NCBI GenBank assembly: GCA_013176395.1
Contig: JABMLP010000009.1
Span: forward strand, 992,001 to 1,056,000
Length of the DNA stretch: 64,000 nt
DNA from: Venturia oleaginea
Taxonomy: Eukaryota; Ascomycota; Dothideomycetes; Venturiales; Venturiaceae
Direction: 5' to 3'
Positions 1 to 64,000 of this stretch are shown one piece after another; positions within the stretch are counted from its first letter, which is position 1; every line of letters starts with the position of its first letter. Made by a program: the position numbers and the translations under genes. The notes below the pieces were generated by a model. It ran no database searches and was not told the origin of the DNA. It worked only from the letters and a program-made list of their open reading frames with translations.

Positions 1-1292
1 ACTTGTGTGTCTCGATGACGACCATGGTTGGCTGCTGATATTGCTATATGCTCCGAGGTATACCCCACCCAGAAAGCGAAATGTTGAGTACGTCATCTGT
101 TGGTTGTACTTCCGACATCTTGGCTGTCAACAGTCTCGAGAGAACAAGTAATGGCTTCTAGCGCGTCGAAATGTCAGTAAGCCTCGTTTCATGTCCACGA
201 TTCAGGTGTCAACGCTTCACTGTCAAAACAAAAATTGTGATGCGCCTCGAAATGAGCTTGCACGATTCATGCTAGCACGTACTGAGGAGGACAACCCGGC
301 GGACCTTGGTGGTAGTTGCTGTGATTGCGGATCGTGGGAGCTCTTTCGAACTGCGAGATCATAGTTTGGCATCATTGATAGGGATCGGCTCCCATGGTCT
401 GTACCCTTCCTGGATTCACTCCCACTCGTCCTGGTGGAGGCGCTTGCCCAAAGCCTGCTTCACGTTATGACGATCTGACTAAAAGGAACATTTAGGAGGG
501 CATCAATGCTAAATTGACCGCAGGAGGAACCGTAAATTGATCCTAGAATAGTCCATTCTCCGATGAAAGCCAATTCGGCAGCTTCTTTGGGTTTCTCGTT
601 CCAAATTCTCGAAATGACAATCAGCGTCGGCGCTGAGAAAACCTGGCGGTATCGTCCTTCAAGAAGTCAGCGTTTGATTCACGCGCTCGAGTTCCTCCCG
701 AAAAGAACCTACGGCATTGACCTGCCAAAGATGCCATATCTCCGAGGGTGGTTTGTAGCCCTGCACGTGAAATATATTCCCAAAAGAAGTATCGGGAGCT
801 GAAGAGTAGAAGGATAAATTACACCTCGCAGGCTTCTCTCCTACAGCCTTTATTTTAAAATCATATGGTGCTGACGATAGATGAGGGGGAAGGGAAAGTT
901 GTCTGAATTAGGCGGTTTTTCGCTTATGAACCACCCCTGGAGATGTGGCATCTTAGGCAGGTTAATGGGGTATTCCAAAGAATGCTTCGTGCCAATGAAC
1001 GATGGATACGAAGTCAACTGTACAATACCATTATCCACAATTGTTCGCAAGAGCCATTGTGGTAGTGCTTGGGACTGTGCCGTCAAATTAAAAAGACAAA
1101 AGTGTCGATAAAACATGAAAGGCCCATGTCAAAAGCTGGATAGCATGCTTCGAATCAATGCTGGAACTCGGAGATGAGCCTCATTTCGCCCAACGGGCCA
1201 ACAACGACTCGCAACAGCAACGGTGCGTAATCATCGCCAGCAACGGCAATCTTCGAGGCGATCGGCGTGGATTCCAGAAATCCTGATTCAGT
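1..1292. other. Intergenic with an imperfect inverted repeat
   Basis: No gene is supported here. The stretch contains a roughly 50-bp imperfect inverted repeat with arms at about 711-760 (+) and 921-970 (-). Both arms read as nearly the same peptide (LPKMPYLRGWF and LPKMPHLQGWF), and the differences are mostly at third codon positions. This may be a remnant of a duplicated coding or mobile sequence. Short ORFs in the region have no recognisable domain. Confidence 0.4.
711..970. repeat. Imperfect inverted repeat, arms of about 50 bp, 160-bp spacer
   Basis: The left arm (711-760) and the reverse complement of the right arm (921-970) align without gaps over the core CTGCC-AAGATGCCA-ATCTCC-GGGTGGTT. 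The substitutions fall at codon-third-like spacing. There are no obvious terminal motifs or target duplication, so the class is unknown. Confidence 0.5.
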
Positions 1293-3454
1293 TCATAACT
1301 CTTCGATGCTTTCTTCTTCGTCGAGCCAACCTCGACACATTTCTACCGCTCGGCTGCACGAGTCAGCACGAGAACCAATGAGCTTATAGCATCACTGGTC
1401 TTACCTCCATTGCTTGAACATCCTCGCACTTTCCTTTTTGCTAATTGCCGGCTCGAAGATTTTCCTGTCTTTTTGATTGATCTCCTTCAATTCGTCGAAG
1501 TGAGACCAAATATCCATGGCGAATCCAGCGGCGATCGCTGCACCAAGACTCGTCGTCTCTCGCATAGCCTACCAGTTTTAGCACTCGTTTCTGGAGAACC
1601 GAAAGGAGGAGAGTACTTACTGGTCTGTCCACGGGGATTCCGATGATATTACTTTGAGTCTATATTTCGTCGGTAAATCACTGATTCTAGAAAAGAAGAT
1701 CTGCATGGCACAGCCGACGTACCTGCATGCATAGATCTGAGTTGCTCATTCCGCCATCAACTGCTAATTCAGCAAGAGCATGCCTAGTAATACAATCAGC
1801 TTGCTATATGGATGTATCCGGAAGTGAAAGGTGAAGAGATTTTGACTGTGAGGTGACAACTGAAGTGACGAGGCCCTAGATATTGAGGCTGCAGATCGGT
1901 GCCTAGCCGATGGAACAGGGTGAATACGAGGCAGAGAAACCCAACATACCCACTATCCTTTTCCATAGCATCTAAGATCGCCTTGGTCTGGAAACAGGTT
2001 GCCTCCAGAGTCGCGCGAGCGATATGCCCTCGCTCGGTATGCTGTGTTATTCCGAAGATAGTGCCCTTGGCATCATCAATCCAGTATGGAGCAAAGAGAC
2101 CGCTAAAGGCAGTAACGAATACGCATCCGCCATTGTCCGGAACAGTCGCGGCTAAATCCGATATTTTGTGGCTGTGAGAGATGAATCCCAGGTTGTTCAT
2201 CAAAAACTTTACACCGCTTCCCGCAACAGCGATGCTGCCCTCGAGAGCATAAACAGGTTTAGCATTCTTGCCAAACTGATATGCAACAGTCGCTAGCAGT
2301 CCCTACCGTGGTTCGAGATTATTTCCATGGGCGCACAATGGCAAGAGAACTCACATGTTTTGATATGACCGGCTTCTCACCTATGTTGTAAAGAAGGAAG
2401 CATCCGGTGCCATACTGTTCAATAATCAGTATATATGGACTGTAGAAGATTCCAATAACATACCGTGTTTTTAGCGGACCCCTCAGAAAAACCTTGCTGG
2501 CCTACAAGTGCTGCTGACTGATCGCCCAAGCACCCAGTAATCCGAGTATCCTTTAATGCGCCCGAATGAATTGAGCCATACGCATCTGGATCGGAAGAGG
2601 GCACGATCTTCGGAAGCCGAATTTTGTTCTGATCCAAGCCAAAAAAGTTCAGGAGCTTCTCGTCATATTTCAGTGTACGGAGGTTCATGAACATTGTCCG
2701 ACTCGCATTCGTGGCATCAGTCACGAGGACATCTTTTTCTGGGCCTCCGTTCAAGTGCCACAGAAGCCAAGAATCCACGGTGCCGAACGTCAGCTTGCCT
2801 TCATCGTACGCCTTCTTGACACCATCCACATTTCTCAGCAGCCAAGTTAATTTGAGTGAGGAAGGGTACGTTGAGAGCGGTAGACCACAAATGTCTTGAA
2901 GCTCGTCCGCGCCCTTCTTCGATTTTAGCTCATTCACAAGAGACCTGGTACGTGTATCAGGCCACGCAATGCAGTTATAGAAAGGTTTGCCTGTCTCCGA
3001 GTCCCACACTAACGTTGATTCTCTTTGTGTGGTTAGACCGACACAGCTGACGTCGGATGCTTTGTGTCCCAGGCTGATGAAGTCCTCCGTGCCTTTGTCG
3101 ATACACGTGCGTACGGAGTCGATAAGCTCTTGCGGATCTTGTTCATGCCATCTGCGTGGCGCAATGTCAGCTTGATGATGAAATCCTGGACAAGTGAACA
3201 TACCCTGAATGTGGATATTTCTGGGTAAATTCAATTTGATGTTGGGCAACAGGGTTTCCCATCCCGTCAAAAATGATGAATCTGGAACTTGTCGTACCAG
3301 CGTCGATGGACCCGATGAATACGTGTTTGAGTTTGTTCTCATCCAACTTGCTGCTTTCCCACGACTCCTTGAGCTTGCCTCCCTGGTCCGATGCAGATTT
3401 CATGAGAAGATCCTGTGAGGAGAGGGCCCTTGGCAGATCCGTTTTATCGGCCAT
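1293..3454 (-). CDS. GUT1: Glycerol kinase
   Basis: FGGY-family kinase that phosphorylates glycerol to glycerol-3-phosphate with ATP in the cytosol. The N-terminal phosphate-binding motif [15 protein letters not shown] follows the chosen ATG at 3454. Further signatures are [13 protein letters not shown], the glycerol-site block [19 protein letters not shown] and the C-terminal [19 protein letters not shown]. At least seven exons can be joined in frame, among them 3454-3204, 3151-2464 and 2414-2355. The last exons encode MFKQWR, then an intron, then [14 protein letters not shown], and end at the TGA at 1293-1295. The reading frame stays open upstream to 3742, but that extension looks unlike the family N-terminus, so the MADKTD start is preferred. 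It lies head-to-head with the GH76 gene across a 1.15-kb spacer. It appears complete and intact. Confidence 0.93.
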
Positions 3455-4606
3455 TGTGAACGACTGTCTTCTCCTCCCGCTGATGCCTGCTAGACCTGGA
3501 TATAATGCAGTCGTACTTCTTGCCGGTGTCGATGTGGTACTTCGGCGCGCTTGCACATTCGTCGACGTGACGCGCCAGTATAACGAAGCATGCGCCTGAC
3601 TTTCCAAAGACTTTGAAGAAGTTTGTTGAAAAGATGAAGCGCGAAGTCCAAGTCGGCGACTTTCGCTTCTGCCTCTCAATGAAGAGGTCAGCCGCGCGAG
3701 AGCATACCCAAGGACGCGGGGAAACATGAAGGACCGACACATGTGGGATTTACGTCATGGCACAACACAGTAGGAGGAGCGTGCGGTGGAAGAGCTGGAG
3801 TTCATCTTGGACCATCAACACCAAGTTGCGAACCGAAAACTGCTTGGCTGAAGGTTGCTCGGTCTTGTTCCAAAAGGCTTGCCATTCATTGGAAAAGGAA
3901 GTGAAGAACTCGAAATCAAATTCCCAATATGGACCGTGCCCAATACAGACTAGCACAAACAATCACCTGATCTTTTCCGTCGACATTCAGCCTTGCCTTT
4001 GTCGCCTTGCCTTGTCAGACTCCACGTCTTACAAGGGAATTCAGCACTTCTTTCTCAGTTCAACTTCTAGCAGAACCAAGGAAAATACCCGCAATGATGT
4101 AGATTATAGCCGACGGAGATGTAGCAATCCAGAGCCTCAGGCCGGACAATCCGTGCTTTATACCTTCAATACGATGATACCCTAGGGCTCCAAATCGCCT
4201 CCCACTAAAAAAACATGTAAATACCGAAAAGACAAGAACACCACCGAAAAAACCGCACAATCACGACAAAAGCCGCAAAGAAAAACACAATCACCTTCCT
4301 AACAACCATCGCCCAAACACAGCGTCAAGCGTGTCACCAACCAACCAACCACCCGTCACACGCCCATCGCCCAACACAACCATCCCTAGGGGCGCGTGCG
4401 GGTACAAAATGGAATCCTGACGCAACACTAATAAATCACCAAATTCCTCCGCACCTACCGTAGGAAAAAAGGTATTTGCATTTCCCCTCCCAGTTTCCCA
4501 GTCTCAGGACAGACGACAATTTGCATTATCCCCCTCCCTCGCCAATCCCGAAGAAACAACAACAACAATAACAACAACAACAGCCAAAAAAAAAAAAAAA
4601 AAGGAA
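3455..4606. other. Intergenic, divergent promoter region
   Basis: This spacer lies between the divergently transcribed glycerol kinase and GH76 genes. No coding sequence can be supported. Near the GH76 start it is rich in A/C and contains CAA repeats and an A-run of about 17 at 4586-4602. Confidence 0.4.
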
Positions 4607-5973
4607 ATGAAAAATATGTTTCCCTCACAATTCTTCCACGCTCTCTCTCTCACTCTCACCCTCAGCTTCCTATCCACACCAACTCCAACCAAAGCAATAA
4701 CACTAAACATAAAAGACCCAGGTAAGTCCACAACCAAACCAAATCAAACCAAAAACCTAACCGCCACAAAAAAGCATCAATCCGCACCACCGCCTCAAAA
4801 ATAGCCCACTCCCTCCTGACAACCTACAAAAACAACGCCCCTGACACGCCCCCCGAAAAAATAGGCCTCCTCCCACCCCCCTACTACTGGTGGGAATCCG
4901 GCGCAATGTGGGGCGCTCTGATAGACTACTACTCCTACACAAAAGACCCCACCTACGTCCAATGGACAATCCAAGCCCTGCTAGCCCAACGCGGTCCAAA
5001 AGACGACTACATAGTCCCCGCACACCGCGGCGACGAAGGCAACGACGACCAAGCGTTCTGGGGTCTGGGGTTGATGTCAGCGGTTGAGAATAATTTTCCC
5101 AGTCCGCCGCCCGAGGAACCGCAGTGGTTGCCTATGCTTACGAGCTTGTTCGAGAACCAGGCTGGGCGGTGGGATATGGCGAGTTGTGGGGGCGGTTTGA
5201 AGTGGCAGATTTATCCAGGTATTATTTATTCTTACCCAGGTTGATTCGAAGAGACATACTCACCCCCCCACCCCCCCCCCGCAGAAAACGCGTATGGCTA
5301 CAACTACAAGAATTCAATTAGCAACGGCGCCTTCTTCCAGATAGCAGCCCGTCTAGCCCTCTACACAGGCCAACAAAACTACATCGACTGGGCCACAACA
5401 GTCTGGGACTGGTCCTGGAGAATCGGTCTCATAAGCCCCACCTACGACGTCTTCGACGGCAGCGACGACAAAAAGAACTGCACAGCACTGGACCACACAC
5501 AGTTTTCCTACAACGTCGCCGTTTACATCCTAGGCACAGCCGCAATGTGGAACACCACCCAGCAACCAATCTGGAAAGAACGAACCCTCGGTCTCCTAAA
5601 CGCAAGCGACGTCTTCTTCAGTCCATTCTCAAACGTAACCGGTATCATGTTCGAGGCTGCCTGTGAGCCGTACAACAAGTGTAACATTGATCAGTTCTCT
5701 TTCAAGGCGTATCTCGGGCGCTGGCTTGCGAAGACTATGATTTTGGCGCCTTTCACGGCCGACACTATTCGCCCTTTGCTTGAGGCTTCGGCTACAGCAG
5801 CGGCAAAATCGTGTTCGGGAGGTGCGGATGGTGCTACCTGTGGAACGAAGTGGTGGCTTGATGGTTACGATGGTATCACGGGTGTGGGTCAACAACTGAG
5901 CGCGTTGGAGGTCGTGCAGAGCCTGCTGATAGAAGACGCGGTTCGATGGCAACTTGTGAGAGGAAATGGATGA
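4607..5973 (+). CDS. Secreted GH76 alpha-1,6-mannanase (Dfg5/Dcw1-like)
   Basis: Glycoside hydrolase family 76 proteins act on alpha-1,6-mannan and, in the Dfg5/Dcw1 branch, on GPI-mannoproteins being linked to the wall. Three exons join in frame (4607-4721, 4775-5218, 5285-5973) to give about 415 residues. The N-terminus has a signal peptide (FFHALSLTLTLSFLSTP). Recognisable blocks are PPYYWWESGAMWGALIDYY, HRGDEGNDDQAFWGL (the Asp pair expected to be catalytic), GGLKWQIYP and CEPYNKCNIDQFSFKAYLGR. Introns are 53 and 66 bp with standard borders. The frame ends soon after the LSALEVVQS block, and no hydrophobic GPI-anchor tail is visible. It therefore looks like a freely secreted form, unless a further 3' exon was missed. 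Confidence 0.9.
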
Positions 5974-6378
5974 TAGCGCAAGGGAGTTTTGCAACAGTAC
6001 AGTTCCTGAGGTTGAGCACACGCGCAATGACATGTCTAGACTTGGTCTGTGATGAGATGACGAGGTCGTCAACGTGCGGAAGATGATTGCGATCTAGATA
6101 TGTTCATCTGTTTCACTAGATTCATCGGTCTGCTCAAATTTCTACTGCATGTTTTGTTAGCAGGTAGCGTCCGGGTTACGCCGTAACCTGACACATGAAA
6201 TGTAGTGCTTGAAAGCTCGCAACCAAAAAAAAAGAAACACTCATACTGTACACCTTATGAAGACGATACAATACCTACGCTCCCACAATCGGTGCGATTA
6301 AGGCAGCCCATCAAAGAATATGTCTGCCTACTGGTGTCGTGTCATACATGGCAACACTCCGCATGCGGTTATGACGTC
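5974..6378. other. Convergent intergenic spacer
   Basis: This is a 3'-to-3' spacer between the GH76 gene and the minus-strand low-complexity gene. I see no coding sequence or structured element. Confidence 0.4.
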
Positions 6379-8016
6379 TCACACATCCACAAGTCTCGCT
6401 CTCTCGGCCTCACATGCCTTGTCAACACCAAAGAAGCAACAGCTCTTCGGCATCGCGACGCCGGCGGCTCGATCAAGCCTCTTCTCCACCCGACAACGCC
6501 AGCACCAATCCTTCCTCTCTCGGATTTCCACAGCACCATCAACCCTCACTTGATCGAGCATTTCAAGCAGAGTTTCCTGTGGTTCGATGCCCTTGGCCAC
6601 ATAGTAGGCAGCTCGGTGTCGACAGACATCTCCACGATGATACAAGACGCTTAGCTCCGAATGGGAGGTCTCGAAACGTGTGGCTGGAAGGCATGAATTC
6701 CGTGCTTGTCTTTCATGATGTGGTGTAAGAGTGTAGGGAATGATTATGCCTTCGGCTGCCGCGATGGGCAAGAGGGATTCGAGTGCAGCAGATCGAAACG
6801 TGTGTGTGCTCGGGGTACTCGTTTGGGAAGCTTCGCGATTCTCGTGAGATGACGGCGCACCCGAACGACGTTGGTTCTGTAGACCAGAGCAGGCCTGGAG
6901 GGTAGGAGGGTGGGTTGTGTATGGTAAGGGCGAGCGCGATCGATTGTTTGTTGACCCGGAGACATTGACTCTAGCGGCATCTTCTGGGATGCCATTGAGT
7001 TGGGCGTCGTGGGATTCTTGACTGGCAGTTCCTTCGTTATGCTGCTGCGTTCCATTCGAAGAGTAATGCTTGCCAGATGACCACTCATCGACAGATCTTC
7101 GAGGGGTGTGCGTAGACGCAGAGGATTTGATCCTGGATCGGCTCCGTTCATGGGAAGAGGGACGCGGATGGGAAGCAGGAGGTAGATATCTGGTGCCCAC
7201 GGTGTCGTCGCTAGCCTCGCTGATGCCTAGCCGTTGTAACCCTTCGAAGATGGTGACAACGGAGCTACTTCGCAGCGAAGTTTCAGTGATGTCCGATTGG
7301 ACATGGACTGGCTTCTCATACTCTGAGAAGGACCCGAGTTGTATATAACCGGGAAAGATATGGAAGAGATGCTTTGGAGACGAGCATTCTGATCGGCTTT
7401 TGGTTGACGCCTGCCCAAGCTGAGCACGATGGCTGTCATTCGGCCCGTTGAGTGTACCAAGAAGAGATGATTCATGGCCAGACATGCACGTGCCGTTACC
7501 CTCCAGCACACCACTCTCATCTACAGTTGCAAGCTGATTCTCTTCGAGTTGGAGAGATTGGCTTTCCAGCCAAACTCCGCCCCCAGCCGCAGCTGTTCCT
7601 TCAGAGGAGCGATCGGCCGCATGGCCATTCACAATATTCTGGAACTCCCTCAAAGCTGCTTCATCCTGCTCGACTCGCGCTCGATTCGGCAACTGAGATT
7701 CACTTGCATCAGGCAGCAAAGTGGAAGTGGATCCGAGCTCGACAATGGTCGTCAAAACAGTTCCGTAAGGGTTGTTGAAGAATCTTCCGCCAGTTATCGC
7801 CTCTTGCGTTTGATCCAAGTTTTCGTCCTGGCTGACGACTGATTGAGGATCAATGATGGCATTCTCTGCCTCTGTACCGATCGAAGCCCGACTCTTCCCC
7901 GCGCTGACGACGAGATGCGGAGATGCCGGCCTTGGCTGCCGTGTACGTGTATCAGGAGGCGAGGCTATGTCTTTGCTGGGGCAGGAAGTGGTTTTGACGA
8001 GTAGTGGCGTGGACAT
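6379..8016 (-). CDS. Uncharacterised low-complexity protein with Cys-rich C-terminus
   Basis: One uninterrupted minus-strand frame of about 545 codons runs from the ATG at 8016. The frame stays open upstream to 8268, but that part lacks coding character. Residues 1 to about 430 are Ser/Pro/Thr/Gln-rich and probably disordered. The last 90 or so residues are different: ordered, charged and Cys/His-rich, with YHRGDVCRHRAAYYVAKG, WCWRCRVEKRLD and KSCCFFGVDKAC. They could bind a metal, but the spacing matches no zinc-finger family I know. I do not recognise the protein. A fungal-specific regulatory or scaffold protein is possible. The length of an intact frame through repetitive sequence is the main argument that it is a gene. 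Confidence 0.6.
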   Translation of the reverse strand: MSTPLLVKTTSCPSKDIASPPDTRTRQPRPASPHLVVSAGKSRASIGTEAENAIIDPQSVVSQDENLDQTQEAITGGRFFNNPYGTVLTTIVELGSTSTLLPDASESQLPNRARVEQDEAALREFQNIVNGHAADRSSEGTAAAGGGVWLESQSLQLEENQLATVDESGVLEGNGTCMSGHESSLLGTLNGPNDSHRAQLGQASTKSRSECSSPKHLFHIFPGYIQLGSFSEYEKPVHVQSDITETSLRSSSVVTIFEGLQRLGISEASDDTVGTRYLPPASHPRPSSHERSRSRIKSSASTHTPRRSVDEWSSGKHYSSNGTQQHNEGTASQESHDAQLNGIPEDAARVNVSGSTNNRSRSPLPYTTHPPTLQACSGLQNQRRSGAPSSHENREASQTSTPSTHTFRSAALESLLPIAAAEGIIIPYTLTPHHERQARNSCLPATRFETSHSELSVLYHRGDVCRHRAAYYVAKGIEPQETLLEMLDQVRVDGAVEIRERKDWCWRCRVEKRLDRAAGVAMPKSCCFFGVDKACEAERARLVDV

Positions 8017-10655
8017 GGTTACACGGCAATCGAGAATCAAGGTAATTGGTAAGCTGTAGAGGATGCCGACGGGGTAATTCTGTGATTGAGCAAGTTCTCG
8101 GAACTCGAATTGGCCTGTGGCTAGAGTGGCGATTGGCTCCATGGTTCTCGCCTGATAGGCGTATAATCTGTGGAAGGAACGAACAACCCCGTCCCACCTT
8201 CCTACGACATTATTGTCAAAAGCAGCAGGTGCGTACTGAAGCTTTAGCTCGTACGAGAACAGGGCCACCCGTGGAGAATTGCTCCTTTTACGCCTCTATT
8301 GAAGGATTGTGACGCAGGGCTGGAGTTGGACACTGGAATTGATGAGTGGAACAATTGATCTCGGATGCCGCCAAGTCGATATAGAGGCTGAAGAAGAAAC
8401 GCTTCGAGCTGGGTGCACTGCTGACTGCAACCTCCTGCATGGCATGCGACCAGGAACTCCACATGGCCTTAACCCCGAGGAATCAAGGTTGGCAGGTTGG
8501 TGCCAGGCTGGCGTCAGGCTGACGCGGGCCGCGTCTCCTTCGGGGACGTGCCCGGTCATGATGCTGGTGAGAATCAGCGGGATAGAAACAACTCAATGCC
8601 CAAATTGCGGAGGAGATGCTGGTTTGTGGTGTTGGGCTGTCGCTTAATCCTGCCAAGAAAGATGGATGGCAATCTAGATTGCTCCATGGCTATTCCACAT
8701 TCCCACCTCCAGAATCGAGGATTCAGCCACACCCGAATGCCGAGCGTGCGAATACATCGGCCACCATTACAATTCGTGCGAACGCCGGGTGTCGGTATCA
8801 GCTCATGGCGCATGCAATGGACCGCAGTCATTGCAAATTTAAGAGAGCTTTTTGCCACACTCAGGCCATTTGCAGACCAGGCCATGAGAGACAAATGGCA
8901 ATCTACTAGCAAAGCTGAGAATGCAACTCCAGCTGCAAGCGGCTAGCAATCTGCTAGCAAAGCTGAAAATGCGACTCCACAAGCGGCTAGCAGTGTCATG
9001 CAGGACCTTGCGAAATTCTCCGCGAACAGGGGAACCAGACAGCGATCATGAGGTGGTGTTGATGCAATCGGGAACTGTTCCATCAGGGATTCGGGCATGA
9101 GACATTTGCCATTCAGGCAGCATTGGTGTGTTGGTGCCATGGGGTTGTATGCCATGGCCATGGCCATCGACGCAATGGTGTTGATCGCTGCAGATGGTCA
9201 ACAACCTCCATACGGATACGCCTGCAGAGCTCCTCGTGGGAATAGTGAACAGCGGGCGAGGAGGTTACGGCTTGCCATGTGTCTAGGTGTCCGTGAATAT
9301 CGCTTATCTGATGTCGACATCAATCTTAGGATAGGACACTGCCACTTTGAGACTGTCAGACAAGCCTTCTTCTCCTTTCGTGCTCCCCAACGCTGCCATC
9401 AGGCCTAGTTCGTGTGTGACTCATCTCCCCCGGCGAATCAGTTTCCTCCCTCGAACAAATCCATCAGCTCTGCTTCACTGCGCTTTTCTGGAAAATTCCG
9501 TCGCTCCCAGCTCGACTGTGGCACCCATTCGCTGCGTCGCTGAGAATTGCAATTTCCATTGGACAGAAGGTGAGTCTCGTCCATTAGACTCGCTTCTCTA
9601 GCTCGGTGGCTTTGCCGCGCTTCAGAGACACGATATGACGCGTGAAGATGCCGGGTTCATGCTGCAAACAGTCACCAACGAAAAGGAACGAGATCATGCA
9701 GCTACCTTGAATCTGGCTAGACGCCAGATTCACTCCCCCCAGTATCGAGGTTGGTCTTGCTGTCCAGTAAGAAAGAACGCAATCGACGGTTTTGCTGCGC
9801 TGTTGACTGCCGCGCCGCTATCCGTCTTTGCTGCAATGCAGTGGCCGGGGTGGGTTGACCCGTGACGGCTGCAGATGGGTCGTATGCAGTCCCATTGCCT
9901 TTCGTGGAAACAGTCCACATGACTGGACCTTTTTATTATTTCTTCATCCAATCCATACTCGCGAGCTTTCTTCTGCCGGCAATGATACCCGACCTTCATC
10001 GCGATAAGGTAACGTCCAACAGGCTAGGCCTGTAATGGCGTCCGTCCTGCGCCTGCTGAGTTCCTCTTGCATGGCCGACCCGCCCCCGACGCTGACTGGG
10101 TGTGCTTCACTTGCTCCAATCTCCATCTACTCTCAACCGGCACCGAATACATACAACTTGTATCCAATGTAAAAGAGACGACCACCACCAGCGAAGCCAT
10201 GCCATCTTCGAGTCGCGCCGCCAATCGTGGAGTGTGCTGACAGTCCCGAGGGCTTGGTTCTAATTCCACATCGTGAACTGGACGGTCAAAAGACGTTGGC
10301 GATCTACCTTTTACTGGATGTGGTGGTGCGTCTGCTGCTGTCCATTGCGGCCGATCATTCCCTCCTCTTGCCGCCTACATTGCTCGTGCAACTTTACTTC
10401 TGTGGTCTTACTTCGTGCCTCTTTTTCAATGTTACAGGCCGGCACGCCATACGCCAATCCTGTCTCTTCTGGCGACCCTCGAATCCATCACATAATCTTT
10501 GACCTGGCCTTTCTTTCATTTCCTGGAAGCTGCCAACACTATCAGATTCCTCTCGATCCACCTTCGTCTTAGCTTGAACCACGCTGCATTGCCTTTCAAT
10601 TCCAAGTCACCACTCTTTTACCACTTTAAATTGTTTACCTCACGACGAACCCAAC
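8017..10655. other. Long intergenic region
   Basis: About 2.6 kb holds no gene I can support. It contains a 48-bp tandem duplication at 8898-8989 and probably the promoter and 5' leader of the 10.66-kb gene. The short frames here show no domain, signal peptide or splice-joined extension. Confidence 0.4.
8898..8989. repeat. Tandem duplication, 48-bp period, two copies
   Basis: Unit 1 (8898-8945) and unit 2 (8946-8989) share GCAATCT-CTAGCAAAGCTGA-AATGC-ACTCCA. Unit 2 lacks about four bases. It lies in non-coding sequence. Confidence 0.65.
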
Positions 10656-11430
10656 ATGCCGAATTCCTCACCCTTTGTCCCCAAGTTAGCTCAGAGCAAG
10701 TCCAAGGCGGACTTCTTCCGCCAACTTGGGTGGGAAGAAAATGATGAGGCATACAAGAGAATATATCAGCTGATGATGGTGCGTTTCCTGCTTCGAGACT
10801 TCGCTTGTAGCTCGTGGTTGACCCCATGGACAGGACGAGGCTGCTGCTGGCCGAGCACGGACGGTTCAACACCGTGAAAACTTAACTCGCCAAAGCCAGG
10901 CAGACCCCAGGACTGGGGAAGGGCCAATCTCCTCGACTATGATCACCGAAACGGCCCGTCATCGGGAGGTCATGTCGATCTACTCGAGATCTTCGCCTGA
11001 AACTAGGTTTTGGTATGACAGGGCAGTGACGATCGATGTAGTCTGGGACAACTGGATCATCCGTTGGTGTCTCTGGCAAGTCTTTCGATATCGCGATGAG
11101 CGTAATCGAGGTCATATTCGTCGCTCTCCCACCATGGATGCCGACCCGAGTAGTCAGACTCGTGAGTGAGACCTTTCTTCATCTGGCGGTGACATCCTGG
11201 ACCATAAGTGGCTGACAGTCATCACAGATGGCCAGGCTCCATACGCCACTGGTCTTCCTTATGCCCCCGACCCGAGACGTCAGACTCGTGAGTGAGACCT
11301 TTCTTCATCTGGCGGTGACATCCTGGACCATCAGTGACTGACAGTCATCACAGATGGCCAGGCTCCATACGCCACTGGTTTTCATTATGACCCCATCTAC
11401 GACCAGTACAGGGCCACCAACGCTGGGTAG
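10656..11430 (+). CDS. Uncharacterised small protein with duplicated exon
   Basis: Four exons join in frame (10656-10778, 10834-11161, 11228-11287, 11354-11430) to give about 195 residues. The N-terminus has a charged helix (KSKADFFRQLGWEENDEAYK). A central hydrophobic/aromatic block, TIDVVWDNWIIRWCLWQVF, is followed by RYRDERNRGH. The tail carries a repeated HGQAPYATG sequence. Exon 3 (60 bp, 20 codons) and its upstream intron (66 bp) form one unit of an exact 126-bp tandem duplication. The second copy supplies intron 3 and the start of exon 4, and both copies keep phase 1. I recognise no known family. Clean splicing through three introns supports a real gene. Confidence 0.7.
11143..11394 (+). 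repeat. 126-bp tandem duplication spanning an intron and an exon
   Basis: The units 11143-11268 and 11269-11394 are nearly identical. They share GACCCGAG, the donor CTCGTGAGTGAGACC, the same intron body and the acceptor TCATCACAG. Each unit holds one 66-bp intron plus 60 bp of coding sequence, so the duplication is in frame. Confidence 0.9.
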
Positions 11431-13947
11431 CCTCATTGAAGTCGGCGATGAAGCGGCGGCCTGGCTGGGCAACCTGTCAACATTATTAGTACTCGAACAA
11501 TGAGGTCGACCATGAGGAGGTCAAGAAACACGCCGATCCATCCGTTTCGACAACCAGTTTACCCCTCTCCTCATGACGACGACGACGAATATTTATGATT
11601 ATGAAGTCAACAGCTCTTATACCATACCTTTCTTTCAAGAGTCTTGCACCGCTGTGGTGCGGACAGAAAACAAATACCTGGTTTTTGATTGATTTTTTTT
11701 TCATCTGGGATCGAATGTTCTTTCCACACTTACCGGTATCTTCCATACCTATCGTATCGACGGAGTCGGCTTGGGCGTGCTTTATACTATGGATCGAGGT
11801 GGCGAGGGACGGAGGTCGTTGCGACGGCGTCTGGAAATGTGTCGATCTGCAATTATCAATGACTACTCCATCCATCATACGTATATAGACTCGAAGAATT
11901 GAAACCGATTTCTCCCCACTGAAAGATGTGGACTCTCGGGGTGAACGCCGCGCTGCCCATGGGGTAGCAACGCGATATCGTTAACTCCCTACGGCAGCTT
12001 TGAATGCGAATGACTGGGTCGGGAATAAGAGAGAAAGGTGAATATGCATTGCAGATGCCATGAACGAAGGATACAAATATAAATACGAGCCGTAACATAA
12101 CGTTAGTTCCAGTCGCGATGGGACAATCCCTCGGCTGGTGGTTCTAGACCTGTCCCTTTTCCTATCCCCGTGCTGCTACTCAGCTAGTACCATTCCCTTT
12201 GAACCGATCTCTAAGTGAAGGTAAGAAAACAAAGGGGAGTGGTACGCCGGGAAGGAATAGTGGAGTTGCCATCGGGAGGAAATGGATAGTGTGGTTTTGA
12301 GTGGTGGGGAAATCATGGTAGCCAAGGTAATTAGTTTGAAACAATGTTGGGGGAATAGGGAGGTAGAGATGGGGATGGGGATGGGGACGAACCTTGATGT
12401 ATATTGTATGATACCTAGTAACCTAGATATCATCCTCATAATACCATCTCCCCTTTGCGCAAACCCAAGCTTTACAAACGAATAAACCGATACAAGATTC
12501 ACCTCATTCCTAGCCCCATCCCATCCCAGGTAAACTACAATACCTCAACCCGTCATACACCCCCTCCCTCATCCACCTCGCAGATCGTAGGTTCTAGAGC
12601 CGGACGTGGAACTGATCTGCAGAAAGATGAGGCTGCAGAATGATCGCTGTCCGGAAGATAATTAGCGAGATCGTCGTTCTCCACCACTTTAGTTTAAGAA
12701 TTTGAGGGTGGCGCGAATGAGAATTGAATGAGAATGTGAATGAGAACGAGAATGTGAATATGGGATTGAAACAGGGATAATTTCTTCAACAGGAAAGCTA
12801 CCAAGAGAAAAAACAAAACACCGGCAACCAACCGATCATCCAGAAAACCAAAGTACAACCACCCCCACCAACACACCCCACCGCAACAACCAAACAGGAA
12901 GCGTTCGAGGAATGAACATGTTTAAAAACGGAGACAATCCAACAAGAACACAACTTGCTGGAGGTGCTACTTATACCTCCTCACCGCTCCCTCCCCAATA
13001 CACAAAGGAACCAATCTCAATCTCAATCTCAAAAAAAAAAAAACCTCCAATCACTAAAAATCACAAAGATTACATCAACACATGGCAAGAAGCAGGGTAA
13101 AGGGGGGGACCCGGTGACATCGTGCATGAACCAATGGAATCGCCTTTGTGTCTTTTGCAGGCTTTCCGTGGCTGCCCTGTGTCACTCAAAGGCGCACAGT
13201 GTGCAGGAATCTCTGCACGGACGTGTTATCATAGACAAATCGTCATTGAAGGAATGTATCATCATGGTCTTCCTCGTACTTACTTGCTATGGGATAATGA
13301 TGGGTCTGTTCTAGGTGGTGATACTTAAACACTGGTGGCATGTCACTGGATGGATCTAAAGATCGAGAACACAACCTCAGCTTCCACACCGACCCTCATG
13401 GCTCAGAAAGGGTTCTAGAATGCTGGGTTTTCAGGTCAGAGCAGTGGCTAGCCCACATGCAGAGAGGAGCTTCAACGACACTGATTTTCAACATGATCCC
13501 CAGCCAGTGAGGAAGCAAGACAAAATGACTTTGTGGCGTCGTTCAGATGGTGAAGGCTCCCAGAGAAAATCTCTGCTACATACAACCACGTTCGAGACTG
13601 CTTTTTGATATCTCTGGCACTTCTCAAGACACTCGTTTTGCCTGTGATTGACGCGTGTGGAGAAAGCCATTGGCAGCCTCGTCGCCGTCTGTTAGCGTCG
13701 AATACGGCACAAGAACGCCTCGCTGCGTCATCTTGCGAAACCCAATCAACTTTTTGTCGCTCGGCTTCTCAAGTTTCCATCACAGTTTCCGCTTGATTCC
13801 CCAGAATATCCGATGGTTCCTGCATCATCGTGGTTGATGGGATCCACATTACTTAGTGTGATCGGATCTCTGCCATCGGATCTTGCCCGAGCCCCACCCC
13901 CAGCCAACCTCAAAAGTCCCTGCGCTAGTACAGCCTTATAAGAAGCC
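11431..13947. other. Long intergenic region between convergent genes
   Basis: About 2.5 kb without a supportable gene. There are simple-sequence tracts: GGGGAT repeats near 12370, GAATGTGAATGAGAA-type repeats near 12715-12765, and an A-run at about 13031-13043. Confidence 0.4.
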
Positions 13948-15811
13948 TCACGAAACGGTTGGACCCTGCCGTGCTGCTTGCGCAAGCTGTTCGCTATAAG
14001 TCCGAGCATAGTCTCCGCTTGCTTTGGAGACCGCTCTCACAGTAGGAGCCATCATATCCTCTACAGCCTTCCTCCCACCGCTTACATGTGACAGATCGAG
14101 CTTTCGTCTCTTGCCTCCCTGTCGTTTGTATTCTTCCCATGTTGTCTGTACCGTCTCAATTTCCAGCTTCCTCTTTTCCTCTGCCTTGGCCGCCATACTT
14201 TCGATACGGTCAAGCGAATCTTTCACCGCTTTCGCCCATTGTTGTAGCTCATGGGCTTTTCGGTCGTCTCCAGAATAATAAGTGGACCAAAAATATCGCA
14301 AGAACTCGACTGTTGTAGAATGTGTCATTTTCACCGAGTCTGACATGGCAGAATCGAGTTTGGGTTGAAGATTCAAGCTTAAGGACGACGAAGTGGCGCG
14401 AAGCTTGACGGTTTTCAGAACGTCCTTGGTAGCATGTTGCGCCTGGGCCTCATCATCTTCGTCGAGCTCTGTTGGCAATTGCACCTGCACCCGCAAGTCT
14501 GCTTGCATGGTTTTCAGTGCCTGCACACGATCTCGCCTTTTAGCGATGGCCTTGCCGTTGATTTCCTCGGCTGTTGGTTGTTTCTGAGCACTAACGTTAA
14601 GCATGACTCGATTATCTTTGGCAGCACGTTCAAGATCTCGAAGCTGCAACTCATTAAAAGTCTCTTCGTCCATGCCCACAGGTCCATGCGCCGCAGTATC
14701 AGAAGCTGCCACATTGTACATAAGCCTTTCGCTCGTATTGTTCAATATATGTAGCAGCTGAATTTTACCATGGAAATTTGGTTTCATTGTCCAATCCGGT
14801 GCATTGCCCTTCTGTTGGCTGTAATCTTGGTTGTTGCCATCTAGGTCTAAGAAGCGAGGTGTGTGTGCCATTTGCATGCGCGCTGGAGGATTGGCTTTCT
14901 CATCAAAGTTGAGAGCGAACTTGTCAATCTTTGGAATTTCCGGGTCGAGATCCGTAATCTTCTCCCCCTTAAGCTTCTTGACCAGATGGCTTACCCAGAA
15001 ATTCTGCCAGAACTCGACCTGCGTGTATTGTTTTGTCTTCTCCACAAGCTCTTCGTAGATTGTTTTGACCAACGGATACTGGTCGAATATGGTAACCTGT
15101 TGCTCTTGACTCATCTTGAGCGACGGCTTGCCATCAATTCCAAGTGAAGGTTTGATTTCGGAGAGTACATTCGTTTCTCCTTGTTTTTGTGTCTTTGCAG
15201 TCTGTCTGGCGCGAAGCAGGCCGATTCTTGCAGCCCAGAAGTTCTTGTTAAAGGCTGCCTTGTCTGGCGCGTCCTTGATAGCATTCGTGAAGAGTTCTCC
15301 AATTGCCGGATTTCCCTCCAGAACCTCTTTCATGAGCCCCCGATCCGCCAGCAGACCAGCATCGTCCGATTCGACAACTGGGGGCTTGGTGCCATTTTCG
15401 GCGCTCGCATTTGGCTTCAACAGCGCAGCTGCTACATCAGCGCCCCTCGCAGCTATTACCTCCTTGAGAGAATCGAGTATTGATGTCAGGTCGGAGCGGG
15501 CATTCGGTGAGGTAAATGTGAGTTTATTGTCGCCTAGGGTATCGTCTTTGGCTTTGACGACGACGTTAAGGATGGCCTTTGGGGCAGTGACTGGAGTTTG
15601 CTTCAGGTCTTTATGTGTCAAGTCAGCCAATGGTATGAAAATGATAGGCGTCTTGCGGGTCTGCCATACTGTCGATGCTCTCAGTCAAGATGGTGAGGGT
15701 CGCAGTGGTAGACCCAGCGGGCGTCCATGACAGCTTCTTCCGGTCCGTTGAGATTTCTACAGTGCCTGGCTTCTTTAGGTACGAGGCAGCGGCCTTGATA
15801 GGGGCCGACAT
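13948..15811 (-). CDS. TFB1: TFIIH core subunit Tfb1 (p62)
   Basis: Subunit of the general transcription and nucleotide-excision-repair factor TFIIH. Exon 1 (15811-15670) starts MSAPIKAAASYLKKPGTVEI and encodes the first half of the N-terminal PH/p62 domain. A 61-bp intron (15669-15609) joins it to exon 2 (15608-13948), which restores the PH-domain block ESIDNLKQTPVTAPKAILNV. The total is about 600 residues. Two BSD domains follow: the first includes AAFNKNFWAARIGLLRAR, the second TQVEFWQNFWVSHLVKKLKG. After them come PRFLDLDGNNQDY and a helical C-terminus with TTVEFLRYFWSTYYSGD, as expected for the family. The frame also remains open a few codons upstream of the splice acceptor. The splice given here is preferred because it makes the PH strand continuous. 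Confidence 0.93.
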
Positions 15812-18800
15812 AGTGGTTATAAGAATAATGGACCTTTTTGCTACGCGTTGTTTCGCGATGTCCCCAGCCTGTCCTGCATTTGAACAGCAGAATCCCATGT
15901 CAGATGCATCTGCATCTTATCTTATCTGATCCATCTACGAGCACGTGATTAGATGATATGTGGCCTTCACTCTCCAATTCAATTCTAACAAACGCATATT
16001 CCCAATTCCGTCGAGATCATCCATCTGTATCGAACTCTTTGTAAGATGACATGCTCACACATCTTCACATGTTTTGACATGTCCGGCTTCACTTAAAGGC
16101 GCGCAGATGCACATAAACGGCTTCTTCGGATTTGGTCTTGCATCACGAAAGACACTGCACTGATTGGAGCAACCGAGCTTCTAAAGAGTTCAAGCCGTGT
16201 TGTTCGGCAGAGCGTCCGAGCAAGCTGACCACACCTAAGAGCATCACGAAGGAATCGCTTCGACGCTATCGTCGCCTTTTCTTTGTAACTCCTGAGCAAA
16301 TGCCCAACTCCAGACCTCCGTCCCAATCAGAATTTTCGAGCAACCGAAGGCAATACCTCTCATGTCTTGCTCTTCCAGCTTGAACCTGAGAAGTCGAAAT
16401 TGGTACGTGGCCAAGCCGAGAGGTGGCCGTCTTTCTCGTGGTCAGCGACACTTACAACAATAGTTGTCTTCTTCGATCACAGTGTTAACATGCAATAGCA
16501 TAGATCAAAGATGGCTGGTTGGGTGTCTTGCACATCAGAAAAAATCTGCATGCTGGCAAAATCTATGATAGCCAACAACATTCCACGCATTTCAGTCCGT
16601 ATTGCCGAGCAAACCATTGTCAAAACACAAACGGAGACGACTCCTGCCTCGTCTCATTGTTGAAGAGACGGCATATCATCCTCCCTCATTCGGCCATATG
16701 CATGCAGCTTTTGAGACATATCACATTTCGATGCCCAACGACATACTGATATTTTCCAATCCTCGATGCCCAAATCCCATCACAGACCGAAATCTGATTT
16801 TTGACCCCAACCAATTGTCTGGAAGCCCGAGCTCTTGTCCTCACGCCGTGCCGCCACGATCGCCGATTGCTTAACCTGCGCACGACGGTATTGGCTCGGG
16901 GTCCGGATGCATACACTGCTGGTCGAAGAAAAGTAAGTGTAGCATCCAAACTATGTAAGTGGCTTACGATAATGCCATTTTATGCCCATGGAGGACATTG
17001 GATATTGAAAGGATTGTTCAACATCCAGGTTCCAACCAATGTATGAGGTCCAGTGACTCGTTACAGTTCCCAGACATGCATGCCAACGCATGTCACCTTC
17101 TATACATTGGCGGTTACTCCACGAATCGGCTGAACTCGCAATCGAGACCTGCGCCATAATAATCTCGAGTCCCATCTTCCTGGATCACGGCAGACCGTTC
17201 TCTTGAACCTGCAAGCCCGTGTTCACCCGATGCGTACCATGACCATATGAGGTGGACCGAGGCACAATTTTTCTTCTGATACATCATGGCCAACTCGTAT
17301 TTGAATCAGCCCATTTCGCCTTTCACTGGGACAGGAGATCAAACCCTAGAAAGATTGAATGCATTCCGCGCAGACGAAAGACCATGCATCAGTGAAGAGA
17401 GTGGAAGTAACTCGGAGGTAAAATTGGAACGTACAGTTACGACGAAAACACGCAATCAAAGCGTCCTCTGCAGGTCACCAGCATCGAGGTAACGAGGCCT
17501 ACAGAGTCCCATCTCCTCGCCATCTTCCCTCTTCGAAGTTGGAAAGATACCGGGATCAGCATATAAGCAACAAACACCCTGTCCATCTGCATATCGCTAA
17601 ACTCGACATCGAGGTCTGTTGTCTTTGTGAACGTAGGGTAAAAGATAGATAGCCCTTGTTCTGCCCTCCGACGGTCGGCTGTTCTTTTTAAGTGATAAAT
17701 GTAAAGTTTACAGAGGCATAGCAGGTCTTGTTAAATATTCCTGGATGATAATTGGTAACAAGTGATCTACTTCCAAGTTTGCTGGTTTTTGTCAGCAATT
17801 GTATGTAAATCAAGGATTAGGATTACCGGGATCGGAGAGTGACCTATACTGCCAAAGTATAGATGACACGGGTAGTAAACGGGGAGGCACAGTATGATAG
17901 TGTCGGTCCAGTGATGGAACACTGTCGAATAGAAACAAAAGGCTCTTTTATCCCAGAGAGATGGGTTTTTGCAATTGTAGATAGATAGTGGGTACACGGC
18001 ACATACGCCATTACATACCACAATAAATACGATTATTATTAGTATGTAAATCGCTGGTACCCGGACGACTCTTGGAAAGCGTATGATCTTTTGCCCTTTG
18101 GAACATGGAGAGATAATATAGCGGCCTGATATCATTTTCACAGAATAATGAAGTTGGAACATGGTTTCAATAAGATGTCGCCCCTACAGGATGAGAAACC
18201 ATGGGTTGATATAGGTGGTGGAATTCAGGTGCAATGACTACTAAGTTCAACTCGATATCATCGCCACAATAATCACAATAAAATGTAATGACATTTGAAG
18301 TTGGGCACTGGGTTATGGTAACAAGCAATGTAGAATGTGCTAGTGATAGAAGATACAATCGCTGACTGTTGGGTCTCTTATGTGTTAATACAATGGGGAA
18401 TATGCAATTACAGGTCTCGAATATCCCAAGGAGCCTAACCTCTATAACTACTTTTGTGCATCTTGATTTCATTTCATCTCTCGGTTGATACACAGCTAGA
18501 AGAATGCATTATATTTAGGGTTTCTCGCCAAGCACTCTAATATCCAAATGAAACCCAAGACATATATACTCTATGAGATCTAGCAAGATCTTTGGCATCT
18601 CCTATTTACAGGAGAGGAAGGCCTTCGCTTGTAATCTAGGCAGAGGTCCCGGCAACAATTCTTTACAGATATGCTGCTGGTTAAAGGTTACATGGACTGT
18701 GATCGGACACAAAGAACGATTTTATCTTCATCAGTTCGGAACTGATGATGATGTATCTTTAGCAATGTTGTGGAATTAAATTGATGAATGTTCATTGATA

Positions 18801-19373
18801 TTGATCCAAGGATAGGGATTACAATTTCTACATGTTCATGTCGATGCCGTGACTGCACGACTGTTTCGCTGTTTGCTTCCAATTCAGTCGGCCTCTTCCA
18901 AGTCATCAGCGTGAGTTCTTGCGTTCTTCTCTGTCGCCGCAGGCTCCGCCCTCCTAAGTACCAAAGACGTCCCCCATGAGCACTTGCCTTGATTAATTAT
19001 TTGAAACAAGAGCGACTCCGTGGAATGTCGGAGTAAGACCGGTGGGCCAACTTCTTCGAGTGGACGTAGAACACACTGCAAAATCTGAAAGAAGTCGAAA
19101 GCCGCGAAAACACTTTCACCGTTCCAAAAGTCATCTCGAAGCCAATTAGGTCGCACGAGCCACGAATATGCAGTGTAGCTACTCTCCCAGGAATTTCGAT
19201 AATATGAGCACCTCCCAAGGTTAGCTGGGGTAACTATCGTGCCTGCTGTTACTTGCCCGCCAGCACCTTGACTTTGTTTGTTTGCAAGATGATTCAAGGA
19301 ACACGAACTCCATCCATTTCTCGCCGCGGCATTCTACGATATAAGTTAGGTTTCTACAGGATACTAGACCATC
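15812..19373. other. Long AT-variable intergenic region
   Basis: About 3.5 kb between the Tfb1 promoter and the gene at 19.4 kb. The 17.6-18.8 kb part is AT-rich. A 68-codon frame at 17286-17492 begins in a fair start context (ATCATGG), but it shows no domain or splice partner. I support no gene here. Confidence 0.35.
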
Positions 19374-20306
19374 ATGGCCCGTCCGACCAAGGACTTGATC
19401 AACAAGGAAACCGGGAAGGTCATCCCCAGAACGCCTTTATACCGTGTCAAGGAGATTGCGAGTGTCATCGACAAGGTTACCGAGCAGTTATCAACACTCC
19501 ACGACCATTTCAGCAAGATTCGTTTGTCCGTTCGTCCACAAACACCTGGATTCATCGAAAGGCTTCTGTCACCGAAGAAACCTTTCGAAAGGTTTGAACT
19601 TATTCATCCTGCTGCGCAGCATTTCTGCCAAGCTTTTTTCACTCTCCAGGAGCATCCGCTCGCGAAACCAACTTCCATTTGGCTGGCAAAATTAAAGTGC
19701 ACAATCGATGAGGAGTTGGATGAACTCGAAGAGTTCGACACACAGGTCCTGGTTACTCTGGGTAAGAGTGTTACTCTGTTGGAGGATTGCAATCACGCTC
19801 TCGTGAAGGATAATGCGTGGAGGAGCAACGAACTTCATGGGAATAAAGACAATGAGAAAAAAGCAGGCTCTGCCATAGTACTTACCCGGAAGTAAGTCGT
19901 TATAGCTTTTGGGCATCGAATGGAACAAGACTAAACTTTTCGTGGATGAAGCCAGCAGGAGGAACTCGCTTTGGAATTAAACCGGAAGACGTACACGCTC
20001 AGGCACATTGTGTTCCAACTCATGGCGATGAATACTAGCCCGGCGACCGATGCACATGGACCAGTGCCAGAACGTGGAAATGAGGGTGCGCCAGGGAGCT
20101 TGTCTGCGATCTTCGCGGATAGCACGGAGACATTCTCGAAGCATGTGGCCGAAGCTATGGCTTCTTCGACAAAGGAGATGTTATGGACCCCTTGTGAAGG
20201 CGAGGTACCTGGTGAAGGCGAGACCACTCGTCAAGGAGAGACCACTCTTGAAGGCGATATCGGGCTGCCAATGTGGTCAAAAGAGAACCAACAGAATGGA
20301 ACATGA
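19374..20306 (+). CDS. Uncharacterised protein with acidic Gly/Glu/Thr-rich tail
   Basis: Two exons (19374-19891 and 19952-20306) join across a 60-bp GTAAGT...AG intron to give about 290 residues starting MARPTKDLINKETGKVIP. The first 170 residues look helical and contain HPAAQHFCQAFFTLQEHP and the acidic IDEELDELEEFDTQ. The second exon begins with a helical QQEELALELNRKTYTLRH. It ends in a short degenerate repeat (GEVPGEGETTRQGETTLEG) encoded by GGCGAG/GGAGAG-type tandem units near 20200-20260. I see no signal peptide or membrane segment. No known family is recognised. The coding evidence is frame length and a clean splice. Confidence 0.6.
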
Positions 20307-20766
20307 CGGTGCGGTGCAGGTGGATTGGATGATCGATGGCCGCTCATATTTATATTATCAGCACACTTGGGTAGCTGATCAGAGGCGGATTCTTGAAGGT
20401 TAACATCACTGTACGACAGTCTATCCCTACTTTTGATCGCATTCGTTCCAATTCAGGTCGGTATCGCAATTTTTTTTGGTCATTTTGAAGAATCGCTTGG
20501 ACGACGCAACTGTGAGAGTGGTCCTTTATCAATTGTTTAGTTGGAGATCTGGACATCTGAAAAGCATTTGGGAAAGGCAGCTCGAGTCTAGTATGATACG
20601 CGGCCGTGAGAAGAAATGGATGATTTTGTGATGGAGAGGTTGAGATGAGACTGAGACTGTCACTCCAAATTCGCACCAAAGATCCCTGACTCGCCAGCAT
20701 CACGAACTTCAAGTTCACGCAGCCAAATCTTTTGTACCTCGCAGATCATGCCAATCAACCTCCATA
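20307..20766. other. Intergenic spacer upstream of the RRF gene
   Basis: No coding sequence is supported. An upstream ATG at 20748 opens a frame that overlaps the RRF start at 20767, but its phase does not fit the downstream splice. At most it is a short upstream ORF. Confidence 0.35.
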
Positions 20767-21718
20767 ATGGCATCAAGAACTCAATTCGCAGTATCGCGCC
20801 TGTCCACAGCTCTAGGAGCTCGATTGGCCCCCAGAACATGTCTACAATGGTACAATCTCCATCAACATAAAACTCACACTACACTAATCCAACCACAGCC
20901 AAAGACGAATCCTCCCATATCTCAGCCTCCCACAGCGATCCCACCTCCAATCCACCCGATCCTTCACATCGACGCCTCTCCTCTCCAAAAAATCCGGCAA
21001 AGCAAACCGCTCCCAGGCCAAAACAGACTCTTCCCCTCCAGCCGAAGGCGCAGCTCGCGCAACAGCCGTAGACGAAGCCTTCGACTTCAGCGATCTCGAA
21101 TCGAAAATTCTAAAATCAATTGAGAGTCTAACGCACGACCTCGCCCAACTGCGCTCAGGTGGCCGCTTCAATCCCGAGAAAATCGAACAATTGAGGGTGA
21201 CGTTTAAGGATGGAGAGGGGAACAAAGTGAGTACGAAAGTGGGCGATCTGGCACAGGTTAGTGCGAGGGGGAGGAATGTCAGTGTTGTGGTTCATGAGGC
21301 GGATGTAAGTTTTCTCTACGTTCCTTGTATGGCCCTGACATGGTGGGGAAGAGACTGACGGTAGTAGCAAGTCAAATTGGTCAATACAACGATTGTTACC
21401 TCGAATCTCAATCTCACGCCGCATGGTCCTACCACGGAAGCTCCTACGACTTTGACGATACAAGTTCCCCCTCCCACGGGCGAGACACGACAATTGGCGT
21501 TACAATCTGCGAGTAAATCTGGGGAAGAGGCGTTGAATAAGATCAGAGAGGCGAGAGGTGGACATCAGAAGAAGTTGAGGGATTACCAGAAGGCTAGGAC
21601 TGTTAGACCGGATGATCTGCAAAAAGCACAAAAGCAAATGGAAGAGGTTGTGAAGAAGGGAAATGAGGATGTCAAGAGAATCACAGATGAGTGTAAAAAG
21701 GTGTTGGACAAGGCATAG
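20767..21718 (+). CDS. RRF1: Mitochondrial ribosome recycling factor
   Basis: This factor splits post-termination mitochondrial ribosomes. Three exons (20767-20849, 20899-21304, 21368-21718) join in phases 2 and 0 to give about 279 residues. The N-terminus is a basic, Ser/Thr/Arg-rich presequence (MASRTQFAVSRLSTALGAR, later RSFTSTPLLSKKSGK), consistent with mitochondrial import. The RRF core starts at about residue 105: DLESKILKSIESLTHDLAQL, then LRSGGRFNPEKIEQLRVTF, NVSVVVHEAD, and the closing helix DLQKAQKQMEEVVKKGNEDV. The C-terminal KRITDECKKVLDKA matches the usual end of the family. Introns are 49 and 63 bp. Confidence 0.92.
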
Positions 21719-22122
21719 GTCCGCTATAGATGTCTCTGACATGAATGCAAGGAAGTTGGTCAACTGGAGAGGCTTGTATAGTATTGTAGGTATGTAGGTA
21801 AGCTAGTTTACCCATCTAAGGATCATGGCCTTTGTTCCTGAGGTTCGATTCTTTGGCAACCCATGGGCATGCCATATCGCCCGGGCATTGCCGAAGATCC
21901 GTCCATGATCACCCTGTTGGATCGTGTCTGTCTCCATCCTTACAACTCCCTGCTTTCTCTCAAAACGAATAATGCGAAACCATTCAGCACTTTGAGACCT
22001 GACTCCAACCAGAGCACTTCTTGCACTCGTATAGGGGGTTAGTGCATGTGTTCGGAGTACAGTCGGTTCGACCGCGCTTTTGATCTCTGTTAGTACTTTC
22101 ACACTTCCTCTCGTGTGTGGGA
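21719..22122. other. Convergent spacer
   Basis: This is a 3'-to-3' spacer between RRF and the secreted Cys-rich protein. A GTGAGT...TACTAACAG segment just below 22132 could be a further intron of the minus-strand gene and would change its last few residues (stop at 22039). The branch-to-acceptor distance is too short for confidence. Confidence 0.35.
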
Positions 22123-22938
22123 TTAGTAACTCACCTTGAGGCAGAGATCCAATAAAGCATCGCAGTCGGAAGCGCAGTCACGCTTCTCAACGATCTCGAC
22201 ATCCTTTGCCACATTGTGCTTCGAACCAAAGACTGCTGGTGACTGAGATTCCTTAGGGCCTGCTGGTGGCTGGGAGGTCGAAACGACTGCAGGTGGTCGT
22301 GTATAACCTTCAGCTGTCACAGTGATGTTTCTGCATGTATCGACATACTGGACCTTTCCATGCTCTCCTGTTTGAGGAACAACGCACTTGGGAGATAACA
22401 ACTCGATTGGCATGCTCGCTGGTGGTTGGGTGACCTGGGCCAATTGACGCTTTATCTTGTTTCCAGATTCCTCGCAGAAAGCCGCCGTACCCGCATCGCG
22501 AAGACATTTGTATCCTCCACAGAAACAGTCGCACTAGCAAGTGTAAGTTCCGCACAGCAAGTGTAAGTTCCGCACTTCTCTAGATGCTACTCAATTTCGA
22601 CTCACATATTCTTCGTTGGCCCTGCAGACTCGATCAGCGCAGACCTCCTGGGACACGCCAGTGTTCTTGCATTGCTGCTCCATGACCAGACAATTGGTCA
22701 AGCATGCGAGCTTGCTCCAGAAGGCTGGATCGGTGGTTTCGACCCGTAGGGACTGGAGAGAAGCATCCTTGTTGCGTTTGTGATGCTTCTTCTCAGCACC
22801 TTTAGCTGCCATGAAGGCTTCGCTGTGGAACTGATTGTTGTGAGCCACGGAGACTTCAGCGGCGCCGTCTGGTAGGGCAGCAGCAATAGAGTTGGTGACT
22901 GCGAGGGCCATGACGAGAATAGTCTTGATGAGTTGCAT
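22123..22938 (-). CDS. Secreted Cys-rich protein with Kex2-type cleavage sites
   Basis: Exon 1 (22938-22606) and exon 2 (22533-22123) join across a 72-bp intron to give about 247 residues. A clear signal peptide (MQLIKTILVMALAVTNSIAAA) is followed by a short pro-region that ends in KKHHKR. The Cys cluster spans the splice junction: KLACLTNCLVMEQQC, EVCADRVC, then CDCFCGGYKCLRDAG. Dibasic KR sites occur at three places (HHKR, IKR, VEKR). They would divide the chain into a Cys-rich module, a Pro-rich middle and a C-terminal peptide starting DCASDCDALLDLC. I know no named family. It could be an effector, a Kex2-processed peptide precursor or a wall-associated protein. Confidence 0.72.
22536..22575. 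repeat. 20-bp exact tandem repeat inside an intron, next to the 3' splice site
   Basis: AGCAAGTGTAAGTTCCGCAC is present twice head-to-tail (22536-22555 and 22556-22575). On the coding (minus) strand the repeat ends within two bases of the acceptor AG at 22534-22535. Confidence 0.9.
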
Positions 22939-24274
22939 CTTGATTCGAGGTGGCCAATTGTGTGACCAGGTGTGCTGATTGGTGATGTGGATGGAGGTAT
23001 AGGGCAGAGAAGTTGTCGAGTTAATAGTAGTGGAGAGTCTTTGCTGCGTTTATTGAACAGTACAAGAACACAGCAGATACCCTTGCAGTGTTGTGTGGGG
23101 CGGATGCTTGTGAACCTTTGATTTGAATGTTATGTACCTAAAAACCTAGCCACCAAGATCCGGATCCGGACCGCGAAAGGCCTTTGACACCGAAATGTAC
23201 TCCGAAAAAGCCGCCTGGAAAGATACCAAGGCCAATGAGGAATGCTACGGTGCAAATGATAAGGTTCCAGATACGTTGGGACATGTTATGTAGATATGGT
23301 GGAGAGGAAAGCAAGAGACAGGTGACACGGATGTATATATAGGTATTATCTGTGGTTACTGACCGAAAGCAACGATAGCAATGCTAACATACAGCAGTGA
23401 CCTGGGCACCGGAAGGGCAAGGCTGGCAGGAACGTCACAGCGGCCCAAATTGACACACGATACTTTGTCGGCAGCGTGCAATCCTACGGAGCCTTCGAAG
23501 TTGGCTGGTAGAATGACAGATGAACAGACACTCTTCAGCCAGTCTTCTACTCTCAAAAATCCAATCCTGTAGTTCATTCAAATGCAGATGGCCCTCCAAT
23601 GAGAAGCCTCAAGAGCAGGACACCTTTGAGAGTCTTGGGGGTCTTCTTTCGTATCTCTGTGAGCAAGGCATAGCCACGGGAACTCATTGATTTATCAAAG
23701 CACAGAATCAACATTGTAAGTCTCTCTAATTGTAGTTCAGCCATGTTGAATTACCACCCACTGTATGGGCGTTAGGGTATGTTCTGCGACCAATTTTCAT
23801 ACACCCTTCTTCAAATCAGAATACATCCTGATCAGCGGCCAATCCTTTTTCCTCCCCAGAACATGACATCGATTCCATAATCTCTCATCAGTCATGGCGA
23901 TGTTACGCCAATCACTTCGTTGTAATGTTATGTTGAGATTGAACATAAGTGCTTGACTCTAGAGAAGTTGAGCGAGTGGGCGAGAGGTCGTATTTTGCCT
24001 GCTGATGTTAGTAAAAGTTTGGCCGATGGACAATAGGGTAATATTTGTCAAGGAGTGGCGTAGATAACGAAGTGAGCGAGGCATTCAGAAAATGAGATTT
24101 GAAGGTTGTGAGTATGCGTAAAACTAATTCGGTAGATAGAAAAGAAGATGCCCACGTGCTATATCCAATGGTCCCGGTAAGGCTGAACCTGAACTGCTGA
24201 ATGTTCAATCTCCCTTTTGCATCTCCACTAGATCAATAGTTTTGAGCGTAATCCATGCCATGAAATAAGCTTCC
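22939..24274. other. Intergenic, promoter of the secreted gene plus a possible mini-ORF
   Basis: Apart from the possible 48-codon membrane ORF at 23138-23284, I see no gene. The 23.6-24.2 kb part is AT-rich and without recognisable structure. Confidence 0.35.
23138..23284 (-). CDS. Possible 48-residue single-span membrane protein
   Basis: A short frame from ATG 23284 (context AACATGTCC) begins MSQRIWNLIICTVAFLIGLG and continues into a Gly/Phe-rich segment (FPGGFFGVHFGV). It forms one probable transmembrane helix and ends with a Ser/Gly/Trp tail. It lies about 200 bp upstream of the secreted Cys-rich gene on the same strand. It could be an independent small gene, an upstream ORF or chance. 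Confidence 0.3.
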   Translation of the reverse strand: MSQRIWNLIICTVAFLIGLGIFPGGFFGVHFGVKGLSRSGSGSWWLGF

Positions 24275-24289
24275 GGCTCTATGGTCTAG

Positions 24290-24339
24290 GTCAGTTACCT
24301 TGGGTATATGTCGTTACAACCACGACTAATGAAACATAG
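24290..24339 (+). other. GT-AG intron 1 within the D loop of tRNA-Pro
   Basis: 50 bp. It begins GTCAGT directly after tRNA position 15 and ends ATAG, with GACTAAT as a branch-point candidate ten or so bases before the acceptor. Size and signals match spliceosomal introns of protein genes in this window, not tRNA-endonuclease introns. Confidence 0.75.
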
Positions 24340-24349
24340 TGGTATGATT

Positions 24350-24403
24350 GTGAGTATCTCAATCATTCCAAAGACGATGAGCAGAATACTAATTATACTA
24401 TAG
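24350..24403 (+). other. GT-AG intron 2 between D arm and anticodon arm of tRNA-Pro
   Basis: 54 bp. It begins GTGAGT directly after position 26 and ends TATAG, with TACTAAT as a near-perfect branch point. Its location at 26/27 is not the 37/38 position used by nuclear tRNA introns. Confidence 0.78.
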
Positions 24404-24470
24404 CCTGCTTTGGGAGAATGATTCTAAGATGCAGGAGGCCCCGCGTTCGAATCGCGGTGGAGCCCCGTTC

Positions 24471-24482
24471 TTTTGTGTTTTT
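24471..24482 (+). terminator. RNA polymerase III terminator
   Basis: A T4 run at 24471-24474 and a T5 run at 24478-24482 begin six bases after the tRNA-Pro 3' end. This is the usual position and form for Pol III termination. Confidence 0.75.
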
Positions 24483-25221
24483 GCATCTGGGCTAGACGAT
24501 GGGCTGGTCTTTGGAAGACTTGGGAAAATAGATATTCCTGTTTGGAATCCTTGCAGTTTTATTCCCAAGAATTCTGGAAGTGTATCGATAGCGAGTATAG
24601 CGAGTAAGAACAAGAAACTACAAGGGTGTAGTTTCCTTAGCCTTCCAAACATATCTTTTAGATTGATGGTTTTCAACGTTTACATTGCGCGCAAGGCTAT
24701 TACGACATATTCTTCATATCCATGTGCCTTCTTCCCCCATAGCTCTTTGTGATCCAATCGACGGCTAATACAGATTTCGTAGAGAATTTCATGGATAGGG
24801 AGGATGAGGAGGACTCTTTCCTCGTTCAGCCTGACGTGGTATCATCATGTTAGTCTGGATTCAAGCCAGGTCCAAAGTAGTTCCATCCAATAGTAATGTG
24901 CCTGTTTAGTGATTCAGCCTGATTCGGTGATATCTCGGTCTAGCTGCTATGGTTACTTGACTATTAGTTGTTAGTCTCTGGCCAATGCTTCCATCCTCAA
25001 TATATCCGTACTTGAGTCTACTCGTGGCTGTTTGCGTGCAATGCTTATTCCAACACGCGTACTTACCAGAACTCCGATCCATACAGGGCTTTTCACCGCC
25101 AGCGCTAACAACTAATAGGCCGGACTCCAGCCGGGTCTCCACCTCGAACTTCCCCTCATCACAAGTTTTCCAGCCTCTGAAGTATGAATTACCCTCTGGC
25201 GATCTTGGAGGAATCTATCAT

Positions 25222-25339
25222 TGATGCGACCAGATCAGACAAGATAAGTTTAGGAAACTGGATTTAACTGGATATCCTAGATATCTGGTCAATTTCTCAA
25301 CAAAAATCCGTTGGCGTTTTCGAGATTCTGGTCGCATCA
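25222..25339. repeat. MITE-like element, 13-bp perfect terminal inverted repeats
   Basis: TGATGCGACCAGA at 25222-25234 is matched exactly by its reverse complement at 25327-25339. The interior is AT-rich and holds further short palindromes (GGATATCC, AGATATCT). No clear target-site duplication is visible. Confidence 0.5.
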
Positions 25340-25485
25340 CTGGAATCTACAGAGATATAAAGAGGACACCACCACTTTTACAGCGTGAGTCGAGTCTATA
25401 TGTACCGTAGTCGGCTCATTGCCAGAGTGTATATACGGCACACCAATTTGAGCGCAACAGCTGGAAGACTTCATGTAGTTCCTTG

Positions 25486-26193
25486 AGAAGTTCTTACAAA
25501 GAAGCCGAAAAGGATCCGAACAGGACACAAAGTGTTAACCTCACTCTATCGTTGCGCGACAAGGAGAGCCGCACTTTTCCCAATTTTAGCGAGCAGACGC
25601 TGGCAGATCTCGATCGTAATCATGGGCTCTTGAAGCCAATTCATATCGACCCTAGCGAAGACATGTACTTCACCTACAACAGTATTCCCTTAAATATCGG
25701 CACCATCCTGCTGCACCTCGCCGGTTTGACTGAATACATTGGCCAGTCCCTCGTGATCTTCCATCAAGCGGTACTCACCATGGCGCATCTGTACAACGCT
25801 TTCCGTCAACTACATCTCACGGAAAAATCTTGGCCGGAAATGGACAAGTTCATCGAAGCACTACTCAACCAGGTGTTTGCCAACGATATTCCGACTGATC
25901 CATTACACATGCTGAAACGAATAGAACATCGCCTGGATGAAACGGGGAACAACAGGATCGATGCCCTCGCTTGGGAGAAAGGGAAGATCAAAGTCTCACT
26001 ACTTGGAAAGGCTTTGGAGAGAACATTTACACCCCCATTCGTACGATTCCAAGGGAGGAAAGGCGAGGTCCCAGCCCTCACTATTGAACTCGATCAAATC
26101 GAAAAGCACATCGTGGACGGGTACTTCTTATTTGCCGCCGAATCCACGATGAATCTCACTCAGTCCTCTATTGACAGGCTGAATGCAAGCTAA
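25486..26193 (+). pseudogene. DUF6604-like protein remnant
   Basis: An open frame of about 235 codons has no ATG start: the first Met is near 25663, inside the conserved part. The segment LNIGTILLHLAGLTEYIG, then VLTMAHLYNAFRQLHLTEKSWPEMDKFIE and LLNQVFANDIPTD, resembles the fungal DUF6604 region (a family of unknown function, often in proteins linked to incompatibility-type architectures). The assignment is from memory of the family pattern and is uncertain. The missing start and lack of downstream domains suggest a 5'-truncated remnant. An upstream exon I could not find is the alternative. Confidence 0.4.
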
Positions 26194-27730
26194 GATACCA
26201 CCTTCAGAATCGGGGCATTGGCTAGTTTGCGATGTGTATCCATAGTCGTAGTGTACGGAAGCCCGCGAGAGGAGCTTTGTCTGCTTCTTGGACCTGGTAG
26301 CCAATGCCGCGATTCCGATGGTGGTATCTCAGCTTGCAATCAGCCTGTCGATAGAGAACCGAGCGAGCTTCGTCGTGGATTTGGCGGCAAATTAGAAGTA
26401 CCCGAGTCGAGATAATCGCATTGCTAGTCACGGGGCTGTGACGGAGTGCGGATTTTCGCTTGATTCTAGTGAGTGGTAAATTTTTATATTGACTGGGGAG
26501 AGTGCGTATTCACAGATCATCTCTCCGAGCTCGAGTGGAAGATCGAGGAAATCGAAAATGAGGTCGCTAAGAAGGTCAGCTGTGATAAAGTATGTTGGAG
26601 TAGGCAAGCATACGCCGCGAGTTTCAAGCGGAGGTGCTGGCGTTCAGCTCGTGTGAGAGTTGCGATCATGGCGAGAAGCTCTGGTGGAAGTGCCACTGTT
26701 TCAGGCTGATCATTGAGAGGACTGATCACTGGTGGAGGTGTGAGGAAGGGTGTTGCGAAACTGTTCGACCACCCTGAGATTTACATTTTTGCTGGTCCAC
26801 AGGCGTCAGCGGTTTTTTTTGTCCTACGGGTCGACATTCACATATTCCACGTTCCTCAGAATTGGATTTTGGAGCCTTTCAGTCTTCAGTACGCCGGGTA
26901 CTATCCGGGGATCCTTTACGACTTCATGAGCGATCAATAAATCATGTCTCTTTAGTTCAGTATAAAAGTGACTCGAACAATTGCTCCCAGTATAATACTA
27001 TGCTAGACCAGTTTGAATGGAGAAAAATTCCTGGCAGAATTGGCCTTCCAGATGTCCAGAAATGTATCGATATCGATCTCAATTTGAAGGTATGGTATTC
27101 AAGTAAGTTTTTGGCGAATTTGAATTGACGACGGGGGCGCGTGAGAAGGGATCAGCGGAAATGGACGGCGAGAGAGTACGGTAGGAGGTAAGCCCTCTTA
27201 AGAAAGCTGCAGGCTGCAATGTGTGTTGGCAGTGCAGAGAAGCCTACCTCGGAGACAGCCAGCAAGCCAATGGGCAGCATGAAGAGATGCTAGTACCGAT
27301 GTTGAGGGGCCAATCATCATAGCAACGAGACGAGTATTGGAGAATGCAGGCAACACTGCAGATGCTGCCTAAGTAGAAGACAACTGCACGTGATCGTAGT
27401 ACAAAAACATGAGCGACCCTTATTAAATCCAACCGCGTCCAGACCTGTCCCCATCATCATTTCTTTATTATCGCTCGACACGGTCACGTCGCAACCGGTC
27501 GCGCCCACTCCTTTGTTCTTCTCTCCACAGAGTTCTCGGCGACACGACCTTTCCCTTTCATCGCCCTTTCCTCCACCACGTTTTCGCGTCTCCGCCAGCA
27601 TCGCGTATCGAACCTCGCCATTAGAATACCCATTGAGAATCCCTCAGCTCGCCATCAATTCGCCAAGCATCATCATCCTCGACTTTTGAACCTCCCAATC
27701 TCTCCATCTTAGTCCCGGCATCGCGTCACC
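26194..27730. other. Intergenic, includes one stray introner-like module
   Basis: No gene is supported between the DUF6604-like remnant and NUP98-96. An introner-like palindromic module lies at 27022-27080. The last 300 bp are pyrimidine-rich (TCTCC, CATCATC), typical of a fungal promoter and 5' leader. Confidence 0.4.
27022..27080. repeat. Introner-like module outside a recognised intron
   Basis: It shows the same layout as the modules in NUP98-96 and YTH introns: AAAATTCCTGGCAGAATT, a spacer, then CCAGAAATGTATCGATATCGATC. It is followed at once by AATTTGAAG and a GTATGG donor-like sequence. No flanking exon is recognisable. Confidence 0.55.
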
Positions 27731-30700
27731 ATGTCTGGCTTTGGCGGTTTCGGTTCGGGGGGGTTTGGCAGCTCCACCAACAACAGCAACACAGGCACTG
27801 GATTTGGAGGCTTTGGCAGCACTGCTGGCACATCAGGAGGTAGGTCAAAATTCTATCCATTGCTTTTCTAGTACATGCGCATTGTTCCAAGGCTTTTGGC
27901 ACCACCATTCGCAAACATCGCATTAACGACTTGGCTCCCTCAGGCTTCGGCTCCTCGAATACAGGCTTCGGCGCAGGAAATACTCCCACAACTGGAGGAG
28001 GCCTCTTTGGCAATACTTCAGGCAGCGGCTTTGGTTCCGGAGGTTGGTCCATCTACGCCCTCGCAATATCGATGTCTGGACTCGCCCTACTCATCCTTTG
28101 CCGATCAGTTCTGCCTATGGAGTGCAATCTCTAGGATTAAGATCGATATCGATAGATTTCTGGCGATCTTGAGAATCAAACGACCAGGAATTTATCGATA
28201 TTGGTCCCGGTTCGGACAAGTCCTACTCCTCTTGAATCTTTACCGTTGGGCAGTGCCTCCACTTACAGAATTGATGCACCTTATGGAAATTTATCAAAAG
28301 ATTACCACTCGAGTTTCCCGCCTCGTTAGGACCACGACTTCAAGGATTTCTTTACTAATTATTGCATCACAGGATTCGGCGCAAACAAGACGGGATTTGG
28401 CGCCGCTGCAACAACCAGCAGCGGTAGTCTTTTCGGAGGAGGTAATACCCCTGCAACAGCAGGTACCGGATTTGGAGGATTCGGAAGCAGCAATACCACT
28501 TCCGGGTTCGGAAGCACAGCAGCTCCAAGTACATCAGGCGGTCTGTTTGGCCAAGCAAAACCAGCCGCATTCGGATCAACAAACACAGGCGGCCTCTTTG
28601 GAGGAGGAGCGTCAGGGGGATTTGGGGCACCCGCCGCTTCTACTGGCTTTGGAGCACCTGCTGCATCTACTGGCTTCGGCACGAGTGCTGCACCAGCTTT
28701 TGGAGGCGGCGCCAATGCAGCGAACGAAGGTACTGGCAAAGTTCCATTCACAGAATTCACAGAGAAAGATCCCTCTGCTACGAACACAACCAACCGCTAC
28801 CAAATCATCACTACGATTGATCCATACAAGCAATGGTCGCTAGAGGAGCTGCGGTTAGTCGACTATGCTCAGGGTAGGAAACATGGAAACAACAATGGAC
28901 AAGCTGGCGCATTCGGCACCAGCTCTGGGTTTGGTGGATTCGGCACTGCCGCAGCTCCCGCATCGACAGGTTTTGGATCAACTGCAGCAGCTACTGGCAG
29001 TAGTCTCTTTGGCGGAAACAACCCTTCCACAGGATTTGGCGCAGCAGCAGCACCCACTACTGGTTTTGGGAGCAGCACACAGGGTGGCCTATTCGGTTCT
29101 AAACCAGCTACATCAGGAGGCCTGTTCGGCAGCGCAGCATCCAATACAACGCCTGCAGCTGGCGGTGGTCTCTTCGGATCAGGTAACACCACTGCAACGA
29201 CAGGAGGTGGATTTGGAGGATTTGGCAATGGTGGGACGACGAGTGGAGGCCTCTTCGGATCAACAGCTGCAAAGCCGGCAACTGGGTTTGGGGGATTTGG
29301 AGCTCCTGCGGCAACAACAGCCGGCACCGGTTTTGGTGCCACTGGATTTGGATCCACAGCGACCCCAGCGACGGGTGGTGGACTTTTCGGTGGAACTGGT
29401 ACTACGAGCACCGGATTTGGAGCTAATCAACCACAGCCGGCTTCCACGGGCTTTAGTTTTGGCCAAACCAACCAACAAGCTCAACAACCATCTTCGACAG
29501 GAGGTGGACTGTTTGGCAGTGGTGGTGGGGCTTTCGGACAGAACAACCAGCAAAAGCCTGGCGGACTGTTTGGCTCTACACCAGCATCAGGAAACGGTGG
29601 TCTTTTTGGACAGCCAGCACAGACGCAGCAAACCACAGGTGGTGGCCTGTTTGGAGGTACCCAGCAACAATCCACAAGCGGACTGTTCGGAGCGAAGCCT
29701 GCGACTGGTGGTCTCTTTGAGTCCACGACGAATACAGGAGGTGGCCTTTTCGGAGGAAACCAAACGGCACAGCCAGCGCAAACCTCTGGAGTTCTATTCG
29801 GAAATTCTCAGCAACAGACAGGCGGCCATTTTGGCAACAAGCCTTCTACTGGCTTAGGCTCGAGTCTATTTGGGAACACCCAAACCCAACAACAGCAGCC
29901 CGCTCCCGGAGGACTCTTCGGCAGTAGTCAACAACAGCAGCAACCGATGGGAAGCCTTTTCGGCAATTCTCAACAGCAGCAGCAGCAGCAGCAACCGCAA
30001 CAACCGCAGGGACTAACCGCAAACTTGCTTCAGAACCCATACGGGAATGATGCACTTTTCGCTAACATTCCTACCACCCAAAACGTTGGCCCAATTGCCA
30101 CGCCGCTGTCCATCAGCCAGAAGAATAAAAAGCCAGCGATGATACCGTCTTACCGCCTCAACCCGAGCGCATCATCGCGCTTACTCACGCCTCAGAAGCG
30201 TCCAGCTGGATATGGCTTCTCTTATTCAACCTATGGCACACCTGGTAGCGCGATCAGCAATTCCAGCCCACTCAGCTTGGGCAATAGCCTTCTCGGTGCC
30301 AGCAGCTATGGTCGCAGCCTGAACAAGAGCATGTCGACGAGCAATCTGAGGAGCTCATTCTCTGCAGAAGATAGCATCCTCGCTCCCGGCGCTTTTGCCA
30401 GCAGTGGTTCAAGGAATGGAAGTGGCAGGTAGGTTTCTCCTTTTTCTTTCCCCCGATTGCACCTTTGTTTTGATATCTAGCGCTCAACCTGGCTTCAATA
30501 TCGATGCATATCGATCTCGTGTCAAGGATTTTAAAAAGAAAAGGTATAGTGGAGAGTTTCTGAATCAGCTAACCCCGTTTTAGCTTGAAGAAACTCAACA
30601 TCAACAAGAACATGAACGTTCGACGGTCTCTTTTTACACCTGCCGAGCCTCCGGCACCCGAGCCTCGTGAGTCTCGAAAATCTGTCAGCTTTGAAGCTTC

Positions 30701-33700
30701 CAGGTATGTCCATCTTCTCTTCCTCTCGATCGCAGCTCTATTCCGGAATTCAGTGCTCAGCTCAACTTCAATATCTCCAAATTTCTGGTAATTTGAAAGA
30801 ATCGAACTGCCAGAAATTTATCGATATTGATCCTGTGTTAGGATTTACCAAAACGAATGGCATAGTTCATAGACTCAACTAACACGCATGCTTCAAGTGG
30901 TTCATCTTCTGCACTCGTTCGTACCGAGAGCCTTCTTGAGCCCAGCGTGACCAGCCCTAACGAAGTTCGCTCGCTGCCAGAGATGTCTCAAGTCAACGGA
31001 AACCGTGGCAAAGAATTGACCGTTGTTCCCGAAAATGGCTCTCCTGCCGGTCCACCTGAGGTACCACTCAGCCAAAAAGACAAGGAAGCAGGGGACTACT
31101 GGATGAACCCGACCTTGGAACAGATTGCACGCATGTCTCGAGATGAGAAGGCAAACGTGAAGGATTTGACTGTTGGCCGCAACGGCTGTGGCAAGATCGT
31201 CTTCAGCAAGGTTAACCTTCTCGATGTCCCCGTGCAGGACATCTTAGGCAAGATCGTAAAGATTCAGATCAGACAGGCTACTGTGTACGGAGACGAAGCC
31301 GTTGCTAAGAAACCACCTCGCGGCCAAGGTCTCAACGTTCCCTCGGTCATCACTCTAGCCAACTCGTGGCCTCGTGCTGCTGCTGGTGTCCTACCTGTCC
31401 ACGAGAAGAAGGGGGCACGTTATGAGAAGCATATCAAGCGTCTACAACGCGTCACTGATACCACTTTCGTCGGCTACAATGCTCACACTGGGGAGTGGAC
31501 ATTCTCTGTTGAGCACTTCACAACGTACGGCTTCCCCGAAGAAGATGAGGACAGCATCGTGGACGGAAGCATCCTCGACGACATTGTCAATGAGGCTCCT
31601 GGCACCCCTCAGCCTTCGAACTTTCCCTCCAGAAGCATTCTATCCCACGTATCGCCTCCCTTCACCAGCGACTCCAGCTTGCCTAGTCCTCCTGAATCTA
31701 GCCCTGACGACACATTCGACTTCAAGAAAGGCCCACGTAAACACCTACCTGGCCAATTCAGTGACCAGGATCTAGGTGACGTCAACATGAGAGAAGAAGA
31801 CGACGATGATGACAACACCGATACTGCGCAGTCTTCTTTTTTAGGGGAGCGCTCTGTAGGTTCACTTGAAGATGACGTTATGTCGCAAGCGAGTGAATTA
31901 GACACGATTGAGGACCAGGACATGGCAGGCTCCTTTCCAAAACCGGGTCACACTGCAGAGCAGTCAGCTGCCAGCCACAACATGAACGGTGACGCTCTAA
32001 AACCGAAATCAATATTGAAAGCATCTCAGACCGTCAATCACGGAACTCCGCTGAAGACAGGTCCGCTTCTTTTTGGCGCAGACTGGACGGAACAACTCCA
32101 GCGCACCGTCAGTCCTAAGAAACAAGATCGCGCTGCCCTTCGCGCAACCCAGCCTACAGCCTCTACGCTGTTGGAGACGGAGCCCAAGCCCAAGCTTGCA
32201 ATCAGCGACAGACCTTTCACCACCAGTATTGATCTTATCAACGAACTTTTCAAGAGCCAGTCAGGACGAAAATCTGTACCAGCAAAATTTGGTGACAGCA
32301 GCAGAAATTTTGAGGTTTGTGCTTAAATACATCCCCTCTTTGTTCCCCTGGTCACGACCCACTGTCCTTGTCCTGAGTGGAGTCATTACCACTGAGCGAC
32401 GTAGGAGGCCAAGTGCACCATTCATTACGACGTAGATAGATATAAACAAATGGAATTATGCTAAATATTTGCAACAGCATCCACCATCTAAGCGGTCGAA
32501 GACTCGAGGCGCCCAAGAGACATCCGCTAATGATGAGGCGTTCCATCACTCCACCAAGCCCAGTTGGGGACCCCATGGCACTCTGGTCTACACTGCTCAA
32601 CCTGTTGCACCACCAATGCGAGAGGGCGTCTTTCACAACGTTGGAAATTCCATTGTTGGAGAACATAATGACGTCCGTTTTGGTAGATTCTCTCCTGCGG
32701 CTAATGTAAGATCTCACCCCCAATTTCGCGACACGCTGACTAATAAGCTCAAGCTTCTTCCTGATACGATAAAAGAGCAGCGATTCAATTGGTCCAAAGT
32801 GCTCAAAGACCCAGTTGCTAGAGACTCGGACGACTTTGAGTTCCACGTTTTCGCAGAGAATGTAGCTCTCGACACAGAGAGTGGCATTGAGGAACAGCGA
32901 GCTTGGGAGCTGGCCAACATATTGTTCGATGATATAAAACAAGATGAGAGTGCTAGAGACATAGGGCCTCTTCTTCGCAAGCAAAAGTTGTCCACTTTTT
33001 GGAAAAAGCTGGTCAACGCAGATACCTTGGCCGAAGTGTCTCGGGCCCAATCTGCAGAGGAAAAGGCTTTGTTGTATCTCTCAGGTGGTATGACTGAAGA
33101 AGCCTGCATGGCTTTGGTTGATGGCAGAAACTTCCATCTCGCTACTCTCGTCGCCCAGATTGGAGGTGATAGCAAATTCCGAGCCGCAAATGCAGCGCAG
33201 CTGGCGAGCTGGCGGCAACTCAACGTTTTGCCCGAGATCGATCATCCCATTCACGCTATTTGGGAGCTCCTCGCCGGCAACACCAACGTCTGCCAAGGTC
33301 AGACAGTGGCAGGCATTGAGAACAAAGTTGCCTCATTTTCATTCTCGTCACGCTTCAAGCTAGGCTGGCGCCGATCATTCGGTCTCCGCCTCTGGTACGG
33401 TATCGAGGCGTCTGCTGATGCTTCAGCTGCCATCGAGATTTTTCGCGATGATCTCGAGTCGAATACTGAGACTGCGAGACCGGTGCCTTGGTTTGTGCGT
33501 AACGTACTTGAAGAAGGCTTGAATGGACCAGAGTCGAACAGCCGCGAAGATGTATTGTGGAGCATGCTACGCCTTTACTGCGACGACAAATCGGTCTCTC
33601 TGGATGCAGCTTTCGGTCCTGAGAACATTTCCGGCAATCCCATGGACGCGCGATTCAGTTTTCAGCTTGTATCGCTATTCAGTGCTCGAAGAATTGGCGC

Positions 33701-34475
33701 CACCGCGTCAGGAAAAGCAGCGATAGACGATCTCGCCACAACCTATGCATCATGCCTCTCCACGTCCATCGCATCAAACCCCGACGTACTCCCATACGCA
33801 TGCTGGACTTTACTTCACCTGTCGGAACCACAGGCTCGAGTCCAATCAACCCGTGCGCTTCTGGACCAGCACGCAGCCCTTCTTGTGCCGAAAGGGGAAG
33901 TATGGACCGAATTATTGGAGGATCTACGCATCCCACAGGAGTGGATGTATCTTAGCCGCGCACTGTATGCACGCGCAATCGAACAAGACCCCATCATGGA
34001 AGCAAATTGCCTCATCAAAGCCGACAAATGGTTGCAAGCACACGACGTTGTCTGCCGTGTGGTGGGACCTCGAGCAGTCATCGAGGGTGATGCCGATCCA
34101 CTTCGAGACCTTCTTGGTGTTCTTAGGGAGAAGTCCACCACACATCAAGCCGCATGGGACAAAGGCGCGCGCGTCTACTTCGACTACGTCGAGTTAAAAG
34201 ACCTTGAACGAGTAAAAGGTCAAGACTGGAAGAAACTGGTTCGAAGTGTTGCGGGCGCTTTGAAAGGCATCATGAGCCAAGGATTGCAGGGCAAGGATCT
34301 CACCGAGCGCGCCGCTCTTCAGATCATGGGCAAGACCATCGCTGACATTGCTAACTCGGGAGAGGTGTTGGAGAAGAATGAGGGATTGAGGGTACCCCTT
34401 ACTGAGGACGCCTATTTGGCGCAGTCGAGGGAGATGAGCAGAAATTATTTCAGGGCACTTCTTGCTGGTCATTGA
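27731..34475 (+). CDS. NUP98-96: Nup98-Nup96 nucleoporin precursor
   Basis: Precursor of two nuclear-pore proteins, about 1,953 residues. Seven exons join in frame: 27731-27839, 27944-28042, 28373-30428, 30481-30543, 30584-30703, 30898-32314, 32478-34475. The first 700 or so residues are GLFG/FG repeats with poly-Gln near 29930-30000. A GLEBS-like Gle2/Rae1-binding segment interrupts them at about residues 190-240 (TNRYQIITTIDPYKQWSLEE). The autoproteolytic domain follows (YWMNPTLEQIARMS, VGRNGCGKIVF). It ends in HFTTYGF, where cleavage after Phe would release the Nup96 part (acidic linker, then the helical scaffold domain of exon 7, e.g. EDVLWSMLRLYCDDKS). Introns 2 and 5 (330 and 194 bp) carry introner-like modules. 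The 40-bp intron 4 is unusually short. Confidence 0.93.
28141..28207. repeat. Introner-like palindromic module in NUP98-96 intron 2
   Basis: The left arm GATCGATATCGATAGATTT-CTGG and the right arm CCAGGAATTTATCGATATTGGTC can fold back on each other around a loop of about 20 nt. It sits in the middle of the 330-bp intron 28043-28372. Confidence 0.7.
30764..30833. repeat. Introner-like palindromic module in NUP98-96 intron 5
   Basis: CCAAATTTCTGG, a spacer, then CTGCCAGAAATTTATCGATATTGATCC, inside the 194-bp intron 30704-30897. The outer left arm (TTCAATATC) is degenerate compared with the copy in intron 2. Confidence 0.7.
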
Positions 34476-36618
34476 GGGATTGATAAACGGGGCGGGAGCA
34501 GATGGATTTGGTTGCATAGTGATTCTGCTTTTCTAATATGTTTTAGCGCGGCATCGGCATGGCGAATTGGCGATGTAAGATATTAGGTGGTTGTTTTCTG
34601 CCGCGATAAATTTTTCGGGTTTATTAGGCATGAGGAAGGAACGGAGGTCAAAAAGTTGAATTGTGGAGTGGCTTATTTGTAGGGTTGCTAATCCTTCTTA
34701 TTCATGGTAGTAGCCGGGTGGTTCATTGGCAGTACGTAGTAGAGATAGATGGTCGGGTCATTTTTCTTCCTTTTTCCGGAAATACATTGTGTTTGACGGA
34801 ACTCTTGCGCGGGTTTCCACATGATGAACTGCCATCTTATATTGACTTGTGTTGCGGAACGTGACGGGATGATGAGTACTTAGTTTATTTGCTTGGGGTC
34901 TCATTCTCCATTCATTCACTCACCTTCCTTTTGGTGCTGCGGCTCATCGTAACCCAAATCCGCGGATATGAGGCTCTCTTGTGGGGCAGTGCGAATGTAG
35001 CTTAGCTTGCTCCCCAATTCCATGGATACCTGATTCTATTCCATCCGATCAAGCATTCTTTGCGAACCTTGTTTTCGGCTTGTTTGGGACGAGTGTGGAT
35101 GGATATGGGATTCGGATCTCTGGTGTCGCCGTAGACGATGCATGTCGTTGCTTTGGCAAAGGGCAAAGGTGGGAAATACCTAGTGCCAACTAGTGCGGCT
35201 CTAAAGCAGGGACGGACGGCTGGAACGACTATGGGTCCTTGATGCTTCCTTCGAGCGGATGTCTCGGCGTCGGGGTTGGGATTGTCGTTGTCGCATCCAA
35301 GGAAATGTGTTGGAGGTTGCTTTTTTGGACTGGGGTTACCGGGGTATAGTGTCAAGATCATAGAATGGATGGATGGTGTTTTTCATGTTGGGAGTTGGGA
35401 GGATGGATTTTTGATTCCGCGATTGGGGTGTTGTGGGATTCTTGGAGATTGTTTGGCACTGGCACTGGCAAGCTGGATGGATGTTCAGGGTAGATGTTCA
35501 GGTTGGAGGTTGCTTTCTTGTCGCTTGTTTTCGTTGTATCTACCTGAACGGATCTAGGCACATTTCCTCTTCGTGATGGGCTGAGGAGATGCAGCCCTAC
35601 GGAGTACACGGGGAACAAGCAAGCAACAAGAACATGGCCATGCGATCACCGGACCACCTACTACGTTTTTGAAAAGGCCGATCTGGACCCTTGGATTGAC
35701 ACCTTTAGCACACCCTTTGGACAGGTTTCATTGTCTATGATGCTCATTCGGTCATCGGCAGACAACAAAGCTCTTATCCTTGTCACACCTTTTGGCTCAG
35801 GGACTGACTTGGTAATGGTGCGAATTCGCCCTGCGACTCACGATGCAAGGCTAGAGCTCTGCTGGAGAGTTAGATTCAACGGCCATGCAAACTGACCCCA
35901 GTGTACAGTAGTAGCACTACTGTACCCCACCTCCACCATCTTCTTGACCAAGTTCCAACACCAAGAAAGGGATCTCTCATGTCTCAATCGATACCGGCGC
36001 CAAGGACTTGAGATCTGCAGGCACGCCCGGCAGAAACTTCCCGAGGATCCCCTGATCCTGTTGGTATGTCAGCCAATGAGATGAAGATTGCAGACTGGGA
36101 TTGTAATCCTTCTATCCAATCACACCCTCACAGTCTGAGACAAACGATGGGGCTCTCAGCTGAGATAAGACTCCAGAATGACACGACCGCATGCATCCAG
36201 ATCTCTTGCCAGAAGAGGACTCCGACAGCTCGTAAGCGGTTAGATTGAAATTTGAACACGGCTAAGTTCCCAAGGATACGTAACTTTCATGTAAGCGAGG
36301 CGGCCAGCACACCTACCTGCAGAAAATGAGTTCCCCATCGTGTCTTGCCTGGCGTCTTGTGGGATAGGTGCCTGAGTTTACTTCTCGTTCGCCCCGTTTT
36401 TGTATGCGTTTGGTGCATGGAGATTCGCTGCTGGCTTGTTGCCGTACGTATGCGGCCGGCTGTCAATGTCATGCTTGCTGTGGGTGTTTTGATGGCATGG
36501 ATTGGTGTGATCGCGTGAGATGAAGTGTATAAGATGGTTCTATATGCCTCCTCGATGGCCGGGTTAGACGTAAGTTCCTTTTTGGGCCCACTTGAATTCA
36601 GCACCTGCACTCATCATT
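34476..36618. other. Long intergenic region
   Basis: About 2.1 kb with no supportable gene. It holds the 3' flank of NUP98-96 and the promoter of the GH43 gene. Short frames lack domains. Confidence 0.4.
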
Positions 36619-37720
36619 ATGTTATCGTCGTATCTTTTATCCTCTCTTGTGGCTATCGCTGTCGTCACAGGTCGTCCTTTGAATGGCGCAAGTTCTGGAA
36701 CCGCAGTTGCATCTATTCAGGCTGACTTCCCTGACCCATCGATTATACAAGTTGGTGATACTTGGTATGCTTTTGCGACGAATGGAAACGCTGTCAACGT
36801 TCAATTCTCATCGACGCAAAATGTGCAAGGCTCGTGGAACCGAGAGGCTGGCTATGATGCCCTTCCTACATTACCTGCATGGGTATCCACAACAAGGCCT
36901 GAGATCTGGGCACCTGACGTTGTGCGAATTGTATGTATATCCGTGGTCCAGGACTCTCCTCACCGACTGATATCACTCTCAAGGGATCCGGGTTCGTCAT
37001 GTACTTCGCTGCAAGAAAAGCCTCGAATAATGCAGTCCACTGCATAGGTACAGCAACTTCATTGTCGATCCAAGGACCCTACACACCATCACCGAACATT
37101 TTCGCCTGCGACGAAGCACGAGGCGGTTCGATCGATGCATCAGGGTTCTATGATCCAAATACACGGAAAAACTTTGTAACCTACAAGATTGACGAGAATT
37201 CAATCGGCAGCGGTGGAAATTGTGGTAACGGCATTGCACCAATCGTCTCGACACCAATCATGCTTCAAGAAGTCGCAGCTGACGGTGTCACACCTGTCGG
37301 TGGCGCAACTCAAATTCTGGACCGTTCAGATGCCGACGGACCGTAAGTGTAAAGCTTCGAGCTGTCTGGGATGTGGCTAACCTGGACTGCAGGCTTGTTG
37401 AAGCGCCAAATTTGGCGATTCTGAATGGACAATATTATCTCTTCTTCAGCTCGAACTGTTTTAATTCACCTGCGTACGATATTAGTTTCGCTGTGTCAAG
37501 TTCGGTGTATGGTCCATTTACCAAAAGAGGACCGTTGTTGGTGACGCCGGAGCTGGGCTTGGGTGGGCCGGGTGGCGCGTCGATATCGAAGGATGGTGCA
37601 TATATCGTCTTCCATGCGGGAGCTGTTGGAGCGAGAAACATGTATGCTGGCACGGTGCAACAGCAGGGCGGAACGCAGATTCAAGTTTGTACGAGTACCG
37701 GGTGTCAGATTGCTTCGTAG
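36619..37720 (+). CDS. Secreted GH43 glycosidase (arabinanase/arabinofuranosidase type)
   Basis: Three exons (36619-36930, 36984-37342, 37393-37720) join in frame to give about 332 residues. A signal peptide (MLSSYLLSSLVAIAVVTGRP) precedes the five-bladed propeller enzyme. ADFPDPSIIQVGDTWYAFAT holds the catalytic base Asp. TRPEIWAPDVVR is the second GH43 hallmark. The first Asp of SIDASGFYDPNTRK or a nearby one is the probable pKa-modulating residue. LVEAPNLAILNGQYYLFFSS supplies the acid Glu. The family cleaves arabinose- or xylose-containing side chains of plant cell walls. The exact substrate cannot be read from sequence alone. Introns are 53 and 50 bp. The gene appears intact and suggests plant-biomass use. 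Confidence 0.9.
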
Positions 37721-38379
37721 TTCGGGGTCCCACGCGTATAGGACGAATGTGTTTTACTGGAACAAAATGGGGCCAGTCTCTTGATGGATCGCTTTTCAAG
37801 TCTGCAAGATTGCCGGGCTTAGTCCAATCAGCTCTTTTGCGTAAATAGGTTTTGAGGCTGTCGGAACAAGTTTATAGATGTTCACCCTGGGTTCAAACGG
37901 CCGGCCAAAGAACCCGACGTCAGCGTGTGTATTGTGGTCAGTACCTAAAATTTCGTCGGCTTGCTTCTGCGCCGATCTTATTATCGCTGTTGGTTTGGGG
38001 TTCCTGGATATCGCGCCTGTCTCTCTGAAGGGTCGCGTGGCTTTGAAACTCCAGATCAGCTCGGCTTGATGCGTTTCCCGATTCGACGCGTTTCTTTGCG
38101 CGAGGAGGCATCGGAGGCTAGGCCGATATCCTTAGAGAGTATTAGGGTGATGAAGAGGGATGAATCAGTGGGTAGATGTTTGCAATAAGACTCTATGATG
38201 GAAGTTGTTGTAGAGGACTCGCATGGTCGCGACACTGGCACACGTGATCAGTGTTGAGGACTAGATTTTCCTTTTAACTTTCAAATCTATTGTACTCCCA
38301 CTAAATGTTTGAAACTCAGAATAGAGCCCCTATTTTGAGAACGATATTGATTAACTTCCGAGCAAATAATTCCTTGATA
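37721..38379. other. Intergenic spacer before the transposon
   Basis: I see no gene or structured element between GH43 and the left target duplication of the pogo-like element. Confidence 0.4.
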
Positions 38380-38449
38380 TAACGTATTCCACCACCCAAA
38401 CCGCCACACCACTCAACCCGCCAAAATCTCTTGGCACGACCAACTCATG

Positions 38450-40193
38450 TTACGACTCTTCAATTTTATCGCTATCAACAATAGATTCCAAGTCTATCGT
38501 GCTGCTATCTGATTCAAAAGATATCTCAATATCCTTTTCACACGTTCGCGTATTGTGCCCAGTCGCGCCGCAGTTCCCACAGCGCCTTTGAGTTGGTCGG
38601 GCTGTTTCTTGATCACCGATACCACGAGCCTTCTTCGATCCCTGAGGCGCTACAGACGCCTCTGCAGCTACCTGCGCTGCTGCAGTCCCATACTCCGTAG
38701 TACCACCTTGCTGGATCTGCGCTGCTGCAGTCCCGTACTCTATAGTACCACCTTGCTGGATCCACTTCCTTTTGCGCCATTTTCGCTTCGTCATTACTGC
38801 CAATTGCTCTTCAAGCTCGTGGTTTCGTGCAACAAGTAGGGCGTTCTGGTGCAGCATCAATTCAGCGCCTTTAACAAGCTGTGAAAAGCCTGCCTGCGCA
38901 GTAACTGGTGACCAAGTAAAAGACTCGCTTACGAGCTTGGATTGGGATCCAAATTCATGAGTATTGCTTGGAGTCTTTGGCTGCCACGGCGTTTCTAGGA
39001 GACGGGGTTCTGGCGGGGTACGTAGCCGTACTTCAAGGCGATCCAACACTACCTGCGCGTTAATAGGGACTAGCCCTACTGCCTCAAAGGCCTTTCGACA
39101 ATTCTCTTTCGTGAACACGTCGAAAAACGCGTCTTTAAAGGCAGGGAGAAAGCCTTCCTTGTTGATATGGTACACGCGTCGGCGTGCCAAGTCCCGGACG
39201 CGTTGGGAGTACTTGCGCTTCAATGGCGAGAAGCAGACCACGTCAAGAGGCTCGAGTATATGCGACGAGTGCGGTGGCATACAGAGGGTTAGGATCTTAT
39301 TTTCGAGGCAGTAGTCCTTGAAATCCTGGTTGAGATGGCTCTCATGGCCGTCCAAAATGAGTAGCCTATACCCCCCCACCTGCCGCGCCATTGTATACGC
39401 GTCAAAATGCTTCAACCACCCAAGACCAAGCGCGTTGTTTGTCCAGCCGTTCTCAGAGACTGAAAGCTTCCAATTCCGTGGTATATCTGCCTCCTCACAC
39501 CACGCAGAGATGTGAACGCATCCTTTCTAGATAATAAATGGCGGGATCGCATACCCAGCTGCGCAGATGCTCTGAATAACCGTAACCCATTCGCGATCGC
39601 CCAGCTGGATGAGTTCAGGCCTTGTACATCTTTCAGAGGCTGTAACGACCTTCGTTGACCCAATAACGCCCATCTGGAAGCCAATCTCGTCAAAGTTGTG
39701 CGTATCCTCGTTGTGGACGCCGTGCTTGGCTTTAGTATCTGCAACTAGCTTGAACCACGCGCCAATTACTTCTGGGTCCTCCTGTATTATCCTCTGCCTA
39801 TCCTTTGCTCGATTGAAGGCTATTTTGAGCTCATCTGAGCGCGTTACGAATCTCTCAGCCCAGTTTTTGCCTACTGGCTCTCCACCGCGTATACCCAGTA
39901 GTTTATCCGCCATATCTGCCACCTCACACAGCCGGGGCGCAAATCCTCGCGAATCGAGATCGAGGATATATCAGATAATCGTTTGCTCTTCTATCGTAGT
40001 GAGCTTATGAGAGTTTGGGCGAGTTTGAGATGGAGAGGTGATTCCGCGGAGCCGATCAGAGAGCCTTTGGTGTTTAACGTTAAAGGCTGTAGCAGCGCGC
40101 CGTAGGCTTTGAAATTGGCCGAGGTATAAGCCTGAAGAGCGAGATCAATTCTACCTTCTTCTTGACGGCTATCGCGTTGCGTTGTTGAGACAT
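38450..40193 (-). pseudogene. Pogo-like DDE transposase with C-terminal zinc knuckle, broken
   Basis: The order from the ATG at 40193 is: N-terminal Psq-type helix-turn-helix (MSQQRN, then RRAATAFNVKHQRLSDRLRG after a frame change), CENP-B-type linker (VGKNWAERFVTRSDEL), and the DDE core with NFDEIGF, LLILDGHESHLN and HILEPLDVVCFSPLK. After that come a basic coiled coil (MTKRKWRKRKW) and a CCHC zinc knuckle (CGNCGATGHNTRTC). It is disrupted by a frameshift close to the start, a TGA in the II-YILDLDSRG block (CGA to TGA is the simplest change) and a TAG in PPFII-KGCVHISAW. The C-terminal part carries an extra 15-residue tandem repeat. It cannot make a full-length protein without read-through. 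Confidence 0.85.
38673..38762 (-). repeat. 45-bp in-frame tandem repeat in the transposase gene
   Basis: The units 38673-38717 and 38718-38762 each encode IQQGGT-EYGTAAAQ. The deleted copy at 62.2 kb has only one unit, so this is a duplication in the full-length copy (or a loss in the other). Confidence 0.85.
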
Positions 40194-40435
40194 TACGTGT
40201 TAAAGAGGATAAGGGCTGTGCCAAGGAAAAGTGGCCGGCTCGGTGGTTTGGCCGGCTCGGCGGTGGAATACGTTACTACAATTTATAATCTATATTCATT
40301 TCCGCATGCCTACCCTCTCTTCTCTCGAGCGCCTCATCAACAAACAGCATTGACACATCATGAACTCTGCCCCTCTCCCATCATACTATCGACAATTCTT
40401 TCCCACCCGACAATTAACAATCTGACCATCATCAC

Positions 40436-42191
40436 CTACCCAATCGTCTTCGGCGCAACAGCCTGAAGATCATCCACAACCCCCGCAACACTTCCCCTTC
40501 TCTTCTCCTCATCCTGCGAAGTCTGATCACTAAAATCATTCTCTACCTGCTTCGAAATTTTCCTCCTCCGCCAAACATCATCAAGATACCTCAAAACAGC
40601 AAGGGAAGCACCGACAGTCAAAATAGCGATATTGATACTGAAGCCGCGACGATATTTGGGTCTATCATCCGAGCGGAAGATTTGAGCACCGTAGATGCCG
40701 GCGATGTTGGCACCCATGATGACGCTGAAGTTTCATGTTAGTGTATAAGATAGAAGGTGAGGAATGAAGACGTACAAAGCCATAGCAAGAGCTCGCTCTT
40801 CGGAGTCCTCGCATGCAAGAGACATCCACGCGATATTCAGAGGATGACTAAAAGTCCCGAATGTCTGGGTCCAGACGACACCAAAGTATTTGACTCCACG
40901 GCGGCCGGTGAATTCAGTGAAGATGCGGTTAAAGATGTAGCCGAGTAGATGCATTGAAATACCTGCGATCACTGTAGGGCCACGCTTGTTGAATTTGTCG
41001 CTGACATAACTGAAGGCGAAGGAAGTAGGCACTTGGAGGAACAGACCGACTGAGGCCAAGGCATTGCTGGTCAGAGATGCAAAGCCGAAGGTCTTGATAA
41101 TGGACGGTGAGTACGTGTCGAAAGCGCGTTGAGGTCCGTTGTTTGATAGAGTGATGAGGAAATGGATCCACATGCGCCAGTTCAAGAACTATTGACGTCT
41201 TGTTAGCCAGTGCTCAGCTACAATAGACAGGCTGATAGGGCAGTACTCACAGCTTTCTTGAATGCTGGTAGACCTATGCGCTTCTTCTTTTGGCCCTTCA
41301 TCGGATCATCTCTGAGTACACGCGTCCGGAGAATATGTAGCTCTCTCGGCGTGAATAGACTGAACCCAGGTAGAAACGTGCTGTGGGGCTTTTTGAAAGA
41401 ATCAGGCAGGAGAAATCCAAGAATGAAGCCGCTGAAAATCGTGAAGGCGCCCATCAGTACGAAGAGCCAGAACCATCCTGGCTTACCACTCACATCCCTC
41501 ATATGTAGAATTCCATAAGCAATGAGCTTCGAGCTGGCTTGTCCGAGCTGATTGCCGAAGTAGAAGAACATGACTCGTTTTGCGGTCTCTTTGCGTGTAT
41601 ACCATGTAGATAGTGTCCAAAGACCCCCAGGGATGAAACCTGATTCGGTCACACCCAAAAGAAATCGGCTGGCGCAGAAGGAGCTGAAATTGTTCTGGAA
41701 GGCCTGGAATGTGCTGACGGTACCGAACAGGAAGAGTTGCAAGGTGAGCCATCTGCCAGCACCAACACTGTAGAGGATCATGTTTGAGGGAATCTCAAAG
41801 AGCACGATGCCAAGAGAAAGCATTTGTTGTCCTATATTGAATTGGTCCTGAGTGATGTTTACATCTTTCAAAAAGTCATCGGTCAGAGCATTGGCGATGT
41901 TGCCTCGGTCAAGCTCTGGGACTTGTTAGCTTTGAAAGTGGACGAGCGTTGTTTGTCTGGCTAACGTACGTAAACAGAAAAATCCCAGAGTGAGCAATGG
42001 CATGATGATACAGTCGAGCCTAGATTACAGTCAGTTGGCGTTGTCTGCCCGATCGATCAGAAGGATCCATACTTCCGTTTTGCCCTTCTCTCCTCCTTTG
42101 ATGACCAGTCCACTCGGAGTTCGGAATAGTCATTATCACTTGTTGGGGTGTAAGTTCCCACCTCGAAGTTTTTCTCATCTAACGAAGACAT
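40436..42191 (-). CDS. MFS transporter, allantoate permease (Dal5/ACS) family
   Basis: Plasma-membrane major-facilitator protein of about 511 residues. Five exons (42191-42073, 42019-41970, 41915-41251, 41188-40776, 40724-40436) join in frame. The cytosolic N-terminus (MSSLDEKNFEVGTYTPTSDN) leads into TM1 with LTLGFFCLQLDRGNIANAL, the hallmark start of the Dal5-like anion:cation symporter branch. Others are LGIVLFEIPSNMIL, ASRFLLGVTESGFIPGG and LSTWYTRKETAKR, the typical loop 4-5. A long central loop lies around DSFKKPHSTF. The C-terminal half includes ANIAGIYGAQIFRSDDRPKYRRG. Substrates in this branch include allantoate, nicotinate, vitamins and organic anions. The specific one cannot be told. 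All introns are 46-63 bp. It lies directly beside the transposon. Confidence 0.88.
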
Positions 42192-43620
42192 GATAAAGAA
42201 GTGTGTGAATAAGTCTCAGCCTTGCTCAAAATGTTTTGAGAGTCAGGAGTGCCGTTCTGTTATTGCTGGATATATTGCGACGATACATCTTATACCTTGC
42301 TGAGATCATAGCCGTCAGCCGTCTTGGGCCCATGGATATCCAGCCTAGACACCCCAAGCTCTGGAGATGTTCAAACCTTCGACCGGACAAGAGGGACAAG
42401 CGTTGGCAAAGATACTGTATCTCCATGGTGTAAAACATTCACGATCGCATCATGATCCAAAGGCGCTCCCCAAGCACCGCGACGCAGGTCTAACTGAAGG
42501 AATGCCTCCCTCCCAAGTCACTTGCCGAACGGTAACCTCTTGGTTCCAGGAATAGGCCCTCCTTTGTATGGGCGGTACAAAAATAAATCGTATATTCCTG
42601 TGCATTCCTGAGGTCGAGAAACTACATAGTTTATACATCGTCAATGATGCCCAGAATTGCGTGCTCAGTTCAGCATGTACTGCCAAGGACAAGATCTTGG
42701 ATGGTGTGCCAATGCAGACATGGACGCCGGCCACGAACCGATCACTCATCCAAGTTGAGCAAAGTGAAAGAAGAGGTCCTAGGACGGCCTTGCGCATATC
42801 TTGGAGAATATACGTGATCAAGAATGACGATCCCCGACTACGGTGCTAAAGTTACACTTCTCGAAAATGAAGGGATGGCACCACTTTCATCCAGGCAATT
42901 CTTGCCAAGTAAATATCTATCAAAGATATTGTGAGGATAACAGACTTGAGATGGACGTCGAGAGAGGGATTTGGATATGATGTCGGTAATTCAGCTCAGC
43001 AGATAGATGTCCATGTGACATGGACGAAGCCAGATTCCTGGCATGTCTGGGAGTCCGTATCCGTATAGCTAGGAATTGTGCGAGTCATATGCTTTACGGA
43101 GCGGCGTCCGGACATGCAGGTGTTGGGACGCAGACGCAGTTTCCTCCAGGGTTTAGAGATAAGAAGTCATGTGTTTTGATGTTTGGAAGGAGCTGTATGA
43201 TGGCAACGGCGATGTAGGAGTATGATGGCGATGATGATGAAAAGGCGAGGTTGTTCTGAAGATGTTTCAGAGCATTGATAGATATTTACATGGTAAGATA
43301 CCAGATTCACTCCCGAATTAGGTAGTCTTACTAGGTATTATTGTCTATTATCTACCTCCTACCCACGAAAGTAACGGACGATTGGACGTAAGATACATCC
43401 TGCATACCGCAAGTGCTCTGCTCCCTCTTGGTCAGCATTATTCATCTCTCCACCACCGACATCCTCAACAGAAGTCTCAGACCAACCATTCCCATGTGAC
43501 GACATTCAATCCCGCTGCCTGTTCAACAAGCGACAACGACTTAAAAGACTGCAACAAAGCCTCCACCATGATCCCCACAGCTACTGCCACCTTTCCAATA
43601 CCCCACCACACTCGGGCACC
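42192..43620. other. Divergent intergenic region
   Basis: About 1.4 kb between the minus-strand MFS gene and the plus-strand hydrolase gene. No coding sequence is supported. It likely holds both promoters. Confidence 0.4.
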
Positions 43621-45156
43621 ATGATCGGGACATCCCGAAGCGATTACATCTTTATCTGTCTATGCATTTTCGGCATACGAGCTGTTACACCACTATGCAC
43701 GCTCTACACGGCCTTCGCCATAGTGCGGCCTCACACGTTTGCGACCCAGGTCCTCCTGCCCTATACCATACTGGAGACGGCTTTTTTCTTCCTGTTCTAC
43801 CTACCCCGAAAAGCCCGCCTCCAAGATCCCGCCGTCCATCCACCCATTCCCTCTCGAGAGTTCCAGTCAATCTTGTATCAACGATGCAAAGAGACAATAT
43901 CGGATCCGGCCGATTACATGCGGAAATGGTTCTTGGGCGCTGATTTGGAAGACATCAAGTGGGAGAATGTGAAAGACTTTTTCCGCTGGGGCTTTCTGAA
44001 CACTGCTGATGAGCATACTGCTCATGACGAGGAGCTTGATGTCTATGTTCAAGGCGTCGAGGAGCTTATAGGGAAGAAGCTTGAACCTGGCAAAGGCAGT
44101 GCCGAGTGCATCCGCTTGACCATCGATCCAGTGGAGATGACTCACAGGCCTGTCGTGTGGTATTTTGTGAGTGGAAACCGGTCAACTTGCATTTAGTCTG
44201 TCTAATTAACCGTTACTCAGATACTCGGCCTGCTCGATTCTATAGTGGCCGCTCTGCTCACAATCCATGGCTTCACGTACTATCACATCCCTCATAGTCG
44301 ATTTTTCACCGTCTTCCCATGGAGATTTTTCAGCTTGTTTACCATGCACGCCTCCCCTGCCAACCACACCTCCTACTGGTACAGGCCGCACACCTCCAAA
44401 ACGCGTCTACCAGTCCTGTTTATTCATGGAATTGGCGTTGGTCTATACCCGTATATGCCGTTCCTGGTACAACTTCAGGACATGGACGATTCTGGCGACG
44501 GAGAAGTCGGGATCATAGCTCTTGAGATTGCACCTATCACCTCCAAGATTACCAATGACATTCTACCGAAGAAAAAAATGGTCGCAGAAATCGACGCCAT
44601 AGTGACGGCTCATGGATGGGACAAGTTCGTTCTTGTTTCACACTCCTATGGCACCGTCATCTCCTCTTTCCTCCACCACGACTCCGATATGGCTGCCAAA
44701 ATTGGTCCCACCTTGTTGGTTGACCCTGTTACTTTCCTGCTCCATCTTCCAGACGTGGCATATAACTTCACCGCGCGGAAACCAGTAGGCGCAAATGAAC
44801 TTCAGCTTTGGTTTTTTGCAGCACAAGACATGGGTGTAGCTCATGTACTTCGACGCCACTTCTTCTGGACGGAGAACATCCTCTGGAAGGAGGATATCAA
44901 GGGTAGGGATATGACAGTATCGTTGAGCGGGAGGGACTTGATCGTGAACACCGAAGCTGTTGGGAGGTACGTCACTGGCATTAATGGCCCGGATTGGAAG
45001 GACAAACAATGGACCGGGAAAGGGCTCGATGTTCTGTGGTTCCCACATTGCGATCATTCGAGTGTCTTTGACCAGACCGAACCAATTCAGAAGTTGGCGG
45101 ATATCGTAAGAAGATATACTAGAAGTGGTGCGAAGTCGGAGGCACTGATGGAATGA
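43621..45156 (+). CDS. Membrane-anchored alpha/beta hydrolase
   Basis: Two exons (43621-44166 and 44221-45156, 54-bp intron) give about 493 residues. The N-terminal 65 residues hold one or two membrane segments (YIFICLCIFGIRAVTPLCTL, LLPYTILETAFFFLFYLP). The hydrolase domain begins near residue 250. PVLFIHGIGVGLYPYMPFL supplies the oxyanion-hole HG motif, LVSHSYGTVIS the nucleophile elbow (GxSxG variant with Ser before Tyr), and WFPHCDHSSVFD the catalytic His near the end. An Asp in the LLVDPVTFLL strand region is a candidate for the triad. Many ascomycetes have such membrane-tethered alpha/beta hydrolases. The substrate is unknown, probably lipid or ester. Start: the first ATG after an upstream stop-rich leader. 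Confidence 0.82.
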
Positions 45157-46139
45157 GCCGACAATATTTGATTATTGGCGTCTGGTTGGTTACGAAATGA
45201 TGACTGGTTTATGAAAACAATACCCTAGATAGAACGAACTGGATTGAGCACGAAATGACCTTCACTTGCTCGTGCAAAGCCATCATCTGTCTCATCGCTG
45301 CAAAACTCTTAGCAACTACACATTTTCAGGACGAGCGTCTCTGATCAGCTTCTAATGCCTATAATGAATGTACTTGATTGACCATTTTGTCTGTAGCGAG
45401 CTTTTCACTCGACGTTCTTTGATGACACCTGAATCGAAAGAACAACTTCAACTGGACACCAATACATAGCAGAAACATTCTGACGATGTTTCCAAACGAG
45501 AATGCCAGAAATACGACTACATCGATCCCTGGTTGAGAGACTTGGAACAGCCAAGCTTCGAAGGCCTCGCTGTGCTGCGCATTACATCTTGGTCTCAGCC
45601 TTCCGCCTTGGAAGATGCGACCAATCACACGTGCTGCTTTTCAACCATGTAATTGTGCTTACTCTCTCACTCGCTCTCCTACTCTTTTCTACCTTTCTAC
45701 AGCATCAAGAGCCTTGAAGGTGTTCCTTCTGCTTATAATTTTTGTCACAATAATGTCGCCCCTTTGCAGGGCCTCGGCGGGGCGTGGAGTGATGTCGTCT
45801 GCCCGGAGATGGTGCCAAGTTGTCCAATAAACAGTCCCGAGTCCAATGTTTGCGCCGCTTGTAACCTGATCTTTGAGGTGTGTTGGTATCAACAAGGGAT
45901 GAAAACAGGGCTCTAGTAGGGATAGTTCACCAATCAGTAACATCAGAACCTGCCTATCAGCTTACCAACCAATCGATACCAGTCAGAAAGTTGAAATTAA
46001 CCTGGGGCGCGCTGGTATTGGTGATACTGGCAAACGGACGAACGTCGCTCCGCACTTTTCATCAAACAAGATATTTACAGAATCGCCTTCCATCATTCTC
46101 TTGCATCATTCCACTTCTTCAATTCGTTGAGAATTCGAA
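45157..46139. other. Intergenic spacer
   Basis: No coding sequence can be supported between the hydrolase and the reductase gene. Short frames lack domains and splice partners. Confidence 0.4.
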
Positions 46140-47597
46140 ATGCCTTCAGCTACACGACAGTATGAGCTCGTGCTCTTGGGCGCGACGGGATATACTGGCA
46201 ATTTGGCCGCAGAGTACGTCCAAGAACACGTCGCGACAGATTTGAAATGGGCGATTGCTGGTCGTAACGGCAAGAAACTCGCACAAATCGCCGAGGAGCT
46301 GAAGAAGATGAATCCGGATCGTGTTCAGCCAGGTATGTGCCATTCTTTCAGTGGGAGAAGATGATGACCTCATACTTACAATGCGGCAGCAATTGAGGTT
46401 GTTGAGCAGAAAAGCGATCAATTGAAGGCTTTGGCGGAGAAGACGCAGGTTTTAATTACGACCGTTGGACCATATGCGAGATGGGGTGAACCGGTTGTTG
46501 AGGCTTGTGCTAATGCTGGGACGCATTATCTTGATGTGTTTGTATACTCGATGAGCTTGGAAACTTCACATGGCTAACGTTTTTCAGGACTGGAGAGACT
46601 CCATTTACATATGATATGCTCCAGAAGTATCACGAAACGGCAAAGAAGAATGGATCTATGGTAAGTTCATTGCTTTCCACGTGATCATATATCAAAGGCA
46701 TTCCGAGTCGAGCTCATGAGATCTATTCGTGATAACCGCTTGCTCAGCCCTCTAACATCTTCATTCCAGATAATCCCCCACTGCGGCATAGACTCCGTCC
46801 CAGCCGATATCCTCCCCTATCTCTGCGTCAAAGAAATCCGCTCCAAACTCTCTGTAGGCGTAAAATCCTGCATAAACTCTCTCCAAAAATCGACCGGGAA
46901 AATCAGCGGTGGCACAGCGCTGACCGCTATCACACTGATTGAATCCTATCCCCTAACTTTCATCGGAAAGGCAATGAAACCATACGCACTTTCCCCCATC
47001 CCCGAACCCAAGGGCAAGACCGGCGAGGGAATCATGCCCAAAGTCCTCGGCTACCGCTTCGTTCCTGATCTCGGAATCTTGACGACTTCGCCGCAGGCAG
47101 GAAGCGATACGGGGATTGTATATCGCTCCTGGGCTCTCTTCGACGGCGGCGAGTTTTACGGTATAAACTTCACGTTTAGCGAGTTCTTCCGTGCCCCGAG
47201 TGCCATTATTGGCGCTCTTGTTCACTATGTCCTTTCTTTTGGCATGGTGGCGCTTTATTTTGCACCCGTCCGTTGGTTACTGAAGAAACTAGCGTACGAA
47301 CCCGGACAGGGACAGACGAAAGAAGAGACGTCGAAGAATGAGATGAGATATAAGTGCATTGCTACATCTGATTCCCCGGAAAAGAAGAGAGCGATGAGTA
47401 CATTTGGCTTTGTGGGTGGCGGGTATTATATGACTGGTATGCTCGTCGTTGAGGCTGCGATGACTGTCCTTAGAGGTAAGGACAATTTGGCGAAGAAGTT
47501 GGGTGGTATGGTTACGCCGGCTTGTTTGGAGATGGAGTATGTGAAGAGGTTGAAGAAGGCGGGGATTGAGATTGAGTGTGCGATGATGGACAATTAG
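46140..47597 (+). CDS. Saccharopine-dehydrogenase-like oxidoreductase (trans-acting enoyl reductase type)
   Basis: Four exons (46140-46332, 46390-46537, 46588-46660, 46770-47597) join in frame to give about 413 residues. The start MPSATRQYELVLLGATGYTG contains the Rossmann dinucleotide-binding loop. VLITTVGPYARWGEPVVEAC, then ANAGTHYLDVTGET, and IIPHCGIDSVPADILPYL match the SCCPDH family. A membrane-like stretch, ALVHYVLSFGMVALYFAPV, and the C-terminal GGMVTPACLEMEYVKRLKKAG are also characteristic. The true lysine-pathway enzymes differ, and this group resembles the trans-acting enoyl reductases and the mammalian lipid-droplet protein SCCPDH. A lipid-related reductase role is therefore likely but unproven. 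Introns are 57, 50 and 109 bp. Confidence 0.88.
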
Positions 47598-47970
47598 GTG
47601 GGAGGAACATGTGCATATGTATTAAGCTTGTAGGTAATATTGTGGTGAGACCAAATCTCTTCAATCTTACACTCCCATCCTAACTTCTCTCGAGGATGAA
47701 GTCAATCTCATACTCATATTCAAATCCAACATTCCCTGCGCATCAAAAAACAAACTCCCCCTTCATTATCTCACTCGCCTCAACCTTACCTTCTTCCGGC
47801 CCAAGAAACTGTTCAAAGTCTGAAGGCCGCCAGTTAGTCAGCCTACCAACCTACCCGATATAAACATATCAATTTGACGTCCTGATGTTCTCTCTCCCAT
47901 CATTCCTCAAGCTGTGTTAGCTCTCAGCGCACTCCCCATCAATCCAATCTTCATCTATTCCAACCTTACC
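47598..47970. other. Convergent spacer
   Basis: 3'-to-3' spacer, low complexity, C/T- and C/A-rich. No feature is seen. Confidence 0.4.
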
Positions 47971-49393
47971 TCAAATACAACCCCCATTGAAAGCATTCTC
48001 TACCCCATCCACGATTTTCTGAACCATCTGCTCTCCCACAACACCTGCCAGCCACGTAAAACCCAAGCTCATCACCCCATCATCACCAGAAACAACACTC
48101 ACAGCGATCGCGCTACCACAAGCAAAAGCGCTACGACTAAACAATACCTTGTTGACCTCCCATCCACCATCAACTTTCGGAGCATCAAAAACTCCCAAAT
48201 TCGATACCTCATATGCTGAATGACGCGCTTTACCTATCATGGAGGTGGACATGATGGCTATATCCGGGATGTTCTTGAGTCGAGCGATGTTGATAGCATT
48301 ACCTCCGTGGGATAAGTAGGTTTATATAATTATATTGCGCTTTGGCAGAGGTGCGCTCGTTGCCAATTAATCAAGGACGAATTTTTGGTGGCGGATCGTG
48401 GGAACTTAACTTTGAATGCGTCTATCCATACCCCCATTGCGTTGGTAGTGGTTTCGGTGGGTAGCCAGCGGCGGAGACTGACTGGGATCATGCAGGAGAG
48501 TGCTTCGGTACTTGCTGGAATGAGGTCAAAGAGGATGGAGGCGATTAGAGCTGGTAGGGCAGACGTGATTGTGGCCCCGTTTCATCACAGGCTTTGAGAA
48601 AGGCTTTGGACTTGACCGCATCAATTGAGATATGTCTGAATCTTGTCTCACATGGAATCTTTATTTTCTGACCAGTCCATTCTTCGAGGACAGTGGTAGT
48701 AGTCCTGCTGCTGCTATCAGGAATAGGAAGAGGGTGCAGGCTCTCTAGAGATGGAAGAAGGGGTGTATCTGGTGATCTAACTATTGTTCGTGGCGACTCG
48801 GATCCCAAGGTGATCTCAGGATTGTTCAGAACAGCGAGGAAAGATTTCAGGAAGACGAGTCCAGAAGCTCCATCACCAAGCGAGTGATGGAAAATAAAGC
48901 AGGCCGTGAACTCTGTGAAGGCACCTGGAGTCTGAAGGATCAGCAATCGCTAGAATGGTAGGCTGCGATAATCAGCCTTGAATTTGGTGTTATGTTCTCG
49001 TTGAAGAAGGGCGTCAAGGTCCTCGTCTCTTCCTGGAAGGTTTGTTCCTACTCGAGTGACGAAAGTGACTACGCGAAAAAGATCGATGCCAGGCAGACGC
49101 GCGAAATATGGGGTTCGAGTGTCTTCGTCAACTGGAATGGCGGACAAGACAGGATGTTTTTCAATCACATTGGCAACTGCGTGAAACACCACATCGTGAA
49201 TATCCCATGAATCTAGTCTCTGTGGCAGTTTGTAGCAAGCAGAAATACCAACATTGTTGTAGAACCCGAGATGATGGCGAGCTGAACTGATTTGCTCCAT
49301 TTTTCCTGACAAAGAATTAGTGATGATTGAACGGGGTTTTCCGGACTTGCGCTTACCTAGCGATCTCAATATCTTGAGACCATGATTATCCAT
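47971..49393 (-). pseudogene. Alcohol acetyltransferase-like (AATase) pseudogene
   Basis: The homology runs from MDNHGLKILRSLGKRKSG through SSARHHLGFYNNVGISACYK and the active-site motif FIFHHSLGDGASG (HxxxD) to the C-terminal KARHSAYEVSNLGVFDAPK and SIAVSVVSGDDGVMSLG block. Intact members esterify alcohols with acetyl-CoA. Three breaks are visible. A TAG at 48950-48952 falls inside LPF-RLLILQTPG, where the family normally has Trp (TGG to TAG). A one-base loss in a run of G residues at about 48575-48578 shifts the frame between KACDETG and ATITSALPALIASILFDL. The segment around 48250-48370 has stops in all frames before the last block resumes. It was probably inactivated long ago. Confidence 0.8.
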
Positions 49394-50912
49394 GATTAGA
49401 TCCCTAACAAAAAAATTGCAATGGAATTTTGTGATTGATGTAGTAAGACTTAGACTCAGTGCACGGCAAATGCAAACAGAGTTTTTGCACGGGTATCACG
49501 TGTATAAGCACGGCGATGGGATTCTGAAATCTGAAGAGTCGCGTTTGGGGAATGAGAGGGACGGGGGAGAGTGAGAACGATGGGGAAAGCTGCGTGTTGA
49601 GAAGTGCGGAAGGCATGGCTCTTGGTCAGCCCTGCAATCAGCTTAGGTGAGCTTCTTCGTGGCTGACGGCAACTGGCAGTGCTATGGGCGAGGACATGCG
49701 AGAGCACATTGTCGAGTGCGCGGAGGACATTAAGCAAGGCTACCAGAAGTGGAGGGTGGAGAATGATATGGAGCTTGCTGCTGCTCGGTTGAAGGTGTTG
49801 GAGTTGGAGAAGAGGAAGGTTGATTTTGGGGGGTTGGGTGGGCTGATGGAGATTGCTGTTTGTGGAGGTGATGGATGTCAGGAAGAGAGGGAGACTGCTG
49901 TTGAGGTTATTCTGTTGCTGTCCAAAGAGGTCCGTTGAGCGACAGCTAGCCTTTCCTTGATTCGTGCTGTCGATGAGGCCGCCTAAGCTCCGTTCCGCAC
50001 ATCACATATGGAAGAAACAATGACCATCCATCCACGCGTGAACCATTTGCTCGTCTTCAAGAGATGTTCATCGCTCGTTGATGAAGCTAACAGCCCAATG
50101 CTGGACTCCACGTCAGTCTTAAGTTTTCTGCGTTCTTCGTACCATTTCCTCTTGTATGCCTTAGTCGTCTCATTGTTGCGCGCGCTATAGAAGATAATGC
50201 ATTTGAGGCCGGCTCCACGGATGCGGAGGAGTTCTTGAATGTACCAGCGCTCGGCAGCCTGGCAGCCTGGCCTGACGACGTCTTTATCAATATAAGATAG
50301 AAAGAGAAGCCCGTTGCCAAACATCCAGAGCAGGACAACTCTCAAACCACCTTCAGCAATCTCCAACATCGCAAAGCCTCCAACTGCATTTCCAATAGAT
50401 CCAACAGACAGGTAATACTTCCATACATCACCTGCTGATTGAAACGCTCACCATTCACACAGCCTCGTTGACCAAATCACCAAAAAATGGGTACAGAAGA
50501 AGAAAAGTGCGAACAGTGTGGTGGATCTGGTACGTACCTCTGAGGGGGCCTGTTTTGGATATGGAGGCAAAGGAACAGTGCCAAAGAAATAAGTGGTAAG
50601 AACTATCCAGCTTTTCTCAAGACTATGCTAACGAATCACTAGATGAACTTCACATTCCAACTCCTATGAACTCCCGTTTAGCCAACGGTAGTTTGTACGA
50701 TAAAGTTGAACTCTTAATATCCCACTGCTGATTTCTACTTGAATATACACGTTCTTTAGACCAGTCCACGCAATAACAAACATTCCCGGGATACACCGTT
50801 GGTATTTATAAATTGAAGTGATCTCTCCATATAATCTAGCAATGTGGGTTAGAGGTGAAGAGGAGATGTATATTATACAGATTAACCATTTAAGGTTATG
50901 ATGTAGTTAACC
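49394..50912. other. Gene-poor stretch between pseudogenes
   Basis: A minus-strand frame at 49983-50369 ends with KTSKWFTRGW, which recalls the SRWFTRGWTLQEL motif of HET-domain proteins, but the rest is not recognisable. An 84-codon plus frame at 49684-49938 is charged and helical without known domain. Both may be degenerate remnants. Neither is annotated as a gene. Confidence 0.35.
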
Positions 50913-52009
50913 TCAATACGAATTCGTACACTCATAAGGTAATAACAGCTGATGGGATGGAACGCACCATATGCGGTAGTAAGCCCCCATATAGGCCAGG
51001 CAGACCTTCCCATGCTGCGATAGATCGGAAACACTGCCAGAGACCAAGGTACTTCGGATTTCCATTTCCAGCGGAGCTTGTCGCAGTCTTGTTCTCACTA
51101 CCTGAAGAAGTATTAGTAGGATAAACAATAGGCAAAGGATACATGCCTTATGAGGGTACGTAATCAGAACCGCAGCCAACTTGGCAGATCCTGCAGCTCC
51201 ACTTGTGCTAATCCAATTTGCAAGTTGATTCCACGTAGTATTATTCTGGGTACTTGTCTCTTTAAGTGATCGATGAAAGAGAACTTGGAGACGCTCGTAA
51301 AGAACCAGATGGAGCGCCGTCTCAACCGTGCCTAGGTAGCTCGCACTTAAGCCTCGGTATAGTCCTCTAATGTCCTCCTGTTGAAGGACCTGCCGTACAC
51401 AGTCAAGACTGTTCTTATATCGCCGAGCTGTGATGCCGCCAGCTTCTGTCTGTGAAACGTCAAGTTGTAGCCTTGTTTTGATGAGTCAAATGGGATTGGT
51501 AGCAGTCGCTGTGGCGATGCCCGCGGCAACGGCAGCTTGAGCATGAACTATCATTGCATCTTCTCTGCAGCCCAGCATTTGCGCCGCAAGCGATTTGCAG
51601 TTGCCATACACGTAGAACTTGATCGCAGTTGCAGTAACTACACCTGCAAGGCTCGGCCCAAGCCCACGAAAGAAGCCGCGCCAGCCTTCAGTGTAATGAA
51701 TAGAGTTGACGATCTAAATGGTCTCGCGAACATGGTGTAACGATGCCGAGAGAATACGAGTAAGCTTCGGCTGAAGTGGAGGAGAGGGAAGGTGGTAAAA
51801 ATCGGATTGAAGTCGCGCTCTCAAGACATCAAACGGAGAAGTTAGAAGTGCAGTGGCCAGCCCTCCGCTTCTGTAGAGCCATGGGTCTGATTTGTATAGC
51901 TATATTCAACAATGTCTTGGACTTACGCGCCAGCGAGTAGATGTACCCAAGAACGTGTGAGAGTCTGCGTTACTAAGCCAGGACTATGGAGCACTGGGTC
52001 CTGTTCCAT
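50913..52009 (-). pseudogene. Rim2-type mitochondrial carrier pseudogene
   Basis: The remnants cover most of a mitochondrial pyrimidine-nucleotide-carrier-like protein: SWVHLLAG, intron, ATALLTSPFDVLRARLQSDF (first PxD signature), GWRGFFRGLGPSLAGVVTAT, TAIKFYVYGNCK, second repeat with TNPI-LIKTRLQLD, and LYRGLSASYLGTVETALHLV. The third repeat has LITYPHK, then VVRTRLRQAP, and in another frame GLPGLYGGLLPHMVRSIPSA. Breaks are a TAG at 51714-51716, a TGA at 51486-51488 (carriers have Trp here, TGG to TGA) and a frameshift after RTRLRQAP. The intron before VVRTRL (51146-51102, 45 bp) starts with GC (AAG|GCATGT). It has a good TACTAAT branch point, so it is either a GC-AG intron or a donor mutation. 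Confidence 0.82.
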
Positions 52010-52410
52010 TATGTTCGTGGTGGTGAAGGAGAGATGGAGTGCCTTGGATGGTTGTGGATGGATGAATGGATTCAATACATCCGTCGGGCCAGTATGGCTC
52101 CAGGGGGACTGGATGGTTGTGAGTGAGAGAGTTCGCGGCTCGGAAATATAGTTTGAGCGCGTGGAGACAGTACTGCCCGATGCCTTGGCAGCCTTGCAAT
52201 CGAAAGGGTCCCATTTTCGGGCTCCGCCAATGATAGGGCCCAAATCTAGGACCTGCTCATGATTAAAATCAGGCACGATCAAGATTGATCAAGCCAGCTC
52301 ATGCTCAGGCATGAGCCTATTGGATTTGCTCAGAGTGGGCTCAGTCTTGCTCATCCACAGCATGACAGGGGCCTGATTCCGGGGCCTTGATGCATTAGCA
52401 GGTTCTCGGA

Positions 52411-52800
52411 TTAGAGCGCTGTTGAGGGATTCTCAGATGAACAGGCAGACGGTAAGGGAATAGTAATAAGTTTGTATTGAAAAGTTATGTACATTGTGCC
52501 GCCATTTTCGGCGGCATATGCCACCCTTTTCGCAGGGCATTGTCGTCGGTGGTAAGTCTGTATAATGCAACAGGTATCAACCCAGGCCCAGTCAAGGCCG
52601 TCTCGGGAAGCCTGAGCACAGAAATTTGTGATGTTTCCAAATTCTTCCGAGCTCGTCGGTGCAGGAGACAATGTTTGCAGGTCCTGGAACGCGATTTCAG
52701 ATGCCGCAGATGCCCATCTATGAGATAGAATGGCGTCGTCTGGGGCATTGGTGTCGGTGAATTCTTCGAGCTCTAGAGTTTTCACATTGATAAGACGCAT
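52411..52800 (-). pseudogene. HET-domain fragment (heterokaryon incompatibility)
   Basis: The frame MRLINVKTLELEEF, DAILSHRWASAASEIAFQDL, FGNITNFCAQASRDGLDWAW, VDTCCI matches the first third of the HET domain, whose proteins trigger incompatibility cell death when non-self alleles meet. Homology stops right after WVDTCCI, where the family normally continues with DKTSS-type residues and Trp-Tyr motifs. A frame change at that point leads to YRLTTDDNALRKG, which also fits poorly. It is therefore a truncated and probably inactive copy, next to the carrier pseudogene. Confidence 0.65.
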
Positions 52801-53218
52801 GATGAGGTCTGATCCGATGGAATAGAATGACTGTAATGACAATTGACACAGATGTCTACCATCAATTGTTGTTGAGGCAGATCACTCGATCCGATCTCTT
52901 CAGGTGCCAGCATTCAAACAGCCCCGCCATCTATCAGCACTCCAGCGCATCTCCTTGCCTCCCATTTCTAGACTTAAGAACAAACATGGAGAATGTATGA
53001 TTACAAGACTCTGGTGACCTACCCTTTGATAAGTCCCTGGTCATCTTTGTCCGACTTCAGCCGGCTCGGTTCGTCCGGCCGTCCAAGCTTGAATAGTATT
53101 CTATTGAATCGGACCTAACTCCTGAAGCATCTCGGATTGTATCAAGAGAACACGACTTCTCTCACCTGCATCCTCACAGTCTTCCTGAAGAGCGCGACCC
53201 CCACTTACCAGCAGAACC
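52801..53218. other. Divergent spacer, YTH gene promoter
   Basis: No coding sequence is supported. The region probably contains the 5' leader of the YTH-domain gene, with ACTTCTCTCACC-type pyrimidine tracts near 53155-53175. Confidence 0.4.
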
Positions 53219-56096
53219 ATGGATTGGCAGCAACCTACCCAACCGAATAATCCCCTGGCTTACTCTTACTTGCCCTTCTACAACCAACAGGACTCTAACC
53301 AGCCAAATTGCAACTACGATGAGGACAACGAGGGATGGGATGATGATGAAGAGAATGGGGGCTATCAGAACCAGAACGCGTATTACTACAATGAGCACCA
53401 GAGCTTGGACCCGACGGCCAACATGGAAGGTTACGATGGCGTGGTAAGTTCCCATTGCAACACCCATGGATTGACCGACCCGTTACAGCCGCGCTTTTTA
53501 GCCCTTTCAACTCTTCCAGATCCAGCTTTCTCTCCTGCCTCTTCCAGCCTCGGATCGATATTGATACATTTCTGGCTACAATCAGAATTGAACTGTCATA
53601 AGTTTATTGAATCCATCTCGACGTCAAAGACTCCATATCCAGGTGTGGAAAGCGGGCATATTTACCTTTTGCTACCCTTGAGCGCATATTTAAGCTTCGA
53701 GCTGACGTTTTTAAGATTGAATCAACCACCGGATCCGTGCCTCCATCAATTGCCCTCACGACCCTAGAAACGGATATACAAAACAAGGCGGCGATTCTCA
53801 AGGCGAGGCTTCTGGAAAAGCGTGCAGGTAGTAGAGGCGCAAGTGGGGCGGAAACAGAGGAGACGTCGTCTACATTGGAGAGACCAGTTGTTGGTCGCAA
53901 AAAGTCCGATTCAGCTATTGATACGCTGATAAAGGAAGCGCGAGCCGGTGTGGAAGCCAAGTCTAAACAGACAGAGTCTCCTTACGACGAGCCAGCTGCA
54001 GAAGCAGGCACGGCTGAGAATGCTGCCCAGCGGGTTTCGCCAGTGGACTTAACATCAACCTTAACTCCAACTGACACTGTACAAAATTCAAGTAAGGCGA
54101 GAAAAGGCGGTCAGAAGAGCTCCAAACAGGCAAAGAATGTAGCCAAAGCTGAATTGCGCGCCCAGCAGCTACTGCAGCAGCAAGAAGCCGCGCATAAAAT
54201 GTCAAAAGACAGAGCTGATCTGCTTGCAAAGCACATGGCGAACCAGACTGCTGAACAGCCACCAAGCGACATTCCAAATAAGATAAGTGCGCCAGCGTTA
54301 CAGGAGAAGCAATTAAAAACAAGGCCAGCGACCGAGGAAAGGCCCGTTAACTCTGCACCTTCTGCAGAGACTAAGTCGCCAGCAAATTTGCCGTCGCGTT
54401 CAGAGACTCTGCAGTCGACATCTACACTACCGAAGGAATCATCCACTGCTTTAGTGCCAGTGGTGAACATCTCTTCCCAAGTGGCTGCTGAAGACGGACA
54501 TGAGTCTGTCGCTTCATACTCGCGACACTTCGATGATCTTGACGAATGGTTGGAAGTTACAGGCTATCATGACAGAGGAAACAGGGAACAGACACTCTCA
54601 TTGCATCGTCGTCGTGCACAGCTCGAGCGTGATTTGGCCGAAATTGATAGAAAATTGGAACAAACAGTCGCTTCTCGGGCTCGTACGATGAAAAGACTCT
54701 CGTCTACAATCTCTGCCATGCCACCGCCTCCACCACCAGAGGTGGGCATAGCAAGTGTCGGTGCTAGCACACGAGCAGGGGCAAAACGAGCTCGATCACC
54801 TGAACAAGACGATCAGCATGCTGACAAGCACCAGCGGACAGATCCTGCTAGTAATGTTACTAAGCCAAGCAGCAGTGACAAGAAAGGAACTTCTTCGAAC
54901 GCGTTGGAGATTCCGTTGGGACCGCGGTAACCCTCACTTTTGATACAACACAACTTCCAATCGATATCGATGGCGATGAATTTCTGGCAAAATTACGTTT
55001 CAAGTTTCCAGCAATTCATCAACATCGATTTCGGGTGCGAAGGTCGCTGAACAGATACTGGTAGCGTAAGCTTCCAAGACCAGACTCGTTGATTTGCCGA
55101 ACCAGCTGTGTAAGCCGATCAAGTTGAGTATGCACTAACAAGTCGTAGGCGCAAAAACACAAGCCCGAGTCTTAACATACGTGGAGCCGAAAAGAGTTCG
55201 CCGGGCCGTAGAGTTGGGCAGGGCACCCACAGTACTCGCACCAGAAGCTTTAGCCCAACTGCACGCCGCGGCTCCGCTGCCTACGATCGTGATCGTCCCG
55301 ATCACTATGCCCTTCGTGGCCGACATGCAACAAGAGACCCATCTCCCAAACGGCCTACTGGTGCAGCTTGTGGATCACGTTCACCTGTACCTTCTACGTG
55401 GAATGCGTACCGCTCAGCTGCACACGAACCCCATCGATCTACTGGATTTGATCAGAGCACCTCGTACCATGGAAGACCTTTCAGTGGTTCGCGTGGAGGT
55501 AGTGTCAGTCAAGGCCGAAGTGAACATAATGCGAATACTAGCTCTTTAGGTCTTGGTCTTCAACGAAGAGGCTGTAGATATTTTATGATCAAGTCGTGGA
55601 ATCATGAGAACGTTCAAGCGGCATTGACTGAGGGGACGTGGGCTACGCAGGTTCAAAATGAGGAGATTTTTGCAGACGCCTTTAAGAACTCGCGCCACGT
55701 CATTTTCTTTTTCAGCGTCAACAACTCAAAGGCATTCCAAGGTTATGTAAGTCCCATCCATCAATCATATCGTCCTTCTGACGTGGCTCTGCTTTGAACA
55801 ATTCACTAACCACCAATAAGGCACGAATGGAATCATTGCCAGGTACTGCTCCACAACCAACATGGTTGCAGAATCTACGATGGCCATCTAGTCCACCATT
55901 CTATATTCGCTGGATCGCAACGGCCGAGACAAGATTTAGTCGTGTTGGCCATCTCAAGAATTCATTAAATGAAGGACAAGCTGTCCTGGTAGGCCGCGAC
56001 GGTCAAGAAATTGAAGAAGGCTGCGGTGCAGCTCTATGTGAGGCCATCGATGAGGAAAGTAAGTGGAATGGAGGTGGAGACGAAGTCGCCTTCTAG
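53219..56096 (+). CDS. YTH-domain RNA-binding protein (m6A-reader family, YTHDC1-like)
   Basis: Four exons (53219-53443, 53716-54926, 55149-55746, 55821-56096) join in frame to give about 769 residues. An acidic, Asn/Gln/Tyr-rich N-terminus (MDWQQPTQPNNP) leads into long disordered Ser/Ala/Glu-rich sequence with a coiled-coil-like stretch (RRRAQLERDLAEIDRKLEQT) and an Arg/Ser-Pro-rich part (TRTRSFSPTARRGSAAYDRD). The C-terminal YTH domain contains RYFMIKSWNHENVQAAL, GTWATQVQNEEIF, HVIFFFSVNNSKAFQGYARM and VLVGRDGQEIEEGCGAALC. The Trp residues of KSWNHENV, GTWATQ and the PTWLQNLRWP region include the likely methyl-A cage. Introns 1 and 2 (272 and 222 bp) are long and carry introner-like modules. 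The last codons after DEES include a GTAAGT, so a further intron could change the C-terminus. Confidence 0.88.
53552..53615. repeat. Introner-like module in YTH-gene intron 1
   Basis: GGATCGATATTGATACATTT-CTGGC on the left, then a degenerate right arm (AACTGTCATAAGTTTATTGAATCC), inside the 272-bp intron 53444-53715. Confidence 0.6.
54958..55032. repeat. Introner-like module in YTH-gene intron 2
   Basis: AATCGATATCGATGGCGATG-AATTTCTGGCAAAATT on the left, then TTTCCAGCAATTCATCAACATCGATTTCGG on the right, inside the 222-bp intron 54927-55148. Confidence 0.6.
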
Positions 56097-56799
56097 AACG
56101 TTTCTACAGATCATCAGCTGGGCGTCGGGCAATAGGGAACTTGAAAGGGGTATTGTGTGGGCCACATTGTTAGGAGTTATCTTCTCAGCCGCTCGGAGAA
56201 CACTTCGGCCTGGGAAAAAGGCCAGATCAGTAAATAAATCGAATTGACACCGACGCCCTTCTCCAATGTTCGACTAACTGCCGTGAACAAATCTTCCTTG
56301 GCCCAAATGCATTGCGTCTTTATGATCTCTTCTTCCTTCATTCTCATCCCCGATAATTAGCACATGTAAGAGCTCTTCTCTACAGCAAATCCTAGCTGAA
56401 ACACGTAGATAAGTTAATTCCTACCCTTCAGTAATAAGAACTCTTTTCAAAAGACTCGGCATAGCGTAAGATCCTCCGGAATGGTACAACCCGAGTCATC
56501 GGCCGTCAATGCATGACTTCAGCGTAGATTAAAATCGCGGGCGTTACTTACTCGGTCAATTTAAAAAACTTGGAAAATGTCGAACACATTGATGCACAAG
56601 TATCACAACATTGGCTTTAGGGCAAATAGGTTTGCCGAGGTCATATCGCACCCTTGAAGACACGCTTTGGGTAATTGAATGTCGGGCGCACTAGGTGCGG
56701 ATTCATCGCAAATAATCTATCTATGTTTAGCCGCCTCGTTCGATAGTGGAATATAAAGGCGAGTGTTAGACCTGCAAATTGTCCATCTCCCTACTCACA
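56097..56799. other. Intergenic, promoter of the small secreted protein gene
   Basis: No coding sequence is supported. A TATAAAG box lies at 56752-56758, about 45 bp upstream of the small secreted protein's ATG. Confidence 0.45.
56752..56758 (+). promoter_or_regulatory. TATA box of the small secreted protein gene
   Basis: TATAAAG in the context GGAATATAAAGGCG, 42 bp before the ATG. The short spacing predicts a very short 5' leader. Confidence 0.5.
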
Positions 56800-57248
56800 A
56801 TGCAGTTCTATACCTTCTTCGCTATAACTATAGCGTAAGTATAATCTGTTCTTTTAATCCCTCGATACCGGTCATTTCGTAAGGTAGTATATTGGGCCTG
56901 ATCTAATAACTCGTAGCACCGGAATCGTATCCGCCCAAAACCCTGAATTCGGCAAGACGCTTCGGGGTTGTTGCAATCCAAAGAACGGCAATGCTTGGAA
57001 GCCAGTTGCTACAAGTCTATGCTGTAAGAATGCTAAGGGAATCGAACAAAAGTGGGGGAATCCACCTGTTACCGTAGTAGGCTTAATTTTTTCTACAAGT
57101 TTGAAAGAGTGCTGACGGTTTTTAGTGCAAGATAACGAGTAAAGACCCCAACCCTTCCAAAGTCTTGAACGATTGTTGCAAAACCGAGGGTATTAAGCTC
57201 AAAACGTCTGATTGGGCTATATGCTCGCCTCCTGGCTTCGGTGGTTGA
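56800..57248 (+). CDS. Small secreted 8-cysteine protein (candidate effector)
   Basis: Three short exons (56800-56834, 56917-57073, 57126-57248) join in phases 2 and 0 to give 104 residues. None of the exons is long enough to stand out by itself. A signal peptide (MQFYTFFAITIATGIVSA with the splice inside) is followed by a mature part with eight Cys in the order CC-CC-C-CC-C: LRGCCNPKNG, SLCCKNAKGIEQKW, TCKITSKDP, LNDCCKTEG, WAICSPPGFGG. The order differs from the hydrophobin pattern C-CC-C-C-CC-C, although both have eight Cys. I know no named family. Small size, secretion and Cys pairs fit an effector or antimicrobial-type protein. Introns are 82 and 52 bp. Confidence 0.75.
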
Positions 57249-57681
57249 GAGAGGCGATAAGGAAGAGGATGGCTTGGAAGTAATTGCCAACGGATGGGGA
57301 GTTGGGATAATTTAAAAGAGGAAGAAGAATTACAGGCAAATTTCTCATCTTCTCGCCTTCGTCTTGATTCATATTCGAAGTCTCGAAGATATACATCGAC
57401 TATGGCTGCTTTTTCGCACGGAACAAGATACTGTCGTGATGAATGCGGAGATGCGCAACACGCTCCGTTGATCGTCGAGTCCACTGCGGTTTCGAGGGCT
57501 TATGTCAGATCTTAAGATCAACGAATGAGGGATCACAAGTGACGTGTTAACGTGCAACATGAATTTTCAGTCCAGCTAGCCATGATCGATCGATAGCTAA
57601 TCTAATACCTGTATTTTCGCAGAACTTCGAAGAAACAACTTCGAATCCACCGCTGGCCAGATTCTTCTCGCTACAGCAAAC
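57249..57681. other. Intergenic spacer
   Basis: Promoter region of the monooxygenase gene and 3' flank of the small secreted protein gene. No coding sequence is supported. Confidence 0.4.
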
Positions 57682-59375
57682 ATGAGCTCGTCGCAAGACC
57701 TCGATGCTATCATCGTCGGGACCGGTTTTTCGGGTGTTTACTTACTTCACACATTACGGAAACGTGGGTTCAAGGTGAAAGCACTCGATGGAGCGTCTCA
57801 ACTCGGTGGCATCTGGAATTCGACATATCCTGGCGCTAGAGTCGACATTGACGTCCCAACTTATGAACTCAATATCGAGGAATTATGGAATGACCCCACT
57901 GACACCTTCATCTGGAAAGAAAGATTCCCTAGCAGCGAGGAACTCCGAAACTACTTTCAGTTCATGGATCGAAAACTTGATTTGAGTAAGGATTGCCAGT
58001 TTAATACTTGGGTTGAGAGCGCGACTTGGGATGAGAAGATGGAGAAATGGACGGTCATGATAAGAGATGGGGAATCGTTCAGAGCAAGATTCTTTTTGCT
58101 TTGTCTTGGGTATGCTGCGAAACCGATTTTCCCTGATTTGGATGGACTAAAACGATTTGAGGGAAAGGTGTTGCATACCGCTCAGTGGCCTAAAGAAGGC
58201 TTGGATCTTACAGGTAGGAGAGTTGGCGTCGTTGGTACTGGAGCAAGTGGAGTTCAGGTGGTTCAGACGATTGCTCCAGTTGTTAAGGAGTTGGTAGGCT
58301 GTTCTTCCATTTCTGATACACATTGGACCAAGATTAAGCAGTTACTAACAAGATACAGACCGTCTTTCAACGAACCCCAGCAACTGCAGTCCCCATGCAA
58401 CAGCGCGAATTGACAAGAGATGAGACCACAAAGTCGACCACCGAGGACAAGAAGCTATTTCTTGATCAGCGCTCCTCTTTCTGGGATGGTTCACCTGCGT
58501 CAATGATCAATAAATCCGCCCAAGACGATACACCCGAGCAACGAGACGTTGAATTCAAACGATTGTGGAACCAAGGTGGTTTTTCTTTTTGGACTTCAAA
58601 TTACAATGATCTTTTCACCGACAAGACTTCAAACGGCATCATCTACGCATGGTGGCGAAAACAAGTACACAAGCGCCTGGAAAATCCTCGGGCTCGAGAA
58701 GTTCTAGCTCCGGAGGCTCCACCGCATGCTTTCGGCACGAAACGCGTTCCCCTCGAACAGAACTACTACGAAGCTTTCAACATGAACCACGTTCATCTGG
58801 TAGATATACGAGAAGATTCAATCATGAGAATGACGCCAGAAGGTCTTCTCTTATCTTCTGGACAAAAACACGATCTCGACGTGCTCATCATAGCCACCGG
58901 TTTCGAAATCGGAACAGGCAGCTTAACCCAAATAGACATCCGAGGGCGCAATGGCCTGAAACTTGCAGACGAGTGGTCAGAAAGAACTCGTACATATCTC
59001 GGCATGGCCGCCAACGGTTTCCCAAACATGATCTTCGGCTACGGGCCACAATCACCCGCCAACGTCTGCAATGGCCCTGTTTGTGCTGAAATGCAGGGTG
59101 ACTGGACTGCGGCTGCATTGGAAAACTTACGAGCGACAAGACGGACGGTGATGGAGGCTATGCCTGGGGCAGAGGAAGAGTATGTGGACCTCGTCACTGG
59201 GTCTCTCAAGGGCTCACTTATTGAAGAAACGAAAAGTTATTATCATGCGGATAATGTACCGCATAGAGAGGGTCATAAAAGGGAGCCTGTTTTCTGGATG
59301 GGAGGTGTTCCTGGTTATGTTGAAAGGATACAGCAGGTTGCGAAGGACGGATTCAAGGGATTTGCTATTTCTTAG
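57682..59375 (+). CDS. Baeyer-Villiger-type FAD/NADPH monooxygenase
   Basis: Two exons (57682-58293 and 58359-59375, 65-bp intron) give about 542 residues. The FAD Rossmann motif is AIIVGTGFSGVYLLHTLRKR. The type I Baeyer-Villiger signature FxGxxxHxxxW appears as FEGKVLHTAQWP, followed by the NADPH Rossmann motif RVGVVGTGASGVQVVQTIAP. Other family blocks are LGGIWNSTYPGARVDID, VFQRTPATAVP, LDVLIIATGFEIGTG and NMIFGYGPQSPANVCNGP. The enzyme class inserts oxygen next to a carbonyl in cyclic or linear ketones, often in steroid or secondary-metabolite breakdown. No further pathway genes lie next to it. The signature's last residue is Pro, a common variant. The gene appears intact. Confidence 0.92.
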
Positions 59376-61085
59376 GGAGGACATTCAGAGGCGCTATATT
59401 GCTGAGTTAGATGCTGGGAATAGGAGTAGAATGAGGGCGAGTTCATTTCAGGTTTTCAACTTCGCGAATATGGCGTTCTTGGTGGTAAGGATATCGTTGT
59501 ATACTTAGGTCAGGTATCCATTAGATTACTAATAGTACTAAGTTACGAAAGTAAAGACCGTAAGATCAAAAGCTTATTCGTTAATTAGTCGAGTAAGGCT
59601 TTTCGCTATCCGGTGAACTGACTGCAGCTAAATTTCGAGCCGATGAACTGTTCATCTGTGAGGCTCTTGAATTAATCGGCTGATTAATAATCAATCAGTT
59701 TTAAATACTAGTAGGTAGAACTACGTGCGGAGTACTAGATTGAGCCTTACTAGACCTACCTCCGAGACAATCCGGAGGAACCTACGTAGAATCTAATCTA
59801 ATTTGCGGAGTACTCCTTAAATAGAACCTGCCAGGGTTCTGAACATGAGGTGAAAGGAGGGAAGTCTTAACATTGAGCTACTTGATAACCGGGTCATTCC
59901 TACTCCTAAAATTGAGCGACGAACTGCCTACATTACTGACCCGACGGACCACCTGATCAAGCTCATTTCAGCGTCATCCGCCAGCTTCATCCGAATGACC
60001 GTGGGACTCAATCGATTGACTAACGAACGCTCTGGAAGCCTGGAAGGTGGCGAGAAACTCATATGGAAATATTAAAATTGGCGATTGGAATGCTCCACCT
60101 CGTTTCCAAATCAAACGATCGACTGCGCCAACTGAACAGCATTGCATGCATACGATCAACAACGGATCACATTTCGCCCTCAACCAACAACAACCGAGGC
60201 GAGTAAACTCGATCATCAAGCTCCAAAGTCTAGATCATTGGCATCTCACGAACCCCGAATCTCTAACATCACCATGGTTGTTTTAACATCGATCACAAGC
60301 CCACAATTTAAACACCCATCGCCCGATCTCTCTGGGTAAACTCATTTCGCACCTGATAGTGCCCATTAATATATAGACTCAATCTATTCCACCCACTTAT
60401 CAGCGCTGCATCCATCTCGTGCTACGACCCGAACAACCGTCACGAAGAATGATTCGTCTGCATTATATGCAAAACTTAAAATAGGTCTTGATAGAGTTTG
60501 TGGGGTGGTGGGAAATTATCTGTCTATATATAGTTTTGACACCGTGGAGTAGGTACGTCTAAAGATAAATCCGTGCTATCCTTATCCTGGTCGATGTGTT
60601 TGCCAGTCTCTACTGTGTAGCTACAAAGAGCTTAGCTGTTACTTCTTTGAGAGTCTCTCTACTTTGTTGAGCTAGATCATGCTATGGGCACTTACCGTTC
60701 GCCTGGATGGTGGGTGTTTATCTTTAAACGTGCTCGTTCTCTGCGGTGCGTGAGTGGGAGGAGGTTGGTGCCGGGCTCGTTATGATTGATTGCGCGCAAT
60801 GGCACGAGGGAAATGGGAGATTGCTCTTCTCCCCTGTCTTGAGCCAAAGAAGACTAGAGCGAAGCCAGAGTGTTCGTGATCTATGATTTCTCCAAGGGAG
60901 GTGAGACTTTTCCCGGTTGAAGGGTAGGTACCGAAAAGATGCTTGGACTGATCGACAGCAATATATATACGTAGTATAGAAGAACTGGTATACACGTCCA
61001 TCCCTCCATCTAACTCTGCCGTCCAAGATTTTTCTCCAAGCAAAACGCACTCTCATTTACATCATCCACTACAAACTCGTTCGTC
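59376..61085. other. Intergenic region with small palindromes
   Basis: About 1.7 kb without a supportable gene. GCGGAGTACT occurs twice (59727-59736 and 59805-59814) around a small hairpin (CCTCCG...CGGAGG at 59759-59778), a possible degraded repeat element. An ATATATATAC stretch at about 60961-60970 could serve as TATA box for the DUF4360 gene. Confidence 0.4.
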
Positions 61086-61761
61086 ATGAAATTCCTCACA
61101 ACCCTCCTCCTAACTACTCTTCCCCTCCTCACTACCGCAACCCCCACCGAGGAGGCAATCACCCAAGCACTCGCTCCCCCCTCCGTCCAAATCTCAGATG
61201 TAAAAGCAGCAGGCACAGGCTGTCCCCCAAACACCCTCGACCTGAACGTAAACAACGGGGGAAGCCAAATCCGTCTCGCCTTCGCCCAATTCGTCGCCTT
61301 CAGCCCCACCGACAAAAACAGCGACAAACGCCGTTTCTGTCAGGTCAGTTTCAAAGTCAGATATCCGCCTGGTTGGGCATTGAGCATCGGGAGTACGAGG
61401 TTCAATGGGTATGTGGGGATTGATCAAAATTTGAAGGCGGAAATTGTCAGTAGTTATTACTTTGGGGGACAGGATGGTGGGGGGAGTCATGTAAGTGTTC
61501 CGCAGCGTACTGGGAGGGTGTGATGTGCTAATTTGAATGTTTTAGCCGAGTTCGAAATTTTCGGTGCAGGGTCCTTATCAGTCTGAGTTCAATAGTGTTA
61601 GTGCTGTTGCTGCGTCAGTGTGGTCGCCGTGCGGGACAGATATCATCATGAATATGAAGACGGATATTCGGTTGATTGGAGACGGCAATGGTGTCGTTGG
61701 GGTTGAGAAGCAGAAGAACAAGTTTTTGAACTTGGTGAACTTGGATTGGCGACAGTGTTAG
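61086..61761 (+). CDS. Secreted DUF4360 protein
   Basis: Two exons (61086-61490 and 61546-61761, 55-bp intron) give about 206 residues, the usual size for this family of small secreted fungal proteins of unknown function. A signal peptide (MKFLTTLLLTTLPLLTTATP) precedes SVQISDVKAAGTGCPPNTLD, RRFCQVSFKVRYPPGWALSI, TRFNGYVGIDQNLKAEIVSS and, in exon 2, GPYQSEFNSV and WSPCGTDIIMNMKTDIRLIG. Four Cys (GTGCP, RFCQV, SPCGT and the terminal C) could form two disulfides. Most of the family lacks experimental data. The chosen ATG follows a short leader. Confidence 0.88.
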
Positions 61762-61812
61762 TCGATGTGGGACAGCGAGAGGCTTGAGAAACACGGTAAT
61801 CACTTGTATGTA

Positions 61813-62530
61813 TAAAGTATTCGATCACCCAACCCGTCAGATCACCCAAGCGGTCCAAATTTTCCAAGACCCCAACTACTCTTCTTATTCTACTATGTCT
61901 CAACAACGTAATGAGTTACTACTCCAACACGAAGGGAGAATTCAGCTTGCAATCCAAGCTTTGAATACCGCCCAACTCCGAAGCCAACGGGCTGCTGCGA
62001 CCGCCTTCAACGTTAAACAACAAACCTTCTCCGATCGCGTCAGAGGAGTCCCATTTATCCAGTTACTGCCCAGGCAGGCTTTTCCCAGCTTGTCAAGGGC
62101 GCTGAATTGATGCTGCACCAAAACTCTCTACTTGTTGCGCGCAACCGCGAACTTGAAGAGCAATTGGCAGTAATGACGAAGCGAAAATGGCGCAAAAGGA
62201 AGTGGATCCAGCAAGGTGGTACTATAGAGTATGGGACTGCAGCAGCGCAGGTAGCTGCAGAGGCGTCTGTAGCGCCTCAGGGATCGAAGAAGGCTCGTGG
62301 TAGTGGTGATCAAGAAACAGCCCGACCAACTCAACGACGCTGTGAGAACTGCGGCGCAACTGGGCATATTGCGCGAACTTGTAAAAAAGATATCGAGATA
62401 TCTTCTGAATCAGATAGCAGCACGACGGACTTAGAATCTATTGTTAATAGCGATGAAATTGAAGAGTCGTAATTTAAGATGGTCGTGCCAAATCTTTTTG
62501 ACGGGTTGGGTGATCGAATCGAATCCTTTA
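61813..62530 (+). mobile_element. Internally deleted pogo-like element (non-autonomous)
   Basis: About 718 bp, flanked by TA on both sides (61811-61812 and 62531-62532). The 21-bp inner inverted repeats are perfect (left ATTCGATCACCCAACCCGTC and one more base). The outermost TAAAG/CTTTA also pair, with a 5-bp indel between the two ends. It keeps the helix-turn-helix start of the transposase (MSQQRN, RAAATAFNVKQQTFSDRVRG) and its coiled coil plus CCHC knuckle. The DDE catalytic core present in the 38-40 kb copy is gone. Its inverted repeats differ from those of the longer copy, so the two belong to different subfamilies. Confidence 0.85.
61896..62472 (+). pseudogene. Deleted transposase: helix-turn-helix and zinc-knuckle parts only
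   Basis: The first frame (from MSQQRN at about 61896) ends after the deletion junction near 62050. The second frame reads QAGFSQLVKGAEL, then MLHQNSLLVARNRELEEQLA, KRKWRKRKW, the single IQQGGTIEYGTAAAQ unit and CENCGATGHIARTC, ending EIEES. The two parts are out of frame with each other. Unlike the longer copy, the zinc-knuckle portion has no stop and could be translated from an internal ATG (62107). There is no catalytic domain. Confidence 0.75.
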
Positions 62531-62642
62531 TAGCAAAAGATTAAGCTTTTTAATAGTCAATGCGAATTGGTGTTTCTACTCTGCGGCAGCACCAATTCCT
62601 TTTGGTAGACCAGCCATTGGGCCGGAGCGTGCTGTGGGCTGG

Positions 62643-63903
62643 TTAATATTGAAGATTGAACGAGAGCGGAGTTGATCTCTTACCCATGATTACATTGATC
62701 GCATCATTGCTATTTTCATACTTTGAGCACTCCGCGTCATACTCATCCACGTTGCCGAAGTTTGCATCCGCGCTCCCTTCAAATCCAAACTTGATCAACG
62801 TCTCTTTCTTCGGGTCATATTGTGGGTATCCAAGTTTCGACAGGCCATTCTCAGGATCCTTCGCAAATGTTGCCCAAGCGGTCATCATTTTCTTTGTCAG
62901 TTCGGCCTCCACAGCTGTATCAGTACTGGGAGCATTGATCTTCTCCTTGGCCTTTGGGGTGCCGAAAACGAGTGGTAGTTCGGAACCATGGTAGGCGCCC
63001 TCTCCAGCGAAGTGTCGATTGTTGTCGAAATCTCCAAAAAACCTGTAACGCCAGATGGGTACTTTGTGGTCGACTCTTGCCTTGGCGCTTTTTAGCGCAA
63101 CGCAGGTAAAGCATCGATTCATAGCTTGCACATCCGGACCCGACATGGCTGGTCTCAACAACTTGAAAAAGCCACCTTCGTTATTCGTGTTGCCTGTGAA
63201 GACGGGTTTTTTGGAAAATAATCCGGCTTTCGCTCGCGCATCGTAGTCTTTGAAGATGATCTCTTCATCATAGGTCGGTCCGAAGGTCAATTTTGGGGCG
63301 CGCGGTCCTGTGGGCACTAGTTTCATGATCTCCTTCCAAGGCTTGCCTCTCATGCATTTAACAGTCTTTTCTCCAGCCTCGGTACCCCCGCATCCAAGCT
63401 TGCTAGTGACATTAAACCAGAAATCGAGATTGCTGTCATCGGCAATCCCTCGTGTCCACACGGAGCCAGACTGCGGAATGAAAGCATTAACAATGGGATC
63501 CTTTTCGTACGCAAAAGAATAATAATCTGTAGCGCCACCACCAGCGCTCTCTCCAAACAGAGTAATTCTTTTGGGGTCTCCGCCGAATCGCGCAATGTTA
63601 TCGCGGATCCACTCGACTGAGGCGCGGATGTCTCTCATTCCAAGGTTTTGATGTTTGAGTCCTGGCGCTCCGGCAAATCCGAATACATTGAGACGGTAAT
63701 TCATACTGACCACAACGACATCCTGCTGGTTTGCGAGAGGTGAGCCGATGAGGTATCGAGTGTTGCTGCTTCCTGAGTTGAAACCTCCTCCGTATATCGA
63801 TACCAAGACTGCTTTAGACTTTTCACCGATCTGGGGCTTGGTCCAGATATTCAATGTCAAACAGTCCTCGTCCATGCTTGCAGCAATTCCTTGTGGACAG
63901 CTC
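62643..63903 (-). CDS. Type-B carboxylesterase/lipase, 5' end outside window
   Basis: About 415 residues of the C-terminal part of a secreted-type esterase. It begins at the acceptor at 63904-63905 with SCPQGIAASMDEDCLTLNIW (the EDCLTLN signature). Then follow VSIYGGGFNSGSSNT (oxyanion hole), ITLFGESAGGGATDYYS (nucleophile Ser in GESAGG) and FTGNTNNEGGFFK (candidate acidic residue). The catalytic His is in AYHGSELPLVFGTPK. A short preceding exon (about 63958-63942, coding GPVWTA) is likely. Earlier exons with any signal peptide lie beyond position 64000. Substrate unknown: the family includes cholinesterases, lipases and feruloyl-type esterases. Confidence 0.88.
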
Positions 63904-64000
63904 CTGTGACACAGTTAGTCTCGAGTTCAATAAGGAGAGACGCAGTCCATACGGGCCCTAAACAGTGTTAGTTTTATCATGTGTGAGACGATGCTCCAAA

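Follow-up and report, generated by a model that had tools for sequence, protein, structure and literature searches.

mRNA-type introns in a tRNA-Pro(TGG) gene and in other nuclear tRNA genes of a Venturia-like dothideomycete

A tRNA gene that carries mRNA-like introns in and next to its D arm raises the question of whether it can still give a tRNA and, if so, which machinery would remove the inserts. Such a gene lies in the stretch of 64,000 nucleotides analysed here (the window), which is C61:992001-1056000 of a 46.08-Mb assembly in 61 contigs. Two proteins encoded in the window are 84-90% identical to proteins of Venturia inaequalis and V. effusa, which marks the organism as a Venturia-like dothideomycete. 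The Rfam and ARAGORN scans of the window missed this tRNA-Pro copy, as would be expected for an interrupted gene; given the unspliced gene itself, ARAGORN returned no tRNA unless its intron option was on, and then a wrong one, tRNA-Leu(aag).

The preliminary description had joined 24275-24289, 24340-24349, 24404-24414 and 24430-24465 into a complete 72-nt tRNA-Pro(TGG) with C73, and had reported two inserts of 50 and 54 nt with GT...CTAAT...AG signals at positions 15/16 and 26/27. All of its exon and insert coordinates proved exact, both sets of signals are present in the sequence, and ARAGORN called tRNA-Pro(tgg) once the inserts were removed. The gene has the following parts:

24275-24465, + strand: tRNA-Pro(TGG) gene, intact, with two mRNA-type introns and a canonical 15-nt intron
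24275-24289, + strand: exon 1, positions 1-15, comprising the 5' acceptor strand, 8-9, the 5' strand of the D stem, and A14 and G15
24290-24339, + strand: mRNA-type intron 1 at position 15/16, 50 nt, GTCAGT...TAG, an insertion relative to the uninterrupted paralogue C34:1308998
24326-24330, + strand: branch-site motif CTAAT of intron 1, its A 10 nt before the 3' end
24340-24349, + strand: exon 2, positions 16-26, 10 nt
24350-24403, + strand: mRNA-type intron 2 at position 26/27, 54 nt, GTGAGT...TAG, an insertion relative to the same paralogue
24389-24393, + strand: branch-site motif CTAAT of intron 2, its A 11 nt before the 3' end
24404-24414, + strand: exon 3, positions 27-37, with the anticodon TGG
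24415-24429, + strand: canonical tRNA intron at 37/38, 15 nt, reported by ARAGORN as a 15-nt intron in the anticodon loop
24430-24465, + strand: exon 4, positions 38-73, comprising the 3' strand of the anticodon stem, the variable loop, the T arm and its B box, the 3' acceptor strand and C73
24471-24482, + strand: TTTT at 24471-24474 and TTTTT at 24478-24482, probable Pol III terminator

The count of other tRNA-Pro(TGG) copies, which the preliminary description had proposed as a check, gave four places in the genome that begin with the same 15 bases, the window copy included, exon 1 being identical in the copies on C2, C11 and C34. In the C11 copy (C11:1019201) both inserts occupy the same two sites and have diverged in sequence; the C2 copy (C2:1331125) has only the first and the C34 copy (C34:1309051) neither, so that the four carry 2, 2, 1 and 0 mRNA-type introns at shared sites, together with a 15-nt intron at 37/38 in 4/4. 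With the C34 copy as reference, intron 1 of the window gene could be slid into four placements, one of which is GT-AG, and intron 2 into three, of which the 54-nt one is GT-AG. A genome search with the 3' half of the gene recovered the four Pro(TGG) copies, a Pro(CGG) gene (C1:112406), a close place at C56:499331 and a more distant one at C1:454124; a scan of viral contigs for Pro exon 1 followed by the 5' splice site gave no match. The mature sequences of the window and C11 copies are identical and their introns differ. The window gene has no stem mismatch and is followed by T runs; by these sequence features it looks unlike a dead copy. The C2 copy (C2:1331022) has A in place of T54. The preliminary description had regarded other intact Pro(TGG) copies, combined with a lack of spliced product from this locus, as a sign that the window gene might be dead: a copy without mRNA-type introns does exist on C34, but has one T-stem mismatch itself (C-C by eye). 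Since that copy exists, the window copy might be dispensable.

The arrangement recurs across the genome. A tRNA finder allowing up to two GT..AG gaps of 35-130 nt, with no other splice signal, scored 114 of 326 real T-loop anchors at 60 or more (before merging of duplicates and with mitochondrial tRNAs included), compared with a best score of 55.5 among 113 reversed-sequence anchors; one stage of the catalogue comprised 22 mitochondrial and 53 nuclear tRNAs. In all, 59 nuclear tRNA genes or copies were catalogued, of which 20 carry 30 mRNA-type introns, a proportion that depends on the limits of the search and is not a genome total, the 59 also including decayed copies (e.g. the initiator-like copies at C13:712886 and C15:296615). 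The interrupted genes are Pro(TGG) (3), Pro(CGG) (1), Leu(AAG) (5), Leu(CAG) (2), Leu(CAA) (2), Leu(TAG) (1), Ser(AGA) (2), Ser(GCT) (1), Arg(TCT) (1), Arg(CCG) (1) and Gly(CCC) (1). Read by hand, the sites fall in the D-arm region (15/16, 18/19, 20/20a and 22/23), at 26/27, in the anticodon stem (30/31) and in the T arm (50/51 to 53/54). One Leu gene on C59 has three introns, at 15/16, 30/31 and 51/52, plus a 34-nt canonical intron; the junction that splicing of its 30/31 intron would give was located in a separate genome search, exact and uninterrupted, at C60:649646. An intron in the D-arm region is present in each of the five Leu(AAG) genes read, with C60 as a sixth possible place. The Leu D-arm pattern, allowing up to one mismatch, occurs at nine places genome-wide, and only Leu(TAA) on C20 and a Leu(CAA) on C34 are uninterrupted there. 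Copies without mRNA-type introns exist for Pro(TGG), Leu(CAA), Ser(AGA) and Ser(GCT), and the catalogued initiator Met, Thr(TGT) and Asn genes have no such introns; neither, by eye, do Ala(TGC) (L091) and Ser(CGA) (L002), which lie outside the finder output and the 59.

Removal of the introns restores a complete cloverleaf in ARAGORN in 19/19 genes, with the expected amino acid in each and an anticodon that differs from our manual call in two, both within Leu; unspliced, 13 of the 19 gave nothing. The twentieth gene (L140), outside this set, has a finder score of 70.5. Standard tRNA searches miss such genes: a whole-genome Rfam tRNA search listed 6 of the 20. A canonical 37/38 intron is present in 14 of the 19 scored intron-bearing genes, and ARAGORN also finds one in the unscored C4:1381410, so the two intron classes share one precursor. 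The isotypes Ala(AGC), Arg(ACG), Val(AAC), Tyr, Trp, Cys and a clear elongator Met are absent from the catalogue, and a BLAST search with a yeast-like Arg(ACG) tRNA gave no match, a result that is uninformative by itself.

Several other tRNA-like sequences were seen along the way. In an Arg(TCG)-like gene (L115, C45:1547090) the T-loop sequence TTCGAG is immediately followed by GTAGGT; the stretch examined has no 3' exon, and the gene was left uncounted. The locus C34:367075, called CAT, resembles Glu(CTC) by eye. Two initiator-Met-like copies, L106 (C15:296163) and L099 (C13:712467), have stem mismatches, the 3' end of L106 being partly repeated. L111 (C19:646219) and L112 (C60:820714) are nearly identical copies of a duplicated stretch that contains a degenerate tRNA-like sequence; one of them lies near a contig end. 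Contig C58 (18,945 bases), possibly a linear mitochondrial plasmid, carries two tRNA-like genes (L051 and L052) in an inverted duplicate near 9.7-10.1 kb and 17.0-17.4 kb.

The boundaries of the inserts could be placed in many cases by exact 13-nt matches to uninterrupted paralogues. In two rounds (eight and seven introns), GT-AG was found among the one to six possible placements in 15/15 introns placed in this way; a few of the placement sets also hold placements of other lengths, none of which is GT-AG. Six of the 14 pairs of the first round were unplaceable, and four of these were later placed with another paralogue, leaving C17:59464 (one attempt) and the first intron of C11:387148 (both attempts). 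The remaining introns have no close uninterrupted paralogue, and GT-AG was imposed there by the finder or by hand. A free-boundary deletion test with a generic cloverleaf score had the called boundary among the best-scoring ones in 13 of the 27 introns done, which is a weak test because that score tolerates many D-loop and canonical-intron lengths.

The internal signals also resemble those of mRNA introns. Of 27 introns, 24 have the motif CTRAY with its A 7-20 nt before the 3' end and three lack it, compared with a mean of 2.3 and a maximum of 7 in 500 shuffles and with none in the reverse complement; the motif had not been used as a search signal for these 27, two introns that had been found by it being left out and L140 being added later. 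For all 29 introns the motif is present in 26, with the A 8-13 nt from the end and one at 18. G stands at position 5 in 26 of the 29 and A or G at position 3 in 26, while 25 end in YAG; GT and AG themselves are present in 29/29, mostly by construction. Intron length has a median of 51 nt, and 27 of the 29 measure 47-57 nt, the others being 69 and 89 nt. Eight mRNA introns in the window, obtained by spliced alignment of glycerol kinase and TFIIH p62 homologues with GT-AG imposed, served as a small sample for comparison: seven are of 49-63 nt and one of 166 nt, and CTRAY is present in five, all as CTGAY. The tRNA introns look like this sample, with the CTAAY form more often (19 of 27). By these sequence tests, the inserts have the features of U2-type spliceosomal introns, namely GT..AG ends, a branch motif and mRNA-like length and signals, and the preliminary view that they are spliceosomal-like is borne out. 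Group I and group II introns were considered and rejected, given that the inserts (47-89 nt) are too short and the window has no Rfam match at gathering score.

The introns have diverged far more than the tRNA sequences around them. Among nine paralogue pairs (13 intron pairs), intron identity is 0.57-0.73 compared with 0.57-0.64 for shuffled sequences, the best pairs being slightly above the shuffled range, whereas exons of the same pairs, with the fast-changing canonical intron included, are 0.86-0.97 identical; besides the Pro copies on C61 and C11, the Leu(AAG) copies on C2 and C9 have identical mature sequences. Compared with each other, the 29 introns showed no BLAST similarity at E 0.01. 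Acceptor, anticodon and T stems are free of mismatches (G-U allowed) in 19/19 scored intron-bearing genes and in 28 of 39 others. Some copies do decay, however, as indicated by the A for T54 in the C2 Pro copy and by the intron-bearing C4:1381410, which has lost one T-arm base and may be dying. Decay is also indicated by L138 (C34:343485-343715), a Leu-like pseudogene that lacks part of the tRNA, has kept a GT..CTGAT..AG intron in the T arm and was not counted.

The downstream sequence points to Pol III transcription. A run of at least five T lies within 60 nt downstream of 15 of 16 intron-bearing genes (three with less than 60 nt of downstream sequence having been dropped) and of 28 of 37 others, compared with 54 of 836 flank windows. 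In line with the demands of Pol III transcription, the introns contain no run of at least five T, with 0.82 expected from shuffles; as this absence is not significant (two T4 runs are present), Pol III transcription is supported mainly by the downstream runs. Three Gln genes or copies have T5 inside the gene itself. An upstream TATA, rather against this reading, was found less often for intron-bearing genes (4 of 16) than for the others (16 of 37); 22 of 288 control windows had one. By eye, the B box is kept, the terminal AG of the intron restoring the G before TTC at the T-arm sites; the A box is kept for introns at 18/19, where the GT of the intron restores its GG, and at 20/20a and 22/23, and is partly replaced by the 5' splice site at 15/16.

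Other small RNAs of this genome were also searched. U6 matched above the cut-off at seven places, and of the three that were read two have mRNA-type introns and one is truncated. The introns of L133 (C12:1178091-1178250) and L134 (C36:59841-60006) are at different sites, one after AGAGAA and the other after GCATG, and the two genes end in T8 and T6. At four further U6 places the match spans 103-109 nt and thus has no extra length. Among the matches listed, 36 for 5S rRNA (of at most 121 nt) and one for SRP RNA, there was no sign of an intron, in a search that could miss interrupted copies.

Combined, the data make it very probable that the window holds a functional tRNA-Pro(TGG) gene with two spliceosomal introns of the U2 class and one canonical intron, whose Pol III pre-tRNA would be processed by two systems, the spliceosome and, for the 37/38 intron, the tRNA endonuclease. 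Transcription would most likely proceed from the internal boxes to the T-run terminator; the spliceosome would then excise the introns at 15/16 and 26/27 in lariat form, the one at 37/38 would be taken out by the tRNA endonuclease and ligase as soon as a cloverleaf is able to form, and end processing would yield a normal tRNA. The same introns and the same spliceosome could also act on a long capped Pol II RNA, from which RNase P and RNase Z would free the tRNA after splicing. Spliceosomes normally act on Pol II transcripts, and the partial alteration of the A box at position 15/16, as read by eye, would fit such a precursor; it is nevertheless improbable given the downstream T runs in 15 of the 16 genes checked, the B box, retained as read by eye, and the occurrence of such introns in two genes for U6, a Pol III RNA, that end in T8 and T6. 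Removal by a relaxed tRNA splicing endonuclease, of the kind that handles ectopic tRNA introns in a red alga and in nucleomorphs, appears very unlikely. It would not lead one to expect GT-AG in 15/15 placed introns, a branch motif in 24/27 or the narrow length range, and a four-pair central helix of the bulge-helix-bulge (BHB) type (G-U allowed) was found in 0/29.

A different possibility is that the interrupted genes are dead copies left by a burst of intron-like insertions, translation relying on the copies without mRNA-type introns. Uninterrupted copies are indeed available for the four isoacceptors named above, and one intron-bearing copy has lost its T-arm base, but genes left to decay would hardly combine introns diverged to about chance level with near-identical spliced products and no stem mismatch in any of the 19 genes scored. 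The lack of mutual BLAST similarity among the introns likewise speaks against a burst, and the Leu(AAG) genes read offer no uninterrupted copy to rely on; we consider dead copies unlikely, if somewhat less so than the endonuclease. That GT and AG merely happen to lie near a broken tRNA draws on nothing but the ease of finding these dinucleotides; with the reversed anchors scoring below every retained real one, sites recurring in several paralogues and the branch and length statistics, its probability is negligible, and the placements defined by paralogues refute it.

For the spliceosomal reading, decoding in this fungal lineage would probably depend on the spliceosome, the leucine codons CTC and CTT being read via Leu(AAG), whose five genes read are all interrupted; two splicing systems would act on single Pol III pre-tRNAs, and tRNA supply would be coupled to spliceosome activity. 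If true, with spliceosomal introns in roughly a third of the tRNA genes catalogued, the spliceosome can serve tRNA precursors whose exons may measure only 10 nt, translation is linked to splicing with two systems working on one RNA, and this genome would offer a natural setting in which to study how Pol III genes gain introns. The intron type is known, as are intron-bearing Pol III genes (U6); spliceosomal introns across a large part of a tRNA gene set, alongside canonical introns in the same precursors, appear to be undescribed in the literature covered. Textbooks hold that tRNAs do not need the mRNA splicing machinery, and we know of no description of spliceosomal introns in nuclear tRNA genes. 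None was found in the open-access full-text literature as covered by titles and the beginnings of abstracts, subscription papers mostly lying outside this scope. Excerpts of PMC10484740, PMC5832005, PMC3978253, PMC13149111, PMC11782384 and PMC6461891 likewise describe no such tRNA introns, and a 2026 review, in the part consulted, describes tRNA splicing as independent of the spliceosome (PMC13149111).

Among known systems, the canonical 37/38 introns are removed by endonuclease and ligase, occupy one fixed site and have no GT-AG ends or branch motif, unlike the mRNA-type inserts. Nuclear rRNA genes of lichen fungi contain spliceosomal introns and are, as here, non-coding genes outside Pol II transcription, but they are Pol I rRNA genes and not tRNA genes. 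Tani and Ohshima (in 1989 and 1991) and Canzler (in 2016) are said to have described mRNA-type introns in fungal U6 snRNA genes. These too are short spliceosomal introns in the gene of a small Pol III RNA, and this genome has them as well; unlike a tRNA, however, U6 is a component of the spliceosome and has no competing intron for the tRNA endonuclease. In fission yeast, according to the part of the study consulted, intron-containing U6 is bound by Lsm2-8, suggesting that splicing follows 3' end processing (PMC10484740). In fungal U3 snoRNA genes, too, ordinary spliceosomal introns interrupt a small structured RNA and are present in some paralogues but absent from others; according to the text consulted, no small structured RNAs other than U3 and U6 are known to carry introns often, tRNAs being unmentioned there (PMC5832005). 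Another parallel is provided by the ectopic and permuted tRNA genes of the red alga Cyanidioschyzon merolae and of algal nucleomorphs, where many nuclear tRNA genes are likewise disrupted: in C. merolae, as excerpted, 34 of 43 nuclear tRNA genes are disrupted and few protein genes have spliceosomal introns (PMC3978253). The junctions described there are of the BHB type and processed by the tRNA endonuclease (PMC3978253), unlike the inserts of the present genome with their GT-AG ends and branch motifs.
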